Positions 1 through 64,000 of a stretch of DNA of 64,000 bases are shown piece by piece; the first letter of the stretch is position 1; each line of letters begins with the position of its first letter. This DNA is from Sphingobacterium griseoflavum. GTDB taxonomy: Bacteria; Bacteroidota; Bacteroidia; Sphingobacteriales; Sphingobacteriaceae. The DNA is taken from positions 62,001-126,000 of the forward strand of contig NZ_BNAF01000007.1 in the NCBI RefSeq assembly GCF_014653155.1, read 5' to 3'. The notes below the pieces were generated by a model that ran no database searches, was not told the DNA's origin, and worked only from the letters and a program-made list of their open reading frames with translations. A program made the position numbers and the translations under genes.

Positions 1-238
1 GATGGGTGTGCAACGCACAGGCGACTTTTTGGAAAAAGGAACTTGGGGCTTGGCCATCGCATTGATGGTGTTCTGTTTAGCGATCAATATTGTGGGGCCA
101 TCTGCTGGAAAAGCGGGTGGAGGTTTAGGTGATCAAATTGAAGCGCCTGCACAAACATCTCCGTTGAACCTCAATGGGCCAACACAGCAACAAGCGCCAG
201 CAACCGTTGCGCCTAGCGCTGCAGATACTTCAAAGTAA
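1..238 (+). CDS. secG: SecG, preprotein translocase subunit (3' part)
   Basis: C-terminal 78 residues of SecG, the small membrane subunit that assists SecYEG export; the gene starts before the window. The visible part holds the family motif GVQRTGDFLEKGTWGLA, followed by the second transmembrane helix (about residues 15-32 of the visible part) and a low-complexity Gln/Ala/Pro tail typical of Bacteroidota SecG. The first transmembrane helix must lie upstream. It is followed after a structured non-coding stretch by groES on the same strand. Confidence 0.85.
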   Translation, partial: MGVQRTGDFLEKGTWGLAIALMVFCLAINIVGPSAGKAGGGLGDQIEAPAQTSPLNLNGPTQQQAPATVAPSAADTSK

Positions 239-546
239 GCTGTTCCGAACATAAGGATCCGTAAAGGCCGTATTGTTAATATGGTCATGCAAGAAAAAGA
301 ACCCCGATAGGTCCCAAGACTTATCGGGGTTCTCGCTATTTGGATTAGCGAGTACGGCCTAAAGCTGGCTGTAGGCATGCTAAAAGGCCGGTAGAATGAC
401 AGGATGACACAGGTCGTTTGCTAGCGACTGTCAACTTTTAGCTCCAAACAAGAAAAAATGGCAAAAATGCTGTTTTTTTCTATTTGGCATAATTGGTGAT
501 GATGGAAGGTAGTAAAACTTAAATAAAAAAATAAAACGCAATAATT
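239..546. other. intergenic region with nested inverted repeats, secG-groES
   Basis: No gene seen. An 8-bp outer inverted repeat (265-272 with 353-360) encloses a perfect 11-bp hairpin (299-309 with 322-332). An AT-rich stretch then leads to groES. No CIRCE-type heat-shock operator (TTAGCACTC inverted repeat) is visible upstream of groES. Confidence 0.5.
299..332 (-). terminator. strong hairpin, terminator-like
   Basis: Perfect 11-bp stem with a 12-nt loop. The T-rich tract follows the stem when read on the minus strand (complement of AAGAAAAA at 291-298), whereas on the plus strand no U-run follows. It may stop antisense transcription or simply follow secG. Confidence 0.45.
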
Positions 547-822
547 ATGGCATTAAGCATTAAACCTATCGGAGACAGAGTTGTCGTTGAAGCAGCTCCT
601 GCAGAAGAAAAAACAGCATCAGGCCTTTACATTCCTGATACGGCGAAAGAAAAGCCTTCTCAAGGAACGATTGTAGCAGTTGGTTCGGGTAAGCCAGAAG
701 AACCGCTTACTGTGCAAGTAGGTGATAAAGTTTTATATGGCAAGTATGCTGGTACAGAGATCACCTATGAAGGCAAAGAGTATTTGATCATGCGTGAATC
801 TGATATCTACGCAGTATTATAG
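547..822 (+). CDS. groES: GroES co-chaperonin
   Basis: 91-residue co-chaperonin that caps the GroEL ring for ATP-driven folding in the cytoplasm. The N-terminus ([18 protein letters not shown]), the mobile loop ([13 protein letters not shown]) and the conserved [14 protein letters not shown] stretch all match the family, and the length is standard. groEL follows 71 bp downstream on the same strand, so the two probably form the usual groESL operon. Confidence 0.97.
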
Positions 823-893
823 GACGTTAAGTTCACATGACAACAAATTAAAGAAAAGGTACATTTCAAACTCTATATATATAGTTAAAAAAA

Positions 894-2531
894 ATGGCAA
901 AGCAAGTAAGATATAATGTAGAAGCACGTGACGCACTGAAAAAAGGTGTGGACACATTGGCAAATGCAGTGAAGGTAACATTGGGTCCTAAAGGACGTAA
1001 CGTGATCATCGAGAAAAAATTCGGATCTCCAATGATCACGAAAGATGGTGTTTCCGTAGCAAAGGAAATAGATTTGAAGGATGCGCTAGAAAATATGGGT
1101 GCGCAGATGGTGAAAGAGGTTGCTTCCAAAACAGCTGATCAAGCAGGTGATGGAACGACAACGGCCACTGTGTTGGCACAAGCCATTATCTCTCCAGGTT
1201 TGAAATCTGTTGCTGCCGGTGCAAACCCCATGGATTTAAAGCGCGGTATTGATAAAGCTGTGGCAGCTGTTGTAGCGAATTTGAAATCACAGTCGCAAGT
1301 AGTTGGTGCTGACAACAACAAGATCAAGCAAGTTGCAACAATCTCTGCAAACAACGATGATGTCATCGGTTCTTTGATTGCAGAGGCCATGGAGAAAGTC
1401 GGTAACGATGGTGTTATCACTGTAGAAGAAGCTAAAGGTACCGAGACAGAAGTAAAAACCGTAGAAGGTATGCAGTTTGACCGCGGTTATTTGTCGCCGT
1501 ACTTCGTGACAAACTCCGATAAAATGGAGGCAGACCTAGAAAACCCATATATCCTTATCTACGACAAAAAGATCAGCAATATGAAAGAGTTGTTGCCGAT
1601 CTTGGAAAAACAGGTACAAACAGGAAAGCCATTACTGATCATCGCGGAAGATTTGGACGGTGAAGCATTGGCGACATTGGTGGTGAACAAAATCCGTGGA
1701 TCCCTGAAAGTAGCTGCTGTTAAAGCTCCTGGTTTCGGTGACCGCCGTAAAGCGATGTTGGAAGATATCGCTATTTTGACAGGTGGTACGGTAATCTCTG
1801 AAGAAAGAGGTTTCAAATTGGAAAACGCTGAACTATCTTACTTAGGCCAAGCAGAGAAAGTGACCGTGGATAAAGATAATACCACGATCATCAATGGTTC
1901 TGGTGATGCAGAAGACATCAAAGCGCGTGTTGCACAAATTCGCTCTCAGATTGATTCGACAAGCTCTGACTACGATCGTGAGAAATTGCAAGAACGTTTG
2001 GCGAAGTTGTCAGGTGGTGTTGCCGTGCTTTATGTTGGTGCTACAACAGAAGTAGAAATGAAAGAGAAGAAAGACCGTGTGGACGATGCGTTGCATGCTA
2101 CTCGTGCAGCAGTAGAAGAAGGTATCGTTGCAGGTGGTGGTGTTGCCTTTATTCGTGCAACATCGGCCCTTACCGATCTTAAAGGTGCCAACGAAGATGA
2201 AACAATTGGTGTAGAAATCATCAAACGTGCTATAGAAGAGCCTCTTCGCCAAATCTGTAACAATGCCGGTATCGAAGGTGCGGTTGTTGTACAAAAAGTA
2301 AAAGAAGGTACGGCAGATTTTGGTTACAACGCGCGTACAGATGTTTACGAAAACTTAATCGGAGCAGGTGTGATCGATCCGACGAAGGTTTCACGTGTGG
2401 CATTGGAAAATGCGGCGTCTATCGCATCGATGCTATTGACAACAGAATGTGTCCTTGCCGACGAACCTGAAGAGAATCCAGTTGCTGCTGGTGCTCCTCC
2501 GATGGGCGGTGGCATGGGTGGCATGATGTAA
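894..2531 (+). CDS. groEL: GroEL chaperonin
   Basis: 545-residue 60-kDa chaperonin forming the double-ring folding chamber with GroES. Visible signatures are the ATP-binding segments LGPKGRNV and [11 protein letters not shown] near the N-terminus, the apical domain in the middle, the [12 protein letters not shown] motif near residue 405 and the Gly/Met-rich tail ending GGMGGMM. Second gene of groESL; a terminator follows directly. Confidence 0.98.
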
Positions 2532-2560
2532 GTCGTGCATCTCTCTCAAAAGTAAAAAAG

Positions 2561-2590
2561 AAAGGCTCCATCATGGGGCCTTTCGTATTT
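2561..2590 (+). terminator. groESL terminator
   Basis: AAAGGCTCC / GGGGCCTTT stem (one G-T pair) with a 5-nt loop, followed by CGTATTTT. It lies 30 bp after the groEL stop and between convergent genes. Confidence 0.7.
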
Positions 2591-2613
2591 TGGGGCTATA
2601 TGCGCGATATAGA

Positions 2614-3438
2614 TCAGCTGTTGGAGCCTGACAGGTTTGTTGCCGGTGCAGGTTTGGAATAGATTTCGTTCAATAGCTGATAAAGCTCCGGATGGTCAAT
2701 GGCCAGCTGCTTGGGCTTTTGGAAAAAATATTCCGATATGACTGCCAGAAACTCGCCTTCATTGGTTGCTGCGTAGTCCCGGATATCGGAGCGGTCTTTT
2801 CGTATGGCTTCCATATTTTTATGCATGGCCTGCAGCCAAGGCCGCACCAGCTCGTCTGGTATGAGATAGTTTGGTACGCCATCGATATCGCCATCTGCCT
2901 TGTCAATGAGGTGTACAAATTCGTGGATGGCGGTGTTCCCCGCTGTCGGTTGTTCCCCAAATCCTGCCCTTAGCGATTGCAGAGAAAGGATCATCTTCCG
3001 GTTCATTACACCTTCCCCTACCATACCCAAAACCATTCGGTCGGGTGCGTCAGTATCATATTTCTCATTGAATGTACCTGGATAGATCAAGACTTCATCC
3101 AAGTTTTCGTATGACCAGTCTTGGAAATGGAAAAGCGGAATAGTGGCGCCCGCCGCTACGAGTATCCGGTCTTTGTCGGTGACCTGTGCGCCTTTCTCGG
3201 CAGAGATAATCGTTGTCGCTAGAAAGTAACTCACCCGCTCCACAAACCGATCCTGTGCGGTAGCATCCAATCTCTGAAAAAAAACTACCTTTTGCGCTAG
3301 TACGCTGCGGATAAACCTGGCGTCCAGCACCTGTGTGCTGCGGTATTTTTTGTTGCCCACATACTTAAATACATACCAAATGAGTAGGATGCCTACCAAT
3401 AAAATGCTACCCAATGCCCATATCTGATTGTCTGCCAT
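2614..3438 (-). CDS. M90 family zinc peptidase (MtfA-like)
   Basis: 274-residue protein with an N-terminal transmembrane helix (about residues 8-26) and a zincin domain. The catalytic motif HEFVH is followed some 60 residues later by NEGEFLAVISEYFF, which carries the third metal-ligand Glu, as in MtfA/peptidase family M90. In Escherichia coli MtfA binds the regulator Mlc; a membrane-anchored form in Bacteroidota need not share that role. It is convergent with groEL and stands alone on its strand. Confidence 0.8.
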   Translation of the reverse strand: MADNQIWALGSILLVGILLIWYVFKYVGNKKYRSTQVLDARFIRSVLAQKVVFFQRLDATAQDRFVERVSYFLATTIISAEKGAQVTDKDRILVAAGATIPLFHFQDWSYENLDEVLIYPGTFNEKYDTDAPDRMVLGMVGEGVMNRKMILSLQSLRAGFGEQPTAGNTAIHEFVHLIDKADGDIDGVPNYLIPDELVRPWLQAMHKNMEAIRKDRSDIRDYAATNEGEFLAVISEYFFQKPKQLAIDHPELYQLLNEIYSKPAPATNLSGSNS

Positions 3439-3498
3439 TAATTTTAGCGTTATTGAAAAAAAGATTTTACTATATTTATACTAATATACCACTTTACG

Positions 3499-4023
3499 AT
3501 GCAAAAATTTCATTATACCGACGGAACCAATACATTTGGGCCTTTCACGGCAGAAGAGTTGGAAGGAAAAGGGATCACGGGCGATACCTACGTTTGGACA
3601 GAAGGGCTACCAAATTGGGTTGTTGCACGGCAGGTTCCCGAATTGGCTTCCGTTATCGCCACGGGACAGCAACCCTATTACACCGCTGGCAGTTCGTCGG
3701 TTCCTCCACAATTTAGCAGCCCCCGTCCTCCAGTATTCGCCCAGCAGCAGGGAAGGCCGCCAAAGAATTACCTAATAGAGACTATTCTGACGACTATTTT
3801 TTGTTGTTGGCCCTTGGGTATTCCTTCCATCATCTACGCAACCCGTGTGGAAAAAAAGTACTATGCTGGAGATTATCTGGGAGCAGAACAGGATGCTGCC
3901 AGCGCGAAAAAATGGATGTGGATCAATATCGGGTCCTGTATCGCCTTGTGGTTGCTCTACTTTTTGATTTTCGGATTTGCCATGTTTGGGGCACTCATGG
4001 GTGGCGGAGACTACAACTACTAA
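3499..4023 (+). CDS. GYF-domain and CD225/dispanin membrane protein
   Basis: 174 residues. Positions 1-50 form a GYF_2/DUF4339-type domain (start QKFHYTDGTNTFGPF, then WTEGLPNWV). A Pro/Gln-rich linker (about 60-90) leads to a CD225/dispanin region with two membrane helices separated by a short loop (FCCWPLGIPSIIYATRV...). Dispanins are small two-helix membrane proteins of unclear bacterial role. The next gene begins 3 bp after the stop, so the two are probably co-translated. Confidence 0.8.
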   Translation: MQKFHYTDGTNTFGPFTAEELEGKGITGDTYVWTEGLPNWVVARQVPELASVIATGQQPYYTAGSSSVPPQFSSPRPPVFAQQQGRPPKNYLIETILTTIFCCWPLGIPSIIYATRVEKKYYAGDYLGAEQDAASAKKWMWINIGSCIALWLLYFLIFGFAMFGALMGGGDYNY

Positions 4024-4026
4024 ATT

Positions 4027-4416
4027 GTGCGCTACCGGACTGGCAATGTTGTCGTTTTTTGTGTAGGATTGGCGTTGCTTGGAGCGATGCTCTATCTGTA
4101 CTATCGCTATGACCCGATGGTGCATGCATGGTTTCCGAAATGCCCATTCAAAGCCTTGACCGGGTTGAGCTGCCCTGGATGTGGATCGCAACGGGCTATC
4201 CATGCGCTCTTGCATGGCCGAATTGGCGAAGCTGCGCAACAGAATGCGCTCATCCTTCCCTTCGCACCTTACCTGTTAGCCGGGTTTCTGTTCCGTTGTG
4301 TCCAGCATCCTTCTGTTTTTTTGCTTCGGTGGCGCAAAATCCTGTATGGTGAATGGGCTATTAAAGTCGTGTCCATTGTTATTCTTGGCTACTTTGTAAT
4401 GCGCAACTGGCCATAG
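4027..4416 (+). CDS. DUF2752 membrane protein
   Basis: 129-residue membrane protein with the DUF2752 hallmark CPFKALTGLSCPGCGSQRA between predicted helices; the paired Cys residues are typical. The start is GTG at 4027, right after the stop of the GYF/dispanin gene; an internal ATG at 4087 would remove most of the first helix. DUF2752 proteins commonly sit beside CD225 proteins in Bacteroidota, which supports a joint but unknown membrane function. Confidence 0.8.
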   Translation: MRYRTGNVVVFCVGLALLGAMLYLYYRYDPMVHAWFPKCPFKALTGLSCPGCGSQRAIHALLHGRIGEAAQQNALILPFAPYLLAGFLFRCVQHPSVFLLRWRKILYGEWAIKVVSIVILGYFVMRNWP

Positions 4417-4496
4417 TGTATATGCTGCAAAAAAGAGCAAATTGATGCATAGGTTTTTGGGCGTTGCTGCTTGCTCTAGCCACCATGACAGGCCAA

Positions 4497-4539
4497 AACG
4501 TATCGGGGGCACGATCCATGATCATGCCCCCGATACGTT
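4497..4539. terminator. bidirectional terminator
   Basis: Long perfect stem (AACGTATCGGGGGCA paired with its complement, about 15 bp) with a 13-nt loop, between the end of the DUF2752 gene and the end of the minus-strand fimbrillin-like gene. It suits transcripts from both sides. Confidence 0.75.
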
Positions 4540-4598
4540 GTTATATCTTTTGATTTATGTTTTCCGCACCTCCGGCGCCGGCCTTTCGCCGCGCCAGA

Positions 4599-6242
4599 CT
4601 ATGGACAAGGGATAACCTTCACCCCGTAACCTCTGCCGTGCATAACGGTGATGTTTATAACGGATTGCGTGACCACCACTTTATTCTGTGCACTGGTATT
4701 CCACGTAATCTGATTAAACTTCGTGTCGTCTGTAAAGACGATCGGATACAGCGCTCTGTCGGTGTTGTTTTTTCTTCCGAAAAGGGAGACCTCACCTTTC
4801 GAGCTGATCACTAATTTGACCGATGGATAATCACGGTTGCCTACAATGTTCCAAATCTGGGATACTCCACCTGATCCCCAAATGCTGCCATCGGCAAACC
4901 GCACATTACGTTTCGGTAGGTTTGTGGCCGTGGTATATTCAAATTGAATCTCTTTGGTAGCCAGCTTCTGTCCATTGATTTCCATATTGAAGGAGTTGTC
5001 CAGCTCGTAAATATCGAACGTATACCCGTAGTTTGCACCGCTAGCATACAGGGTGTTCGTTTTCACGTCTCCGTACTGACTGCGCCATTCGAACGTGTCG
5101 TCGCCCGTTGGTTCGGTACACGGGTTTTTGATCTGCAGCACCAGGTCGTATTTTTGGTAAGGAGCGATGACAAAATCTTCGATAATCAAGTTGTTCCGTA
5201 CGGTGGATACCTGTTTGCCATTGATAACTGCGTTGATCAGCAGGTTGCCTATGGCAACGTCCACCGTTGTTATCCGTGGTGATATCAATAGGGTGGGTGC
5301 TGCGGTCACCGTACGTAATCCCCCACCTAAATTCGGAATACTCACCGCTACTGATGTGGTATCCGTGCTGTAGGTCAAGCTTCCGTCACTCCATTTCACC
5401 GTGCCGCTTTTACGCGGTGTAGCGGCTCTGTCTCCTTGACCTGTAAAGCGCACATTGGTTAATGAAACAATTTCTCCCGGCGTACCGTCCGTCAAACGTG
5501 CTGTCATGGTAATTTGGCTGAATTGATGTTTGAGGATCACTCCTAAATAGTTGTCGCCGCTGGCTACCTTTAGTGTGCTTCTGAAGTACATCAGATCTTC
5601 ACTGCTCGTAAATGTTGCTGTAGACAGCTTAGCACGGTTGGTGACTTCGGGCAGCGCTGCCGAGCTGTTTACCGAATAGGCAATAAAGGTGTACGTCGAA
5701 CCAACAACCAAGTTAGTAAAGCCCGAAGGGCTTTTTCCGGCCTCATAGTCCATTTGGGAAACGAAATTGTCTCCAAGGTATGCTAATACGCGATACTTGA
5801 CGCCGGTGCCCAAAGGTGTTCTGACAATAGCCGACCTGTTATTCTTGGCCGACGCCTTCAATCCCTTTACCGCCGTTCCGCTTGCGGTAGATGTGCTGCC
5901 CTCGCGCTGCTTTAAAGTCGCTACCAAAAGGAAGTCATTTTCCAAACTTATCACTTTGGTCTGTTCTGCTAAACCATCCGTTGATGCATCGCCTGAATAT
6001 GCCGCTGTCTGGGCTTTCAATCCATGCGTTGTTCCGCTGGAAGCATTGTTCGCACTTTGCATCGCGCCCGTGCTTTCCGATTCCATCTCTGAACCCAGCA
6101 GTTCGATGGTCACGTTGGCATTCGTAGAACTTTCGGAAACAATTTCTTTCCCGCAGGAAACAGAAATAAGCAACATGATCAGCGCTATTCCATTCCGTAT
6201 TAATCTTTTTCTAGTCATAACAAATTGATTTATTGCTTTCAT
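4599..6242 (-). CDS. fimbrillin-like lipoprotein
   Basis: 547-residue exported lipoprotein with signal helix and lipobox LISVSC followed by GKE. The rest is beta-rich with an N-terminal Ser/Thr/Ala-rich stretch, resembling Bacteroidota fimbrillin-family surface proteins; no enzymatic motif is seen. The first ATG (6242) directly follows, in frame, the TAG of a 54-codon upstream ORF. An internal ATG (residue 9, MTRKRLIR) gives a more typical signal peptide and may be the real start. Assignment to fimbrillins rests on overall character, not on a diagnostic motif. Confidence 0.6.
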   Translation of the reverse strand: MKAINQFVMTRKRLIRNGIALIMLLISVSCGKEIVSESSTNANVTIELLGSEMESESTGAMQSANNASSGTTHGLKAQTAAYSGDASTDGLAEQTKVISLENDFLLVATLKQREGSTSTASGTAVKGLKASAKNNRSAIVRTPLGTGVKYRVLAYLGDNFVSQMDYEAGKSPSGFTNLVVGSTYTFIAYSVNSSAALPEVTNRAKLSTATFTSSEDLMYFRSTLKVASGDNYLGVILKHQFSQITMTARLTDGTPGEIVSLTNVRFTGQGDRAATPRKSGTVKWSDGSLTYSTDTTSVAVSIPNLGGGLRTVTAAPTLLISPRITTVDVAIGNLLINAVINGKQVSTVRNNLIIEDFVIAPYQKYDLVLQIKNPCTEPTGDDTFEWRSQYGDVKTNTLYASGANYGYTFDIYELDNSFNMEINGQKLATKEIQFEYTTATNLPKRNVRFADGSIWGSGGVSQIWNIVGNRDYPSVKLVISSKGEVSLFGRKNNTDRALYPIVFTDDTKFNQITWNTSAQNKVVVTQSVINITVMHGRGYGVKVIPCP

Positions 6243-6407
6243 CTAGATGTCGTTTAGGTCGATCGTCCTGTACTCGGTGTCTTGGACATCCCACTCCTGC
6301 TCGACCACACCATTCTTGTTTTGCGGCAGGACGGACGACTTCACAATATCCTCTTCCATCTGAATGGTTATCACCTCAATTTTTGGGTTTTGATACTTTA
6401 GTTTCAT
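6243..6407 (-). CDS. 54-residue upstream small protein
   Basis: Short ORF reading MKLKYQNPKIEVITIQMEED at its N-terminus and ending LNDI. Small proteins of this plan (M-basic-Y-x-x-P-x-x-E-V, then an acidic hydrophobic patch and a Ser) occur next to surface lipoprotein genes in Bacteroidota. Its TAG is immediately followed, in the same frame, by the ATG of the fimbrillin-like gene, so the two are translationally adjacent. Function unknown. Confidence 0.6.
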   Translation of the reverse strand: MKLKYQNPKIEVITIQMEEDIVKSSVLPQNKNGVVEQEWDVQDTEYRTIDLNDI

Positions 6408-7063
6408 GATATGCTGTTTGCGTTGTTCAACCTTTTGTCTAGTAATCCCAGTATCACCTTTTCAAAACACGCTTCGAATCATGCACATCGAGATAAATCG
6501 AATTAGCGTCGGATCCATCCAAGCGTGTGTTGTTTTGGTTTACGTTGCAAGCGCGGTCGATTTCATGTGATCGGTACGCTTTTGATAAGGACAAATCTAT
6601 CGGAATTAGATAGTAATAAATGGTTGTTTTTGAGAATTAAAAATTTTTGTAGATCGCTGACTACAGGTTGTAGCGAAGGGTCTACAGTTGCTATCTTTGT
6701 GTAGATGATCTTGGGCGATATAGCCAAATAGCCGGCAATATGTTGTTTTTTTTGCAGTGTAATCAATGCTAGGGAGCATAGTTCATTATCCGAACCGCGG
6801 TATGTAACGTTAAAATACCTCACTTTTTTGAGAATAGATTTAATAATTTACCATTGGTTAATCGCGCCTATCGTTTAAGCCAAATATCACGCTAGTTTCA
6901 AATAATTTGAACAACCATCCTACTTAATTGTTAACGTTTAAACATGCACTGGGTTAAATGGTTAGACAGCTTTCTCGCATAAGTTGTCTGCTGTGCCGCG
7001 TGCACAACGTTTGATTTTTTTGGTAAATTGGAGCCCGGCGTTCCTATAAATTGGTGAAAATAT
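6408..7063. other. intergenic region between divergent genes
   Basis: 656 bp between the start of the fimbrillin pair and the GH15 gene. It must hold both promoters but no clear TAnnTTTG box stands out. An 86-codon minus-strand ORF inside it is listed separately as doubtful. Confidence 0.4.
6563..6823 (-). CDS. doubtful ORF with a helix-turn-helix-like stretch
   Basis: 86 codons. The part reading HIAGYLAISPKIIYTKI resembles the C-terminal helix-turn-helix of Bacteroidota Crp/Fnr-type regulators (IAxYLGISPxxLSRIR). No nucleotide-binding domain precedes it and the remainder is unrecognisable. It could be a regulator remnant or a chance ORF. Confidence 0.25.
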   Translation of the reverse strand: MRYFNVTYRGSDNELCSLALITLQKKQHIAGYLAISPKIIYTKIATVDPSLQPVVSDLQKFLILKNNHLLLSNSDRFVLIKSVPIT

Positions 7064-8884
7064 ATGACTGAACAGCACAACTATCAGCCTATTGAAAATT
7101 ATGGTCTCATAGGTAACATGCATACATCCGCCCTTGTCGGAATGAACGGATCGATCGATTTTTTATGTTTTCCCCGCTTTGATTCCCCCAGTGTATTTGC
7201 GCGCCTACTAGACCACGAGAAAGGGGGCTATTTCTCCATACGCCCGCTCATGAAGAACATGCAGTACAAGCAGTTGTACCTGCCCGAGACGGCCGTGTTG
7301 ATCACCCGTTTCTTTTCGGAAGAAGGTATCGTCGAAATTACGGATTACATGCCTTTGAGCGAGACCGCAGATGGCCATTGCAATTCGATCGTGCGAAAAG
7401 TAAAATCCATTCGTGGCAACGTCACCTGTCGATTAGAGCTTCAGCCACGTTTTGATTACGCACAGAAAAAGCACCGCATTGAGCGCGATGAGGATACTTT
7501 GTTGTTCCGAACTGAAGATGCGGATCAAGAAGATATGCGCTTTATGGCCAGCTTTGATCTGGAAATCGATGATCAGGATGTCTATGCAGAATTTTCACTG
7601 AAAGAATCCGAGCGGGCATTTGTGATCTTGGAACTTTCGTCCAATGGCGATACCAAATACAACGATATATCCTACTATACAAAGGAAACCTACTTCAGTA
7701 CCATTGCCTATTGGCGCAATTGGATCAACCAATCGACATACAGCGGCCGTTGGAAAGAAGTGGTGCAGCGATCGGCCATTACCTTGAAGCTATTGACCTC
7801 AGCACAATTCGGATCTGTTGTAGCGGCTGCTACTTTCAGCTTGCCCGAAGAACTCGGGGGAGACCGAAATTGGGACTACCGCTTTACGTGGATCCGTGAT
7901 GCAGCCTTTACGATGTATGCTTTTTTAAAGCTGGGCTTTACCAAGGAATCGTCGGCGTTTCTGAAATGGATTATCGAACAGGATAAAAACCGGGATTTGC
8001 ATTTGCTCTATAAAATCGATGGCGAATGGGATCTCGAAGAGAAAATACTCGAGCATTTTGAAGGCTACAAAGGATCTGGACCTGTACGCATCGGTAATGA
8101 AGCGAACAACCAGTTGCAACTGGACATCTATGGCGAGCTATTGGATACCATCTATATCTACAACCAATACCACCAGCCGATAACCTTTGAACTATGGGAA
8201 ATCATTTGCAAGGAAATTAAGATTGTTATCGAACGCTGGCGCGAACCGGACCACGGTATCTGGGAGATACGGAATGAGAAGCAGGAATTTTTGCATTCAC
8301 GCTTGATGTGCTGGGTGGCAATGGATCGGGCTATCAAAATAGGACAGAACCGCTCTTTTCCTTTTCCCGTTGGCGAATGGATCGCCGTCCGGAACGAAAT
8401 TTACCAAGACATCTTTGACAACTTTTGGAATGAGGAAAAGCAAATGTGGGCGCAATTTAAGCAGGGCGACCAGGTGTCGAACACGATTGATGGCAGTGTG
8501 CTGCTCATGCCTTTGCTTCACTTTGTGACACCCGAGGAGCCACGCTGGATCAAGACGTTGGAAGCAGTAGATAGGGAGCTGCGTCTGGATGTGTTGGTAT
8601 ACCGCTATAAAAACGAAGAGGTGGGAATCGATGGACTGGAGGGGGAAGAGGGTACTTTTACCATGTGCTCCTTTTGGTATATCGAATGTCTTGCCAAGGC
8701 TGGCCGATTGGAAGAAGCCGTTGAAAACTTCGCCAAAATGATCGGCTACGCGAATCATTTGGGACTCTTTGCGGAAATGATCAGCAAGAAGGGACAACAT
8801 CTGGGGAATTTTCCGCAGGCTTTTACACACCTCGGGCTTATCAGCGCGGCGCTAGAGCTCGACAAACAACTCTCCCGGCGGTAG
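7064..8884 (+). CDS. glycoside hydrolase family 15 protein
   Basis: 606-residue cytoplasmic enzyme of the GH15 glucoamylase/trehalase group; no signal peptide. The N-terminal beta-sandwich domain starts with IENYGLIGNMHTSALVG and FLCFPRFDSPSVFA. The (alpha/alpha)6 barrel begins around residue 240 and carries NWDYRFTWIRDAAFTMYA. A candidate general acid lies in RIGNEANNQ and a candidate base in EEGTFTMCSFWY near residue 525. Family members hydrolyse alpha-glucosidic bonds of maltooligosaccharides or trehalose; the substrate cannot be told from sequence. Monocistronic by context. Confidence 0.9.
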   Translation: MTEQHNYQPIENYGLIGNMHTSALVGMNGSIDFLCFPRFDSPSVFARLLDHEKGGYFSIRPLMKNMQYKQLYLPETAVLITRFFSEEGIVEITDYMPLSETADGHCNSIVRKVKSIRGNVTCRLELQPRFDYAQKKHRIERDEDTLLFRTEDADQEDMRFMASFDLEIDDQDVYAEFSLKESERAFVILELSSNGDTKYNDISYYTKETYFSTIAYWRNWINQSTYSGRWKEVVQRSAITLKLLTSAQFGSVVAAATFSLPEELGGDRNWDYRFTWIRDAAFTMYAFLKLGFTKESSAFLKWIIEQDKNRDLHLLYKIDGEWDLEEKILEHFEGYKGSGPVRIGNEANNQLQLDIYGELLDTIYIYNQYHQPITFELWEIICKEIKIVIERWREPDHGIWEIRNEKQEFLHSRLMCWVAMDRAIKIGQNRSFPFPVGEWIAVRNEIYQDIFDNFWNEEKQMWAQFKQGDQVSNTIDGSVLLMPLLHFVTPEEPRWIKTLEAVDRELRLDVLVYRYKNEEVGIDGLEGEEGTFTMCSFWYIECLAKAGRLEEAVENFAKMIGYANHLGLFAEMISKKGQHLGNFPQAFTHLGLISAALELDKQLSRR

Positions 8885-9049
8885 TGGCCTGATGCCTGAT
8901 CAGATTCGCAACAGTTTTGCTTTAAAGGGTTTGGCATCAGTTAAGATGAGGACGCAGCGGTGCCTTTTCACAAGGTAAATGATACAGATACCTATGCATG
9001 CAAGTGAGTTCAGTAGGCAAAAGGCTTGACTGCATAGGCATTAGCGATA

Positions 9050-9226
9050 GATGCGTGTGCATTTAAAGCGGATGCGTGTGCATTTAAAGCGGATGCGTAT
9101 GCATTTAAGGCAGATGCATATGCATTTGAGGCGGATGCGTGTGCATTTAAGGCAGATGCGTGTGCATTTAAGGCAGATGTGTTTGCATTTAAGGCGGATG
9201 CATATACATTTGAGGCAAATGCGTAG
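9050..9226. repeat. 8 x 21-bp tandem repeat
   Basis: Eight complete units starting at 9050, 9071, 9092, 9113, 9134, 9155, 9176 and 9197, plus a partial ninth. Unit consensus GATGCGTGTGCATTTAAGGC plus one base; substitutions are scattered and no unit is missing bases. Both strands stay open because the period is a multiple of three (minus strand reads ASALNAH-like heptads, plus strand MRVHLRQ-like). Units are contiguous with no spacers, so this is not a CRISPR array. Confidence 0.95.
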
Positions 9227-9335
9227 TGAAATGCATATTCTATGGGTAAAGTATGTGTGTTCGCCACATAAATACGCTTTTTGATAGGATAAAGCATGTT
9301 TTTAGTCTAAAGAGGTGACCTGTTTTTGCTCAAAA

Positions 9336-9399
9336 AGGGTATCAAATTGCGCCAAAAATTTTCGTGTTTTAAGAAAAAATTGGCGTGATTTGATACCCT
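9336..9399. other. long hairpin
   Basis: Two 20-nt arms (9336-9355 and 9380-9399) pair with two mismatches around a 24-nt A/T-rich loop. It lies 87 bp before the VF530 gene. No U-run follows on the plus strand, so it may be a 5' leader structure or a remnant of a mobile-element end. Confidence 0.6.
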
Positions 9400-9485
9400 A
9401 GTATGCTCCTTCCGTATGTTGATTTATAGAAAAAGCGGGTCGCGGTGGATAGGATTATTTAAAAGATAGTCCTAACTTTAGCGGT

Positions 9486-9722
9486 ATGGAACAATCTAAA
9501 GATCCGTTGCATGGGAAACGGCTGGATACAATTTTGGAGGAATTGCTGGAATACTTTGGTGGCTTCGACAAGCTTGGCGAGCAAATCAAGATAAAATGCT
9601 TTACCGACACTCCTAGTGTCAACTCTTCGCTTAAGTTTTTGCGCAAGACGCCTTGGGCCAGAACGAAAGTAGAGAGCCTTTATCTGTATGTACTGCGTCA
9701 GAAAAAAAGAAATGGAGGGTAA
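9486..9722 (+). CDS. VF530 family (DUF2132) DNA-binding protein
   Basis: 78-residue protein covering the whole VF530/DUF2132 family: DPLHGKRLDTILEELLEYFG near the start, then IKIKCFTDTPSVNSSLKFLR and KTPWARTKVE. The founding Vibrio member binds DNA in structural work; the physiological role is unknown. It stands 64 bp before uppP on the same strand. Confidence 0.85.
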   Translation: MEQSKDPLHGKRLDTILEELLEYFGGFDKLGEQIKIKCFTDTPSVNSSLKFLRKTPWARTKVESLYLYVLRQKKRNGG

Positions 9723-9747
9723 CGGGCTGCATCCATAAAAAAACTTC

Positions 9748-9755
9748 TAAGTTTG
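9748..9755 (+). promoter_or_regulatory. possible -7 box upstream of uppP
   Basis: TAAGTTTG matches the Bacteroidota -7 consensus TAnnTTTG, 31 bp before the uppP ATG. No good TTTG -33 element is seen at the usual distance. Confidence 0.35.
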
Positions 9756-9786
9756 CAGCACAGCAATTACGGGTAAAATTCATAAT

Positions 9787-10599
9787 ATGGAGGAATTAAA
9801 AGCACTCATCGTAGGAATAGTTCAGGGGTTTACAGAGTTTTTACCGGTGTCCTCCAGCGGTCACATCGTTATCGCACAGGAACTTCTCGGTCTTGACTTC
9901 GGCGAGGAGAACCTGACGTTCGCGATCGTATTGCACTGTGCTACGGCATTAAGCACCATCGTTGTTTTTAGGTCCGATATCATACAGATCTTAAAAGGCC
10001 TGCTAAAATTTAACGATAGGCAGGCTATAAATTTCACGCTTTATGTGATCATATCCATGATTCCCGCTGCAATCGCCGGGTTGTTTTTCCTGGACACGCT
10101 AGAAGCGCTGTTTTCGAATCTGAGCGTGGTAGGCTGTTCATTGCTGATTACGGCCTTGCTGCTTTATTTTGCGGATCGACAACGTTCCAATAATGGAAAA
10201 ATTTCTGTGTACAAAGCTTTTTGGATTGGCGCAGCGCAGATGATGGCTGCAATCCTCCCTGGGCTCTCACGATCCGGAAGCACGATAGCCACAGCGGTTA
10301 TGCTAAAAATAGATCGCACCATCGCTGCACGGTTTTCTTTCCTGATGGTTCTCCCTTTGATAATGGGTGCATCATTAAAGAAGATATTGGACGGGGCGGC
10401 GGGCAATTCCAGCTTGGAATCTGCCGAAGCGATGTCTGCTTCCGCCCTTGCGTTGGGCTTTGTAGCGGCATTTGTTTGTGGTCTAATTGCTTGTAAGTGG
10501 ATGATTGCACTCGTGAAACAGGCCAAACTTGTCTACTTTTCCTATTACTGCGCAATTGTCGGCATCAGCGTATTGTTGTATACCGTTTTCGCCGCCTAG
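9787..10599 (+). CDS. uppP: undecaprenyl-diphosphatase UppP/BacA
   Basis: 270-residue integral membrane phosphatase that recycles undecaprenyl pyrophosphate to the carrier lipid used for peptidoglycan and O-antigen. Family motifs are complete: GIVQGFTEFLPVSSSGH near residue 10 and PGLSRSGSTI near residue 160, with about seven hydrophobic helices. Length is standard for the BacA family. Confidence 0.97.
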   Translation: MEELKALIVGIVQGFTEFLPVSSSGHIVIAQELLGLDFGEENLTFAIVLHCATALSTIVVFRSDIIQILKGLLKFNDRQAINFTLYVIISMIPAAIAGLFFLDTLEALFSNLSVVGCSLLITALLLYFADRQRSNNGKISVYKAFWIGAAQMMAAILPGLSRSGSTIATAVMLKIDRTIAARFSFLMVLPLIMGASLKKILDGAAGNSSLESAEAMSASALALGFVAAFVCGLIACKWMIALVKQAKLVYFSYYCAIVGISVLLYTVFAA

Positions 10600-10619
10600 C
10601 TGCTTCTTTTTGCTAGGCG
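10593..10619 (+). terminator. weak terminator after uppP
   Basis: CGCCTAGC / GCTAGGCG stem with an 11-nt loop that overlaps the uppP stop codon. The downstream flank is AT-rich but has no run of T. Confidence 0.4.
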
Positions 10620-11018
10620 ATTAATTATACCGTTTTGATTTTCTTTCAGGCTTGGGGCATCCCAAGACCTTCGATAAATAAGGCTTCTTTTTTGATCTGC
10701 TGCATGATCCCATAATGGCAGCATCTCTTTTCGCGACAAGCTGGAAAATGCAATAGTATAGGTGTATCACCTATGGTTAAATAATGATGTCTTTTATGTT
10801 AATCTTTCGCTGTTTTTATCTCATTGAGCATATTTTATGTTTTAATCATTCATTAATCAGCGTTATGCAAACGATTGTTTTTAAATTATTCTTTTAAGTT
10901 TAAAAATATATTTGTATTATCGTTTTGTATTTACCAAATTGACTATGTGAATAGTTATTTGTTGGATTGCGACCAGTATATAAACAGGATTGCCCAGGGT
11001 TAATTAAAAGTCTGTACA
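10620..11018. other. AT-rich intergenic region at the edge of the accessory part
   Basis: No gene seen. It holds a short palindrome, ATAGGTG TAT CACCTAT (10758-10774), that could be an operator or a hairpin. Very AT-rich sequence then runs up to the first accessory gene and probably contains the promoter of the long plus-strand run that begins at 11019. Confidence 0.4.
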
Positions 11019-13088
11019 ATGTATAAATTAATACGAAAGATCAAGGTAATGTCGCTGTCTTTCGCTGTGTTTGTGGTTGTTATTGGACATGGCTGTAGCG
11101 GCTCCTCTCCTATAACAGACGAACTACAGAAAGTCATCCAGCATTACGGATCTGACAAAGAAAAGGTTGCAGCGGTACATTATTTAGCAAAAAGTCTTTC
11201 TTTACATACCATGATCGTCGTCGACAACGAGGATCAGCTGCACAAAGGAATGCATTATGTAGACTCTTGCTACTATGCATTGGCTAAAGGTAGAAGTTTA
11301 GATGAATTATCATCGGGTGATTTCAAAGGCAGGTTAAACGAGCTCAGAAAAAGCGTGGATAGCGCGCTTGTCGGATTTAAGAAGCTCAAACCCCGGGTAC
11401 AGATTGGACCCGCTGAAGAGCTTATCACAGCCGCACACATTATTGAGCACGTCGATCATGCTTTTTTCATCCGTGAGCAAATAAAATTTGTTAGCGACCT
11501 AAGTCTTGAAAAATTTATGCAATATTTTATTCCATTTGAAAACACTGTGGGATACCCCATACGAAAAACCAATAAATATTTCAGTGCATTCTTTTCAAAG
11601 TATTTACCGCAAGTTGAGAAAAGCAATGTCCCTGAGGTTGTCAAATTCTACCACACCACGGTAGATAATTTCAGGTATCTATGTGGGCAGTATCCTTTTG
11701 ATCAAAAACTCGGATTTGAAGAATTGCTATTCACCGATGTAGCAGGATGGGATTGCTTTGATGTATCCAGTTTCGGAGCCTTTAGTTTAAATGCATTCGG
11801 CGTGCCTACCGGCGTAGCCTATTACTGCGGGTTTAAGTCGTTAAATGGCATACATTCCTTTAATTTTATTGAATCGCAATTGGGCAACTATAGCGCGTTT
11901 TCTCTAGAGGGAGGCTATTATTACCCTGTAAAAATAGATGAGCGATACCAACCGGATGATCAAAATTTGAATATATATCGTATTTTATACGAGCATGCCC
12001 CCAACAGCCCCTTTAATCTTTCTGAAAATCCATTTGATATTCCCGATAATTTAAGAGACCCGCTCATATCGGATATCACCAGCCAATTTTATAAAACAGG
12101 TAAACTTCATGTTAAATTTGCGGAAGAGCATGATAATGAAATTATCTACCTCTGTAATTTTAGCAGTAGAAGTGATTTGGTCCCCGTTACTTGGGGGAAA
12201 ACCAACGGAAGGCAAGGGCATTTTTTTGCGCAGGTGGTTCCAGAGCGGTTGTACTTTCCATGCCGCTATGATGAAGAGCGAGGCCTTTCTCCTATTGGAA
12301 ACCCCTTCATGGTGCAGATGATTGACCATACTATGTCCAAGCGGGAGTATGTAGGATCGAGCAACAGACTATCTGTTAATTTATTACGAAAATATCCAGT
12401 AAAAAAGCATACAAAAGAGCGAATAGCGGCCTTGGTAGGAACTGCGGTCTTGGCGTCCGATCGTTATGATTTTGGCGATGGGAGTGTAGATACGCTATAC
12501 CTTTTGAAACATGATCTGACACCTTACCGGCAAGACTTATATCTAAATAATAACAGGCCCTATCAATTCTATAAAATTTTAGCGCCCGCGGAAAGGCCAA
12601 ACCTACACTTGGCGGAGGTATATTTCCTAAGCAGAGCACGTTACGGTTACGAGAATATTGCTGTGGCTCCCAAGCTGCCGAATTTTCCGGGGCCTCCTAA
12701 AAAGGATGACTCGGTGTGGGTTCTAGACGGCCCACTGGCAGAGATGACAGCGAAAGCCGAGTATGACGGCAATGTCCAGACAGCACCCAGCGCATATCCA
12801 TCCGTTTCGTTGAACCTGAAAGAAGCGCAGGTAATAGACAGAGTGCGCGTTTGTCCGCTGAACGAGCAGAATGGTATCGATGTGGGCGATGTATATACTT
12901 TATATACTTGGACAGCAAACATAGGGTGGACGCCGATCGAAACAAAGAAAGCTGCGGGGAACTATCTGCCATTCAAAGATATGTATGTCAATAAGCTTTA
13001 TTGGCTGAAAAATGATACAAAAGGAAAAGAAGAGATGCTGTTTACCATTGATGAAAAAGGAAATCAACAGTTTATTTACAACGAGTAG
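11019..13088 (+). CDS. transglutaminase-like lipoprotein
   Basis: 689 residues. A signal helix ends in a lipobox-like GHGC. Residues to about 230 are helical; a central domain carries GWDCFDVSSFGAFSLNAFG, then GVPTGVAYYCG and GIHSFNFI, a Cys...His layout like a transglutaminase/cysteine-protease fold. The C-terminal 150 residues look like a discoidin-type beta-sandwich (VWVLDGPLAEMTAKAEYDGN, then VIDRVRVCPLNEQNGI). Probably a periplasmic or surface protein; no family name is certain. A later ATG at 11049 gives a shorter signal peptide. First gene of the accessory run, 63 bp before a thioredoxin-like lipoprotein. Confidence 0.6.
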   Translation: MYKLIRKIKVMSLSFAVFVVVIGHGCSGSSPITDELQKVIQHYGSDKEKVAAVHYLAKSLSLHTMIVVDNEDQLHKGMHYVDSCYYALAKGRSLDELSSGDFKGRLNELRKSVDSALVGFKKLKPRVQIGPAEELITAAHIIEHVDHAFFIREQIKFVSDLSLEKFMQYFIPFENTVGYPIRKTNKYFSAFFSKYLPQVEKSNVPEVVKFYHTTVDNFRYLCGQYPFDQKLGFEELLFTDVAGWDCFDVSSFGAFSLNAFGVPTGVAYYCGFKSLNGIHSFNFIESQLGNYSAFSLEGGYYYPVKIDERYQPDDQNLNIYRILYEHAPNSPFNLSENPFDIPDNLRDPLISDITSQFYKTGKLHVKFAEEHDNEIIYLCNFSSRSDLVPVTWGKTNGRQGHFFAQVVPERLYFPCRYDEERGLSPIGNPFMVQMIDHTMSKREYVGSSNRLSVNLLRKYPVKKHTKERIAALVGTAVLASDRYDFGDGSVDTLYLLKHDLTPYRQDLYLNNNRPYQFYKILAPAERPNLHLAEVYFLSRARYGYENIAVAPKLPNFPGPPKKDDSVWVLDGPLAEMTAKAEYDGNVQTAPSAYPSVSLNLKEAQVIDRVRVCPLNEQNGIDVGDVYTLYTWTANIGWTPIETKKAAGNYLPFKDMYVNKLYWLKNDTKGKEEMLFTIDEKGNQQFIYNE

Positions 13089-13151
13089 CGATTAGCGTTT
13101 ACAGAAGGGAAATACGTTAAATTATTCTTAAAAAATCCAGCGACAAAAGGT

Positions 13152-14192
13152 ATGCGACAAATTTATTGGTTATGCGGTGTTTTTATGATGATTGTTGCTT
13201 GCACAGCGAACAACCCAGCTGTACGAGCGCATCTTACTTTTGCAGAGGTGCAGCAGATTGCCCAGCAAAAAGAGCAGCCGTTTTGTGTGGTGCTCACAGA
13301 CTCGGCGCAGGAACTCTCCAACGAGTACATCCAATTACTAAAAGGCGAATATGGTTACCTAGCCAAAAAAGCCGTGTTCACCGTTTTGGATATCCGTGAT
13401 GAGGAAAGTGCGCGGTACATAAAATGGTTGACACCAGTTTCCCTGCCGCTAGCCTGTGTGTTCTCGCCAGACGGACAGCTCATTGACCTGATCCCCGGAG
13501 CCGCAAAGGAGAGTTTTCTGTATACCAATGAGGCTATCACAAATCGACACATCACAGCGTATCATTGGCCGAATAGATTTCAAAAAAATAAGCAAGCAGT
13601 AGTTCCTTTTCTAAATCAGGCATGGACATTTAGCCATAGCATAGACCAAGGGGATTTTAAATGGAAGAAATACGTGCCGCTTGCCGATACATTGCAATAC
13701 CCGTATATAGAATATTTGTTGTTTAAAGCCGCTTTGTTGAGCCAAGACTCTACTTATTCTCTAAGAAATGCACAAAGATTATTGTCATGGGAAGCATCTG
13801 GAACACTAGCACTTTATAAAGATGAATTTATTGCCGCCAAAAAGGTTGTCGATCCGGATTTTAGCTTGGCGAAAGCTCCCCGTATCCGGACCGAAAAGGA
13901 AAGCATTACCCTGTCAAACTTGAACATAGGGCAGGACGTACCCATCGATATTGTACTGCACAACGATGGGGAAGAGCCGCTTCACATTGAACAGATCAAT
14001 ATGAGCTGTAGCTGCGTACGTTTGGAAGGGCCTGATGAGGGGATCGTTATCCACGGAAAAAAATCGAATACCGCACGGTTTTATTTTAAACCGGAGGATC
14101 AGGGTGATCTAACTCGAGACATCTTTATTTCGTCAAACGCTCTGAACCAGCCCAATCTTCATATTAATATCCTTGCACATGTTAATCCATAA
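13152..14192 (+). CDS. thioredoxin-fold / DUF1573 lipoprotein
   Basis: 346 residues with signal helix and lipobox IVAC. The N-terminal half has the outline of a thioredoxin fold (PFCVVLTDSAQE, VFTVLDIRDEE, PLACVFSPDGQLID) but no CxxC, so a redox role is doubtful. The C-terminal 100 residues are a DUF1573-like Ig domain with the typical ISM-type Cys pair MSCSCV. Such proteins sit on the periplasmic side. The gene ends 25 bp before the first effector-like lipoprotein, so it is probably co-transcribed with it. Confidence 0.65.
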   Translation: MRQIYWLCGVFMMIVACTANNPAVRAHLTFAEVQQIAQQKEQPFCVVLTDSAQELSNEYIQLLKGEYGYLAKKAVFTVLDIRDEESARYIKWLTPVSLPLACVFSPDGQLIDLIPGAAKESFLYTNEAITNRHITAYHWPNRFQKNKQAVVPFLNQAWTFSHSIDQGDFKWKKYVPLADTLQYPYIEYLLFKAALLSQDSTYSLRNAQRLLSWEASGTLALYKDEFIAAKKVVDPDFSLAKAPRIRTEKESITLSNLNIGQDVPIDIVLHNDGEEPLHIEQINMSCSCVRLEGPDEGIVIHGKKSNTARFYFKPEDQGDLTRDIFISSNALNQPNLHINILAHVNP

Positions 14193-14217
14193 TTATAATA
14201 TTTTAAATCTATAGACG

Positions 14218-14378
14218 ATGAGAAAACTATTTTTAGTCGCGTTTACGTGCTTTATGGCCTTTACGCAAAGCTGTTCGAAGATTGAGGAAGGCCTTAAACT
14301 GCCGGATGAAAATGCATCGGCACTCCATTTACCCAAGGAAAGTGAAGCGTATGGGAAAGCGGTGGCACAAGAAATAAG
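14218..14378 (+). repeat. anchor repeat, copy 1
   Basis: 161 bp encoding the signal peptide and first 54 residues of lipoprotein 1. It matches 15834-15994 with only two substitutions, whereas the sequences on both sides are unrelated. This points to recent duplication or gene conversion. Confidence 0.9.
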
Positions 14379-15141
14379 AGGGATCGTGAACAACTGTAAC
14401 AAAATGGATATAGATCTCTCGACTACGGGTGGCTCCCCTGAATCTAGAACCCGGTTTTATCAGGATATTTATAAGGCTAGCCCTACGGTAGCGCGGACGA
14501 AGGTTTCAATCAATCGATTACAAACAACTCCGGAAGTTTATTTTGAAAAAATAAATAACCTGACACCGATCCAAATTGAGTTCGTGGAGCGAATTGTAAA
14601 AGCGTGTGAACGAAGTACATCTCATGAAGATCTTACCGAAAAATTATCTACTATTGTAAAAAAAATATCGGAGAAAGTTCCTGAAATTCAGCAAGAACGA
14701 CTATTCAATGTAATAGCAGTCATGTATTATGGATTGAATGAGATACTGCGTCTTGAAAAACAAGGGCATATATCTACGGCAGGAGGTTTTAATACACATA
14801 TGCCGAGGTTGAAGTCTTTTTCCGAGAATGGTGATGGCGGAGGAGGATGGGGAGCCGCATGCCGTAAATTTTTAGCCACGGGATGGGTTATAGCTGTTGG
14901 AGAGCCGACTCCTGCCGGTGAGATTGTGATGTCTGTTGCTACGGTTGTTGTCGCAGGAGTTTTGTTATATGAGGTGATTACTTGTAGAACATCAGGCACA
15001 AGTGGAAACCCAAATCAAAGTTATTGTCAATTGAGATATGCAGGTTGTAAATCATCTATTCCAAATGGCTGTCATATTTGCTTACGATATTGTCTAGTTC
15101 AAGGAACATGGCCTCCATATTCATCTCATAAATGTACGTAA
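14218..15141 (+). CDS. effector-like polymorphic lipoprotein 1 (full length)
   Basis: 307 residues, family not recognised. Signal peptide and lipobox end at Cys19 (TQSC, then SKIEEG, similar to a surface-export signal). Residues 1-54 are nearly identical to those of the gene at 15834. Residues 55-190 are helical and differ between copies. A boundary motif PRLKSF (196-201) is followed by a Gly-rich linker NGDGGGGWGAAC and a hydrophobic segment (about 217-256). The 51-residue tail is Cys-rich, with spacing C-x6-C, then C-x2-C-x3-C, then W and a final C. The next gene starts 6 bp later. The layout suggests a surface-displayed toxin with an exchangeable C-terminus; that is inference. Confidence 0.7.
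   Translation: MRKLFLVAFTCFMAFTQSCSKIEEGLKLPDENASALHLPKESEAYGKAVAQEIRGIVNNCNKMDIDLSTTGGSPESRTRFYQDIYKASPTVARTKVSINRLQTTPEVYFEKINNLTPIQIEFVERIVKACERSTSHEDLTEKLSTIVKKISEKVPEIQQERLFNVIAVMYYGLNEILRLEKQGHISTAGGFNTHMPRLKSFSENGDGGGGWGAACRKFLATGWVIAVGEPTPAGEIVMSVATVVVAGVLLYEVITCRTSGTSGNPNQSYCQLRYAGCKSSIPNGCHICLRYCLVQGTWPPYSSHKCT
14811..14985 (+). repeat. hydrophobic-module repeat, copy 1
   Basis: About 175 bp coding the Gly-rich junction and hydrophobic segment of lipoprotein 1. It is nearly identical to 17456-17630 in the tail cassette, whereas the Cys-rich tails that follow differ. The module therefore moved independently of the tail. Confidence 0.85.
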
Positions 15142-15147
15142 ATAGTT

Positions 15148-15468
15148 ATGATAGCTTTTAAATTGACTTTTAAGAACGATAGTTTTGTGCTGCCAATATC
15201 ACAGCAGGAAAATACCACTATACATGTTTATGACAATGGCGGAGTTGGCTTGTTATACGCTACTTCATTGAACGAAGACTCCCTTAAACAGGATGTATGG
15301 TTGGATTCTACGGTAGATATCGGAGATGTTTTAGAGTTAGAAATTATGGAAACAAATGAGGTAAGCAAGCCTCTGGAAACAGTAACAGTAGAGAAGATAA
15401 TTAAAAAATCTAAACGGGAGGTTTTCCTTGAATTAGAGCAGGATTTAAAACAAAGGGGATTATTATGA
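15148..15468 (+). CDS. small immunity-like protein, pair 1 first gene
   Basis: 106-residue protein without signal peptide or Cys. It shares the plan of the sixteen-member family in this array: a start like MIAF/MKGF plus beta-strand, a central W, then L-x-IGDVLELEI, and a C-terminal helix ending in a Leu-rich RGLL. It starts 6 bp after lipoprotein 1 and overlaps the next gene by 4 bp (ATGA). A near-copy lies at 21142 with 7 changes in 106 residues. By position, candidate immunity to lipoprotein 1; family name unknown. Confidence 0.75.
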   Translation: MIAFKLTFKNDSFVLPISQQENTTIHVYDNGGVGLLYATSLNEDSLKQDVWLDSTVDIGDVLELEIMETNEVSKPLETVTVEKIIKKSKREVFLELEQDLKQRGLL

Positions 15469-15791
15469 AAGGATTTAAATTATCTATCAATGATCATAAA
15501 GCTATAATGGGCGGCATCCAAGACGGGAGTACCGGTGTTATTGTGTCACACAAAGATGGGAAACTTCAGGTGTTCTTTAATAGCATGGATAAGACGGGTA
15601 TGCTGTCGTATACCTGGTGCGCTGACAATTTATCTTTCGAAGACAAATTGAAAATAAGTTATCAAAATATTTATGAAGAGTTAAGCCCAATAGATGTTTT
15701 GGATTATACAAACCAAGAAGAGATGGATAGAGTAGCGCTGGAATCATACTATCAACTCAGAGACGAATTGATTGAAGAAGGTTTAATTTGA
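15465..15791 (+). CDS. small immunity-like protein, pair 1 second gene
   Basis: 108 residues: start MKGFKLSINDHKA, a central YTWCADNLSFEDKLKISY and the C-terminal helix YYQLRDELIEEGLI that typifies this array. No signal peptide. It overlaps the previous gene by 4 bp, implying coupled translation and possibly a complex of the two products. The copy at 21459 differs at only two residues. Function inferred from position. Confidence 0.75.
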   Translation: MKGFKLSINDHKAIMGGIQDGSTGVIVSHKDGKLQVFFNSMDKTGMLSYTWCADNLSFEDKLKISYQNIYEELSPIDVLDYTNQEEMDRVALESYYQLRDELIEEGLI

Positions 15792-15833
15792 CGATACATA
15801 ATCTATCATGACAAACACTTTGAAACACACCAG

Positions 15834-15994
15834 ATGAGAAAACTATTTTTAGTCGCGTTTACGTGCTTTATGGCCTTTACGCAAAGCTGTTCGAAGATTG
15901 AGGAAGGCCTTGAACTGCCGGATGAAAATGCATCGGCACTCCATTTACCCAAAGAAAGTGAAGCGTATGGGAAAGCGGTGGCACAAGAAATAAG
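15834..15994 (+). repeat. anchor repeat, copy 2
   Basis: 161-bp match to 14218-14378 with two substitutions, starting exactly at the ATG and ending at codon 54. Confidence 0.9.
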
Positions 15995-16769
15995 GAACAT
16001 TGCGCTTAATTTCAGTAAAAAAGGAATCGACTACACAAGGGTCAATACATCTCCTGTCATTAAAAAACAGGTCATCACCGAGTTGTATAAGGATATCCCT
16101 AGAGTAGTCCAAACAACATCTACACAAGCCAACTTCACTTTTGAAAGTAGGGTTCCCCCTGAGAATTTTAGTGCGCTAACGGATGCCCAGCTGAGACTTA
16201 TTGACAAGATATTGGATGAATATAGGATCAGTAAATCAGATGAAGCACTTTTCAAAAAACTTAAAATTTTAAATGAAGAGATCTACAGGTTGCCGGAGAT
16301 TGAACAAGAACGGCTTTTTAACCTATCAGCCGCATTGTATTATGGTTTAAAAGAAATTAATAGCTTAAAGAAGGAGGGGCTAATGGCTCCTACAGGATTA
16401 TTTTCGTCAAATAATCCTAGGCTCAAGTCTTTTTCAAAAAATGGGGATGGTGGTTCGGGAGGTAATACCGGGGAGTGTAAACAGACTGAGTCGGCAACGG
16501 CAATTGCTGTGGGCTCAGAAATCGTTATAAACGGTGTGAAACATGTAGTGAAGCAAAGTGCATATGCTGCGGCCAGAGCACTTTGGATTGTGACTGCTTG
16601 TTTGTTACAAACATCCAGTGGGCCCGATTGTGAAGCCTTGGCGATTCGATGTGTTGAAAAGAGGTATAAAATTGTTAATGGGCGACCAGTCAAAATGGAA
16701 TGTGCTCCATGTAGAAGCTTTTGTGTTTCTAATGGATATTGGAACCATCGTTCATGTCCTTTAAACTGA
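15834..16769 (+). CDS. effector-like polymorphic lipoprotein 2 (full length)
   Basis: 311 residues. The N-terminal 54 residues match lipoprotein 1 except for one Lys/Glu change; the region 55-190 is similar only in outline (EIQQERLFN versus EIEQERLFN). The boundary motif PRLKSF (195-200) leads to a Gly-rich linker and a different hydrophobic segment (AYAAARALWIVTACLL), shared with the decayed piece at 20161. The Cys tail (DCEALAIRC, then MECAPCRSFC and GYWNHRSCPLN) resembles that of the cassette at 17436. Followed 9 bp later by its own pair of small genes. Same inferred role as lipoprotein 1. Confidence 0.7.
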   Translation: MRKLFLVAFTCFMAFTQSCSKIEEGLELPDENASALHLPKESEAYGKAVAQEIRNIALNFSKKGIDYTRVNTSPVIKKQVITELYKDIPRVVQTTSTQANFTFESRVPPENFSALTDAQLRLIDKILDEYRISKSDEALFKKLKILNEEIYRLPEIEQERLFNLSAALYYGLKEINSLKKEGLMAPTGLFSSNNPRLKSFSKNGDGGSGGNTGECKQTESATAIAVGSEIVINGVKHVVKQSAYAAARALWIVTACLLQTSSGPDCEALAIRCVEKRYKIVNGRPVKMECAPCRSFCVSNGYWNHRSCPLN

Positions 16770-16778
16770 TAGTACAAA

Positions 16779-17081
16779 ATGAAAGGTTTTCGTATTAAAA
16801 TTGATAGACAAAAAACTGACATAGCTGTAAGAAATGGGGTGGTTGTTATCGGGGTTGATATCGGGGGGGATCTTCATATAAATGGCCTAGATTTTTACTC
16901 AGCAGAGCGTTTAAAATGGAGTAATATTACACTTAGAGATGGTATTAAAGTCAAAATAACAGCTGCTGACATCGATCGCACAAATCCGCCGGTGTTGAAG
17001 GAAAGGATGGAAAACGAAGCAATCTTGAAAGAATACAATGATTTAAAGACAATGCTTACGGAGAAAGGGCTTCTAAAATGA
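16779..17081 (+). CDS. small immunity-like protein, pair 2 first gene
   Basis: 100 residues, type A of the array: MKGFRIKIDRQ start, alternating hydrophobic strands, LKWSNITLRDGIKVKITAADI in the middle and the terminal helix LKEYNDLKTMLTEKGLLK. No signal peptide, no Cys. It lies 9 bp after lipoprotein 2 and overlaps the next gene by 4 bp. Candidate immunity partner for lipoprotein 2. Confidence 0.75.
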   Translation: MKGFRIKIDRQKTDIAVRNGVVVIGVDIGGDLHINGLDFYSAERLKWSNITLRDGIKVKITAADIDRTNPPVLKERMENEAILKEYNDLKTMLTEKGLLK

Positions 17082-17443
17082 AAGGAATGAAAATGCGATT
17101 CCGGAACGATATTTCTTATGTAACGGTTGATTTTCCCGTATCGATATTCGTATACCAAAGGTTTGGTTATTTTCATCTTGAGGTCTCTGGTTTGGATTCC
17201 AAAGAAACTATCCACAAATGGATTGATGAAAAAATAGAGGTCGGCGAATATATAGAATTCGAGGTTGTAGACATAGAGGAACACCTATCCACAGAGGCGG
17301 CACAAAAGGAAGCCGCGTTTGTGGATGTCCCTTTGGGTGAAGATGGGTTAAAGGAGATGTATGCCCAGCAACTAGCAAAATTTTATGCATTGCAAGCGTA
17401 TCTTCTTAGGGAGGGGCTGATCGAGCAATCTATCAATGGTTAA
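17078..17443 (+). CDS. small immunity-like protein, pair 2 second gene
   Basis: 121 residues, type B: MKGMKMRFRNDISYVTV, then IFVYQRFGYFHLEVSG, WIDEKIEVGEYIEFEVVDIE, and a C-terminal helix FYALQAYLLREGLIE. Related type-B proteins lie at 18102, 20691 and 22140. The last codons run past the usual GLI end and overlap the start of the cassette ORF at 17436 by 8 bp, probably a junction effect. Confidence 0.75.
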   Translation: MKGMKMRFRNDISYVTVDFPVSIFVYQRFGYFHLEVSGLDSKETIHKWIDEKIEVGEYIEFEVVDIEEHLSTEAAQKEAAFVDVPLGEDGLKEMYAQQLAKFYALQAYLLREGLIEQSING

Positions 17444-17795
17444 TGTCCCGCCGCTAAAATCATTCTCCGAGGAAGGTGATGGCGGAGGAGGATGGGGAGC
17501 CGCATGCCGTAAATTTTTAGCCACGGGATGGGTTATAGCTGTTGAAGAGCCGACTCCTGCCGGTGAGATTGTGATGTCTGTTGCCACCGTTTTTGTCGCA
17601 GGAGTTTTGTTATATGAGGTGATAACATGTCCGAAAAAAGAAGACTTAGATCATTGTAGACCATTGCTGAATAAATGCGTAACAAGGGGACACAAGTATG
17701 TAAACGGAATAAGGATAAAAATGCAGTGTGATCAATGTTGTTTCTTTTGTACAAGTCAGGGATATTGGGATTATGCTAATTGTCCTTTAAATTAA
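17436..17795 (+). CDS. tail cassette: effector C-terminus without anchor
   Basis: 119-residue intact ORF that begins at the boundary motif (VPPLKSFSEEGDGGGGWG). It contains only the Gly-rich junction, hydrophobic segment and Cys tail; there is no signal peptide or N-terminal anchor. The first 60 residues nearly equal those of lipoprotein 1 (DNA 17456-17630). The tail (DHCRPLLNKC, MQCDQCCFFC, GYWDYANCPLN) resembles that of lipoprotein 2. Whether it is translated (the ATG lies within the previous gene's end) or serves as a silent recombination donor is open. A small-gene pair follows 7 bp later. Confidence 0.65.
   Translation: MVNVPPLKSFSEEGDGGGGWGAACRKFLATGWVIAVEEPTPAGEIVMSVATVFVAGVLLYEVITCPKKEDLDHCRPLLNKCVTRGHKYVNGIRIKMQCDQCCFFCTSQGYWDYANCPLN
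17456..17630 (+). repeat. hydrophobic-module repeat, copy 2
   Basis: Near-identical to 14811-14985 over about 175 bp; similarity stops at the Cys that closes the hydrophobic segment. Confidence 0.85.
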
Positions 17796-17802
17796 TTGCC
17801 CT

Positions 17803-18105
17803 ATGAAAGGATTAGATATTGAAGTGAACGATCAAAAACAAGGTATCGGCGTTGTAAGAGGCACTATTGTTTTATTGATTGAAACGAATAATGGTATGAG
17901 CATTACAGGTTCTGATACTAGCAGAGGACTTCAAGTTAATTGGAATATTCCGCAGCTTAATGATGGCGATAAAATTAAGATTATGGTTTCCGAGAAGTTG
18001 AATAACCTTGCGGAAAGCTACTATACAAAAATGCACAAATCAGCGCTTCTGGAGGAATATTACCGTTTGGAAAAACTTCTTAAAGATGAGGGAAAAATAA
18101 AATGA
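17803..18105 (+). CDS. small immunity-like protein, pair 3 first gene
   Basis: 100 residues, type A: MKGLDIEVNDQKQGIGV, VNWNIPQLNDGDKIKIMVSE and terminal helix LLEEYYRLEKLLKDEGKIK. It follows the tail cassette by 7 bp and overlaps the next gene by 4 bp. Candidate immunity partner of the cassette product. Confidence 0.75.
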   Translation: MKGLDIEVNDQKQGIGVVRGTIVLLIETNNGMSITGSDTSRGLQVNWNIPQLNDGDKIKIMVSEKLNNLAESYYTKMHKSALLEEYYRLEKLLKDEGKIK

Positions 18106-18461
18106 AAGGCTTTAGTATAAGATATGCCGGTCGCATGATCAATATTTCGCCTAAACATAACGGCATAATTATGATTAATCAAAAAGACGATCAATTTCAT
18201 ATGCGGGTTTACGGAATGGAAGAAGGAGCTCGCGATAAGGCAGAGTTTTCTTATTGGCTTGATTCAACCTTGTCTATCGGTGAGCTTATAGAGATAGAGA
18301 TAAGAGATATTCAGCAATCTTCAGCGCCAATGATTGAAAAAATGGCTTTTTCGGATGTCGTGGAGATTAGTGATCATGAATATGAGACAATATTGAATGA
18401 CAGTATGTTAAATTATCTTGCTATTCAACGTATTCTCAAAGAAGAGGGATTGATCACGTAG
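18102..18461 (+). CDS. small immunity-like protein, pair 3 second gene
   Basis: 119 residues, type B: MKGFSIRYAGRMINISP, IIMINQKDDQFHMRVYG, FSYWLDSTLSIGELIEIEI, and an end helix LNYLAIQRILKEEGLIT. Coupled to the preceding gene by an ATGA overlap. Confidence 0.75.
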   Translation: MKGFSIRYAGRMINISPKHNGIIMINQKDDQFHMRVYGMEEGARDKAEFSYWLDSTLSIGELIEIEIRDIQQSSAPMIEKMAFSDVVEISDHEYETILNDSMLNYLAIQRILKEEGLIT

Positions 18462-18485
18462 TCGTAATTCTTAATAAATTTTAAA

Positions 18486-18800
18486 ATGATTGGATTTGAA
18501 ATAGCTATTGGTAGCGCACAAAAAGTACTTAATGTAGCCACTGATAATACATTAATAGTGGTTTTAGACCCTGGGGAATCAAGCGAAGAGAGTTCTTTAT
18601 CTGTGGTAGGTTCAGATTCCTCATTCAATTATATCAATTGGCCCGACCAGAAGTTAAAGATCGGAGACAAAATAAGGATTAAGATTGCAAAAATAGAAAA
18701 CGTTTCTCCTCCTGCAGCCAGTAATCCAAAAGAAAGAGCTGTATTGCTGGAATCTTATAACAGACTTAAGGTTAAACTTAAAAAGAAAGGACTATTATAA
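18486..18800 (+). CDS. small immunity-like protein, pair 4 first gene
   Basis: 104 residues, type A: MIGFEIAIGSAQKVLNV, INWPDQKLKIGDKIRIKIAKIE and LLESYNRLKVKLKKKGLL. This pair has no effector piece in front of it, so it is an orphan. It is followed after 8 bp by a type-C gene. Confidence 0.75.
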   Translation: MIGFEIAIGSAQKVLNVATDNTLIVVLDPGESSEESSLSVVGSDSSFNYINWPDQKLKIGDKIRIKIAKIENVSPPAASNPKERAVLLESYNRLKVKLKKKGLL

Positions 18801-18808
18801 ATAAAACT

Positions 18809-19135
18809 ATGAAAGGATTAATCACAAAGCGCAACGGAAGGGATTATAGAATACCCTGTGCCGTAGTACTATGTATCGCCGCTCCACGCGATGGGTTTAT
18901 TTTAGAAGGTGGCGGGTATATCCATTCGCGTCAAAAGTTAGAGGAAAACATCGAATACGAATTTGAACTGGTGGAAATCGATAGGCCTTCGGAAATGTTG
19001 TCCCAAGATAATGACTTTTCTGAAGTAGATTTTGAACATGAAAAATTGATTGAGGGCGATGATTATCAGTTACGTCAGGATATGCAAGAATTTCGAAGGC
19101 TGGAAGCGATATTGAAAGAAGAAGGAACGATTTAG
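18809..19135 (+). CDS. small immunity-like protein, pair 4 second gene (type C)
   Basis: 108 residues: MKGLITKRNGRDYRIPC, hydrophobic strands, DFSEVDFEHEKLIEGDDYQL and the end helix FRRLEAILKEEGTI. It resembles the gene at 19841 (DYRIP/EYRIP, RRLEAILKEEG/KRLEAILKQEG), forming a third subtype. No signal peptide. Confidence 0.75.
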   Translation: MKGLITKRNGRDYRIPCAVVLCIAAPRDGFILEGGGYIHSRQKLEENIEYEFELVEIDRPSEMLSQDNDFSEVDFEHEKLIEGDDYQLRQDMQEFRRLEAILKEEGTI

Positions 19136-19512
19136 TTCGAAGTAATGTGCCGCGGCTAAAATCATTCTTCGAGAACGGTGATGGCGGAGGATCGAGGAAT
19201 TGTAGAGCAGAGCGGTCGGCATTTGCCATAGCTATTGGTTATATCAACGCTGTGGGCGAAAAAGCGGTAAGGGGTGACACGAGCTGCGGGAGCGGCGATA
19301 GGTGCATTATATAATTACTCGGTGTGTAAATAGGATATTAGATAACACTGGGCGATGTTCACAAATTTTTTCTGTATGTCAAAGCCCCGCTAATCATCCG
19401 ACCTAGGTAAATAGCAAACCCGGCACCAGTATGTCCAAATGTGCCGAATGCTTGAATCAATGTAACCGGTCAAATGGCCAATGGAGATGTAGCACGGATT
19501 TTAAAAATCCTT
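19136..19512 (+). pseudogene. decayed tail cassette
   Basis: Remnant effector C-terminus starting at the boundary motif (NVPRLKSFFENGDGGG). It runs into a hydrophobic module unlike the other copies (SAFAIAIGYINAVGEKAV), then shifts frame near 19273-19280 and continues as AAGAAIGALYNYSVCK before a stop. After a broken middle, the tail reappears (MSKCAECLNQC, then GQWRC) and ends with TAA at about 19520. Frameshift and stops make it unlikely to be functional, but it retains the modules. A small-gene pair follows. Confidence 0.75.
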
Positions 19513-19531
19513 ATAGATAAAATTGATAAAA

Positions 19532-19834
19532 ATGAAAGGTTTTAAAATTGCAATCAATGGTCATGCTGCCATAACACTCCATAGCTTTTTCAGCCATGTT
19601 ATCTTGACCAAAATAGACAATAGGTATCATCTTTTGATGTATGGGGGGGATGAGCAAAACAATCGGTTTGCATGGGAAGCAAAAGTTTTGAAAGAGGGCG
19701 ATTCTATTGACATCCAAGTTCAGGACCTTGAGGCGGGCACGGTACCGAAAGTTACTCCCGCTGAAGATCTTGCTAGCCTTAAAGAAGAATATGAACATCT
19801 GAAGCCAGAGCTTGAAAAAAGAGGATTAATTTAA
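19532..19834 (+). CDS. small immunity-like protein, pair 5 first gene
   Basis: 100 residues, type A: MKGFKIAINGHAAITL, FAWEAKVLKEGDSIDIQVQDLE, and LKEEYEHLKPELEKRGLI. An in-frame TTG at 19523 exists, but the ATG at 19532 gives the MKGF start shared by the family. It lies just after the decayed cassette. Confidence 0.75.
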   Translation: MKGFKIAINGHAAITLHSFFSHVILTKIDNRYHLLMYGGDEQNNRFAWEAKVLKEGDSIDIQVQDLEAGTVPKVTPAEDLASLKEEYEHLKPELEKRGLI

Positions 19835-19840
19835 TAAAAT

Positions 19841-20158
19841 ATGATTGGGATAATGACGAATTGGGACGGTCAAGAATACAGAATTCCTGCCGATGTTTAT
19901 CTAAGCTTAAATCAAGACACGCTAATTCTGCAGTCTGAATATCTTTCTATTTGGAAAACAGCTGCAGTAGGAACGGTGTTCGAGTTGTCGATTTCCAGTT
20001 TTGATAAGGCTACCGGCAAAGTTTTAGAAAATCCAGATTTTTCACATGTGGATTTAGCATATCGAGAATTAGTAGATGACGAAGAGTGGCAACTACAAAA
20101 GAGATTGGAGAAGTTTAAAAGACTGGAAGCCATACTAAAACAGGAAGGAATGATCTAA
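19841..20158 (+). CDS. small immunity-like protein, pair 5 second gene (type C)
   Basis: 105 residues: MIGIMTNWDGQEYRIPADV, VGTVFELSISSFDKATG, and FKRLEAILKQEGMI at the end. Closest in this window to the gene at 18809. The start is 6 bp after the previous stop. Confidence 0.75.
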   Translation: MIGIMTNWDGQEYRIPADVYLSLNQDTLILQSEYLSIWKTAAVGTVFELSISSFDKATGKVLENPDFSHVDLAYRELVDDEEWQLQKRLEKFKRLEAILKQEGMI

Positions 20159-20385
20159 TACAAATCTCCTACCGCTAGTGCACTTTGGATTGTGACGGCT
20201 TGTTTGTTAATGAGTGGGATACACCTGATTATCACGCAAGATGTCAGCCATACCTTCAAGCTTGTATTCGCAAAAATAGTCGTTTATCACAAAGCCAAAA
20301 AATGGATTACAGCAGTTGTTATGGTTATTGTATAGGAAATCATGGTCGGTGGGACGTTAGATGTATCGTGAATGGTTGGTTGTAA
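20159..20385 (+). pseudogene. second decayed tail cassette
   Basis: Fragment of an effector C-terminus. It begins inside the hydrophobic segment (ASALWIVTACLL, matching lipoprotein 2), shifts frame near 20210, and continues as a Cys tail (RCQPYLQAC, then SSCYGYC, GRWDVRC) to a stop at 20385. The anchor, boundary motif and linker are missing. Confidence 0.7.
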
Positions 20386-20388
20386 ATT

Positions 20389-20694
20389 ATGAAAGGTTTT
20401 GAAATAAACATAAATGAGCGAATTTTTCGCGTTGGAGTAGACTTAGGTATGCTACTCATTGTTATACACAACGATCAGGGAGGCTTAACAATTACCGGCG
20501 TCGATGATGTTTCCGGAAAGAAGTTGGACTGGGGAAAGTTCGAGCTCAGTGCGGGTGACATAATTTCCGTCACCGCGCTTGATGTTGCATGTAATACGGT
20601 AGATGCTGAATCTGAGGATAGAGATGTGCAGACGTTGCTTACCGAGTATCATCATTTAAGAAGGTATCTCACTAAACAGGGTTTAATCAAATGA
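20389..20694 (+). CDS. small immunity-like protein, pair 6 first gene
   Basis: 101 residues, type A: MKGFEININERIFRVGV, LDWGKFELSAGDIISVTALDV and LLTEYHHLRRYLTKQGLIK. It starts 3 bp after the decayed cassette's stop and overlaps the next gene by 4 bp. Confidence 0.75.
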   Translation: MKGFEININERIFRVGVDLGMLLIVIHNDQGGLTITGVDDVSGKKLDWGKFELSAGDIISVTALDVACNTVDAESEDRDVQTLLTEYHHLRRYLTKQGLIK

Positions 20695-21053
20695 ATGGAA
20701 TAATAATTAACTATAAGGGCCAAGAGATCAATATTTCAACAGCGTTCCTGTCGACAATTTTCCTATACCAAGATTATGGGACGTATTTTGTCGAAGTTGG
20801 GGGAACGGAGAGGAATCCTGATGGGACCGGAATGTCTTATAAATGGTTAGACACTAAAATAGCGTTAGGAGAGACGATAGAAGTTAACATAGTAGGGAAT
20901 GAAAATAAGACCTTATCAAGCACCGTCACGGAAAAAGCTGAACTTCCTGAATCTGTAACGTTATTGGAAGAAAATAACGAAGAATTCCATAGCCGACTGC
21001 TTGATAAATTTTATAAGCTTCAAAATATATTAATCAAAAAGGGGCTGTTATAA
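20691..21053 (+). CDS. small immunity-like protein, pair 6 second gene
   Basis: 120 residues, type B: MNGIIINYKGQEINIST, IFLYQDYGTYFVEVGG, YKWLDTKIALGETIEVNI, and FYKLQNILIKKGLL at the end. ATGA overlap with the preceding gene. Confidence 0.75.
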   Translation: MNGIIINYKGQEINISTAFLSTIFLYQDYGTYFVEVGGTERNPDGTGMSYKWLDTKIALGETIEVNIVGNENKTLSSTVTEKAELPESVTLLEENNEEFHSRLLDKFYKLQNILIKKGLL

Positions 21054-21141
21054 GGAGAACATTCGATTGCTTTTTCTAAAAAATGGTTTTTGTAGCACTT
21101 AATGCCATTCATGTTTAGCTTATATATGTACGTAAATAGTT

Positions 21142-21462
21142 ATGATAGCCTTTAAATTGACTTTTAAGAACGAGAGTTTTGTGTTGCCAATATCGCAGCA
21201 GGAAAATACCACTATCCATGTCTATGACAATGGCGGAGTTGGCTTCTTGTATGCGATTTCATTGAACAAAGATTCTCTTACACAGGATGTATGGTTGGAT
21301 TCTACGATAGATATCGGCGATGTTTTAGAGTTAGAAATTATGGAAACAAATGAGGTAAGCAAGCCTTTGGAAACAGTAACAGTAGAAAAGATAGATAAAA
21401 AATCTAAACGGGAGGTTTTCCTTGAATTAGAGCAGGATTTAAAACAAAGGGGACTATTATGA
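21142..21462 (+). CDS. small immunity-like protein, pair 7 first gene (copy of 15148)
   Basis: 106 residues, identical to the gene at 15148 except for seven substitutions. It is an orphan copy of the lipoprotein 1 partner, about 6 kb away, and overlaps the next gene by 4 bp. Confidence 0.8.
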   Translation: MIAFKLTFKNESFVLPISQQENTTIHVYDNGGVGFLYAISLNKDSLTQDVWLDSTIDIGDVLELEIMETNEVSKPLETVTVEKIDKKSKREVFLELEQDLKQRGLL

Positions 21463-21785
21463 AAGGATTTAAACTATCTATCAATGATCATAAAGCTATA
21501 ATGGGCGGTATCCAAGACGGGAGTACCGGTGTTATTGTGTCACACAAAGATGGGAAACTTCAGGTGTTCTTTAATAGCATGGATAAGACGGGTATGCTCT
21601 CGTATACCTGGTGCGCTGACAATTTATCTTTCGAAGACAAATTGAAAATAAGTTATCAAAATATTTATGAAGAGTTAAGCCCAATAGATGTTTTGGATTA
21701 TACAAACCAAGAAGAGATGGATAGCGTAGCGCTGGAATCATACTATCAACTTAGAGACGAATTGATGGAAGAAGGTTTAATTTGA
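21459..21785 (+). CDS. small immunity-like protein, pair 7 second gene (copy of 15465)
   Basis: 108 residues, differing from the gene at 15465 only at two positions (Arg/Ser in EEMDxVAL and Ile/Met in DELxEEGLI). It is far more conserved between the copies than its partner gene. Confidence 0.8.
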   Translation: MKGFKLSINDHKAIMGGIQDGSTGVIVSHKDGKLQVFFNSMDKTGMLSYTWCADNLSFEDKLKISYQNIYEELSPIDVLDYTNQEEMDSVALESYYQLRDELMEEGLI

Positions 21786-21836
21786 CGATACCTAATCTAT
21801 CATGATAAACACCTGTCCAGTTTATAAATCAGTTAT

Positions 21837-22143
21837 ATGAAGGGTTTTGAAATTACCGTAAATAAAAAAGGAAAAAATAACGGCTGCAGTCTACGCCGGC
21901 GTTGTCTTAATTACTTTATCCAGCAACGATGGTATCGATATCAATGGCGAAGATGAAGAGTTAGGAGTTTCTTTGCAATGGAAGCAAGCTAACCTCCACG
22001 TCGGAGACAAGATTGAAATAATGGCGACGGAGATAGAGGTCGTGAGTTCCGTTGTAGAGAGAGGCGATATTGACAGACAGCATATGCTCGCTGCATATCA
22101 AAATTTAAAAGAGTTTCTAATTAAAGAAGGAAGATTAAAATGA
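21837..22143 (+). pseudogene. frameshifted immunity-like gene, pair 8 first gene
   Basis: Starts MKGFEITVNK as type A, but the frame breaks in an A-rich stretch (AAATAAAAAAGGAAAAAATAAC, about 21861-21882). The other frame continues normally: ITAAVYAGVVLITLSSN, LQWKQANLHVGDKIEIM, and YQNLKEFLIKEGRLK, ending in an ATGA overlap with the next gene. One indel would restore a full protein, so it is a fresh pseudogene or a phase-variable gene. Confidence 0.75.
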
Positions 22144-22490
22144 AAGGATTTGAAATACGATGTAGTGACCGAACTTTTATTGTTTCTGCGGAGCCATGGA
22201 CAGCTGTTCTGATCTATCAGAGGTATGGATATTATTACGTCGATTTGGAGGGATGGGAAATAAAGCCTGAAGAGCGTATTATTCCTAGAAAACGGTTTAG
22301 TCTGACCCTACCTTCCGATACCATTATACAGGTGGACTTTAAAATAATAGAAAAAACTACTGTTTCCAAATTAAGTAACAATGTGGTGGAAGCTGTCGAT
22401 TTTTTCCCCTTGGTAGAGGAAGACTTTCAACAAATGACAGCCAAATTTCACACGTTGGAAGCATTGCTTAGGAAAGAAGGCATCATTTAA
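22140..22490 (+). CDS. small immunity-like protein, pair 8 second gene
   Basis: 116 residues, type B: MKGFEIRCSDRTFIVSA, VLIYQRYGYYYVDLEG and the end helix FHTLEALLRKEGII. Last member of the array; the ATPase gene follows 74 bp later. Confidence 0.75.
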   Translation: MKGFEIRCSDRTFIVSAEPWTAVLIYQRYGYYYVDLEGWEIKPEERIIPRKRFSLTLPSDTIIQVDFKIIEKTTVSKLSNNVVEAVDFFPLVEEDFQQMTAKFHTLEALLRKEGII

Positions 22491-22564
22491 TACGTAGCAT
22501 TTGCATTAACCCGTGAGCAGGTGAAGGCTTCCGTACGAATGAAATTTGCCATCATAAAGAATAT

Positions 22565-23278
22565 ATGATCTATATCAGCAAGATACGTAATCGCAGGCCG
22601 CAAGAGAGCCGTACAACTTATCCCTATAGTATTCCTTCCATTATCAATCTGGAAGAGCTGAACTTGCGCAAAGAAGTCACTTTCATTATTGGAGAGAACG
22701 GATCGGGAAAATCTACCTTGGTGGAGGCCATTGCCATAAATGCCGGTTTCAATCCCGAGGGCGGGAGCCGTAATTTTAATTTTTCTACGCAAGATTCCCA
22801 TTCTGTGTTGTACGAAGACATCCAGCTTATACGTACAGCATATCGTAATAGAGATGGTTTTTTTTTGCGCGCGGAGAGTTTTTACAATGTAGCCACCGCG
22901 GTAGATGACTATCTCGTTCAAGGGGCATATGGTGGATCCCTACATATGCGTTCGCATGGCGAGAGCTTTTTGGCCCTTTTGCACAATCGTCTGCATGGAA
23001 ACGGGCTCTATATTTTCGACGAACCGGAATCTGCGCTCTCCATGATCAGCCAAATGAATATGTTGGTCCGTATTCAGCAATTGGTGGATCGGTCTTCCCA
23101 ATTTATTATCGCTACACATTCGCCTATCTTGATGGCTTACCCGGATGCGGACATCTATCAGGTATCTCCTGAAGGAATCCACCCGATTGCATACAAAGAT
23201 ACCGAACAATACAGATTAACCAAATATTTTATGAATAATCACATGAAGATGCTGGCCGAACTGGGGCTGGATATTTAA
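22565..23278 (+). CDS. AAA/ABC-type ATPase
   Basis: 237-residue stand-alone cytoplasmic ATPase. Walker A GENGSGKST is near residue 42, a signature-like SHGES near 135, Walker B LYIFDEPESAL near 153 and a switch His in IIATHSP near 190. This AAA_21-like organisation without a membrane domain occurs in many small chromosomal ATPases of unknown role. It lies at the 3' end of the polymorphic array in the same direction; a link to the array is only positional. Confidence 0.8.
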   Translation: MIYISKIRNRRPQESRTTYPYSIPSIINLEELNLRKEVTFIIGENGSGKSTLVEAIAINAGFNPEGGSRNFNFSTQDSHSVLYEDIQLIRTAYRNRDGFFLRAESFYNVATAVDDYLVQGAYGGSLHMRSHGESFLALLHNRLHGNGLYIFDEPESALSMISQMNMLVRIQQLVDRSSQFIIATHSPILMAYPDADIYQVSPEGIHPIAYKDTEQYRLTKYFMNNHMKMLAELGLDI

Positions 23279-23297
23279 GTTTTAAAGTTGTTTTCAG

Positions 23298-24980
23298 ATG
23301 AACAGCTACAAGGTCATTTCGTGCGGCACCATTATCGTGCTATTGTTGTCCTCGGTCATGTTCTTGAGCTTGGATTGTTTGGTGGATGGCCAACTGACGT
23401 CGAAGTGGTATGCCTTTGTATTGCTGTCCTGTATGGGTGGACTGTTGACCTTATTTGATCGAAATTACAAGATAGCCGTCGACAAAATAGGGCTGATGTT
23501 GACACTTCTCTTGCTCTACCTGTTGATCAGGGGAGTCTTGGCTGAAATACCGGTGATAGAAATTGCCGTATTGATTTCTCTATCTGTATTGTACCTTTTT
23601 TTTCAACAACAGGTAGTTCCGGCAAGAGTCATTGACTTTCTTTGTCTCGGAATTTCCCTGTTGGCAGCAGGCTATGGATTGTTGCAATATATATTGGTCT
23701 TGCCGACGGGCCAGGAGTTTCGAATTTTGGGATCATACGGCAACCCTTCCGGTTTGGCGGCAAACTTGGCTTTTTCGTTCCCATTTTTATTGGTGTTTAT
23801 CCAGCGGTATAAGGTCTTGTCCGCTTGCTGTGCGCTAATCTTGTTGTTGACGGTTGTGCTGACGGAATCAAGGGCGGGATTGCTATCAATAACGGTCGTG
23901 AGCGGGATTTGGTGTTTCCATAACTTTCCAGCAAAGTTCAAACCCTATAAAAAGTATATAGGAGCTGGTATGATCCTCGTGTCCGTTTTGTTTTGCGGTT
24001 ACTTATTTTTGCTCAAACAAGACTCAGCCATCGGCAGAACACTGATTTGGAAAATAAGCGGTAATCTGATTGCCGATCATTTCCTTTTTGGAGGAGGAAG
24101 CTACGGTTTTCATAAGGAATATATGCTGTATCAGGCAGAGTACTTTGCCAGGTATCCGGAAAGTAGTTGTAAGCTGTTGGCAGACAATATGATGCATTCC
24201 TTTAACGAATATTTGATGCTAACTGTCCGATATGGAATATGCGCACTTTTAATGGCGAGCTATACGTGGATGCTGTTGATCAGAAAGACGCAATGGTGCT
24301 CACCATATCTGCTTTCCATCATTTCGATCGGTATCTTTTCCCTGTTTTCGTATCCGTTTCAATACCCACTTACAGGGGTAGTTTTGATGTACTGTATGGT
24401 GCAGATAGCCAAAGAAAGCAGGTCGATAGCAATTATTTCGGGCAGCTGGAGCAGACTGGCGACCTTTTCTCTTATTTGTATAGCCGCTTACTTATTGATC
24501 AAAGATATTCGATTTGAATACAAATGGAATCGGGTGGCAGAGCGTTCTTTTGCGGGCGAGACCGGGAAAATGTTGCCTGCATATGAAGCACTCCACCGCT
24601 CTTGGAACGGGAATCACATGTTTTTATATAATTATGCTGCAGAACTGAACCATCGGGGTTGGTACCAACAAAGTCTAGAAATCCTCGATGGTACACTCAA
24701 CTACTGGAATGATTACGATATCCAGATGCTTTTTTCCGACAATCACAGGGGATCGGGAGACTGGTGCAGTGCCGAAAAGCACCTGAAGCTGGCGGCGAAC
24801 ATGTGTCCGAACCGTTTTTTACCTCTCTTCTATTTGCATGATGTCTATGTGAAAACACATCGTCGGGATAAAGCCCTGCATATAGCCCATGAAGTTGTAA
24901 ACAAAGAAGTCAAGATTCCCTCTTCGACTGTTTCGTTCATCAAGGCGCAAATGCAGGAGTATATTGAAGATCAAGACTGA
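23298..24980 (+). CDS. O-antigen ligase-like membrane protein with C-terminal TPR
   Basis: 560 residues. About ten hydrophobic helices occupy residues 1-410, with a Wzy_C/O-antigen-ligase-like stretch (GNPSGLAANLAFSFPFLL, TESRAGLLS) and a long periplasmic loop near 255-310. The C-terminal 130 residues look like helical TPR repeats (LEILDGTLNYWNDYDIQ). Ligases of this fold attach glycans to lipid A or proteins; no substrate can be inferred. It starts 19 bp after the ATPase. Confidence 0.7.
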   Translation: MNSYKVISCGTIIVLLLSSVMFLSLDCLVDGQLTSKWYAFVLLSCMGGLLTLFDRNYKIAVDKIGLMLTLLLLYLLIRGVLAEIPVIEIAVLISLSVLYLFFQQQVVPARVIDFLCLGISLLAAGYGLLQYILVLPTGQEFRILGSYGNPSGLAANLAFSFPFLLVFIQRYKVLSACCALILLLTVVLTESRAGLLSITVVSGIWCFHNFPAKFKPYKKYIGAGMILVSVLFCGYLFLLKQDSAIGRTLIWKISGNLIADHFLFGGGSYGFHKEYMLYQAEYFARYPESSCKLLADNMMHSFNEYLMLTVRYGICALLMASYTWMLLIRKTQWCSPYLLSIISIGIFSLFSYPFQYPLTGVVLMYCMVQIAKESRSIAIISGSWSRLATFSLICIAAYLLIKDIRFEYKWNRVAERSFAGETGKMLPAYEALHRSWNGNHMFLYNYAAELNHRGWYQQSLEILDGTLNYWNDYDIQMLFSDNHRGSGDWCSAEKHLKLAANMCPNRFLPLFYLHDVYVKTHRRDKALHIAHEVVNKEVKIPSSTVSFIKAQMQEYIEDQD

Positions 24981-25057
24981 ATGATGTTATTGTTAATTAA
25001 CGAAATGTTACCACTTTTGAAATAAATTCCATATAGCTTTAAAGAAATAAAGCCGAT

Positions 25058-26884
25058 ATGCAAAAAAAATTTATCTTGATTATTATCATACTCACCGTCT
25101 TTATTGGAGCATGTCAAAGACAGGAAATCGTATCCGAGGCAGGGAACGATCTTAGGAAAACTGCTTCGGGTCTGGGAGAAAAACTTGAAAACCCCTATTC
25201 ACTCCCAAATATGAAAAGAGCTATACAATTATTGATGTCTGTTGCTCCCGATGCAGATTTTCCAAGTGTAAGTGATCTGTCGCCGACACATTTATATGTA
25301 CGGTTCCTACCAGCAGACTATGAGGAAATGCAAGTTCTGGAGCAGGACAGTACACTGCTGTATGATCCCGTTCCGTTTGGCTATGAAAACTCCATGGATT
25401 TGGATTACTACCATGATCCTGAAATACCGGAAGATAAAATAACATGGCTTTATGCATTTGTTCCTCATGATTATAGTTTCCCCGATGTCCAGTACGAGGT
25501 TTTGGAAGAAATATACATGCCGGAAGATGGCGAGGATGAACTTGAGACCTTAGCGATGAAGATGACCGATAATCTTGAAAATGAAGTTGTCAACGGGCAT
25601 CAGCTCATGTCGAGCAACCTGAACGACAGGGAACTTCTCGGTTTATTCAGCAGGAGGTTCAACCCTTCGGGGACAATAATGGTACAAAATAGCTTTGGTG
25701 GATCAGTGCCCTTGCGGCGAGCTGCAATATACATAAAAACGCTTTGGTGGAATGATGTATCCCAGACAAATGATAACGGTTATTATTTTGTAAATAGGAG
25801 ATATAAGCATACTCCTTCCGTTAAGATATGGAATAGGAACAGCACGAACTATACGACGCAGAGATGGACGGAACATGCTGGATTTTTGGTCAGCGATAAA
25901 TTGGGCGAGGGAAAAGTGTTCAATTACACGATAGAACACACCACGGGAAGCAAACGCGACTTATGGGTTAAGGCAACAATAAACAATGCTTATGTGATTT
26001 ACGATGATTTCACGAGAGCTAATCAGATAGCTCGTCCGGATGGTTTAAGAACTTGGGTCTTTAAAAGTTCGAATTACGGTGGAGCTCCATTGCTCCACAA
26101 CCGCACACTCCGATCTTACAGTGTACATTATCCAGGGATTGCAAGTAGGAACGGAGAAAACTTTGGATCACTCGTTGGGAAGACAGGTATATTTTCCCTC
26201 AGTCCTATCATGGATCTTATTACGCGCGCAACGATTAGCCATGGCAATCTTCCCGATATTGTCATCGGTACTTCCGGCAAGAATACCAGTGAGATCTATG
26301 CTATGGTATTTCATGAAGCGGCACATTACAGCCATAAGGCAAAAGTAAGCAATGCTTATTGGGCAAATGTGCAGTATCAAGCTATGTTCGATAAAACAAA
26401 TGGCACTTATGGGGATGGATCGCCAGCCTACGCAACGTATACTGGCGTAGCTGAAGCATGGTCTTATTTTATTGAATATCAGCTGATGTATCAAACGTTT
26501 CCAAGTTCTACAAGCGCAACAATCCCAAATATAAGGGATGGTAGGTATAATAGAAATATGACAGCATACTACGGTGATCCCTCCACTATTCCGGGAAGTG
26601 CGAGTGACGCCGCAAGTTTTGCCCGTTGGATCCCATCCGGATTATTCCGAGATTTGATGGATAGTGACAACAATGCTTTGCAGCTTAGAAGTGGCACAAG
26701 TTATAGTTCCATAGTGGACAGCGGAACAGACAGGGTTTCAGGGTTTACATATAAACAGCTCTATGACCTGTTGACTCCTGATGTTACTTCTATGACAGTA
26801 TTGAGACAAAAGATAGTTGCGCAGTATCCACCTAAGAATACCGCCAATCAAGTTACCGAGTTATTTAGGTTGTATGGCTATTAG
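25058..26884 (+). CDS. zincin-like metallopeptidase lipoprotein
   Basis: 608 residues with signal peptide and lipobox IGAC followed by QRQEIVSE. The zinc-binding motif FHEAAHYSH is near residue 420, with a candidate third ligand Glu about 45 residues later in GVAEAWSYFIEY; the N-terminal 200 residues are acidic and unrecognised. The stop codon overlaps the start of the next lipoprotein gene by 11 bp. The pairing with a duplicated, rapidly diverging lipoprotein would suit a secreted protease with cognate surface partners, but no family is recognised with certainty. Confidence 0.65.
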   Translation: MQKKFILIIIILTVFIGACQRQEIVSEAGNDLRKTASGLGEKLENPYSLPNMKRAIQLLMSVAPDADFPSVSDLSPTHLYVRFLPADYEEMQVLEQDSTLLYDPVPFGYENSMDLDYYHDPEIPEDKITWLYAFVPHDYSFPDVQYEVLEEIYMPEDGEDELETLAMKMTDNLENEVVNGHQLMSSNLNDRELLGLFSRRFNPSGTIMVQNSFGGSVPLRRAAIYIKTLWWNDVSQTNDNGYYFVNRRYKHTPSVKIWNRNSTNYTTQRWTEHAGFLVSDKLGEGKVFNYTIEHTTGSKRDLWVKATINNAYVIYDDFTRANQIARPDGLRTWVFKSSNYGGAPLLHNRTLRSYSVHYPGIASRNGENFGSLVGKTGIFSLSPIMDLITRATISHGNLPDIVIGTSGKNTSEIYAMVFHEAAHYSHKAKVSNAYWANVQYQAMFDKTNGTYGDGSPAYATYTGVAEAWSYFIEYQLMYQTFPSSTSATIPNIRDGRYNRNMTAYYGDPSTIPGSASDAASFARWIPSGLFRDLMDSDNNALQLRSGTSYSSIVDSGTDRVSGFTYKQLYDLLTPDVTSMTVLRQKIVAQYPPKNTANQVTELFRLYGY

Positions 26885-27670
26885 AATAAATTGCAAAAGA
26901 CTTGTCTTGTATAGTTCTGTCTTAGTGCTATCCATATGCACTGCTATGCGGTGCAAGAAAGATGATTATGTTTATTATGACCTACAGGGTTTGGAAGGAA
27001 AAAAAATAGATATTAGCCTTACTCCAACCAACTTGTCGTATAAAGTAGGAGAGTTGATTTCGATCACAGGGACGATGTTGCCGCAAGATATTGGTCTTGA
27101 TGATTTTAAGAGCTTAGAGGATCCAAGCCTTTCGGATTTCCGTTTTTACGATCAAAACAATTTACCAAATATCGACTATGACGCATTTGGATTAGTAGGT
27201 GTCAAAACAGGATTTAATAGCGATAAAACGGCATACAACATAAAGTATACCTACGTAATTAAGAAGTCAGGTTTATATAAAATAATGAATGATCCTTCCT
27301 TTTCGAGTCAAAATATATACAGTTTGATTTATATAAGCGTATTGACAGGCAAACGTAAACCTAAAGGGTATCGGGGGTATGTTCCGTTAATTTTCACGAA
27401 TAACGATAAGACGTTTATCGATATAGAGGTCGTAGAATAGGACTACATAACCCAATATGCCATCAGCAGCATTATGCTAAAGGTGCTGATGGTGACGTTT
27501 ATAACCTACGTAAAATGAGAAACCCTAGGCTGAACGTTATATGCTGTCTGCTAACCTGCCTATTATGGGCAGGATGTAAACGAAAGTTGCCCGAGCCTCT
27601 TAATCCGAGAGAGGGAAAACCATCTATTTTGGACTCTGTGAACATGCGTTTTAAGGATGTGTATGAAAAA
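26854..27670 (+). repeat. 817-bp tandem duplication, copy 1
   Basis: The unit runs from the end of the metallopeptidase gene (TACCGAG at 26854) through the variable lipoprotein, a spacer and the start of an S41-like gene. Copy 2 begins at 27671. Flanks of the lipoprotein gene are almost identical between copies; the core is not. Confidence 0.85.
26874..27440 (+). CDS. variable surface lipoprotein, copy 1
   Basis: 188 residues from ATG at 26874, inside the end of the metallopeptidase gene. The signal peptide ends AMRC-KKDDYVY: the CKKDD stretch matches the Bacteroidota lipoprotein surface-export signal (K followed by two acidic residues), though Arg before the Cys is unusual for a lipobox. 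The first 33 and last 20 residues nearly equal those of copy 2 (27691); the middle is strongly diverged. A larger start in the same frame (26817) would lie inside the peptidase gene and is not used here. Confidence 0.65.
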   Translation: MAIRINCKRLVLYSSVLVLSICTAMRCKKDDYVYYDLQGLEGKKIDISLTPTNLSYKVGELISITGTMLPQDIGLDDFKSLEDPSLSDFRFYDQNNLPNIDYDAFGLVGVKTGFNSDKTAYNIKYTYVIKKSGLYKIMNDPSFSSQNIYSLIYISVLTGKRKPKGYRGYVPLIFTNNDKTFIDIEVVE

Positions 27671-27685
27671 TACCGAGTTATTTAG
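27515..27685 (+). pseudogene. truncated S41-peptidase-like lipoprotein start, copy 1
   Basis: 56-codon ORF: signal peptide with lipobox WAGC, then KRKLPEPLNPREGK, ILDSVN and RFKDVY, the usual opening of Bacteroidota S41 peptidase lipoproteins. It is cut off at the duplication junction, after which the reading frame ends in sequence taken from the metallopeptidase gene end. Confidence 0.65.
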
Positions 27686-28512
27686 GTTGTATGGCTATTA
27701 GAATAAATTGCAAAAGACTTGTCTTGTATAGTTCTGTCTTAGCGCTATCGATATGCACTGCTATGCGGTGCAAGAAAGATGATTATGTATATGAAAGTGT
27801 AAATAGAATTGACGGAGCTAAAGTATTAGTAACTCTATTGCCAGAAAAAACAAGCTATACGGTAGGGGATACGGTCTCGATCGAGGGGACATTTTTACCA
27901 AAAGATTTTGGGATGGAAGATTTTTCGATGATAGAAGACAGCCCTTGGGTGAAGGATTTCATGTTTTTTAAAGTCGGATCGCATGATATCCTGTATGATG
28001 TAATTTCAATTATTCAAAATGACAACTTTAGAAATGAAAGTTTTTCATCAGATTACCTATCTTATAGCTTTAAAAGATCATATCGGCTTGAAAGAGCAGG
28101 GAGTTTTCATATAAATCATGGCGTAGAGAACACATGGAACAATAAGGATGCTCAGGGTAATATAATTTACAGTGCGTTGAGTATAACGATACTTTCAGGA
28201 AAAAGAAAACCTAGAGGATATCGTACTGATGCAATAATGTATTTTACGAATAACGATAAGACGTTTATCGATATAGAGGTCGTAGAATAGGACTACATAA
28301 CCCAATATGCCATCAGCAGCATTATGCTAAAGGTGCTGCTGGTGACATTTATAACCTACGTAAAATGAAAAACCCTAGACTGAACGGTATATGCTGTCTG
28401 CTAACCTGCCTATTCTGGGCAGGATGTAAACGAAAGTTGCCCGAGCCTCTTAATCCGAGAGAGGGAAAAACCATCTATTTTGGACTCAGTGAACACGCGT
28501 TTTAAGGATGTA
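27671..28512 (+). repeat. tandem duplication, copy 2
   Basis: Second copy of the unit at 26854-27670. It is slightly longer because the lipoprotein core is longer. Sequence identity ends near 28512 in the S41 fragment. Confidence 0.85.
27691..28290 (+). CDS. variable surface lipoprotein, copy 2
   Basis: 199 residues. Signal and CKKDDYVY start equal copy 1; the C-terminal TNNDKTFIDIEVVE is identical. The core keeps only the outline (VGDTVSIEGTFLPKDFGMEDF versus VGELISITGTMLPQDIGLDDF; SGKRKPRGYR versus TGKRKPKGYR). It is probably a beta-sandwich protein at the cell surface. Duplication with a diversified core suggests selection for different partners. Confidence 0.65.
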   Translation: MAIRINCKRLVLYSSVLALSICTAMRCKKDDYVYESVNRIDGAKVLVTLLPEKTSYTVGDTVSIEGTFLPKDFGMEDFSMIEDSPWVKDFMFFKVGSHDILYDVISIIQNDNFRNESFSSDYLSYSFKRSYRLERAGSFHINHGVENTWNNKDAQGNIIYSALSITILSGKRKPRGYRTDAIMYFTNNDKTFIDIEVVE

Positions 28513-28530
28513 TATCTTTGGAATGATCTG
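28365..28530 (+). pseudogene. S41-peptidase-like fragment, copy 2, frameshifted
   Basis: Same opening as 27515, but one extra A in the run after GAGAGGG shifts the frame, ending the ORF at 28505. The original frame can be followed further (DSVNTRFKDVYLWNDL, typical of S41 N-terminal domains) before similarity is lost. The peptidase body is missing. Confidence 0.65.
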
Positions 28531-28532
28531 AT

Positions 28533-28613
28533 CGATCTTTGGATGCAAATGCCTTTAAGGAAATTGGAGAAGGCCTTCGCAAAAAAATCATGAAGGATCT
28601 GGGGCTTAAATAA
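28533..28613 (+). pseudogene. hicA toxin C-terminal fragment
   Basis: A short reading frame ends FKEIGEGLRKKIMKDLGLK, which fits the C-terminus of HicA mRNA interferases (SKEVxxGLxxKIxKDAGL). No N-terminal half or catalytic His region is present. The hicB fragment follows 37 bp later, as in a hicAB operon. Confidence 0.55.
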
Positions 28614-28650
28614 GCATCAGGTTCTCATGAAGCCTAAAAGGGACAACATT

Positions 28651-28746
28651 ATGAAAACCTTGAAAATCATCATCGAGCGCCGTGCCGATATGTTCGGTGT
28701 TTATGCAGAGAATGCCGAAGGCATCTATGGGGGAGGAGAAAAGTGA
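28651..28746 (+). pseudogene. hicB antitoxin N-terminal fragment
   Basis: 31 codons: MKTLKIIIERRADMFGVYAE followed by NAEGIYGGGE, the typical N-terminus of Bacteroidota HicB antitoxins. A stop follows where the remaining ~35-100 residues should be. With the preceding fragment it marks a dead toxin-antitoxin locus. Confidence 0.65.
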
Positions 28747-29021
28747 TTATGAAAATATATATCATTTTGATGTGGAAAGCCTATTAAAGTACTATAAAGT
28801 ACTATTTACCAACTCCAACTCCAACTCCAACGACAGCTACAGCATTATTCTTCTGGGCTAAAGAAGCCTCGCCAGCCCCAACTGAAAAAAATAGAGGAAG
28901 GGCTTCATCGGCTTGTTGCTGAATTACAGGCACTGGACTTAGTATAGGTCTCTTAAAATATTGAACTATAAATGACCTAACGCTAACAGTTTGGGTCACA
29001 GATTTTTTGCTGCCATAAAAA
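28747..29021. other. non-coding debris before tRNA-Glu
   Basis: No supported gene. It includes a 10-bp direct repeat (AAAGTACTAT twice near 28785-28805) and a TCCAAC/CCAACT hexamer run near 28809-28830. A minus-strand ORF here begins inside the tRNA gene and was rejected. Confidence 0.5.
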
Positions 29022-29051
29022 AAGGAGACAACCAATAAGCAGTGTCTCCTT
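29022..29051 (-). terminator. terminator of tRNA-Glu
   Basis: Perfect 9-bp stem AAGGAGACA / TGTCTCCTT. Read on the minus strand it lies directly after the tRNA 3' end and is followed by a run of T. Confidence 0.85.
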
Positions 29052-29054
29052 AAG

Positions 29055-29126
29055 TAGCCCGTAGGGGAATCGAACCCCTGTTTCAAGAATGAAAATCTTG
29101 CGTCCTAACCCCTAGACGAACGGGCC
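29055..29126 (-). tRNA. tRNA-Glu (TTC)
   Basis: 72-nt cloverleaf on the minus strand. The acceptor GGCCCGT pairs with ACGGGCT, the anticodon stem CAAGA/TCTTG holds loop TTTTCAT with anticodon TTC, and the T-arm AGGGG-TTCGATT-CCCCT is perfect. CCA is not encoded. It marks the boundary between accessory and core genes, with its 3' end facing the accessory side. Confidence 0.95.
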
Positions 29127-29253
29127 TTTTTTGTGTTTCGGTGTGCAAATATAGGAAGGATTGTCTATTCTCCAAAATTTATTCTAAAAAAAATATAATT
29201 TAAAAAAATACGGTACATTTAGCCCATAGCAAAAGCTGGATAGCAGTAACAAC

Positions 29254-31740
29254 ATGAAAATAAAACCTCTCTTCTTGATGACCTTGGCGACGGTAGGTTT
29301 CGCAAGTCTTTCTTTCTGTTCCTATGCGCAGGTTGCAAATTCCCCCATTGCCCTGTACTGGCGGAAGACCGCATCCTATAATGGTAAAGATAGCCTTAAC
29401 CTAGACTTGGTGCTAAAAAATACGAGTGCACAGGTGGTTGATCTAAGCAATGCGGATCTGTGGTTCAACGCTATTTTTCCAATTGAGGAAAGGCAGACGA
29501 CGAACTATACGTTGAGCGATGAAAATGGCAATCTGTTTCGGGTGCGTTTTGCAGACGCCGCACAGATCCAACCACAAGACTCGCTGCAAATCACCTATGC
29601 TTCAAAATATCCGATCTTGAACGTTTCCAACATACCCAATGGCTTTTACCTGCAAGATCGATCCAATCCGGACATCGTTTCTCCGCTCTCGCTGAGTGTT
29701 ACTGCGATACAGCCGGATGATAGCCAGCAGGCGGCCTATTGGGCACGGTTGTATACCAAAAATGAAACGCGCCAGCTATCTACTGCCCGGAAGCAGGTGC
29801 TGCCGACGCCGAAGAAAATGAACGAGCGTCAGGGCAAGCTCGTACTGGAGGGAACCATTTCCTATTGGATAGATCCAGCGTTTGAGGTAGAGCGGAATAA
29901 CCTGCAGGGATTCGCCAATGCTTTTGAACAGCTGACTTTTACAGGATCCGAAGCGGACAAGGCGCAGATACGCGTTAAGCAGGTTGCAGGTTACAGCGAC
30001 GAAGCCTATAGCCTGCGTATCCAGAAAGATGGTATACGAATCGAGGCGAGTGAGGGTGCGGGCGTATTCTATGCATTGCAGTCCCTACGATCGCTGCTTT
30101 CGCCGGCTGCTTTTCAAGGTAGCAAGGTGACGTTACCTTTGGTGGATATCGATGACGAGCCAAGATATGCCTATCGCGGATTTATGATGGATATCGCGCG
30201 CAATTTCAAGGAAAAATCGACGATCCTGAAATATATCGATCTCCTTTCCCGCTATAAGATCAATACGTTCCATTTCCATTTTATTGATGATGAAGGTTGG
30301 CGCATAGAAATTGCGGCTTTACCCGAACTCACTGCCGTAGGTGCCAATCGTACAGCGATGTTTGCTTCAGGACAGAGCATTCAGCCCTCTTACGGCTCGG
30401 GAGCTTCCTCCTCGCCTCATAATTTTCTCACCCGAGAGGATTTTATCGATATACTCCGTTATGCCAAACAACGCCATATAACCGTGGTGCCCGAGATCGA
30501 AACGCCGGGCCATGCACGTGCATCGATCAAGGCAATGGAGGCGCGCTACCATGCTTACCTAGCGAAAGGAGACAAGAAAGAGGCAGAACGATATCTGTTA
30601 CACGATCTGGAAGATCGTTCGGTTTACAGCTCTGCGCAATATTGGAACGACAATGTCATGAATGTAGCATTGCCTTCCGTCTATGCCTTCATTTCTGTTG
30701 TTTTGGATGAATTCAAAAGCATGTATGCCGATGCAGGATTAACACTGCAGAAGGTATCGCTAGGTGGCGACGAAGTGCCGAGCGGCGCTTGGGAGAAGTC
30801 TCCGAAGATCAAGCAATTGATGGACAGTTTAGGCATGGCGTCCGTTTACGAAGTTTGGCCTTATTATATCGATAAGATAAATCATCTCTGCCAAAACAAG
30901 GGTTTGCAGCTTGCCGGATGGGAGGAAATGGGTATGGTGAACAAGGGTAATGGAATGGAAGTGAACCAAGAACTCGCTTCGGCCAATATACAGTTGGATG
31001 TATGGAACAACCTCATCGGTGCGGGCCAAGAGGATTTGGCCTATCGCTTGGCCAATGCGGGTTATCCAACTGTTTATATCAGTGCCAACAATAATTACTT
31101 TGATATGGCATGGGATACGAACTTTGAAGAACCGGGACTGAAATGGGCATCCTATGCAGATCTTTACCAATCCTATACCTTTCTTCCCGAAAATTTCTTC
31201 GCATCCATACAGCACAGCATCAATGGTTCCAAGTTCGAAGAGGGACATTTCCGTGGAAAAAAGCGGCTGAATGAAAAGGGCAGATCTCATCTTCTTGGTA
31301 TAAAAGGCGGGTTATGGGCAGAAACGGTCGTGACGGGAGAACGATTGGACTACATGGTTTTTCCGAGGCTTTTTTCGCTAGCCGAGCGAGCTTGGGCACC
31401 CCGGAAGCGCTATGAAGATGATGCCAAATTTGATATCCATGCATTCAACAAAGATTACAGCGAATTCCTCAACAAAGTAAGTGAGGTAGAGTTGCCCAAA
31501 ATAGCGGGATTGGTGAAATTTAGGTTGCCGGCAGTGGGTGTGAAGGAAATGGATGGAAAACTGCACGCCAATGTGGAATATCCCACTTTTAAAATCTATT
31601 ACACCACGGATGGAACCAAGCCTAACCTAGGTAGCCAAATGTATACGGAGCCACTTGTGTTGCAGGCAGGGCAAGTGTATAGCTTTGTTGTACTGGATGC
31701 CGAGGGCAGGGCCGGAACGGTTTCCGTTATTCGGAAATAA
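29254..31740 (+). CDS. beta-N-acetylhexosaminidase, GH20
   Basis: 828 residues, exported (signal peptide ending SYA). Domains in order: N-terminal carbohydrate-binding CHB_HEX-like (about 30-150), GH20b (about 165-295), the GH20 barrel (about 300-700) with YRGFMMDIARNFK, FHFHFIDDEGWRIEI, HARASIKAMEARY and the catalytic Asp-Glu pair in SLGGDEVPSGAW, and a C-terminal CHB_HEX_C-like domain with YYTTDGTKP. It releases terminal GlcNAc/GalNAc from glycans or chitooligomers in the periplasm. The stop overlaps the convergent ytxJ gene. Confidence 0.93.
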   Translation: MKIKPLFLMTLATVGFASLSFCSYAQVANSPIALYWRKTASYNGKDSLNLDLVLKNTSAQVVDLSNADLWFNAIFPIEERQTTNYTLSDENGNLFRVRFADAAQIQPQDSLQITYASKYPILNVSNIPNGFYLQDRSNPDIVSPLSLSVTAIQPDDSQQAAYWARLYTKNETRQLSTARKQVLPTPKKMNERQGKLVLEGTISYWIDPAFEVERNNLQGFANAFEQLTFTGSEADKAQIRVKQVAGYSDEAYSLRIQKDGIRIEASEGAGVFYALQSLRSLLSPAAFQGSKVTLPLVDIDDEPRYAYRGFMMDIARNFKEKSTILKYIDLLSRYKINTFHFHFIDDEGWRIEIAALPELTAVGANRTAMFASGQSIQPSYGSGASSSPHNFLTREDFIDILRYAKQRHITVVPEIETPGHARASIKAMEARYHAYLAKGDKKEAERYLLHDLEDRSVYSSAQYWNDNVMNVALPSVYAFISVVLDEFKSMYADAGLTLQKVSLGGDEVPSGAWEKSPKIKQLMDSLGMASVYEVWPYYIDKINHLCQNKGLQLAGWEEMGMVNKGNGMEVNQELASANIQLDVWNNLIGAGQEDLAYRLANAGYPTVYISANNNYFDMAWDTNFEEPGLKWASYADLYQSYTFLPENFFASIQHSINGSKFEEGHFRGKKRLNEKGRSHLLGIKGGLWAETVVTGERLDYMVFPRLFSLAERAWAPRKRYEDDAKFDIHAFNKDYSEFLNKVSEVELPKIAGLVKFRLPAVGVKEMDGKLHANVEYPTFKIYYTTDGTKPNLGSQMYTEPLVLQAGQVYSFVVLDAEGRAGTVSVIRK

Positions 31741-31746
31741 CGGAAA
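31721..31746. terminator. palindrome containing both convergent stop codons
   Basis: Perfect 11-bp stem (TTTCCGTTATT with AATAACGGAAA) and a 4-nt loop. It includes the TAA of the GH20 gene (31738-31740) and the TAA of ytxJ (31729-31727, minus strand). No T-run follows. Confidence 0.6.
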
Positions 31747-32059
31747 CAGCGTCTTTAAGCTCGATGTCCTGATGCGAAGCATGATACAAGCACGAGTCTC
31801 CTTGGAGCAGCAAAAGCTGGGGAGACTCATGTGTGACCTTCCACGCTTCCGCTATGTAAGCGGATATCTCCCTAAATTGGATAAGATCTAGGTAATACAA
31901 CGATACATCTGCAGGCAGGATATCCATATCATACTCCACATTGCGTTTGGCCATGCTGCTCACAGAGCAGCGTGTGCTATGTTTGAAAATCAGGAAGGGC
32001 TCGTTCGATGCCCTCAGTTGTTCGAGCTGTTGTAGCCCGGTTAAATTTTTCCAGCTCAT
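31727..32059 (-). CDS. ytxJ: YtxJ family monothiol bacilliredoxin
   Basis: 110 residues with the YtxJ/BrxC signature FLIFKHSTRCSVSSMAKR, whose single Cys is the redox-active residue, in a thioredoxin-like fold. Such proteins remove bacillithiol from modified proteins, which implies bacillithiol use by this organism. It overlaps the GH20 gene by 14 bp at the 3' ends, and its start lies 2 bp after the stop of the next minus-strand gene. Confidence 0.88.
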   Translation of the reverse strand: MSWKNLTGLQQLEQLRASNEPFLIFKHSTRCSVSSMAKRNVEYDMDILPADVSLYYLDLIQFREISAYIAEAWKVTHESPQLLLLQGDSCLYHASHQDIELKDAVSVISE

Positions 32060-32061
32060 GA

Positions 32062-32778
32062 TTAAAGGGTTGAAAATTTGGAATCTTCCATTTCCGTAAA
32101 TGCGGCAACGGTGGTAAACGATGTGCTCTTATCTTGGTTGTCTATGCTTTTGAAGGTCGTGGGAAGAAACAAACCTCCGCCGATATCTTTGTAGCCGTTT
32201 ACATAAAACTCATTTCCATCCTTATCGACCAATTGTTTTATATAGCCGGTTTCCGGATTGAAATAGAGCTCCCCACCCAAGCTGTTGTCTTTTAGCTGGA
32301 AGGTGATGTGCTGCAGTTTTTCGGCGTTAACAATTTTCAAGCTTGCCTTTCCGGCTTTATCGACCAAGGTAGGCAGAAAAATAAAACGTGCGTCTTTCTT
32401 AAACTGTTCGTTTATTTTGGCGAAAACGTCATCTGCCTCCGTGGAATTGGGCTTGCCTTCGTTTCCATTGCTGGAAAGCTTCAGCAGTTTATCGGTCTTG
32501 CAATTGAAAATAGCGACGATGTTGTCGCCATCGCCCAGTCGGCCTTCAAAACGTACTTGACCGGATCGCTTGTCGATAAGGAACTTACGGCCGCTTTGAA
32601 CGTGTTTGGAATCGTTGCCACTAGCCGCAAATAAGATGTAGTTGGTATTGTCCCAACGGTTTTTTCCACCAACACCTTTCCATAGTAAAGAAACAGATTC
32701 TTGGCTAGCTTGTGCCACAACCTGTTCTCCTGTTAAAGCGAGAAGACCAATAATCGCTGCCGTTAAATATGTTTTCAT
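32062..32778 (-). CDS. exported protein of unknown function
   Basis: 238 residues with a signal peptide (MKTYLTAAIIGLLALTGEQVVAQA region) and no lipobox. The mature part is beta-rich with LLWKGVGGKNRWDN, FDxLRLxx-like motifs absent, and LGGELYFNPETGYIKQLVDKDG near the C-terminus. I do not recognise the family. It is close upstream of ytxJ and probably co-transcribed. Confidence 0.7.
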   Translation of the reverse strand: MKTYLTAAIIGLLALTGEQVVAQASQESVSLLWKGVGGKNRWDNTNYILFAASGNDSKHVQSGRKFLIDKRSGQVRFEGRLGDGDNIVAIFNCKTDKLLKLSSNGNEGKPNSTEADDVFAKINEQFKKDARFIFLPTLVDKAGKASLKIVNAEKLQHITFQLKDNSLGGELYFNPETGYIKQLVDKDGNEFYVNGYKDIGGGLFLPTTFKSIDNQDKSTSFTTVAAFTEMEDSKFSTL

Positions 32779-32852
32779 AGTTTTTTGCTGAGTAAAAAAG
32801 AGATGGCACCCACTTCCACACTAACTGAATATGGGATGCCTAAACGAGTTTG

Positions 32853-32990
32853 CTATTTCGTCCTGTGCTTTTTTTTGGGATAGGTACTGTATGCCGCGCA
32901 TTGTTTTTGCGAAGAACAGGATGACAGGATGATAGATCCCAAAAAGAGGGTTCCGATGAGGAGGACGAAATTACGTTTCATATGTGCCAT
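32853..32990 (-). CDS. 45-residue small lipoprotein
   Basis: Short ORF with a signal helix and lipobox LSSC followed by SSQKQCAAYSTYPKKK. The Cys then basic-rich tail fits small lipoproteins found in Bacteroidota. An internal ATG at codon 4 is an alternative start. It lies 7 bp after ribH on the same strand. Confidence 0.6.
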   Translation of the reverse strand: MAHMKRNFVLLIGTLFLGSIILSSCSSQKQCAAYSTYPKKKHRTK

Positions 32991-32997
32991 GTTTTGG

Positions 32998-33495
32998 TTA
33001 AACCGAAGGGAACCGTTGGCTTAAAAGGGCCATTTGGATAGCGGTAATAGCCGCCTCCTCGCCTTTGTTGCCATGTATTCCGCCAGAGCGATCAAGCGCC
33101 TGTTGCAGGTTGTCTGTTGTTAATACGCCGAAAATGACCGGTTTATTGTATTTGATGGCAACATTTGCTATTCCGTGTGCCACGGCGTCGCATATAAAGT
33201 CGAAATGTCTTGTTTCGCCCTGGATGACACAGCCCAAAGTGATAACGGCATCAAATGCCTTATTCCGAAGCACGATATCAGACCCAGACACCAGCTCATA
33301 ACTGCCGGGAACCTGCAACACCTCCATGTCACCATCATTGACGCCATGCTTTTTAAGCCCTGTGATAGCGCCCTCCAGTAATGCGCCCGTTACTTGGGCA
33401 TTCCACTGCGATACGACAATGGCAAATTTTAACCCCTCTGCATTCCCGACTTCTAAATGAGAAAAGTCGGAAAGATTTTTTATGCTGCTTGACAT
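32998..33495 (-). CDS. ribH: 6,7-dimethyl-8-ribityllumazine synthase
   Basis: 165 residues, cytoplasmic, penultimate step of riboflavin synthesis (condenses ribityl-aminouracil with dihydroxybutanone phosphate). Motifs FAIVVSQWNAQVTGALLEGA, QVPGSYELV, GCVIQGETRHFDFI (with the catalytic His) and FGVLTTDN are complete. It is not beside other rib genes here. Confidence 0.96.
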   Translation of the reverse strand: MSSSIKNLSDFSHLEVGNAEGLKFAIVVSQWNAQVTGALLEGAITGLKKHGVNDGDMEVLQVPGSYELVSGSDIVLRNKAFDAVITLGCVIQGETRHFDFICDAVAHGIANVAIKYNKPVIFGVLTTDNLQQALDRSGGIHGNKGEEAAITAIQMALLSQRFPSV

Positions 33496-33511
33496 GCGGG
33501 CAAAGATAAAT

Positions 33512-33541
33512 AAAAAAGGCTGCTTTATGAAATAAGCAGCC
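33512..33541 (-). terminator. terminator of the TPR gene
   Basis: GGCTGCTT / AAGCAGCC stem (33518-33525 with 33534-33541) with an 8-nt loop, followed on the minus strand by a run of T. It lies between the TPR gene and ribH. Confidence 0.8.
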
Positions 33542-33566
33542 TCCGCGTCTTTTTGGTAATCAATGA

Positions 33567-34235
33567 CTATTGTTTCGCTTGCACACGTGCCAATGGCCCA
33601 TCGATCATATTAGCTTCAGGACTTTCCGGGTAGTCCGATTTTATCGATTGATAGGCTTTCTCAGCGTTTTTGAAATCTTCTAATACTTCATATACCAGTC
33701 CTAGTTTTTTCAGGAATAGGGGTGAGGTGTATGAATTTTTACTTTTGTCAGCGGCTTTTTTATAATAATCGGCTGCAGATTTATAATCTTTAGACTCTGA
33801 ATAGGCGTCACCAATCAATCCGGTAACCAAAGGATCTAAAATTTCGCTTCCTGTATCGGAATATTTTTGCAAATACTTGATTGCTTCCTGAAAATTGCCT
33901 TGACGCAGGTACAATCCACCAAGGTATGCATTGGCGATGTTTGCAGATTTGGTGTTGGAATACTCATCGGCGATTTCTTTAAAGCCCATAAACGATCCAT
34001 CCCCATTTATTGCTTTGGCCTGTAGCGAGTCTATCATGGCATATTCCTCAGCTTTGTAAATCTCATTGGCAGCCTTCTCTGCACGCGGAGCCAGGTATAA
34101 TTTCTGATAACCCCAATACAGCAATATCAAGACGATGATTGCGCCAACGATGAAGATTATGCTCTTTTGGTTGTCCTGAAAAAATGAACCAGTTGATTTT
34201 TTAGGCTCTATTGGATTTACATTTGTGTTTGACAT
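33567..34235 (-). CDS. membrane-anchored TPR protein
   Basis: 222 residues: cytoplasmic N-terminus, one transmembrane helix (about 27-47, IIFIVGAIIVLILLYWGY) and three to four TPR repeats (ANAYLGGLYLRQGNFQEAI, GLIGDAYSESKDYKSAADYY, KKLGLVYEVLEDFKNAEKAY). The layout resembles YfgM-type ancillary proteins of the secretion and outer-membrane assembly pathways. It has its own terminator. Confidence 0.75.
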   Translation of the reverse strand: MSNTNVNPIEPKKSTGSFFQDNQKSIIFIVGAIIVLILLYWGYQKLYLAPRAEKAANEIYKAEEYAMIDSLQAKAINGDGSFMGFKEIADEYSNTKSANIANAYLGGLYLRQGNFQEAIKYLQKYSDTGSEILDPLVTGLIGDAYSESKDYKSAADYYKKAADKSKNSYTSPLFLKKLGLVYEVLEDFKNAEKAYQSIKSDYPESPEANMIDGPLARVQAKQ

Positions 34236-34322
34236 CTGCTATGATCGTATAATAAATATGGAACGCAAAATTACACTTTTAAAAGTTTATTGCAAGTATT
34301 AATAAAAAATCTCGGCTTTATA

Positions 34323-36251
34323 TCAATTAGTTGAGCTTGAAACCGCTTTGTCCAGCTGCTCATAAATCGAATTTTGGCTTTTAAACTCGGGAACGATCAC
34401 TTTCATTTGCTTGACAACTTCCAGGTTATTGTTTGTTTTTGTTTGGTCAAACAAAACTTTCACTTGATCGGCGACAAAATCGAAATTGTTTTCGCGAACC
34501 TTGGCGATCATGATTTTTTGGTGGTGCGTTTGCAAGGTGTTCTCTAGGTCGTTCAGGAGCTCTTCGTATAGCTTTTCTCCCGGCCGTAGGCCTGTGAATT
34601 TAATATCAATCTCTTTGTAGGGCGTAAATCCGGAGAGCTTGATCATTTTCTCGGCGAGGTCGACAATCTTTACGGATTTTCCCATATCAAAAACAAAAAT
34701 CTCTCCGCCATTGCCCATACAGCCCGCTTCGATAACCAACTGACAGGCCTCGGGGATCGTCATGAAGTAACGGGTGATATCGGGGTGAGTCACCGTTAAT
34801 GGCCCCCCTTTTTCTATCTGTTCTTTAAAGCGTGGTATTACAGACCCATTGGAACCCAGTACATTTCCAAATCGGGTTGTGATAAATCTGGTCTGTACAC
34901 CATTGTTCTGCTGCATGATGCGGTTGTTCAACGACTGAACATACATCTCCGCGATACGTTTGGTTGCACCCATGACGTTCGTCGGGTTGACAGCTTTGTC
35001 GGTGGATACGAAAACAAATTTCGAAACATTATACTCCACTGCGAGATTGGACAAGGTGAATGTGCCGAACACGTTGGTGCGCACCCCCTCTATCGGATGG
35101 TTTTCCATCATCGGCACATGCTTGTAGGCTGCTGCATGGTATACATATTGCGGTTTGAATGTTTCGAAGAGTATCCGCATCCGCTCTTCATTTTTTACGT
35201 CAGCGATAAAAGATTGGTAGGATTGATTCTTGAATCGCTCCTGCAGGTCAAGATGAAGGTTGTGCAGCGGCGATTCCGCCTGATCGCAAAGGATGATTAG
35301 CTGTGGGTTGAAAAGTCCTAGTTGTTTGGCAATTTCGCTACCGATAGAGCCCGCAGCACCAGTTACCAAAATTCTTTTGCCCGCGATCTGATCGCGTATA
35401 TTGTCGTGTGATAGAATAATGGGCGCGCGCTCCAAAAGATCCTCGATCTTGATTTTCTTGATCTGGTTTGGCGACAAGGTGCCGTTGATGATTTCGCTGA
35501 CAGGCGGTAAGGTTAGCACATTCACGTTATGCTCCAGACAAATGTCTGTCACGGCATCTTTCTTTTCTGGATCTACTCGATGCGAAGCAAAGATCAGCTC
35601 GTCTATGCCCAGTTTCTCGATCAAACGCTCCAGATCTTTGGACTTGAAGATCTTCACGCCATCAATATACTTGTCGATTTTACTTTCATTATCGTCAATA
35701 TAGGCTACGATCACTTTATTTGATTTTAGGTCGTGGTCGAACGTGCGTTTCACCGCAATACCAAGGTCGCCGGCACCATAGACAACCACGTTTTTCTTTT
35801 CAGAAGTTTTTGTTTTGTTGTACTGAAATACAATCTTGATCAGCGTACGGTAGGTAGTCAGCCCCGTAAAAGCAAACAGACTATAGATGATGATGATGTT
35901 GGTTGGGAGTAGTGATGGGATATGCAATGCAATCAAGGTCAGCTTGATCGCAAATAGGATAATGATGTTGAACAGCAGGGTAGACAGAATACGGATGGAA
36001 TCAACCGCGCTGGTATAGCGTACAATGCCCGAATAGAGCTTGAATACCAGAAAAGAAAATGATGTAGTGGCGAGGCAGTAGATAATTTCTATTGCGAATT
36101 CCGCTCGGGCATAGGCATGCAAATTGAACGAATAGTACAATGCATACGCAAATATAAAAGCAATAGCCGCAATGGATAGGTCGAAAAGAAATATAGTCCA
36201 CCTTGGGACAATGCCGATTTGGTTGAAAACAGGTAATTTTTGCATTAACAC
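34323..36251 (-). CDS. UDP-sugar 4,6-dehydratase / CapD-WbpM-type membrane protein
   Basis: 642 residues. Four membrane helices (about 15-125), a CoA-binding-like Rossmann part (VVVYGAGDLGIAVKR, near 155) and the polysaccharide-biosynthesis dehydratase domain: VTGAAGSIGSEIAKQL near 295, AAYKHVPMMENHPIEGVRTN, and STDKAVNPTNVMGATKR near 415 with the Met-Lys pair typical of WbpM/PglF. It converts UDP-GlcNAc to a 4-keto-6-deoxy sugar for surface glycans. Divergent from the alanine dehydrogenase gene. Confidence 0.9.
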   Translation of the reverse strand: MLMQKLPVFNQIGIVPRWTIFLFDLSIAAIAFIFAYALYYSFNLHAYARAEFAIEIIYCLATTSFSFLVFKLYSGIVRYTSAVDSIRILSTLLFNIIILFAIKLTLIALHIPSLLPTNIIIIYSLFAFTGLTTYRTLIKIVFQYNKTKTSEKKNVVVYGAGDLGIAVKRTFDHDLKSNKVIVAYIDDNESKIDKYIDGVKIFKSKDLERLIEKLGIDELIFASHRVDPEKKDAVTDICLEHNVNVLTLPPVSEIINGTLSPNQIKKIKIEDLLERAPIILSHDNIRDQIAGKRILVTGAAGSIGSEIAKQLGLFNPQLIILCDQAESPLHNLHLDLQERFKNQSYQSFIADVKNEERMRILFETFKPQYVYHAAAYKHVPMMENHPIEGVRTNVFGTFTLSNLAVEYNVSKFVFVSTDKAVNPTNVMGATKRIAEMYVQSLNNRIMQQNNGVQTRFITTRFGNVLGSNGSVIPRFKEQIEKGGPLTVTHPDITRYFMTIPEACQLVIEAGCMGNGGEIFVFDMGKSVKIVDLAEKMIKLSGFTPYKEIDIKFTGLRPGEKLYEELLNDLENTLQTHHQKIMIAKVRENNFDFVADQVKVLFDQTKTNNNLEVVKQMKVIVPEFKSQNSIYEQLDKAVSSSTN

Positions 36252-36362
36252 GATATTACACTATGGTAAAAGTATAAAAAAAAACGGATTTAAATATTCT
36301 GTGCGCTGAATATCAATAATAATATTTAATTTCACTGGTTACAAAAGGGAAAGATCGATCTT

Positions 36363-37574
36363 ATGAATGATATGTCAAAAATCGCCCATAAAGCCATTTT
36401 CCAGACACAGGAAGCGCTGGCACATGTTGGTAGAAATAGAAACGCCTTGAAGATAGGCGTTCCTAAAGAGGTTTCATTCCAAGAAAAGCGAATTCCCTTG
36501 ACTCCACTTTCCGTGGCGCTCTTGATCGAGTACGGTCATGAGGTGATTATCGAAGCCGGGGCGGGTGATGCTTCAAATTTTTTGGATCAGCATTACGCCG
36601 AACAAGGTGCACGGATCAGCCATGACAGGAATGAGGTGTTTCAGAGTGATATCATCATTAAAATTGCTAGTCCGACGTTGGAGGAGGTAGGCCTGATGCG
36701 CAACAAGCAGGTACTGATGTCCTCCCATCAGCCTTCCTTAATGGATCTTCAGGTGTTGAAGGCGCTTATCAGAAAGCAGATAACGGCCCTTTCTTACGAG
36801 TATCTGAAAGATGAAGGCGGGCACCTGACCGTTGTTCGGGCTATGAGTGAAATTGTTGGAGCGACCTCGGTGCTCATCGCTGCAGAATACCTAAGCAACA
36901 TCTTCGATGGGAAAGGCCTGATGTTGGGCGGCGTAACAGGTGTTCCGCCCACAGAGATGGTTATTATCGGCGCGGGAACAGTGGGCGAATATGCTGCCCG
37001 CACCGCAATCGCCCTCGGCGCGCAGGTGAAGGTATTTGATAGCTCGGTTTACCGGCTGCGGCGCCTGCAGAATAACGTGGGGAGCCGCGTCTTTACTTCG
37101 GTGATTCAGCCCATTGTCCTTAACAAGGCAGTGCGGTCTTGCGATGTCGTGATAGGCGCCGTACGGGCAAGCAACGGACGTTCTCCGTGCATCATCGCCG
37201 AAGAAACCGTTTCAAAGATGAAACCCAATTCGGTACTGATAGACGTGAGTATCGACCAAGGGGGGTGTTTCGAGACTTCCGAGGTGACCAGCCACGACAA
37301 GCCTGTTTTTCGAAAACATGATGTCATCCATTACTGCGTGCCTAATATTGCGTCTCGGGTTGCGCGTACCGCAACTTATGCTTTGACGAATATCTTTACG
37401 CCGCTATTGCTGCAGATTGGTGAAAGCGGTGGTATGAACAACATGATCTGGTCCGATAAATGCATCCGAAGCGCTATTTACCTGTACCAAGGCATGCTGA
37501 CCAACAAGGATATCGGCGATAAGTTCAATTTGACCTCCAAGGATTTGGATCTACTCATTGTGGCTAATCAATAA
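36363..37574 (+). CDS. ald: alanine dehydrogenase
   Basis: 403 residues, about 30 longer at the N-terminus than the classical enzyme. The N-terminal domain starts IGVPKEVSFQEKRIPLTP; the NAD-binding fold holds VIIGAGTVGEYAARTAIALGAQ, and the C-terminal part carries VSIDQGGC. It interconverts alanine and pyruvate with NAD. The canonical active-site His near residue 96 falls in SSHQPSLMDLQ, so substrate handling may differ. A second ATG at 36372 is possible. The next gene starts 4 bp after its stop. Confidence 0.85.
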   Translation: MNDMSKIAHKAIFQTQEALAHVGRNRNALKIGVPKEVSFQEKRIPLTPLSVALLIEYGHEVIIEAGAGDASNFLDQHYAEQGARISHDRNEVFQSDIIIKIASPTLEEVGLMRNKQVLMSSHQPSLMDLQVLKALIRKQITALSYEYLKDEGGHLTVVRAMSEIVGATSVLIAAEYLSNIFDGKGLMLGGVTGVPPTEMVIIGAGTVGEYAARTAIALGAQVKVFDSSVYRLRRLQNNVGSRVFTSVIQPIVLNKAVRSCDVVIGAVRASNGRSPCIIAEETVSKMKPNSVLIDVSIDQGGCFETSEVTSHDKPVFRKHDVIHYCVPNIASRVARTATYALTNIFTPLLLQIGESGGMNNMIWSDKCIRSAIYLYQGMLTNKDIGDKFNLTSKDLDLLIVANQ

Positions 37575-37578
37575 AACT

Positions 37579-38421
37579 ATGAAATTTATCTATGCTCTTT
37601 TAATGGTTGCACTCCTCAATTACTATACGTTGGCGCAAGAGAAAGTCGCACTTTATGATGTGATACCCAACGCAACTGTGCCGAAGGAAGGCTTGAACGA
37701 CGAAAACATTCCGGTCTTGTACCGCTATGAGGTGGAGGGCTCCAAGCAGGGTATGCTCATTATTCCGGGCGGCGGCTATTCCCACGTTGCCATCAACCAC
37801 GAGGGGCACGAAGTGGCCAAAGAATTTAACAAGCATGGTATAAGCGCATTTGTGCTTTATTACCGCTTGCCAAAAGATGAAACCATGCCCATACGCAAAA
37901 TCGGACCGTTGCAAGATGCGCAGCGGGCGATGCAGTACATCCGGGAAACCTATGCTTTTGACCGCGTTGGTGTCATTGGCTTTTCTGCTGGTGGACATCT
38001 TGCCGCTACATTGTCCAACCACTTTGAGGACACCAAGATCGAGAATCCGAAACAAACAAATCTACGCCCAGACTTTTCCGTATTGATCTATCCGGTGATA
38101 TCCATGCGGGATGAAGTTACGCACCAAGGATCGAAAGAACAGCTGATCGGCGTTCAGGCAGAGGAGGCTGATGTACGGTATTATTCACTGGATGAACAGG
38201 TGAGCAAAAAGACGCCTCCAACTTTCTTGGTGCATGCGCACGACGACAAGGCAGTGGTATTTGCAAATGCTAGCCGTTACCAAGAGGCACTAAACGAGTT
38301 TGGGATTGCCAATGAGTTGTTTGCGTACCAAGTCGGCGGGCATGGGTTCGGATTGTTGAACAAAAGTGATGCGCGTAGGTGGTCAGACAGGATGTTTATT
38401 TGGCTAAACGAGTTGGAATAA
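37579..38421 (+). CDS. secreted alpha/beta hydrolase, esterase type
   Basis: 280 residues from ATG 37579, with signal peptide ending TLAQ. Fold markers: IIPGGGYSHVAINHEG (oxyanion side), nucleophile elbow GFSAGGHLA near residue 135, the acid in VHAHDDKAV and the catalytic His in GGHGFGL. It resembles acetyl-xylan esterases and other sugar esterases. The upstream in-frame start at 37558 overlaps ald and lacks a signal, so 37579 is chosen. Confidence 0.82.
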   Translation: MKFIYALLMVALLNYYTLAQEKVALYDVIPNATVPKEGLNDENIPVLYRYEVEGSKQGMLIIPGGGYSHVAINHEGHEVAKEFNKHGISAFVLYYRLPKDETMPIRKIGPLQDAQRAMQYIRETYAFDRVGVIGFSAGGHLAATLSNHFEDTKIENPKQTNLRPDFSVLIYPVISMRDEVTHQGSKEQLIGVQAEEADVRYYSLDEQVSKKTPPTFLVHAHDDKAVVFANASRYQEALNEFGIANELFAYQVGGHGFGLLNKSDARRWSDRMFIWLNELE

Positions 38422-38434
38422 AGAAGCTAATCCC

Positions 38435-39487
38435 CTACTTGTTTTCGAAAACGATGTGTCTTTTGATGGTCACATCGACGCGCGTACCGATCGGTATGTC
38501 GATGATGGGATGGAGGATGGCATGCAGCTTCAGCGGTCCGCGTCGAACGACCAATTCATTGAAGAATCCACGAAAACGGATGTCTTTCACAACAAACTGA
38601 CCATCGGGGTGAATGTGGTAGGCAATATCTTCCTGATGAATGCCTACAGAGGTGTGGCATGCGATACCAAGTTCAGCGGCTAAATCTGGAGTTAGAATAT
38701 TGCTTTTTGCAAGCAGCTGCGCCGTGTAGCTATGGGATGGGTTAAAGTACAGCGCTTCCGGTGATCCCTGTTCGATAATCTTGGCATTTTTCATAACGAT
38801 GAGCTCATCAGCCATGGCCAATACTTCGGTGGGATCGTGGGACACCAAGAGGATGGTGATCCCCGTTTCGGCCACGATATGGCGGATGTCTTGTTGCAGG
38901 GCATCCCGAAATGCGGCATCCACCTGGTTAAAGGGTTCATCCATCAATAAAACCTCGGGCTCATTGATCAAAGCACGGGCGATCGCTACACGTTGCTTTT
39001 CGCCACCGCTGAGGTCGGCCACGCGCTGTTGGGCAAGGTGTTCTATTTTCAGACGCGCCAAGGTCTCTTGCGTTTTACGCTCCTTACGTGCCAAATTTGT
39101 ATTAGGCAATTGTGACGCAATGTTGTCCCAGACTTTGGCATACAGATTAAGATCATCGAAACCTTGAGAAACGAGCCGCATGGCATCGTGCCCCGGGATG
39201 AGTTTGTCCTTTCGCGTAGGCACGAGCCAACCTTGGTAGCGCACCTCTCCGGTTGTTGGCTCCAGCAGGCCATAGATCAATTTTAGTAGGGTACTCTTCC
39301 CGCTGCCCGATTCGCCGATGATGGCCGTTATCTTCCCTTCGGAAATACCGAAATCCACATGGTCCACCGCAATGACCTCTTCCTTGGAAGCAAAGGTGTG
39401 CGATAATTGATCCCCAAAGATGAAGGGGACGTCGGTCCGTTGTGTGTCATTCGGAATATACGAGCAGGAAGCATTTTTTTGTGCCAT
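38435..39487 (-). CDS. ABC transporter ATP-binding protein
   Basis: 350 residues from ATG 39487. Walker A GESGSGKST (about 75), a VSQGFDDLNLY stretch where the Q-loop lies, signature LSGGEKQRV (about 173), Walker B VLLMDEPFNQVDA and switch VSHDPTE. The C-terminal 110 residues form a TOBE-like domain (IRFRGFFNELVVRRG). The type fits importers of oligopeptides, spermidine, iron or sulfate; no permease is adjacent, so the partner is unknown. A hairpin precedes the ATG. Confidence 0.82.
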   Translation of the reverse strand: MAQKNASCSYIPNDTQRTDVPFIFGDQLSHTFASKEEVIAVDHVDFGISEGKITAIIGESGSGKSTLLKLIYGLLEPTTGEVRYQGWLVPTRKDKLIPGHDAMRLVSQGFDDLNLYAKVWDNIASQLPNTNLARKERKTQETLARLKIEHLAQQRVADLSGGEKQRVAIARALINEPEVLLMDEPFNQVDAAFRDALQQDIRHIVAETGITILLVSHDPTEVLAMADELIVMKNAKIIEQGSPEALYFNPSHSYTAQLLAKSNILTPDLAAELGIACHTSVGIHQEDIAYHIHPDGQFVVKDIRFRGFFNELVVRRGPLKLHAILHPIIDIPIGTRVDVTIKRHIVFENK

Positions 39488-39495
39488 AAATAAAA

Positions 39496-39520
39496 GTGCC
39501 GAACATTTTTTGTTCGGCAC
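39496..39520 (-). terminator. terminator-like hairpin 8 bp before the ABC gene start
   Basis: Perfect stem GTGCCGAACA / TGTTCGGCAC with a 5-nt T/A loop, followed on the minus strand by TTTTATTT and then the ATG. It could be an attenuator or a regulator-binding palindrome in the leader. Confidence 0.5.
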
Positions 39521-39564
39521 AAAAGTAAGCATTTATATCTTAAGCTGATTGAGGTCTCGTTATG

Positions 39565-40356
39565 CTAAAACCACAGGCTCAATCCGAACGTAAAATTGTT
39601 CAATGATTGTTGGTTAGGGCTATTCTCGAACATGTCGTTTAAATAATATTTGGCGAAAAGCCCCATGGATTTGTAGCCTACACGCGCAAAGGCCCCATAT
39701 TGAAAACTTGCCAAATTATAATTGTCGCGGAATTTCTGCTTGCCAAACTCTTCACTCTTCAGGCGTTGCGTGCCTTTGAGTAATATGCCGCTCATCGCAC
39801 CAACCGCGATCTTTGCGCGATCGCCATGCCGATTTTTGCGACTCCTGAACTCAAATGTCAATGGTAGCCGTAAGTAGGTCGACGTAAATACATTTTTCCG
39901 GTAGTCTGTTTCTGATTCGGCATACGTTAATGGAACTTCTTTGGTATCTAAAATTATGTCATTCTTTAGGCGAAGGTAATTCCACTCAAAACCAGTAGAT
40001 ACATATATCTTGAATAGGTCGTTGAACCGAAGACCCACTTGGGCCACGTCAAAGCCAAAGTTGGAGGCTTTGCTGTAATCAAGAAATTGGTTATCCGCAG
40101 AGAGGCTGAAGCTTCCATTATCGATCAGTCGGGAAAAGCCCCAATCTACACGGGCAAAAGTAGGGCCGCCGAAGAATCTGGGATAGATGATTTTCTTGCC
40201 TTGATCATCATAGTCTTTTTTTCCAATCGTGGGGATGTAATCACGGTGTTTATTTTCCGTGCTATCGTTTTTATGATCCTGTGCCGAGACGGACGTTAAG
40301 GAAAGCAGGCCTACCATAACGCTGGATAGGATGTAGGTTATACATGTATTTTTCAT
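39565..40356 (-). CDS. outer-membrane beta-barrel protein
   Basis: 263 residues with signal peptide (ends SVSAQ), a charged N-terminal stretch and about eight alternating amphipathic strands, ending NFTFGLSLWF with the terminal aromatic residue typical of barrels. It is the last gene of the ECF sigma operon (sigma, anti-sigma, barrel). Function unknown; probably an outer-membrane component linked to the sigma signal. Confidence 0.7.
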   Translation of the reverse strand: MKNTCITYILSSVMVGLLSLTSVSAQDHKNDSTENKHRDYIPTIGKKDYDDQGKKIIYPRFFGGPTFARVDWGFSRLIDNGSFSLSADNQFLDYSKASNFGFDVAQVGLRFNDLFKIYVSTGFEWNYLRLKNDIILDTKEVPLTYAESETDYRKNVFTSTYLRLPLTFEFRSRKNRHGDRAKIAVGAMSGILLKGTQRLKSEEFGKQKFRDNYNLASFQYGAFARVGYKSMGLFAKYYLNDMFENSPNQQSLNNFTFGLSLWF

Positions 40357-40360
40357 AGGA

Positions 40361-41119
40361 TTATCTTCTGTTTTTTTTACGGTTTTTTACGAATGATTGT
40401 AATATGTCAATTCGAAGGGATCCTTCTTCGTCATTGCTAAAGTGTATGGTTTTGTTTTGGTCAGGGTTCACCATGTCGGAAATTCGATTCAGGATACCCG
40501 TAACGAGGCCCTGTTGCGTTTTAGCGTTCCCTTTCGAGCCGCTCGCCAGCATGGATTCCTCTTCGTCAGGACTTTCGACCAATGGCTGGATTGGGTCGAT
40601 CTCTACGACTTGCGTGTTGACCAACGCTGGCGGAATGGTATCTGCCTGTACAGCTTCTATCTTGGCGATATGTAGATCAGGAATGTATAAATCCAGTTTG
40701 GACTTTGCCTCCTTATTCGCCAACCCCGGTACTTTAACGATCGCAGCTTCTCTTTCTTTATGCGGGCTTTTGTTAGCCTTGATGATGCGTGCGTGTTGCG
40801 TCAACGTATTTTCTTTCCCTTTTTCCGAAACTTCAACTTGTTGTTCTGTTTTCTCCGTCTGATCGGGTTGTTCACGAACCTTGACCAATTGTTCCCGTGC
40901 CGGCGGCGCTTCGATTTGTTGTCGGAAAATCATTGCGGCAAGCCCACCCAACAATAACAATGCGGCTGCATATCGTAATCCGCTTTTCTTCCATATCGAA
41001 ACAGTTTTCCGCTCCGCCGGCAATTCGGCTTCGATCTTTGCCCACATATCTGCCCCTGGATCGACTTCGAAATCGGTCATTTCCTGTTTGAAGAGCTTGT
41101 CGAATTGTTCGTTGTTCAT
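40361..41119 (-). CDS. membrane-bound anti-sigma-factor-like protein
   Basis: 252 residues: cytoplasmic N-terminus with DKLFKQEMTDFEVDPGADMW, one transmembrane helix (about 48-67, YAAALLLLGGLAAMIF) and a long periplasmic Pro/Gln/Lys-rich part. It starts within the last bases of the sigma gene (ATGA overlap) and is followed 4 bp later by the barrel gene. This is the usual position of an anti-sigma regulator in Bacteroidota. Confidence 0.75.
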   Translation of the reverse strand: MNNEQFDKLFKQEMTDFEVDPGADMWAKIEAELPAERKTVSIWKKSGLRYAAALLLLGGLAAMIFRQQIEAPPAREQLVKVREQPDQTEKTEQQVEVSEKGKENTLTQHARIIKANKSPHKEREAAIVKVPGLANKEAKSKLDLYIPDLHIAKIEAVQADTIPPALVNTQVVEIDPIQPLVESPDEEESMLASGSKGNAKTQQGLVTGILNRISDMVNPDQNKTIHFSNDEEGSLRIDILQSFVKNRKKNRR

Positions 41120-41661
41120 GATGCCTTTCCTTCCATTTTAAGTAGTTTCTCCTGAAGCCATTGCCGGGCTCTGGATAACTGTGATTTTGAATTGCCTTCG
41201 CTTATATTCAGCTTTTCAGCTATTTCACGATGGGAATAACCATCGATCACGTACATGTTGAAAACCGTGCGGTAGCCAAGTGGTAGTAGCTGAATCAGTG
41301 CTAGCAGGTCTTTGTACTGCACGTTGTCCGTACTTTCCATCGTTCCCGCTAGGCTTTCGTGGCTTTCATCAAAAGATTCCACGCTGCTCATTTGGTTGCG
41401 CCGGTGATTTTCAATGGCGGTATGCACCATGATCCGGCGAATCCAGCCTTCCAAAGATCCCTTGTTTTCAAAATGTTTGCCTTTTCGAAACACCTTTATA
41501 AAACCAACCTGTAAGATGTCTTTTGCCTGTTGCTCATCCGGAGCATAGCGAAGGCAAACGGCATACATTTTTTTGGAGAACAGCTGATAGAGCGCGAATT
41601 GTGCCTTTCGGTCGCCGTTTAGGCACTTATTCCATATGCTTTCTAACTGTTGCTTTTCCAA
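41116..41661 (-). CDS. ECF-type RNA polymerase sigma factor
   Basis: 181 residues. Region 2: YQLFSKKMYAVCLRYAPDEQ and the -10-recognition stretch GFIKVFRKGKHFENKGSLEGW; region 4: LLPLGYRTVFNMYVIDGYSHREIAEKLNISEG with its helix-turn-helix. Sits with an anti-sigma-like and a barrel gene in one operon. Its neighbourhood to porX recalls the PorX-SigP link in Porphyromonas. Confidence 0.9.
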   Translation of the reverse strand: MEKQQLESIWNKCLNGDRKAQFALYQLFSKKMYAVCLRYAPDEQQAKDILQVGFIKVFRKGKHFENKGSLEGWIRRIMVHTAIENHRRNQMSSVESFDESHESLAGTMESTDNVQYKDLLALIQLLPLGYRTVFNMYVIDGYSHREIAEKLNISEGNSKSQLSRARQWLQEKLLKMEGKAS

Positions 41662-41734
41662 GGTTGATTAGTCTTTATAGGGAAGACGAGCAAAAAGAGA
41701 GGAAGGTTGCATCCGCTTTTAAAAAAATAATAAA

Positions 41735-42151
41735 TTATTTTAGGATAATTTTTCGGCTGCTCGGCGATATGATTTCGATGCTTACCTCTCGGGCATCGTG
41801 GGGAATGAGATTGGGGATTTTTTCGGGCCATTCAACGAAACAGTAGGAATCGGAATAGAAGTAATCTTCGTAGCCCAGATCTAGCGCTTCCTCTTCTTTT
41901 TTTAGCCGATAAAAATCGAAGTGGAAAATGGGCCCACTGGGCGAGTCGTATTCGTTCACAATAGAAAAGGTGGGACTAGATGTTGCTTCGGTAACCCCTA
42001 GTTCAGTGCATAGCGCATGTACGAGGGTTGTTTTGCCCGCTCCCATTTGGCCCTTTAACAGAAATATCCTATCGTTCTGATGGGCAGATAGGATTTTGCG
42101 CGCCGCAGCTGGCAATTCTTCAAGATTGTTAACATGGATTTCCATGCTCAA
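41735..42151 (-). CDS. tsaE: TsaE, tRNA threonylcarbamoyladenosine synthesis ATPase
   Basis: 138 residues. Walker A LLKGQMGAGKTTLVHALC, the SSPTFSIVNEY motif and HFDFYRLKKEEEAL match TsaE, the ATPase that supports TsaBD in making t6A on ANN-decoding tRNAs. Six bp separate it from porX, which is upstream on the same strand. Confidence 0.95.
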   Translation of the reverse strand: MSMEIHVNNLEELPAAARKILSAHQNDRIFLLKGQMGAGKTTLVHALCTELGVTEATSSPTFSIVNEYDSPSGPIFHFDFYRLKKEEEALDLGYEDYFYSDSYCFVEWPEKIPNLIPHDAREVSIEIISPSSRKIILK

Positions 42152-42157
42152 ATGTAT

Positions 42158-43714
42158 CTATTTTGGCGTATAAACTGCATACGGGATAATCATTTCTTCC
42201 AACGAGATGCCCCCATGCTGAAAAGTTCCATTGTAATAGTTGGAAAAGTGGTTGTAATTATTGGGGTAAACAAAGAAATAATCGTCTTTGGAAAATACAA
42301 ATGAAGAACTTACATGCAGCTTCGGCAATTGAGCATCGTGGGGATTTTTAATGACAAATACTTCCTTGGCTTGGTAGTTGAGGTTTTTACCCTGTTTGTA
42401 GCGCAGGTTGGTATTCGTGTTGCGATCGCCGATAATCTTGCTGGGGCGTTTTACCCGAATGGTACCATGATCGGTCGTGATGATGACCTTGACGTTTCGC
42501 TGTGCAAGCCATTTCAACGTATCAAGCAGGGGCGAGTGTTCAAACCAAGACAACGTAATGGATCGATAGGCGCTTTCGTCATTGGCCAGCTCGCGGATCA
42601 TCGCCATGTCCGTGCGCGCGTGGGAAAGCATATCTACAAAGTTGTAGACCAGTACATTCAGGTCGTTCTGCATCAAATTGTTCAATGACTCCACAATTTC
42701 CTTGCCTTGCTCCAATGTCAAGATCTTATGGTAGGTATGTTTGATGTCTCGGCGATACAAGCGGCCGATCTGATCCGCCAAAAATTTGTCCTCATTCAGG
42801 TTCTTCCCGCCTTCCTCATCGTCATTCTGCCAAAGATCCGGAAAACGACGCTCCATCTCCAAGGGGGTCAATCCACTAAAAATCGCGTTTCGCGCATATT
42901 GTGTTGCGGTGGGCAGAATGCTGTAATACGCATCTTCCTCTTCCAGCCGATAATAATCGGTGATCACCTCATTAAGTATTTTCCATTGGTCGTAGCGAAG
43001 ATTATCGATCAGAAAGAAAAACGTAGGGCGTTCGGCCTCTAGCGCTGGGAATACTTTTTTCTTGAACAGCTGGTGCGACTGGATCGGACCTTCTTCCTTG
43101 TTTTGTATCCAATTGAGATATTTTTTTTCTATAAATTTGGAGAAAATAGCATTAGCGTCTGCTTTTTGCATGGTGAGGATTTCGTGCATGCCCGCATCTT
43201 CCAACTTTTGCAAGGAGAGCTCCCAATAGATCAGTTTTTTATACGCATCAATCCATTGCCGGAAGTCCAAATCATCATTGATGGTCATGCCCAAGTTCCT
43301 AAATTCCTGCTGATAGGCCATAGAGGTTTTTTCGCTAACCAAGCGTTTGTTTTCGGTAAACTTTTTGATGGTTAGCAGGATCTGCTTTGGATTGACGGGT
43401 TTAATGAGGTAGTCGTCGATTTTGGAACCGATTGCGTCCTCCATGAGATGTTCTTCCTCATTTTTAGTAACCAAAACCGTCGGTATGGTTGGATTGATGG
43501 TTTTCAAGATCGCTAACGTTTCCAAACCTGTCTTTCCGGGCATATTTTCATCTAGAAAGACCAAGTCAAAAGGCTCGTTCTGGAAAGCGTCCACGGCATC
43601 GTTGCCGTTGTTGACCGTCTTGACGCGATAGCCTTTCTCTTCCAGCAGCATAACATGCGGTCTAAGAAAATCTATCTCATCATCGGCCCAAAGTATATGT
43701 ATCTTATTGATCAT
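42158..43714 (-). CDS. porX: PorX: response regulator with PglZ phosphatase domain
   Basis: 518 residues from ATG 43714 (MINKIHILWADDE). Receiver domain to about 125 with phospho-acceptor Asp in LVFLDENMPGKTG and Lys in DYLIKPVNPKQ. The C-terminal PglZ-type alkaline-phosphatase-like domain carries FFFLIDNLRYDQW, LPTATQYARNAIFSGL (candidate Thr nucleophile), DMLSHARTD and TTDHGTIRV metal-ligand stretches. In Porphyromonas PorX controls the type IX secretion genes; here it is conserved in a different genus. Earlier in-frame starts up to 43783 are not supported. Confidence 0.93.
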   Translation of the reverse strand: MINKIHILWADDEIDFLRPHVMLLEEKGYRVKTVNNGNDAVDAFQNEPFDLVFLDENMPGKTGLETLAILKTINPTIPTVLVTKNEEEHLMEDAIGSKIDDYLIKPVNPKQILLTIKKFTENKRLVSEKTSMAYQQEFRNLGMTINDDLDFRQWIDAYKKLIYWELSLQKLEDAGMHEILTMQKADANAIFSKFIEKKYLNWIQNKEEGPIQSHQLFKKKVFPALEAERPTFFFLIDNLRYDQWKILNEVITDYYRLEEEDAYYSILPTATQYARNAIFSGLTPLEMERRFPDLWQNDDEEGGKNLNEDKFLADQIGRLYRRDIKHTYHKILTLEQGKEIVESLNNLMQNDLNVLVYNFVDMLSHARTDMAMIRELANDESAYRSITLSWFEHSPLLDTLKWLAQRNVKVIITTDHGTIRVKRPSKIIGDRNTNTNLRYKQGKNLNYQAKEVFVIKNPHDAQLPKLHVSSSFVFSKDDYFFVYPNNYNHFSNYYNGTFQHGGISLEEMIIPYAVYTPK

Positions 43715-43854
43715 TTGTGTGCTTTTTATTGACCTTTGGAGAATCCCGAGGCTGTAGGCAGGTTTGGGGAAATTGTCCTTCACAAACCTTTCACAAAATA
43801 GCCAAATAGGGCGCTAATACTTTTATTTTTAACATTAATTAACTTCATTCTCCT

Positions 43855-43862
43855 TATCTTTG
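43855..43862 (+). promoter_or_regulatory. possible -7 box of the HD-domain gene
   Basis: TATCTTTG fits TAnnTTTG, about 75 bp before the start codon of the HD gene, in the AT-rich divergent region with porX. Confidence 0.4.
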
Positions 43863-43936
43863 CGCTAATTTAGACGAATAATAAACGGGGAACAGCGTGA
43901 TATCAAAAATAATAATAAATAAAAGGTTGCCGAAAA

Positions 43937-45181
43937 TTGAATAAGAAAAAGATAATCAACGACCCCGTGTACGGATTTGTTTCAATTCCGTCGGCTTTTA
44001 TTTTTGATCTTATCCAACATCCTTTCATTCAGCGGTTGCGTTATATCAAGCAGGTGAGCATGACGCACTTGGTTTATCCGGGTGCTTTACATACCAGGTT
44101 TCAGCATGTGATCGGCGCCATGCATCTCACTAGCTTGGCGCTTGATACGTTGCGCAGCAAAGAGGTGGAGATCAGCGCCGATGAAGAGGAGGCCACGTTG
44201 GCGGCAATCCTGCTGCACGATGTAGGACACGGTCCTTTTTCGCATTCTTTGGAACATACGCTTGTTGAGGGGGTGTCCCACGAGATGATTTCCGCATGGC
44301 TTATGGATAAAATAAACGACGAGTTCCACGGTCGTTTACGGCTGGCGATTACTATTTTTAACAACAAATACCATCGGCCATTCTTCCATCAGCTGATATC
44401 TGGCCAGCTGGATACCGACCGTATGGACTACCTCAACAGAGATAGCTTTTTTACAGGGGTCTCAGAAGGTGTGATTTCTTTTGACCGGATCATCAAAATG
44501 CTGAACGTCAAAGACGATAATCTCGTGGTGGAAGTAAAGGGCATATATTCGGTAGAGAAATTTTTGATTGCGCGGCGGCTGATGTATTGGCAGGTCTACT
44601 TGCATAAAACTGTTATTGGTGCCGAACAGATGCTGATTAAAATTTTGTACAGGGCCAAAGAATTAAGCATGCAGGGGCAGGAGATGTTTGCTACCCAGGC
44701 GCTCCGTCATTTTTTAAAAAACAAGATCGATAGCCACAATTTTCTAGACAATCCGGATCATCTACTTTGGTTTACTCGTTTGGACGATACAGATATTATG
44801 TCGGCAGTGAAGGATTGGGTGTATGCGGATGATCGGATCTTGCGCATGCTTTGCAAGCGGCTGATGAATAGAGATCTATTGCGTACGGAGCTTCGCAATG
44901 TGCCTTATTCAGACGCGGAGGTCTCCCGGGTAAAGGAAATGGTCAGGCATTATTTTGAGTTGGACGATAGGGAAGTGGATTATTTTGTCTTCGTGCAAAC
45001 CATCCAAAACAGTGCGTATGACATTCGCTACAACAATATCAAGATTTTGAACAAAATGGGTAGCGTTCAAGATATTACTGAGGCATCTGATTTGTCAAAT
45101 CTGGAAGCTTTGGCAAGAAGGGTAGAGAAATTTGCTATTTCTTACCCCAAGGAGATTGGTTTTCCATTATACGAAGGTTAA
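43937..45181 (+). CDS. HD-domain phosphohydrolase
   Basis: 414 residues from a TTG start; the product opens NKKKIINDPVYGFVSIP. Metal-binding His/Asp residues are visible in RFQHVIGAMHLT, LLHDVGHGPFSHSLEH and SGQLDTDRMDYLNRDS. It belongs to the YwfO/SAMHD1-like group of dNTP-type phosphohydrolases. The substrate is uncertain. It precedes the lipid A genes by 43 bp. Confidence 0.87.
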   Translation: MNKKKIINDPVYGFVSIPSAFIFDLIQHPFIQRLRYIKQVSMTHLVYPGALHTRFQHVIGAMHLTSLALDTLRSKEVEISADEEEATLAAILLHDVGHGPFSHSLEHTLVEGVSHEMISAWLMDKINDEFHGRLRLAITIFNNKYHRPFFHQLISGQLDTDRMDYLNRDSFFTGVSEGVISFDRIIKMLNVKDDNLVVEVKGIYSVEKFLIARRLMYWQVYLHKTVIGAEQMLIKILYRAKELSMQGQEMFATQALRHFLKNKIDSHNFLDNPDHLLWFTRLDDTDIMSAVKDWVYADDRILRMLCKRLMNRDLLRTELRNVPYSDAEVSRVKEMVRHYFELDDREVDYFVFVQTIQNSAYDIRYNNIKILNKMGSVQDITEASDLSNLEALARRVEKFAISYPKEIGFPLYEG

Positions 45182-45212
45182 CAAAAGGATAAGAAATAAT
45201 TAAGAAAAAGTA

Positions 45213-45220
45213 TACATTTG
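45213..45220 (+). promoter_or_regulatory. possible -7 box of lpxD
   Basis: TACATTTG fits TAnnTTTG, 4 bp before the lpxD ATG, implying a very short leader. Confidence 0.35.
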
Positions 45221-45224
45221 TAAG

Positions 45225-46268
45225 ATGCAATTTACTGCAAATCAAATAGCAACATTATTGGGCGGATACGTTGAGGGGAATCCCGATGTTCTTGTAAATC
45301 AGTTGGCTAAGATCGAAGAAGGGACGAGTGGCTCGTTAGCGTTTCTTTCCAATCCAAAATACGAACATTTTTTGTACCAGACCAATGCCTCAGCTGTTAT
45401 CGTAAACGAAGACTTGCAACTCCAAAAGGATGTTGATGCGACATTGATCCGTGTCAAAGATGCCTATTTGGCTTTTTCCGAATTGCTGAAAATCTACCAT
45501 AAGTTGCGCAATGAGCGCGATGGCATTGAGGTGCCCTCCTTTATGCATGAATCGGCCACTGTAGGCTCCAACTTTTATTTAGGGGCCTTCTCTTACATAG
45601 GTCGCGACGTAAAGATTGGCAACAATGTAAAAGTCCATCCGCAGGTATATATCGGTGATGGCGTCGTTATAGGTGATAATTCCATTATCTTTCCCGGTGT
45701 CAAGGTGTACTACGATTGCCGCATTGGCGAAAACGTGGTGTTGCACAGTGGCGTGGTCGTCGGGAGTGATGGGTTTGGCTTTGCGCCGCAGCCGGACGGT
45801 ACCTACAGCAAGGTGCCGCAGATTGGCAATGTCGTGATTGAGGACGATGTGGAGATCGGCTCGAATACAGTCATTGACCGCGCGACATTGGGCTCAACGG
45901 TCATTGCGAAGGGGGTCAAGCTGGATAATTTGATTCAGGTAGCACATAATGTGGAGATAGGGGCCAATACGGTCGTCGCTGCACAGACCGGTATTTCGGG
46001 TAGCACAAAGGTTGGAGAGCAGGTGATTTTGGGAGGACAGGTTGGTGTCGTAGGCCACATACAGATTGCGGCCGGTTCACAAGTACAGGCGCAGTCGGGT
46101 ATCAATCGATCCATCGAGCAGGAAAACAAAAAGTGGGGAGGATCGCCGGCCATGCCTTATAGCAGCAACCTCCGTTCACAAGTATTGTATGGTAAATTGC
46201 CGGCGCTGGAAACGCGGCTGGCCGCGTTGGAAGCGAGATTGAAAAAATTGGACGACGAAACGCGATAA
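45225..46268 (+). CDS. lpxD: LpxD, UDP-3-O-acylglucosamine N-acyltransferase
   Basis: 347 residues. The N-terminal uridine-binding domain is followed by a left-handed beta-helix of hexapeptide repeats (about 100-290, IGRDVKIGNNVKVHP...), the catalytic His lying in LIQVAHNVEIG. It adds the N-linked hydroxyacyl chain in lipid A synthesis in the cytoplasm. The C-terminal coiled helix fits. First of the lpxD-lpxC/fabZ-lpxA run. Confidence 0.96.
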   Translation: MQFTANQIATLLGGYVEGNPDVLVNQLAKIEEGTSGSLAFLSNPKYEHFLYQTNASAVIVNEDLQLQKDVDATLIRVKDAYLAFSELLKIYHKLRNERDGIEVPSFMHESATVGSNFYLGAFSYIGRDVKIGNNVKVHPQVYIGDGVVIGDNSIIFPGVKVYYDCRIGENVVLHSGVVVGSDGFGFAPQPDGTYSKVPQIGNVVIEDDVEIGSNTVIDRATLGSTVIAKGVKLDNLIQVAHNVEIGANTVVAAQTGISGSTKVGEQVILGGQVGVVGHIQIAAGSQVQAQSGINRSIEQENKKWGGSPAMPYSSNLRSQVLYGKLPALETRLAALEARLKKLDDETR

Positions 46269-46284
46269 TTTGGCTAAATAGTAT

Positions 46285-47691
46285 ATGTTAGATATGAATG
46301 TGAAACAAAGGACGATCTCGTCCGAAATAGCGATATCGGGAATAGGTTTGCACACAGGAAAAATTGTGAACATGACCATCAAGCCCGCTCCAGAGTTTCA
46401 TTGGTATAAATTTAAGCGGGTAGATTTGGCCGGTGCGCCTGTGGTTGCTGTTGATGCAGATAACGTATCGGATACCTCCCGCGGCACGACCATTTCCCAA
46501 AATGGGGCCTCTGTCAGTACGATTGAGCATCTTATGGCTGCATTTGTTGGGTTGCAAATTGATAATATCCTCATTGAGATCGATGGGCCGGAAGTGCCCA
46601 TTTTGGATGGAAGCTCGAAGATTTATGTAGAGAAACTGTTGGAAATCGGATTTGTAGACCAAGAGGCCGATCGCGATTATTATGAAATCAAAGATAATAT
46701 CGCTTATGTAGAGAAAGATCGTAAGGTGGAAATCATCGCGATGCCGCTGGATGGTTATCGATTGACCTGTATGATCGATTTCAATTCGCCCGTGCTTGGA
46801 AGCCAACATGCGGCAATCAGCAATATATCGGAGTTTAAAAATGAAATATCCTCTTCCCGCACGTTTTGTTTCCTACATGAGCTCGAAAGTTTGTTGAACC
46901 ACGACTTGATCAAAGGCGGGGATCTGTCAAATGCTATTGTCATCGTGGATAAGGAGGTAAGTAAGGAAGAGTTGGATAAACTTTCAGGCCTATTTAATAA
47001 GACCGTGGAAGTAGCGCATGAGGGAATCCTCAACAATATACAGCTACGCTATCAAAACGAACCTGCTCGCCACAAATTGTTGGATATGATCGGCGATTTG
47101 GCATTGGTGGGTAGACCATTGAAGGGACACATCATGGCCGCTCGTCCTGGCCATGCGGCAAATGCTGCTTTTGCGAAGAAGATAAAGGCCCAAATAAAAC
47201 GAGACAAAAACCGTAAAAACATGAAGGTTTATGATCCCAATATGACGCCGGTGTACGATACCGTCCAGATTATGAATATCTTGCCGCACCGACAACCATT
47301 TTTGATGATCGATAAGATCCTGGAGCTTTCGGAAACCCACGTGGTGGGACTAAAGAACGTGACGATGAACGAAGATCTTTTCATGGGCCATTTTCCGGGA
47401 GCGCCGGTGTTTCCGGGGGTTTTGCAAATCGAGGCCATGGCGCAAACCGGCGGCGTTTTGGTGTTGAATACGGTGCCTGATCCAGAAAATTGGCTGACAC
47501 TGTTCCTAAAAATAGAAAATGCCCGTTTTAAGAACCAGGTAACCCCAGGAGATACCATTATTTTCAACTGTGAGTTGCTGGAGCCTATCCGCCGCGGTAT
47601 AGCTCGCATGAAAGCTGTGGGTATGGTGGGCGACAGGGTAGTAAGCGAGGCCGAATTAATGGCCCAAATTGTAAAAGTAAAAGGTAATTAA
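46285..47691 (+). CDS. lpxC/fabZ: bifunctional LpxC deacetylase / FabZ dehydratase
   Basis: 468 residues, the fusion typical of Bacteroidota. Residues to about 300 form LpxC with zinc ligands in STIEHLMAAF, HKLLDMIGDLALVG and the acid-base His in RPGHAANAAFAKK. Residues about 325-468 form FabZ (LPHRQPFLMIDKI, GHFPGAPVFPGVLQIEAMAQ). It couples the committed lipid A step to fatty-acid elongation. A second ATG (46294) is an equally good start. One bp separates it from lpxA. Confidence 0.96.
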   Translation: MLDMNVKQRTISSEIAISGIGLHTGKIVNMTIKPAPEFHWYKFKRVDLAGAPVVAVDADNVSDTSRGTTISQNGASVSTIEHLMAAFVGLQIDNILIEIDGPEVPILDGSSKIYVEKLLEIGFVDQEADRDYYEIKDNIAYVEKDRKVEIIAMPLDGYRLTCMIDFNSPVLGSQHAAISNISEFKNEISSSRTFCFLHELESLLNHDLIKGGDLSNAIVIVDKEVSKEELDKLSGLFNKTVEVAHEGILNNIQLRYQNEPARHKLLDMIGDLALVGRPLKGHIMAARPGHAANAAFAKKIKAQIKRDKNRKNMKVYDPNMTPVYDTVQIMNILPHRQPFLMIDKILELSETHVVGLKNVTMNEDLFMGHFPGAPVFPGVLQIEAMAQTGGVLVLNTVPDPENWLTLFLKIENARFKNQVTPGDTIIFNCELLEPIRRGIARMKAVGMVGDRVVSEAELMAQIVKVKGN

Positions 47692-47692
47692 C

Positions 47693-48490
47693 ATGATACA
47701 ACCTTTATCATACATCCACCCCGAGGCGAAGATCGCCCAAAATGTGGTGGTCGAGCCGTTTACGACAATCTATAAGGATGTCGAGATCGGCGAAGGAACT
47801 TGGATCGGATCCAACGTAACGATCATGAATGGTGCTCGAATAGGCAAAAACTGCCGTATTTTCCCAGGAGCGGTAATCTCCGGCGAGCCCCAGGATTTGA
47901 AGTTCGAAGGCGAAGTCACCACGGTAGAAATTGGCGACAACACAACGATTCGAGAATGTGTCACCATCAATCGAGGCACCAAAGATCGCTATAAAACAGT
48001 GATCGGAAAGAATTGCCTGATTCAGGCCTATAGCCATATCGCGCACGATTGTTTTGTCGGTGACAACTGTATTTTCTCCAATTCCAGTACCTTGGCCGGA
48101 CATATCACCATCGGAGATTATGTGGTATTGGCGGGCATGGTCGCTGTTCACCAATTTTGTCAAATAGGCTCCCATGCTTTTGTGACAGGCGGTACTTTGG
48201 TACGTAAGGATGTTCCACCGTTTATCAAGGCTGCCCGCGAACCAATTTCGTATGCTGGGATAAACTCGGTAGGATTGAGGCGCCGCGGCTTTACGGCAGA
48301 GCAGATCACCGAAATACAGGATATTTATCGGGTACTTTTCGTACAGAACAGGAACTTAAGCAAAGCATTGGATTTGATTGAAGCGGAGTTTGCACCAACC
48401 GAGCTACGGGACGAGATTCTTTCTTTCGTACGTAATTCCAACCGCGGTGTGATCAAAGGCTTCAACCAAGGTCGTATTTCCTCACTTTAA
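47693..48490 (+). CDS. lpxA: LpxA, UDP-GlcNAc acyltransferase
   Basis: 265 residues of hexapeptide repeats (IHPEAKIAQNVVVEPF...) with the catalytic His in AYSHIAHDCFVGDN and the conserved GGTLVRKDVPPFIKAAREP stretch, then the C-terminal helical part. First step of lipid A synthesis. It starts one bp after lpxC/fabZ. Confidence 0.96.
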   Translation: MIQPLSYIHPEAKIAQNVVVEPFTTIYKDVEIGEGTWIGSNVTIMNGARIGKNCRIFPGAVISGEPQDLKFEGEVTTVEIGDNTTIRECVTINRGTKDRYKTVIGKNCLIQAYSHIAHDCFVGDNCIFSNSSTLAGHITIGDYVVLAGMVAVHQFCQIGSHAFVTGGTLVRKDVPPFIKAAREPISYAGINSVGLRRRGFTAEQITEIQDIYRVLFVQNRNLSKALDLIEAEFAPTELRDEILSFVRNSNRGVIKGFNQGRISSL

Positions 48491-48501
48491 CGTAGCGTTT
48501 A

Positions 48502-49125
48502 TTGAGTATAACTTTACAAGATTTAGGCAGACGGTATAATAGAGAATGGATCTTTCGCCATGTCGATTATACCTTTTCAACAGGTAAGAAATATGCGATA
48601 CTGGGACCCAACGGTTCTGGAAAATCTACCTTTTTAAAGGTTGTTGCTGGGAGTTTATCGCCCAGCGAAGGACAGGTGCTGTACAGAGCATCCGAAAGCA
48701 TACACGTCGCTGTAGAAGATGTTTTTAGCGATGTTTCTATAGCTGCCCCGTATCTCGAATTGATCGAGGAGTTTACCCTTCGGGAGATGATTGCCTTTCA
48801 TTTCAAGTTTAAGCCCTTTCTTGCCGGTTATGATACCAATCGCATCATTCAGCTATTGAAGTTGGACCATGCAGTGGATAAAGAGATTCGGTTCTTTTCT
48901 TCAGGAATGAAGCAACGCGTGAAGCTTGCCCTGGCATGCTGTTCTGATACGAAGCTGCTACTCTTGGATGAGCCGACCAGTAATTTAGATGTTGCCGGAG
49001 AACAGTGGTATTTGGATCTTGTGGCAGAAACCAGCCACAACCATCGCATTGTTCTCGTCGGTTCAAATCAAGAGCGGGAATATGTATTTTGTGAAGAGTC
49101 TCTGAATATGCTCACGTATAAATGA
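48502..49125 (+). CDS. ABC-type ATP-binding protein
   Basis: 207 residues from TTG 48502, 11 bp after lpxA. Walker A LGPNGSGKSTFLK, signature FSSGMKQRVKLALA, Walker B LLLLDEPTSNLD. It is a short single-domain ATPase; the missing permease and the lpx location suggest a membrane or LPS task, which is inference. Confidence 0.85.
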   Translation: MSITLQDLGRRYNREWIFRHVDYTFSTGKKYAILGPNGSGKSTFLKVVAGSLSPSEGQVLYRASESIHVAVEDVFSDVSIAAPYLELIEEFTLREMIAFHFKFKPFLAGYDTNRIIQLLKLDHAVDKEIRFFSSGMKQRVKLALACCSDTKLLLLDEPTSNLDVAGEQWYLDLVAETSHNHRIVLVGSNQEREYVFCEESLNMLTYK

Positions 49126-49157
49126 TGATAGCGGTTTTTTTAAACCCTTATATTTTG

Positions 49158-49165
49158 TAGTTTTG
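49158..49165 (+). promoter_or_regulatory. possible -7 box of efp
   Basis: TAGTTTTG fits TAnnTTTG, 25 bp before the efp ATG. Confidence 0.4.
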
Positions 49166-49190
49166 TATCGCTAAATTCAAAAAGATTGTT

Positions 49191-49751
49191 ATGTCAAAAG
49201 CATCTGAAGTAAAATCAGGAAATATACTTCGTTTTAACGGAGAGTTGGTTGCTGTGGAGGAATTTATTCACCGTACCCCGGGAAACCTGCGTGCATTTTA
49301 TCAGGCACGTATGCGGAACATCCGTAGCGGAAAATTGGTAGAATACCGTTTTAGAACGGATGAGGACGTTGAAATTGCGCGCGTAGAGACTAACGACTAC
49401 CAGTATCTATATGATGACGGTGAGTTTTTTGTCGTCATGGACAACAACAGCTATGAACAGTTTAATATTCCAAAAATTTTGTTCGGCAATACGGCACGTT
49501 TCTTAAAAGAAGGGATGAATGTCATTATTGCGTTTGAAAGCGAGGAACCCATTATGGCGCAGGCTCCAGCTACCGTAGAATTGGAGATAACCTATACGGA
49601 GCCTGCCGTGAAAGGCGATACTTCGACCAATGCGTTGAAGAGTGCGACCGTAGAAACAGGCGTGGAGATCCGCGTACCATTGTTTATTAATCAGGGGGAT
49701 AAAGTGAAAGTGGATACACGCAGTGGTGATTATATCGAGCGTGTGAAGTAA
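49191..49751 (+). CDS. efp: elongation factor P
   Basis: 186 residues with the three beta-domains of EF-P, which rescues ribosomes stalled at polyproline. The domain I loop reads HRTPGNLRAFYQARMRN: where Escherichia coli has Lys34 (PGKGQAF) this protein has Asn, so the EpmA-type lysylation site is missing. The same loop is usual in the phylum as far as I know. C-terminus VKVDTRSGDYIERVK is standard. Confidence 0.95.
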   Translation: MSKASEVKSGNILRFNGELVAVEEFIHRTPGNLRAFYQARMRNIRSGKLVEYRFRTDEDVEIARVETNDYQYLYDDGEFFVVMDNNSYEQFNIPKILFGNTARFLKEGMNVIIAFESEEPIMAQAPATVELEITYTEPAVKGDTSTNALKSATVETGVEIRVPLFINQGDKVKVDTRSGDYIERVK

Positions 49752-49774
49752 ATATTCAGGTTTAGGTTGATTGT

Positions 49775-49813
49775 ACGGTCTTGTTTGCTTTCGGGCGCGG
49801 GGCCGTTTTTTTT
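49775..49813 (+). terminator. efp terminator
   Basis: ACGGTC pairs with GGCCGT (one G-T pair) around a 20-nt loop, followed by eight T. It ends just before the start of the next gene. Confidence 0.55.
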
Positions 49814-49816
49814 AAT

Positions 49817-50404
49817 ATGGATAAGGGGAAACTTCGGGATGTATATAAAAAGCGTCGACAGGCACTTAGCGTCGACGAGTTGAGTGCGGGGAACGCGGCG
49901 CTGATAGCGCGCCTGCAGGATCTACGCTGGCCTTCAGAAGGTTATGTCCATGTGTTTCTTCCAATCTTGAGGCACAAAGAACCCGATGTTTGGCCGTTTA
50001 TCCATTTTTTTAAACGGCGCTATCCAAGTAGTCATGTCGTTGTTAGCCGAACAAACCTAGTAGATTGCTCCATGGAACATGTGGTCCTGCACAACGACTT
50101 GGTATTGCGGGAGAATGCTTGGGGCATAGTGGAGCCCCTAGCGGGCGAGCGCGTTAGCGAAACTGCGCTGGACGTAGTGATCATCCCGCTTTTGATTGCC
50201 GATAGTAAAGGGAATCGCGTGGGGTATGGGAAGGGCTTTTATGATCGCTTTTTGGCAGCGTGCCGTCCAGATTGCGTGAAAATTGGCCTCTCGTATTTTG
50301 ATCCTATTGAACAGATAGCAGATGTGCAACCCTTCGATGTTCCGCTAGACATGTTGATTACACCAAAAGCGACCTACAGCTTCTCTTTAACAGTCGCTAT
50401 GTAG
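49817..50404 (+). CDS. 5-formyltetrahydrofolate cyclo-ligase
   Basis: 195 residues from ATG 49817 (MDKGKLRDVYKKRRQAL). It uses ATP to turn 5-formyl-THF into 5,10-methenyl-THF. The conserved IIPLLIADSKGNRVGYGKGFYDRFL block near residue 120 and the ending DVPLDMLITPKA match the family. The earlier in-frame start (49781) would overlap the efp terminator. Confidence 0.92.
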   Translation: MDKGKLRDVYKKRRQALSVDELSAGNAALIARLQDLRWPSEGYVHVFLPILRHKEPDVWPFIHFFKRRYPSSHVVVSRTNLVDCSMEHVVLHNDLVLRENAWGIVEPLAGERVSETALDVVIIPLLIADSKGNRVGYGKGFYDRFLAACRPDCVKIGLSYFDPIEQIADVQPFDVPLDMLITPKATYSFSLTVAM

Positions 50405-50433
50405 CGCAATGGAAATCCGCTAAACTTGTAGAT

Positions 50434-50467
50434 AATCCCGGAAGAGACCAGCCCTTCCGGGATTATT
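50434..50467. terminator. bidirectional terminator
   Basis: Perfect 11-bp stem AATCCCGGAAG / CTTCCGGGATT with a 9-nt loop and T-run on the plus side, between two convergent genes. Confidence 0.8.
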
Positions 50468-50469
50468 TT

Positions 50470-51765
50470 TTATTTGTATAAAATTCTAAACTTAATTGTA
50501 TTATCAATCTGTTTGAGCTGCTTCAATAGATTTTTGTCGTATGCAGCGTGTATGTCGGTAACGGCATATCCGATGTCTCCCTTGGTCATCAGAAACTGGG
50601 ATATGATGTTGATTTGGTTTTCAGCATAGACGTTGTTTATCTGCGCCATTATACCTGGCACATTTTGGTGGATGTGCAGTAACCGATGTGCTTGGCTTAA
50701 ACGTGGTAGAATGAGATTTGGAAAGTTTCGGCTCATCGCTGTGTCACCGTTGTTGATAAAGTCAGCCATTCGACGGGGGATGAATTCTGCATTGCGCTTT
50801 TTGATCTTCTTGTCGTCAAATACGACAATCCCCTTTTCGGTACAAAGTAAGCGGCTTAAATGCCCTTTACTGTCACCGAGGTATCCGATCGTTTTCAGTT
50901 TGTCGGCACGGGCGAGCTGTTCATCATCGATGCGGATGTTATTGGCCAACAGCAGCATCCCCACATCCTTCGTGTACTTCTCTTCGAACGTATCTTTCGT
51001 GCGTACGGAAAATCCGTCTCGTTTTAAAATATGTACGGCTATTTCGGGTACATCACCAATAATCAGGCATAAAATCCTATTTTTAGGGTAAGAAATGGCG
51101 CGTGGGAGGTCGTTTACGTAAAGAAATTCATCAAAGCTCGGCGTAATGTGGTCTGCTTTTTCCGTCACACTCTGACGGGAAATGTTTTCAGTAAAAGCGA
51201 AGAATTTTTCGATGAGCCCAGACTCTTTAAGCTGAAAATCGGAATAGCCATCACCAATGCCAAAGATGCGGCCGTCAATTTGCAACGCTTTCAATAATTT
51301 TACTTTGCCTCCTTCATCCGAAAGTGGATTATTTTCATCGTAACCCACGATGTTTCCTTCCTTATCAAATTTAAAGGTATTGGCGTAGATATTTTCTTTC
51401 TTGATGTGGTAGGGCGTAACGACAGGCGTGATAAATTCTTTAAAGCCACCTGATACGATCCATGCGGTGTCCTCGTTTTTCCGGAAGAATTCTTTGTTTC
51501 GACCGAAGGAACGCGAAACTTTCTTTTTTAGTTGCGATACTAGCTTATCCAAGTGCGACCTGTTTGCATTGAGCAGCTGTACACGTCCGGCCAGACTTTC
51601 TCGGAAGGAGATCTTCCCTTCCATGGCAAGGTTGGTATAATCTTCGATCTGCTGATAGATCTGCTCGCGATCCGGATGGTTTTCCAATGATATGCGCGCT
51701 AGTTCATCCAGCGCTTCCACTTGTGTAAAGGTACTGTCGAAATCAATGATATAATAATTTTTCAC
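50470..51765 (-). CDS. HAD-IB phosphatase fused to a degenerate SerA-like region with ACT domain
   Basis: 431 residues, GTG start. Residues 1-205 are a phosphoserine-phosphatase-type HAD domain: IDFDSTFTQVEALDEL (DxDST/xT motif), WIVSGGFKEFITP and FGIGDGYSDFQLKESG. Residues about 225-350 resemble a shrunken D-3-phosphoglycerate dehydrogenase without its NAD-binding GxGxxG motif. Residues 350-431 form an ACT-like end (FPNLILPRLSQAHRLLHIHQ, NINIISQFLMTKG-type). Probably a serine-pathway phosphatase with a serine-sensing tail. Confidence 0.8.
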   Translation of the reverse strand: MKNYYIIDFDSTFTQVEALDELARISLENHPDREQIYQQIEDYTNLAMEGKISFRESLAGRVQLLNANRSHLDKLVSQLKKKVSRSFGRNKEFFRKNEDTAWIVSGGFKEFITPVVTPYHIKKENIYANTFKFDKEGNIVGYDENNPLSDEGGKVKLLKALQIDGRIFGIGDGYSDFQLKESGLIEKFFAFTENISRQSVTEKADHITPSFDEFLYVNDLPRAISYPKNRILCLIIGDVPEIAVHILKRDGFSVRTKDTFEEKYTKDVGMLLLANNIRIDDEQLARADKLKTIGYLGDSKGHLSRLLCTEKGIVVFDDKKIKKRNAEFIPRRMADFINNGDTAMSRNFPNLILPRLSQAHRLLHIHQNVPGIMAQINNVYAENQINIISQFLMTKGDIGYAVTDIHAAYDKNLLKQLKQIDNTIKFRILYK

Positions 51766-51788
51766 AGTATTTGATTTATGGTTAAGGT

Positions 51789-52751
51789 TTAAAATAGTCG
51801 ACTAGTTTCTTCCAACGTGCGATCGACGGGTTTGAAAAGATATCCTGTCGCGTCGACAATCTTTTTATTGGAATAGGCCAGTTTGGACGCCGCTGCTAGA
51901 GCCGCCTCCCGCGTCAGGGAGGGACGCTCCCGCTTGATCAGCGATACCAGCTTCGCCGCGCGCCAAGCAATGCCCAACATAAAAGGCTTGGCTTCAATGG
52001 TCGGAGATGGCTTGCCCAAAAGCTTCGAAATGCGATCCAAGAGTTCCTTGTTGCTCATGTTTTCGCTGTTTAGGATATAGCGTTCGCCAGATATCTCCGG
52101 TTTGTTCATGAGCATAACCATGAGCTGCGCAACATCTTCCACATCCACAATGCCGACAGTTCCCGGTGGATATATCTGGAGACCTTTTTGAACCATGTTA
52201 AATATTACGCCCGAACCTTTGCTGCCAGATCCTACACCCATAATAACCGAAGGGTTGACGATCACGGCATCCAGCCCCTCCATGATGGCTCGCCACACTT
52301 CCATTTCGCTTTCGTATTTTGAAACGGCATATTTCGAGTTGTCAGCTCCGTCATCCCATTTACTGTCTTCGGTGATAAGCTCACCGTTTTTGCTGACGCC
52401 AAGCGACGCGATCGAGCTGACATGCACGAGGCGTGCCGCATGCTCCAAGCAAAGGTTGACCATATGTTTGGTGCCCTCAATATTGACGTGTAACATGGCT
52501 GCGTGGTCCGCTGGCTGATAGGAAATTTTGGCTGCGCAGTGATAAACCTGGGTAACGTCAGTAAAAATTGCGGATAAAGCAAAGTAATCGGTGATGTCTG
52601 CATCGACCCATTGCACGAGCGATGACGAAACTAAAGCGTCCGGAATAACAGCATGTTCGCGTTTAATGGCTCGGACAGCAGTACCCTGGTCAACTAATAT
52701 CTTGATCAAGGTTGATCCCAAAAAACCTGTTCCACCTGTTACGAGTACCAC
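51789..52751 (-). CDS. NAD-dependent epimerase/dehydratase (SDR)
   Basis: 320 residues from GTG 52751. Extended short-chain dehydrogenase: nucleotide motif VTGGTGFLGSTLIKIL at the start, STYxxxK-type pair in YAVSKYESEMEVWRA, then a C-terminal substrate region. It resembles dihydroflavonol-4-reductase-like bacterial enzymes; the substrate is unknown. 23 bp before the HAD gene on the same strand. Confidence 0.85.
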   Translation of the reverse strand: MVLVTGGTGFLGSTLIKILVDQGTAVRAIKREHAVIPDALVSSSLVQWVDADITDYFALSAIFTDVTQVYHCAAKISYQPADHAAMLHVNIEGTKHMVNLCLEHAARLVHVSSIASLGVSKNGELITEDSKWDDGADNSKYAVSKYESEMEVWRAIMEGLDAVIVNPSVIMGVGSGSKGSGVIFNMVQKGLQIYPPGTVGIVDVEDVAQLMVMLMNKPEISGERYILNSENMSNKELLDRISKLLGKPSPTIEAKPFMLGIAWRAAKLVSLIKRERPSLTREAALAAASKLAYSNKKIVDATGYLFKPVDRTLEETSRLF

Positions 52752-52981
52752 GAGCTAACTTATCGTTGAAATTTGTTCCTTCCAAAGATAGATTATTGTG
52801 GATTGGTATCCAAATCGTTTCGTGGAATAGTCGCGGTTGAAGGGGAATGGCTAGGCTTGCTGGATAGATATCAACAGTTTGTGGATTGTTTTTGCTTCCA
52901 AAAGAGGTATTTTAAGTGCATATTTGTGAAATACATAGTGTATTGTTTTCGTTTTTTAGTACTATTTATACCCACGATACA

Positions 52982-54169
52982 ATGTCTTTAGCTGATTTTT
53001 TTGCACCCATATCTCGTACGGAATTTTGCGCTGCATCCGACTTTTACAACTCACAATTCGGGAAAGTAATTGAAGCCTATGAACGGACGTTTCCCGATTT
53101 GGAAACGGTGGGCACTAAGCCCCATTTGGCCTTGATTGGTGTGGAGGAGGAACGTGGTGCTGTGGGAAATAGCGGTACTAAAAAGTCTCCTAATGCCGTC
53201 CGTAAGTATTTTTACAACTTGTATCAAGGGGATTATGCTGTACGTATTGCCGATTTGGGAAATATTCAAGCAGGAGCAACGATTAGGGATACCTATGTAG
53301 CGCTAAAAACCGTTGTCGAGGAACTCATCAAGCTCGATATTATTCCCATTATCATCGGCGGCGGACAAGATCTTACTTACGCGCAATATACAGCGTATGA
53401 GGCATTGGAACAGCGGGTAGAGGTTGCCATTGTGGATGCTAAGTTCGATCTGGATCAAGATCACGCCGAAAACACAGCATTGGATGCACACACCTACCTC
53501 AACCATATTATTCTCCATCAGCCCGATTATCTTTTTAATTTAAGCAATTTGGCTTATCAAACTTACCTCGTCAGCAAGGAATCCATTAACATGTATGATA
53601 AGCTTTTCTTCAATACCATGCGGATTGGTATGATGACGGGCCGATTGGATCAGGCAGAACCATTGATTCGAGCAGCAGATATGCTCAGTTTCGATATTGG
53701 CGCTATCCGAGCATCGGAGGCGCCGGGCAATGCAAATGCTACTCCGAATGGCCTATTCGGCGATGAAGCTTGTCAACTTGCACGATACGCAGGGATGTCT
53801 GATAAATGTTCCTCGGTAGGATTCTACGAGTATAACCCGACTTTTGATCCCATGGGACACACGGCCAGTCTTGTGGCTCAAATGGTCTGGTGTTTTGTGG
53901 ATGGGTTCTACAATCGAAAAAATGACGCACCATTAATACCAAAGTCGGCCTATATTGTTTACAGAACGAGCTTGGAAAATGATGATTATGAGCTGGTTTT
54001 TGTAAAGAGCAAGAAATCGGACCGCTGGTGGATGCAAGTGCCTTATTTCGGGTCTAAATCGATCAACGAGCGTTATTATTGGGTTCCTTGTCGCTATGAA
54101 GACTATCAGCAGGCGGTAGATGGTGACATGCCTGATCTGTGGTGGAAAACACATCAAAAGTTGCAATAA
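52982..54169 (+). CDS. arginase/formimidoylglutamase-fold protein with degenerate metal site
   Basis: 395 residues from ATG 52982. Matches the ureohydrolase fold (GxGN-like LALIGVEEERGAVGN and KKSPNAVRKYFYNLY), but the manganese motifs are altered: GGxH reads GGGQD, DAHxD reads DAKFD, and SxDxDxxDP reads SFDIGAIRASEAPG. It is therefore unlikely to be an active arginase or formimidoylglutamase. Such proteins are annotated as formimidoylglutamase in Bacteroidota genomes. The in-frame start at 52916 is weaker. Confidence 0.75.
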   Translation: MSLADFFAPISRTEFCAASDFYNSQFGKVIEAYERTFPDLETVGTKPHLALIGVEEERGAVGNSGTKKSPNAVRKYFYNLYQGDYAVRIADLGNIQAGATIRDTYVALKTVVEELIKLDIIPIIIGGGQDLTYAQYTAYEALEQRVEVAIVDAKFDLDQDHAENTALDAHTYLNHIILHQPDYLFNLSNLAYQTYLVSKESINMYDKLFFNTMRIGMMTGRLDQAEPLIRAADMLSFDIGAIRASEAPGNANATPNGLFGDEACQLARYAGMSDKCSSVGFYEYNPTFDPMGHTASLVAQMVWCFVDGFYNRKNDAPLIPKSAYIVYRTSLENDDYELVFVKSKKSDRWWMQVPYFGSKSINERYYWVPCRYEDYQQAVDGDMPDLWWKTHQKLQ

Positions 54170-54241
54170 CCTTTTCTATATCTAAGGAGGGGCATCAGCA
54201 ACAAGTTGGTTGTTTTTGCGCCTGCTTTATCTTTATTATCC

Positions 54242-55558
54242 ATGGAAATAATCGTAGTCGTAGTTATTGGCATTTTAGTACTCTTCCTACTGGTATTAGT
54301 GCGCTCAAATGCGCGAAAAGTTGATAAAACGGAGTTCAGTAAGCTTATCGATGAGCGTCATGTGGTGCAGATGGAACTGGCGAGAGCGTTGGAACGTGAG
54401 CGGTTGTTGTTAGAAACAAAGGGCTTGCAGGATGCGGCACTGGAGCGAGAGCGGAATGAGCGTGCAGCCGTCGAACGCACCCTAGAAGCAACGAATGCAT
54501 TTTTGCAGGCGCAGCAAGAAAAGTTTCATGCACAGCAAGAGGAGATTTTGCGCCTGCGCGAGCAATTTAACCTACAGTTCCAACATATGGCAAACACCAT
54601 TTTGGAAGAGAAAACACAAAAATTCACCGCACTGAATCAGCAGCAATTGGATCTTATACTAACACCCTTGAAGGAAAAAATAAAGACATTCGAGGAGAAG
54701 GTCGAACGCACTTACCACCAAGAGGCTGCCGAGCGGAATGTACTGAAAGGGGTTGTCGAGCAGCTGATGCAGCAGAGTGTGCTCATTAAAAATGAGGCGA
54801 ATAATTTGACCAACGCCCTGAAGGGCGATGCGAAGAAGCAGGGCAACTGGGGCGAAATTATATTGGAGCGTGTCTTGGAACGTTCGGGATTGATTAAAGA
54901 CCAGGAATACATGCTGCAGTCTATTTTTCGGGAGGAAGAGGTAAGAAAGATTCCGGATGCGATCATTTTATTGCCCGAGGATAAACATTTGGTTGTTGAT
55001 TCCAAAGTTTCCTTGGTGGCCTATGAGCGTTGGGTAAACGCGGAGGGGGAACTCGACCAAGCCACCTTCTTGAAACAGCACGTCCAATCTATCGAAAACC
55101 ACGTACGTGATTTATCTGCGAAGAATTACCAAGACTTATATGGTATCCATTCGCCGGATTTCGTGCTGCTATTCATGCCTATAGAATCGGCATTGAGTGT
55201 TGCGGTGCGGGAAAAGCCAGATCTTTTTTCTGATGCTTGGGATAGACGGGTCGTTATTGTGAGCCCCTCCACATTGCTGGCGACTTTGCGGACCATAGCC
55301 AGTATCTGGGTGCAGGAAAGGCAGAATAGAAACGTATTGGAAATAGCGAAAGAAGCTGGCGCGCTATACGACAAGTTTGTCGGTTTTCTGAACGATATGC
55401 AGCAAGTGGAAAGCCATATACAACGAGCTGCAGAAAAGCATCAGGATGCCATGAAGAAACTCTCCACAGGTGCAGGAAACGTGGTTCGGAAAATCGAACA
55501 TTTGAAAGCGTTGGGCGCAAAAGCGAACAAACAGATTGACAATCGGTTTTTGGACTAG
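54242..55558 (+). CDS. rmuC: RmuC family protein
   Basis: 438 residues from ATG 54242. An N-terminal transmembrane helix (EIIVVVVIGILVLFLLVLV) is followed by a long coiled coil (about 45-200) and the RmuC nuclease-like domain (about 215-400) with GNWGEIILERVLERSGL, DAIILLPEDKHLVVDSKVSL and FMPIESAL. RmuC limits rearrangements at inverted repeats. A TTG start at 54206 exists but would add a poor N-terminus. Confidence 0.9.
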   Translation: MEIIVVVVIGILVLFLLVLVRSNARKVDKTEFSKLIDERHVVQMELARALERERLLLETKGLQDAALERERNERAAVERTLEATNAFLQAQQEKFHAQQEEILRLREQFNLQFQHMANTILEEKTQKFTALNQQQLDLILTPLKEKIKTFEEKVERTYHQEAAERNVLKGVVEQLMQQSVLIKNEANNLTNALKGDAKKQGNWGEIILERVLERSGLIKDQEYMLQSIFREEEVRKIPDAIILLPEDKHLVVDSKVSLVAYERWVNAEGELDQATFLKQHVQSIENHVRDLSAKNYQDLYGIHSPDFVLLFMPIESALSVAVREKPDLFSDAWDRRVVIVSPSTLLATLRTIASIWVQERQNRNVLEIAKEAGALYDKFVGFLNDMQQVESHIQRAAEKHQDAMKKLSTGAGNVVRKIEHLKALGAKANKQIDNRFLD

Positions 55559-55632
55559 TGCCGCGTCGTGACGCGCAGGCGTTTTTGCGTAGTCGCCCGC
55601 TTGATTAACCGCTGATTCGATGTCTACCCATG

Positions 55633-57324
55633 TCAATATCCAGCGGCAAAATCATCGCCCCGCGGATCAGCTCCCGCCTGTAATTTTCCATTCGGTAAAA
55701 CAATGATGTTCTCCATTCGTCCTATGCTGCCCCTTTTGTGGAACGGATAGCCATCTTTTTCTAGCTTTTTGCGAATACCAGCCCGGATGGCACCTTCCTC
55801 GACATCGATACGATCGGGTTTCCATTGGTGATGGAAGCGCGGTGACGTCACCGATGCTTGGGCATCCATGCCAAACTCTACAACATTCAGGATTCCTTGA
55901 AACACCGATGTGATAATGGTTGAGCCACCCGGCGTGCCAATTACCATCCTAAGTTGTCCATTCTCTTCAACTATTGTGGGGGACATGGCACTCAGCATAC
56001 GCTTTCCGGGCTCTACGGCGTTGGCTTTCCCGCCAAGCAACCCATACAAATTGGGCGTTCCTGGCTTTACCGAAAAATCGTCCATCTCATTGTTCAGCAA
56101 AAAACCAGCTCCATCTACCCATACACCAGCACCGTAGGAACCATTTAATGTGGTTGTCAGAGAGACCGCATTGCCATCTGTGTCGACAATGGAGAAGTGC
56201 GTGGTTTCTTCGGATTCATATCCCGGAAATGTGTTCGCTTTTACTTGATCGCTCGGTGTCGCTTTCTGTAGGTTTACCTTGCGCATGCGCGCTTGGTTCA
56301 GCGCCTTATCCGTCAGAAAGGCGACCGGTACATCATGAAAATCGGGATCCCCGAGATGTGTCGCCCGGTCGGCATATACGCGCCTTTCCGCCTCTACCAT
56401 GACACGGACGGTGCTGTCCGACTGGAATCCCCATTGCTTTAACGGGTAAGGTTCCACAGACTGCAGCAGCGCGAGCAGTGCTATCCCGCCACTGGAGGGA
56501 GGGGGCATGGAAATGATTTGGTATTGTTTGTAGGATCCGACGATAGGTTTCCGCCAGATGGCTCGGTAGTTGGCAAGATCTGCCTCCGAAATAATGCCAT
56601 TCCCACGTTTCATCTCTGCAACAATTAGCGCGGCCGTTTCACCCGTGTAAAAACCTGCACTTCCTTGGCTTGCAATACGTTTTAGCGTGCTGGCGAGCTG
56701 TGCTTGAACGAAGACATCATCTTTTTTCCAAGGTTTATCCCGAATAATGGCCGCTCCACCGGCATTCAGGGCCCTAAAATGGGACTGCATATGGTTAAAT
56801 TCTTCGGCCTGCTTAGCGGTGAGAGAAAAGCCTTTTTCAGCTAAAGCTATTGCCGGTGCCAACAGTGCGGACCAGGGTAGGGTACCATATTTTTTGTGCG
56901 CTTCCTCCATGCCGGCTACCGTTCCCGGAACGCCTGCCGCTAATTGTCCGTCGAGGCTCAGCTGCGTGATGGGCTCGCCTAAACTGTCCAAGTACATGTC
57001 GCGATGTGCGTTGGCCGGTGCTTTTTCACGAAAGTCCAAGGAATTGACCTCGCCGGATCGGCTGCGGTACACCATAAACCCGCCACCGCCAATGTTTCCC
57101 GCATTGGGGTACACTACCGCTAAAGCAAACTGAACGGCTATTGCCGCGTCTACCGCGTTGCCACCATCCCGAAGTATAGCGACCCCCACTTCGGATGCCA
57201 ACGGATGGGCCGTAACGACGGCTACATGCGAAAATTCTTTGCTATGTTGCGCGTGCTGTTCGTTTTGTCGCACTTGACAGCCGCCCAATAAAAACAGGAC
57301 AAAAAATAAAACGGAAGATTTCAT
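55633..57324 (-). CDS. ggt: gamma-glutamyltransferase
   Basis: 563 residues. It is exported with lipobox LLGGC (after MKSSVLFFVLF), so probably a lipoprotein. The Ntn-hydrolase precursor is cleaved before Thr in EETTHFSIVDTDGNAVS to give the nucleophile; GSYGAGVWVDGAGFLLNNEMDDFS and GTPGGSTIITSVFQ are typical. It degrades glutathione-type gamma-glutamyl compounds in the periplasm. Convergent with rmuC. Confidence 0.93.
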   Translation of the reverse strand: MKSSVLFFVLFLLGGCQVRQNEQHAQHSKEFSHVAVVTAHPLASEVGVAILRDGGNAVDAAIAVQFALAVVYPNAGNIGGGGFMVYRSRSGEVNSLDFREKAPANAHRDMYLDSLGEPITQLSLDGQLAAGVPGTVAGMEEAHKKYGTLPWSALLAPAIALAEKGFSLTAKQAEEFNHMQSHFRALNAGGAAIIRDKPWKKDDVFVQAQLASTLKRIASQGSAGFYTGETAALIVAEMKRGNGIISEADLANYRAIWRKPIVGSYKQYQIISMPPPSSGGIALLALLQSVEPYPLKQWGFQSDSTVRVMVEAERRVYADRATHLGDPDFHDVPVAFLTDKALNQARMRKVNLQKATPSDQVKANTFPGYESEETTHFSIVDTDGNAVSLTTTLNGSYGAGVWVDGAGFLLNNEMDDFSVKPGTPNLYGLLGGKANAVEPGKRMLSAMSPTIVEENGQLRMVIGTPGGSTIITSVFQGILNVVEFGMDAQASVTSPRFHHQWKPDRIDVEEGAIRAGIRKKLEKDGYPFHKRGSIGRMENIIVLPNGKLQAGADPRGDDFAAGY

Positions 57325-57446
57325 GGGTTAAATATAGTTGAAAATAAGGTTTTGTTCCTAATTTTTATAGCTTGCTATCGTCGATTTTGACTCGAAGTTC
57401 TTTAACTTTAAGCCAATTAACAAACGGAAACATAACCAACTTGATC

Positions 57447-58208
57447 ATGATGAGAAAAAGCTTGTTGACTTTTGCATTGCTATGTTGTTTCGCCGCTGTT
57501 TTTGGGCAGCGGGTTCGCGTCGTGTCTTATAATATCCACCATGGAAACCCACCGGCGCAGGCGGGTAAGATTGACCTAGAGGCGATAGCAAAGGTGATCA
57601 TCGATTCGAAAGCCGATTTGGTAGGTCTGCAGGAGGTCGATGTGCGGATCCCGCGGTCAGGTGGTATCGATCAGGCACATCAACTGGCGCAGCTCACGGG
57701 TATGTATTACTTCTTTTCCAAAGGGATTGATTACGACGGCGGCGAATACGGTACGCTCATCCTCTCTCGGTATCCGATTGTTGGTAATCGTCGCTATGAA
57801 CTCCCCATGCCGGAAAGCAGCGAGGGACGTTCACTGGCTATTGTCGATGTGGCGTTGCCCCATGGCAGGACAATCTCTTTCGCAAATACCCATTTAGATT
57901 TGAACGAAACAAATAAGGTAGCGCAAGCGGGGTACATCAATGAGCTTGGTGATTGGTATGATCGTCCGCTTATCTTGGTCGGGGACATGAACGCTAAGCC
58001 GCAGAGTAAAGCAATTCAATTATTGGATACCTGTTTCGCAAGGAACGTGGAGCTCAATGGACCAACATACCCCAATCAAGCCCCCGATTCGGAAATTGAT
58101 TATATCATGGTCGGGAAGCACAGCAATGTGGTGTGGAGGACGTACAAAACCTTGTCAAGCGATGCTTCTGACCATTTTCCCCTTTTTGCGGAAATCGAGT
58201 TCAAGTGA
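57447..58208 (+). CDS. secreted endonuclease/exonuclease/phosphatase family protein
   Basis: 253 residues from ATG 57447 (or 57450), with signal peptide ending VFG. EEP-fold motifs: SYNIHHGN, GLQEVD, GDMNAKPQS, DSEIDYIMV and SDHFPLFAEIEF. Exported members can be nucleases, sphingomyelinase-like enzymes or phosphatases; the substrate is not deducible. The upstream in-frame start at 57372 carries no signal peptide. Confidence 0.87.
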   Translation: MMRKSLLTFALLCCFAAVFGQRVRVVSYNIHHGNPPAQAGKIDLEAIAKVIIDSKADLVGLQEVDVRIPRSGGIDQAHQLAQLTGMYYFFSKGIDYDGGEYGTLILSRYPIVGNRRYELPMPESSEGRSLAIVDVALPHGRTISFANTHLDLNETNKVAQAGYINELGDWYDRPLILVGDMNAKPQSKAIQLLDTCFARNVELNGPTYPNQAPDSEIDYIMVGKHSNVVWRTYKTLSSDASDHFPLFAEIEFK

Positions 58209-58239
58209 CGCCACGTGGGTGGAAAGGACGGCATAGCGA

Positions 58240-58575
58240 TCAGCTTTTCAGCTTGTCGTTGTTTAGGTGCCTTTCTGCATCACGGATCGATTTCTTTTCG
58301 AGGTTTTTCGCTAGCGCTTCGGTCAAGTCAATGCCGGTTTGATTGGCCAAACACATCAAAACAAAGAGCACGTCTGCCATTTCATCGGCTAGATCAACCT
58401 GTTCATCTGATTTTTTAAACGACTGTTCGCCATATTTGCGGGCCATGATACGGGCTACTTCACCCACTTCTTCCATCAAGATGGCGGTATTGGTTAGTTC
58501 ATTGAAATATCGAACACCCGTGGTGCTGATCCATTTGTCGATCAGGGCCTGTGCTTCCTTTATCGTCATATCCAT
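58240..58575 (-). CDS. MazG-like nucleotide pyrophosphohydrolase
   Basis: 111-residue single-domain MazG-type protein: EEVGEVARIMARKYGEQ and ADEMADVLFVLMCLANQTGID supply the EExxE and ExxD magnesium ligands. It probably hydrolyses unusual or excess (d)NTPs. Starts 11 bp after the stop of dtd. Confidence 0.85.
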   Translation of the reverse strand: MDMTIKEAQALIDKWISTTGVRYFNELTNTAILMEEVGEVARIMARKYGEQSFKKSDEQVDLADEMADVLFVLMCLANQTGIDLTEALAKNLEKKSIRDAERHLNNDKLKS

Positions 58576-58586
58576 CTGTTGATTTG

Positions 58587-59045
58587 TTAAAAATTATCCT
58601 TATCCTTGGTGTTCATGATGATGGTAACCGGGCCATCGTTGCACAGGTCGATCTGCATATCCGCGCCGAACATCCCCATCTGTACCTTTTTTTGCAATAA
58701 GGTGCTGAGCATGGTGCCCATCTGCAAATAGAAGGGTTCTGCTGTCGCAGGTTTTGCAGCCTGTATAAAGGAAGGCCTATTCCCTTTTTTGGTATGCGCA
58801 AATAAAGTGAACTGCGAAATCAGCAATATATTGCCATCGACATCCCGAATTGATTTGTTCATCAGCCCATGCTCATCGGAAAAAATGCGGAGATTGGCCA
58901 ACTTCTGTGCGAGCCATTCCATCTCTTGTTGGCTGTCGTTTTCTTCTACGCCCAAAAGAACCAATAATCCCTTTTCAATTGCTCCTGTGCATTTTCCCTC
59001 GACGGTGCAGCTCGCTTTTGTTACACGTTGTATGACTGCTCTCAT
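58587..59045 (-). CDS. dtd: D-aminoacyl-tRNA deacylase
   Basis: 152 residues from ATG 59045 (MRAVIQRVTKASCTVEGK). Hallmarks ISQFTLFAHTKKGNRPSFIQAA and the C-terminal MFGADMQIDLCNDGPVTIIM (with GP motif) match Dtd, which removes D-amino acids from tRNA. Upstream start at 59054 is not favoured. Confidence 0.95.
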   Translation of the reverse strand: MRAVIQRVTKASCTVEGKCTGAIEKGLLVLLGVEENDSQQEMEWLAQKLANLRIFSDEHGLMNKSIRDVDGNILLISQFTLFAHTKKGNRPSFIQAAKPATAEPFYLQMGTMLSTLLQKKVQMGMFGADMQIDLCNDGPVTIIMNTKDKDNF

Positions 59046-59179
59046 GGTTTGCAAAGTAAAAAAGTATTCACATAAAAAGCGAAAAATTAAAGATTAAAAA
59101 AGCGATCAGGTAACATGGCTGAAGTATGCTGAAGGGCTCCAAACCGAGTTAAATGCATTTCATTTGCTTTCTCCTGTAT

Positions 59180-59207
59180 AAAAAAAGCATGGCTATATCA
59201 CCATGCT
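59180..59207 (-). terminator. terminator of the TonB receptor gene
   Basis: AGCATGG / CCATGCT stem with an 8-nt loop, followed by a T-run on the minus strand. It lies 23 bp after the stop of the receptor gene. Confidence 0.7.
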
Positions 59208-59230
59208 CTTTTCATTGCTTCTCGGATCTT

Positions 59231-61621
59231 TTAAAACCTGACGTTCAGTCCGAAAAGAAAATTTGTTTCTGCTTGCGGATAAAAGGCATTGCCGAATATC
59301 CGGGACCCATCGGATTCGGCGATGCCACCATAGGTGTAGCCGTGGGATTCATATTTTTCATTGAAGATGTTGTTGATGGCCAGATTGGCGTCTATATGCT
59401 GGATGCCCAGTAAAGAAAAGCCATATCGAATACGGAAGTTGTTGACGAAAAATGGATCTACACTCCGTGCCTGTGCACTTGTGTTGTCCAAATACTGTCT
59501 TGATACATATTTGCTGGCCAAAGCAAGTTCAAGCGGTGCAACAGGGTAGTACGAGAGCTCGTTGGATAAGATAACGGATGGCGAGAACGAGATATTGGTC
59601 GAACGGTAGGTATTAGCAACTTGGGGAGCGCCCGTTGGTTCCCAGTTTTCGTCAAGAACGCTGAGGTACTCGGTATAGTTCTTGATTTTGTTTTCACTGA
59701 GTCCTGCAGTAGCTTTCCAGTGGAACTGCTCCGACATTTTCCATGCCCCGTCGAATTCGAAACCGATCCGATAGCTTGCAGGAACATTTTCACGGATAGA
59801 GGCGCCTACATCGTTTATAGCCCCCGTGAGTACGAGCTGATCCTTGTAAAACATTCCGTAAACGTTTGCTCCTAAATTGATGGCACCCGTCCGTATTCGA
59901 TAGCCGGCTTCTACATTGTGCATTTTTTCGGCCTTCGGACGCGCGTTGGCCGCAGAAGCCACAAAGTCATCACGGACGGGTTCTTTGCTGCCGTATGCGT
60001 ATGAACCGTAGACATTAGACCGTGGCGAGATCATGTAGGTAGCCCCTAACTTAGGATTGAAAAAATGGTGTTTCACATTTATATCTGCCAGCTCCCGATT
60101 GTGGTCAAAGCCTTCGAAGGTATAGTCGACGAAACGGTACTGTAGGTCGGTGTATACCCGGAGATCACCGAACTGTCCATTCCACTTTCCATAAACATTT
60201 ATATCATTCTTTTCCGCATCGTTGAAATAGTATTTGTCGCCGAGTTGGCTGTCCGACGCATATTGGGCCCAAATAACGTTGCCGTAGTGATCGCCCCGAT
60301 ATTGATTGGCTGCCCCGCCAAAAATCAAACTGTGGCGTTCATTAACTTTGTGGCTTAAAGAAAAAACCGTTCCGTAAAAGTGATTGTCCAGCCAGCGTTG
60401 TCTAACAAGGTCAGTCGTGTTGATCGTGGTATCGCGTATGGTGATAGGCGCCAAGCCATATTTGGTGAAAGATTCATCCGTTTTGTATTCCTCGTAATAG
60501 CCTTGCCCACGGGTGTAGTGCAGCGCTACATTCAGCGTCGTCTGTTCCGAAGCGAAATAGTTGTAATGCAGGTGGTGGTGTGTTTGTATATAGTTGTCTG
60601 TTTGGTTTGCATATTCAAACCCATTGTAACGGCGATTTGTTTCCAACAGCTCTTCCGGCACGCCGTCCCAAGCTTGGTACGTTTTTTCCTTGCCAGAGAA
60701 AACCGTCGCCTTCAATTGATGTTTGCTGCCGTAATATCCAGCGTCAACATAAAAGGATTTTAGGTCAGACGTCGCTCGGTCGATATAGCCATCGGAACTG
60801 ATGCGCGACAGCCGGCCATTAAAGGCAAATTTATTGTTGATAAGACCGGAGCCCACTTTGACGGTATTTTTCCAAGTGTTGTAGGATCCGTAGGTATTGT
60901 TTAATTCGGCATAAGGCGTTGTCTCCAAACCATCAGATTGGATGTTTAAGGAAGCGCCGAATGCACCTGCGCCATTAGTGGAGGTACCTATTCCGCGCTG
61001 TATCTGGATGCTTTCGGTACTGGATGCAAAATCCGGAAGATTGACAAAAAAAGAACCCATGCTCTCGGCATCGTTTAGCGGAATGCCATTTAAGGTGACA
61101 TTAATCCGTTGGCTGTTGGATCCCCGAATGGTCATATTGGTGTATCCAATGCCTGCACCAGCGTCTGACCCGACTACGACAGACGGCGTTTGATCTAAAA
61201 GAAAAGGAATATCCTGACCCAAATTTGTGCGTCGCAAGTCTTCTTTCGTAATGTTTTTAAATGTTGTTGCTGCATGCTCGCTGGCACGGGTGGCCATCAC
61301 CAGTACGTCGCCCGTGATGCGGTGGGTAGGCTGCAATACTACCCTAATGGTATGCTCTTGTGTGGGGTCAACATGCTTTGCGAACGCGCCATAGCCTATA
61401 TAGCGTACTTTCAGTGTAGAAGCCTCGGGGCGTACATTATTAAAGCTGGCTGTTCCCTCATGATCGGTTGATTGCATCAAGCCTTGTATTTCAACCGTTG
61501 CGCCACGGAGCGGTTTGTGATCGGGCGTTTCCACAACGACCCGGAATGGTGTTTGGGCGAAGGTCAAAGCTGCATACATTAAAAAGGTAAGCGTGACCCA
61601 TCCATACTTCGACATAAACAA
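59231..61621 (-). CDS. TonB-dependent receptor under TPP control (thiamine-related)
   Basis: 796 residues: signal peptide, an N-terminal carboxypeptidase-regulatory-like domain (about 25-105, ETPDHKPLRGATVEIQG), a plug (about 115-235, TPSVVVGSDAGAGIGY, NVTLNGIPLNDAESMG) and a 22-strand barrel ending NFLFGLNVRF. A TPP riboswitch lies in its leader, so it probably imports thiamine or precursors, like the Omr1 receptors described for Bacteroidota. Two near starts exist (61621, 61615). Confidence 0.9.
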   Translation of the reverse strand: MFMSKYGWVTLTFLMYAALTFAQTPFRVVVETPDHKPLRGATVEIQGLMQSTDHEGTASFNNVRPEASTLKVRYIGYGAFAKHVDPTQEHTIRVVLQPTHRITGDVLVMATRASEHAATTFKNITKEDLRRTNLGQDIPFLLDQTPSVVVGSDAGAGIGYTNMTIRGSNSQRINVTLNGIPLNDAESMGSFFVNLPDFASSTESIQIQRGIGTSTNGAGAFGASLNIQSDGLETTPYAELNNTYGSYNTWKNTVKVGSGLINNKFAFNGRLSRISSDGYIDRATSDLKSFYVDAGYYGSKHQLKATVFSGKEKTYQAWDGVPEELLETNRRYNGFEYANQTDNYIQTHHHLHYNYFASEQTTLNVALHYTRGQGYYEEYKTDESFTKYGLAPITIRDTTINTTDLVRQRWLDNHFYGTVFSLSHKVNERHSLIFGGAANQYRGDHYGNVIWAQYASDSQLGDKYYFNDAEKNDINVYGKWNGQFGDLRVYTDLQYRFVDYTFEGFDHNRELADINVKHHFFNPKLGATYMISPRSNVYGSYAYGSKEPVRDDFVASAANARPKAEKMHNVEAGYRIRTGAINLGANVYGMFYKDQLVLTGAINDVGASIRENVPASYRIGFEFDGAWKMSEQFHWKATAGLSENKIKNYTEYLSVLDENWEPTGAPQVANTYRSTNISFSPSVILSNELSYYPVAPLELALASKYVSRQYLDNTSAQARSVDPFFVNNFRIRYGFSLLGIQHIDANLAINNIFNEKYESHGYTYGGIAESDGSRIFGNAFYPQAETNFLFGLNVRF

Positions 61622-61689
61622 TGTAATTTTATAAAGTTAAACCAACTATTACCAGGGGTTACTAATAGCTATTTATTTAACTAAACCTT

Positions 61690-61796
61690 TTTCCCTACGC
61701 CAGCATTACCTGGATCAGGTGTGTTCCTTCATGAACGACGGAACTGGGTATAATCTCAGCCTGTATTTGTGTTGAAATAACAAGGCACCCCTTTGA
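61690..61796 (-). promoter_or_regulatory. TPP (THI-box) riboswitch
   Basis: On the minus strand the element reads GGGGTGCCTTG, then GGCTGAGATTATACCC, ACCTGATCCAGGTAATGC and GGCGTAGGGAA. These are the conserved P1, pyrimidine and pyrophosphate-binding parts of the TPP aptamer. About 70 bp upstream of the TonB receptor start. When thiamine pyrophosphate binds, receptor expression should fall. Confidence 0.96.
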
Positions 61797-61992
61797 TAGG
61801 AGCAAAAGTAAACATTAATTCTATAAACACAAATTGTTAATCTTTTTTTTTAAACATGTTAAATGTAATTTTAGATTACGGAGAGTTATTGTTTTTCGAA
61901 TAAAATTTATAAATTAGCAAATGTATTTTCTCTAAAGGTTGTAAGAATAGGGCTGCTCAGCGATGGGTGGTTTCTTTTCATACACAAAAATT

Positions 61993-62000
61993 TAGTTTTG
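61993..62000 (+). promoter_or_regulatory. possible -7 box of the amidohydrolase gene
   Basis: TAGTTTTG fits TAnnTTTG, 7 bp before the ATG at 62008. Confidence 0.4.
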
Positions 62001-62007
62001 TAGGGTA

Positions 62008-63177
62008 ATGAGGTATATTTCAGCAAGTATAGTAGTTCCTGTAGTGGGCAGTTTTTTGAAGAATGGCGTGGTGGCAATCGATGATTCTGGTGTCATAAAA
62101 GGTGTTTATGAGCAGGGAGATGTGCGTATTCTTCAGGAAGAGAAAGAAATTTACGACGGCGTTTTGGTGCCTGGTTTTGTGAATGCGCATTGCCATATCG
62201 AGTTGTCGCATATGCTTGGGAAAACAAAACGGGGCACCGGTTTGCCTAAATTTCTGGCGGAAGTGATGAAGATGCGGGGCAGCAAGGAAAAAGATATTTT
62301 GCGGGCTATGGCAGAAGCTGACGCCCAAATGTGGGAAAATGGCATACAGGCGGTGGGGGACCACGTTAACACCGAACTTTCGGCAGAAGTTAAAGCCAGT
62401 AGCAGGATCCTCTATCATACCTTTGTCGAGATTATGGCTTTGAGCAAAGAAGATATACAACCACGCATTGACCGTGCGCGGGATATAGAATTTTACTTTA
62501 ATGCGGCACACTCATCAATAACGGCGCATGCACCCTATTCATGCACAAAAGATCTGTTCAAAGCCTTTCGGCGAACGGTGCATGAAGATAATATCTTCAG
62601 TATTCACAATCAGGAAAGTGACGAAGAAAATAAGCTTTTTCGCTATCGAGAGGGAGGTTTTCTGGATTTTTACAAAGAGATGGGCTTAAACGCGGAAGGT
62701 TTTAGAGCGCAGGCACGGAATTCTGTGCAATCCTATCTTTCCCATCTGCCGAAGAACAATCGGCTTATTTTGGTGCACAATACCTTCACTTCACTAAAGG
62801 ATATCGATTTTGTGAACCGTCAAGATCGAGATGTTTACTACTGTATCTGCCCGAATGCAAATCTTTACATAGAGGATAAGCTTCCAAAGATATTAAATTT
62901 CGTTCCCGATCGCCAAGCGATGGTTATCGGTACGGACAGCCTCGCTTCGAACGATAGACTGGACATATTGGAGGAGATGAAAATCTTGGTTCGTTATTTT
63001 GAGCACTTGGATTTTATGCAAATCTTGCCTTGGGCGACGCTGAACGGCGCGCGAGCATTAGGGATGGATGATGTGCTGGGATCCATTCAAGTGGGAAAAC
63101 GGCCGGGGCTTGTGCTATTGGAAGGAATGAATAATTTGCGTTTGCATGATCGTGTTACATTAAGAAGAATCGCTTAA
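62008..63177 (+). CDS. amidohydrolase family metal-dependent deaminase/hydrolase
   Basis: 389 residues. Amidohydrolase barrel with metal ligands in NAHCHIEL (HxH), SIHNQESDEENK, LVHNTFT and TDSLASNDRLDI. The fold resembles SsnA/chlorohydrolase and aminodeoxyfutalosine deaminase; no menaquinone gene is nearby to support the latter. The final substrate is open. Confidence 0.8.
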   Translation: MRYISASIVVPVVGSFLKNGVVAIDDSGVIKGVYEQGDVRILQEEKEIYDGVLVPGFVNAHCHIELSHMLGKTKRGTGLPKFLAEVMKMRGSKEKDILRAMAEADAQMWENGIQAVGDHVNTELSAEVKASSRILYHTFVEIMALSKEDIQPRIDRARDIEFYFNAAHSSITAHAPYSCTKDLFKAFRRTVHEDNIFSIHNQESDEENKLFRYREGGFLDFYKEMGLNAEGFRAQARNSVQSYLSHLPKNNRLILVHNTFTSLKDIDFVNRQDRDVYYCICPNANLYIEDKLPKILNFVPDRQAMVIGTDSLASNDRLDILEEMKILVRYFEHLDFMQILPWATLNGARALGMDDVLGSIQVGKRPGLVLLEGMNNLRLHDRVTLRRIA

Positions 63178-63210
63178 TTTGTTGAATTTTCTTGCGTACA
63201 TTTGTTGCTG

Positions 63211-63489
63211 ATGAAGCATTTGAACATACATGTTTTTGGCAAGGTACAGCATGTCTATTTCCGATTAACAACGAAAGCCGTCGCTGACCAATTAGGGGTT
63301 AAAGGTTTCGTGATGAATAAGCCAGACGGTAGTGTTTATATCGAGGCGGAAGCGGATGACTTTGCATTGGTTTCCCTATTGGACTTTTGTCAAGAAGGGC
63401 CTGATCGTGCAGAGGTGACAGAAGTTAAATCAACCGAAGGCGATCTGCAGGGCTTCAAGAATTTCGAAGTTTTAAAAAGAATCAAATAA
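63211..63489 (+). CDS. acylphosphatase
   Basis: 92 residues from ATG 63211. The signature FGKVQHVYFRLTTKAVADQLG contains the phosphate-binding Arg, and GFVMNKPDGSVYIEAEAD the catalytic Asn. Hydrolyses acyl phosphates such as 1,3-bisphosphoglycerate. A TTG start at 63202 is less likely. Confidence 0.92.
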   Translation: MKHLNIHVFGKVQHVYFRLTTKAVADQLGVKGFVMNKPDGSVYIEAEADDFALVSLLDFCQEGPDRAEVTEVKSTEGDLQGFKNFEVLKRIK

Positions 63490-63498
63490 TACTTCCTA

Positions 63499-64000
63499 GT
63501 GTCTGTCGTTAAAAGATTTTTAGGTGATACTGCAGTCTATGGACTGTCCACGATTGTTTCACGTTTGCTCAATTTCGTGTTAACACCGCTATTTACTGCG
63601 AAATTCTCCGCATCGCTGTATGGTATCTTTACAAATGTCTATTCTTGGTCAGCATTTATCAACACGTTCTTAGCCTTCGGGATGGAGACAACCTATTTCC
63701 GATATCTACAGAAAGTGGATGCAGAAGATCGACCTAAAGTTGCCAACAATACTTTTTTAATCACCCTTGTTACTGCTGTGGCTTTTTTGGTGTGCTTAGT
63801 GTCGCTGCTGGATCCGATAGCATCTTGGTTTGGTCGGAAAGGGATGCAACCCGTCTCGGACTATAAATTTTATGTGTTATGTATGGGGCTCACCTTGGCT
63901 GCAGATGCCTTGGCGGTCGTTCCTTTTGCAAGATTGCGTTCGCAAAATAGACCTATTCGCTACAGTATCCTAAAATTTTGTAACATCTTGGTCTTCGTAG
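63499..64000 (+). CDS. polysaccharide flippase (5' part)
   Basis: The first 167 codons of a MATE/Wzx-type membrane protein, GTG start, cut by the window end. N-terminus VKRFLGDTAVYGLSTIVSRL, then LTPLFTAKF and several helices, with GMETTYFRYLQ typical of oligosaccharide flippases. It probably moves lipid-linked sugars across the inner membrane. It starts 9 bp after the acylphosphatase gene. Confidence 0.8.
   Translation, partial: MSVVKRFLGDTAVYGLSTIVSRLLNFVLTPLFTAKFSASLYGIFTNVYSWSAFINTFLAFGMETTYFRYLQKVDAEDRPKVANNTFLITLVTAVAFLVCLVSLLDPIASWFGRKGMQPVSDYKFYVLCMGLTLAADALAVVPFARLRSQNRPIRYSILKFCNILVFV

What the first reader, a model, noticed from the sequence alone, without database searches (positions are those of the whole stretch)
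25058..28512. Tandem duplication with a diversified lipoprotein core next to a zincin
The 817-bp unit is duplicated with near-identical flanks, yet the middle of the lipoprotein gene is very different. Point drift cannot do this while the flanks stay the same, so core exchange or strong diversifying selection is likely. Both proteins carry CKKDD after the signal, the Bacteroidota surface-export signal. With the overlapping HEAAH protease gene this may be a second effector/partner locus of the same type as the array at 14-22 kb.
Basis: partly seen in the sequence, partly recalled or inferred. Interest (0 to 1): 0.65.

Follow-up and report, generated by a model that had tools for sequence, protein, structure and literature searches.

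The report
Surface protease with swappable inhibitor genes
A Sphingobacterium gene for a zinc protease is followed by two copies of a small lipoprotein gene whose ends are nearly identical but whose middles were exchanged by recombination; relatives show the same pattern, which looks like a toxin followed by a growing collection of matching antidote genes.

Summary
At 26854-28515 a zincin tail/lipoprotein/S41-peptidase-head unit is duplicated: leader 98% and tail 94% identical in DNA, core 51% (37% protein). Relatives decide between drift and exchange. In a second Sphingobacterium-group genome the same two core types exist, and they share that genome's own leader. Leaders and tails group by genome; cores group by type. 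Each tree is rejected for the other segment (delta lnL 61 and 138, AU p<1e-5). So the cores are old and recombination has made the ends uniform around them. The zincin (HEAAH + E466, thermolysin-like by fold) belongs to an unnamed Bacteroidota family. In about 26 of 38 loci a lipoprotein gene follows it directly, often in tandem. Extra copies carry only the last 9 to ~120 codons of the zincin. Lipoproteins stay intact where the zincin is broken. In Bacteroidales relatives the zincins keep a constant front (89-97%) and vary in the catalytic end (46-63%), followed by 3-4 lipoproteins with a near-constant tail and variable core. This is the anatomy of a polymorphic toxin with immunity and orphan-immunity genes, in a lipoprotein-protease version I found no description of. 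Inhibition and killing are inferred, not shown.

The parts
25058..26884 (+). Zincin lipoprotein, 608 aa: signal peptide with lipobox cysteine, conserved N-terminal domain ('GEKLENPYS..NM ... YVRFLP ... HDP'), TTR/CarboxypepD_reg-like middle, gluzincin domain with HEAAH (419-423) and E466. Predicted effector protease
   Evidence: ORF; H419, E420, H423, E466 invariant in 26 relatives; best fold match B. cereus neutral protease 1npc, probability 1.0, TM 0.55 on target; no Pfam, NCBIfam or PDB sequence family
26874..27440 (+). LP1: lipoprotein, 188 aa, CKKDD after the lipobox; start overlaps the zincin stop by 11 nt. Predicted cognate inhibitor/immunity protein
   Evidence: core 73% nt identical to the lipoprotein behind the zincin of G023; core dN/dS 0.12 against that orthologue
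26854..26975 (+). 5' constant block of copy 1 (zincin last codons + lipoprotein leader up to CKKDDYVY)
   Evidence: 98% identical to 27671-27792
27392..27671 (+). 3' constant block of copy 1: lipoprotein C-tail, spacer and truncated S41-peptidase head (ORF start about 27515), joined directly to the zincin tail stub of copy 2
   Evidence: 97%/92% identical to 28242-28515; S41 head identified by homologues in L023/L024 and the intact S41 gene in L021
27664..27702 (+). Zincin tail stub (last ~9 codons, ...TELFRLYGY*) in front of LP2
   Evidence: same sequence as the zincin 3' end at 26854-26884
27691..28290 (+). LP2: lipoprotein, 199 aa, CKKDD; same leader and tail as LP1, different core. Predicted orphan immunity protein
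   Evidence: core belongs to the type seen 3 times in G023 C19 and in G035 and G012
28242..28515 (+). 3' constant block of copy 2 with a frameshifted S41-peptidase head

Best explanation
The locus is a polymorphic toxin-immunity type module built from two lipoproteins. The zincin is a surface or periplasmic zinc protease used against other bacteria. The overlapping lipoprotein gene encodes the inhibitor that protects the producer. LP2 is an orphan immunity gene: a tandem copy of [zincin 3' end + lipoprotein + head of the next gene] in which the inhibiting core differs while export signal, leader and C-tail stay the same. Shown: mosaic recombination of ends and cores in two genomes; recurrent tandem gain of the lipoprotein with only a zincin stub; intact lipoproteins where the zincin is broken; constant-front/variable-end zincins in Bacteroidales relatives. 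Inferred: that the lipoprotein binds and blocks the zincin, that the target is another bacterium, that different cores answer different zincin variants, and that the zincin tail is kept because the lipoprotein start lies inside it (translational coupling) or because it served as the recombination site.
For: (1) Flank/core tree conflict: flank alignment rejects the core-type tree (delta lnL 60.8, AU p=4e-6); core rejects the genome tree (delta lnL 138.3, AU p=2e-7). (2) Tail-carrying extra lipoprotein copies arose in several lineages with different breakpoints: the window, G023 C19 (three copies), G154 (zincin-LP-fragment-LP-fragment-LP with the same 11-nt overlap) and a Chryseobacterium plasmid. 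(3) Zincin broken, lipoprotein ORF intact: G000:C12 (second locus of this genome), G023 C16 and C19, G035, G012; G029 has the lipoprotein alone. LP1 core dN/dS 0.12 and LP2 core 0.27 against G023. (4) About 26 of 38 zincin loci have a lipoprotein directly downstream, from three sequence families with no detectable relation between the Sphingobacterium family and the other two, as expected of interchangeable inhibitors. (5) Bacteroidales L059/62/63/64/67: zincin N part 89-97% identical; part from the HExxH on 46-63% except one pair at 89%; 3-4 tandem lipoproteins with tail about 92% and core about 43% identical; the same core variants recur in genomes with different zincin ends (L059_2/L067_1 85%, L063_3/L067_2 93%). 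(6) A relative lies on a 6.65-kb contig with mobilisation genes (NikA/MobC, relaxase, resolvase) and another on a plasmid. (7) Precedent: VgrG2b, a thermolysin-like gluzincin behind a TTR domain, kills in the periplasm and is bound by a periplasmic immunity protein that is an outer-membrane lipoprotein in Salmonella arizonae (PMC6899460).
Against: No toxicity or binding data exist. No delivery system is identified; the single T6SS marker tried (VasE) was absent, a weak test. In the Sphingobacterium trio the zincin shows no sharp constant/variable split, only a variable stretch near residues 481-520. In the Bacteroidales set the first lipoprotein does not track the zincin end (n=4 genomes), so cognate pairs cannot be assigned. 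About ten related zincins (Cryptobacteroides type) have no such lipoprotein but a barrel-like gene and a fimbria-like operon downstream, so the family may have non-toxin members. dN/dS never exceeds 1.
Confidence: 0.62

Rival explanations
1. The lipoprotein is a plain self-protection inhibitor (or maturation partner) of a surface protease used for nutrition or matrix turnover. Extra copies reflect dosage and drift, not warfare between strains.
For: A dedicated inhibitor next to a secreted protease explains the gene pair and the overlapping start; no delivery machine was found; some family zincins sit in fimbria-like operons.
Against: It does not explain lipoproteins kept when the zincin is broken or absent, core variants shared between genomes with different zincin ends, sparse and plasmid-borne distribution (7 of 94 genus genomes), or constant-front/variable-end zincins.
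Confidence: 0.2
2. The lipoproteins are variable surface antigens or phage/host receptors. The cassette ends are for export, the cores vary to escape recognition, and the zincin is a passenger whose 3' end merely marks the duplication breakpoint.
For: CKKDD-type export signal; near-constant leader/tail with variable core in the style of cassette variation; low G+C (35% against 43% for the zincin).
Against: Lipoproteins of three sequence families occupy the same place behind the zincin across the phylum. Core dN/dS is 0.12-0.27 between orthologues rather than above 1. S41 relatives without a zincin have no such lipoprotein.
Confidence: 0.1
3. LP1-type cores answer the zincin and LP2-type cores answer the neighbouring S41 peptidase, so the two types serve two proteases of one operon.
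For: LP1-type lies behind full-length zincins (window, G023 C16); LP2-type lies before the intact S41 gene in G023 C19.
Against: LP1 is also followed by an S41 head in the window. Related S41 genes elsewhere in the genus have no LP neighbour. In the rest of the phylum the lipoprotein follows the zincin without S41.
Confidence: 0.06

Closest known systems
Polymorphic toxin systems with displaced toxin-tip/immunity modules and polyimmunity loci (Zhang et al. 2012, PMC3482391; CDI orphan modules, PMC4927057)
   Same: Effector followed at once by a small gene; downstream copies of that small gene each carrying a fragment of the effector 3' end; near-constant front and variable catalytic end in Bacteroidales members; variable downstream repertoire.
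   Different: No CDI, Rhs or similar delivery part; the effector is itself a lipoprotein; the partners are lipoproteins (that survey names only Imm65 as lipoprotein immunity); recombination joints are the lipoprotein's own leader and tail.
VgrG2b/Tpe metallopeptidase effectors with PA0261/Tpi immunity (PMC6899460)
   Same: Thermolysin-like gluzincin (HExxH + distal E) behind a TTR-like beta domain; small downstream gene for a periplasmic or lipoprotein partner.
   Different: No DUF4157 match, no VgrG/PAAR part; own signal peptide and lipobox; unrelated N-terminal domain.
SitA/SitI polymorphic lipoprotein toxins of Myxococcus (PMC5562445, PMC8546572)
   Same: Predicted toxin is a lipoprotein with variable part and downstream immunity gene.
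   Different: Sequence relation and OME receptors (TraA/B) not tested; protease domain and lipoprotein immunity here.
[quoted passage not shown]
   Same: Arrays of fast-changing orphan immunity genes.
   Different: No recombinase noticed beside this array; arrays sit behind their own effector and carry its 3' end.

Membership tests
Polymorphic toxin-immunity system | Effector with constant N part and variable C-terminal toxin part | tested here: met
   Met in Bacteroidales relatives L059/62/63/64/67; not seen as a sharp switch in the Sphingobacterium trio
Polymorphic toxin-immunity system | Immunity gene directly downstream | tested here: met
   Position only: lipoprotein ORF directly downstream in about 26 of 38 loci, 11-nt overlap in the window; immunity function itself not tested
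Polymorphic toxin-immunity system | Orphan modules: toxin fragment + immunity gene, downstream of the main locus | tested here: met
   Window LP2, G023 C19, G154 (L101), Chryseobacterium plasmid (L082)
Polymorphic toxin-immunity system | Small protein neutralises the toxin | not testable with these tools
   needs binding and co-expression experiments
Polymorphic toxin-immunity system | Known delivery route (T6SS, CDI, Rhs, T9SS, OME) | tested here: inconclusive
   Only PF05936 (VasE) tried, absent in own genome, control rang only in E. coli
VgrG2b/Tpe (DUF4157) metallopeptidase effectors | Match to the DUF4157 family or VgrG/PAAR part | tested here: not met
   No Pfam match at E<=0.1
Gluzincin (MA(E), thermolysin-like) metallopeptidase | HExxH plus distal Glu ligand and thermolysin-like fold | tested here: met
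   H419/E420/H423/E466 invariant; 1npc best fold hit, E=1.1e-4
Bacteroidota surface-exposed lipoproteins (LES) | C-X-K-(D/E)2-X after the lipobox | tested here: met
   LP1 and LP2: C-K-K-D-D-Y against the motif in PMC5080379; surface location itself not tested, motif defined in Capnocytophaga
rAID orphan-immunity arrays | Adjacent recombinase gene | not tested
   Neighbouring ORFs were read but not scanned systematically for recombinases

The most novel reading that the evidence does not exclude
A Bacteroidota-wide contact or vesicle weapon in which both effector protease and antidote are surface lipoproteins. Antidote genes are amplified behind the effector as cassettes with fixed ends (export signal, C-tail) and exchangeable cores, so that a strain collects protection against rivals' proteases without carrying those proteases.
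Probability: 0.35. Interest if true: 0.78.

Novelty: new variant of a known kind. Interest (0 to 1): 0.6.

Why it matters
It points to an unannotated zincin/lipoprotein pair found in several orders of Bacteroidota, including gut Bacteroidales. It also gives a clean natural case of cassette-style core exchange: two genomes each hold two ancient cores inside their own near-identical leader and tail. If the lipoproteins are antidotes, this adds a lipoprotein protease weapon with lipoprotein immunity, a combination that the main survey of polymorphic toxins hardly contains, and its specificity can be tested with a handful of constructs.

Tried and rejected
Simple point drift of a tandem copy: rejected by tree conflict. 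Conserved ends by functional constraint: rejected, since leaders are only about 60% identical between genomes for the same core type. Strong diversifying selection as the sole cause: not supported, dN/dS 0.12-0.81. Pfam, NCBIfam and PDB sequence searches gave no family for zincin or lipoproteins. The lipoprotein model was poor (pLDDT 61.5) and gave only weak Ig/cohesin-like matches, none at E<=1e-3, so no fold is claimed. Plasmid search with LP2 found nothing. S41 as the true partner: no lipoprotein next to S41 relatives elsewhere in the genus.

Full report
What is there. The window lies in a Sphingobacterium-like genome of 4.42 Mb (G000:C7:62001-126000). A 608-codon zincin gene (25058-26884) is followed, with an 11-nt overlap, by a 188-aa lipoprotein gene (LP1, 26874-27440). 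Then come the truncated head of another lipoprotein gene, a stub of the last ~9 zincin codons, a second lipoprotein gene (LP2, 27691-28290) and a second, frameshifted head. The head belongs to an S41-peptidase gene: homologous heads follow the lipoprotein in G035 and G012, and an intact 502-aa S41 peptidase follows it in G023. The repeated unit is therefore [zincin tail + lipoprotein + S41 head].

Is it chance or drift? Repeat blocks of 122 nt (98%), 228 nt (97%) and 52 nt (92%) in register are far beyond chance. Leader 98%, core 51%, tail 94% in DNA; dS 0.05, 1.35 and 0.12. The drop occurs within about 20 codons after the lipobox and the recovery comes in the last 15 codons, so the boundaries match the ends of the mature domain.

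Relatives. Seven of 94 genomes of the genus have zincin-family sequence and six have the lipoprotein. LP1-type cores occur in the window, G023 contig 16 and G029. LP2-type cores occur in the window, three times in G023 contig 19, and in G035 and G012. In G023 too, LP1- and LP2-type genes share one leader (91-92% nt) although cores are 46-48% alike; between genomes the same core type is 65-73% alike while its leaders are about 60% alike. Maximum-likelihood trees forced to 'by genome' or 'by core type' were compared: flanks reject 'by type' (delta lnL 60.8, AU p=4e-6) and cores reject 'by genome' (delta lnL 138.3, AU p=2e-7). The segment borders were chosen after seeing the data, but the likelihood differences are too large for that to matter. 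Hence the core types are older than the split of these genomes, and recombination has replaced cores, or homogenised ends, within each genome. Between orthologues the cores are under purifying selection (dN/dS 0.12 and 0.27); recent copies in G023 are near 0.6-0.8; none exceeds 1.

Recurrent duplication of the lipoprotein without the protease. In G023 contig 19 the unit S41-head/zincin-tail/lipoprotein is repeated with breakpoints different from those of the window (zincin tails of 38-45 codons, S41 head about 450 nt). In G154 the order is zincin, lipoprotein, zincin fragment, lipoprotein, zincin fragment, lipoprotein, with the same 11-nt overlap. A mobilisable Chryseobacterium plasmid has zincin, lipoprotein, lipoprotein, zincin C-terminal fragment. 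The second locus of the window's own genome (C12) has a zincin with an internal deletion and an intact lipoprotein. G023 C16 has an in-frame stop in the zincin, G035 and G012 have only remnants, and G029 has a lipoprotein alone. Lipoproteins outlast the protease.

The wider family. GTDB and genome scans gave relatives in Sphingobacteriaceae and Bacteroidales, and the plasmid search one in Chryseobacterium (Weeksellaceae). HExxH and a distal glutamate are invariant in 26 sequences. The predicted structure (pLDDT 68) matches the thermolysin-like neutral protease 1npc best. In about 26 of 38 loci a lipoprotein gene follows directly, often 2-4 in a row. Ten loci of a Cryptobacteroides-like type instead have a barrel-like protein and what looks like a fimbrial operon (my reading of the sequences, not tested by profile). 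The downstream lipoproteins fall into three sequence families; profile comparison shows no relation between the Sphingobacterium family and the other two, and a weak one between those two. In five closely related Bacteroidales loci the zincin is 89-97% identical up to the catalytic region and then 46-63% (one pair 89%). Three to four lipoproteins follow in the four loci long enough to show them, with a near-constant tail (about 92%) and variable core (about 43%), and individual core variants recur in loci with different zincin ends. The first lipoprotein does not track the zincin end, so cognate pairs remain unassigned.

Mechanism proposed. The anatomy is that of a polymorphic toxin with immunity and orphan immunity genes: PMC3482391 for the general logic, PMC4927057 for displaced modules kept for immunity, PMC12247911 for fast-changing orphan immunity in Bacteroidales. 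The closest biochemical precedent is VgrG2b, a thermolysin-like gluzincin after a TTR domain that kills in the periplasm and is bound by a periplasmic partner, a lipoprotein in one species (PMC6899460). Here the protease carries its own lipobox, so effector and antidote would meet in the envelope or at the surface. The CKKDD motif after the lipobox fits the optimal export signal C-X-K-(D/E)2-X (PMC5080379). That the lipoprotein inhibits the zincin, that the target is bacterial and how delivery occurs are inferences.

Why not a member of a named family. No Pfam or NCBIfam model matches zincin or lipoproteins; the DUF4157 criterion of the VgrG2b family is not met; no known delivery system was identified, though the test was thin. 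It is best called a new variant of polymorphic toxin-immunity modules, with confidence 0.62 for the toxin-immunity reading and very high confidence for the recombination result itself.

Noticed in passing
14218-22490: Array with two larger lipobox proteins sharing 44% identity and an almost identical N-terminus (14218, 15834), a displaced C-terminal fragment (17436) and 15 small ORFs, most of them paralogous and two pairs near-duplicates (93%, 98%); no convincing Pfam match for the six proteins scanned. Looks like another effector/polyimmunity array.
   Followed up: partly
G000:C12:824-2278 (L006): Second zincin-lipoprotein locus of the same genome: zincin with internal deletion of residues ~235-553, intact lipoprotein with a third core type.
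   Followed up: yes
28556-28960: Remnant resembling a HicA end/HicB start, 96% identical over 144 nt to G000:C3:192646-192790, at the truncated end of the second S41 head. Identification as HicAB is by eye.
   Followed up: no
29054-29126: tRNA-Glu gene on the minus strand directly beyond the array, a possible insertion site.
   Followed up: no
L022 / G048:C37: 6.65-kb mobilisable plasmid-like contig (NikA/MobC, relaxase, resolvase, ParA-like) carrying an intact zincin-lipoprotein pair; no terminal overlap was found to prove circularity.
   Followed up: partly
L058, L060, L061, L065, L066, L068-L071, L079: Cryptobacteroides-type zincins of the same family lie directly upstream of a barrel-like protein and a fimbria-like operon instead of lipoproteins.
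   Followed up: no
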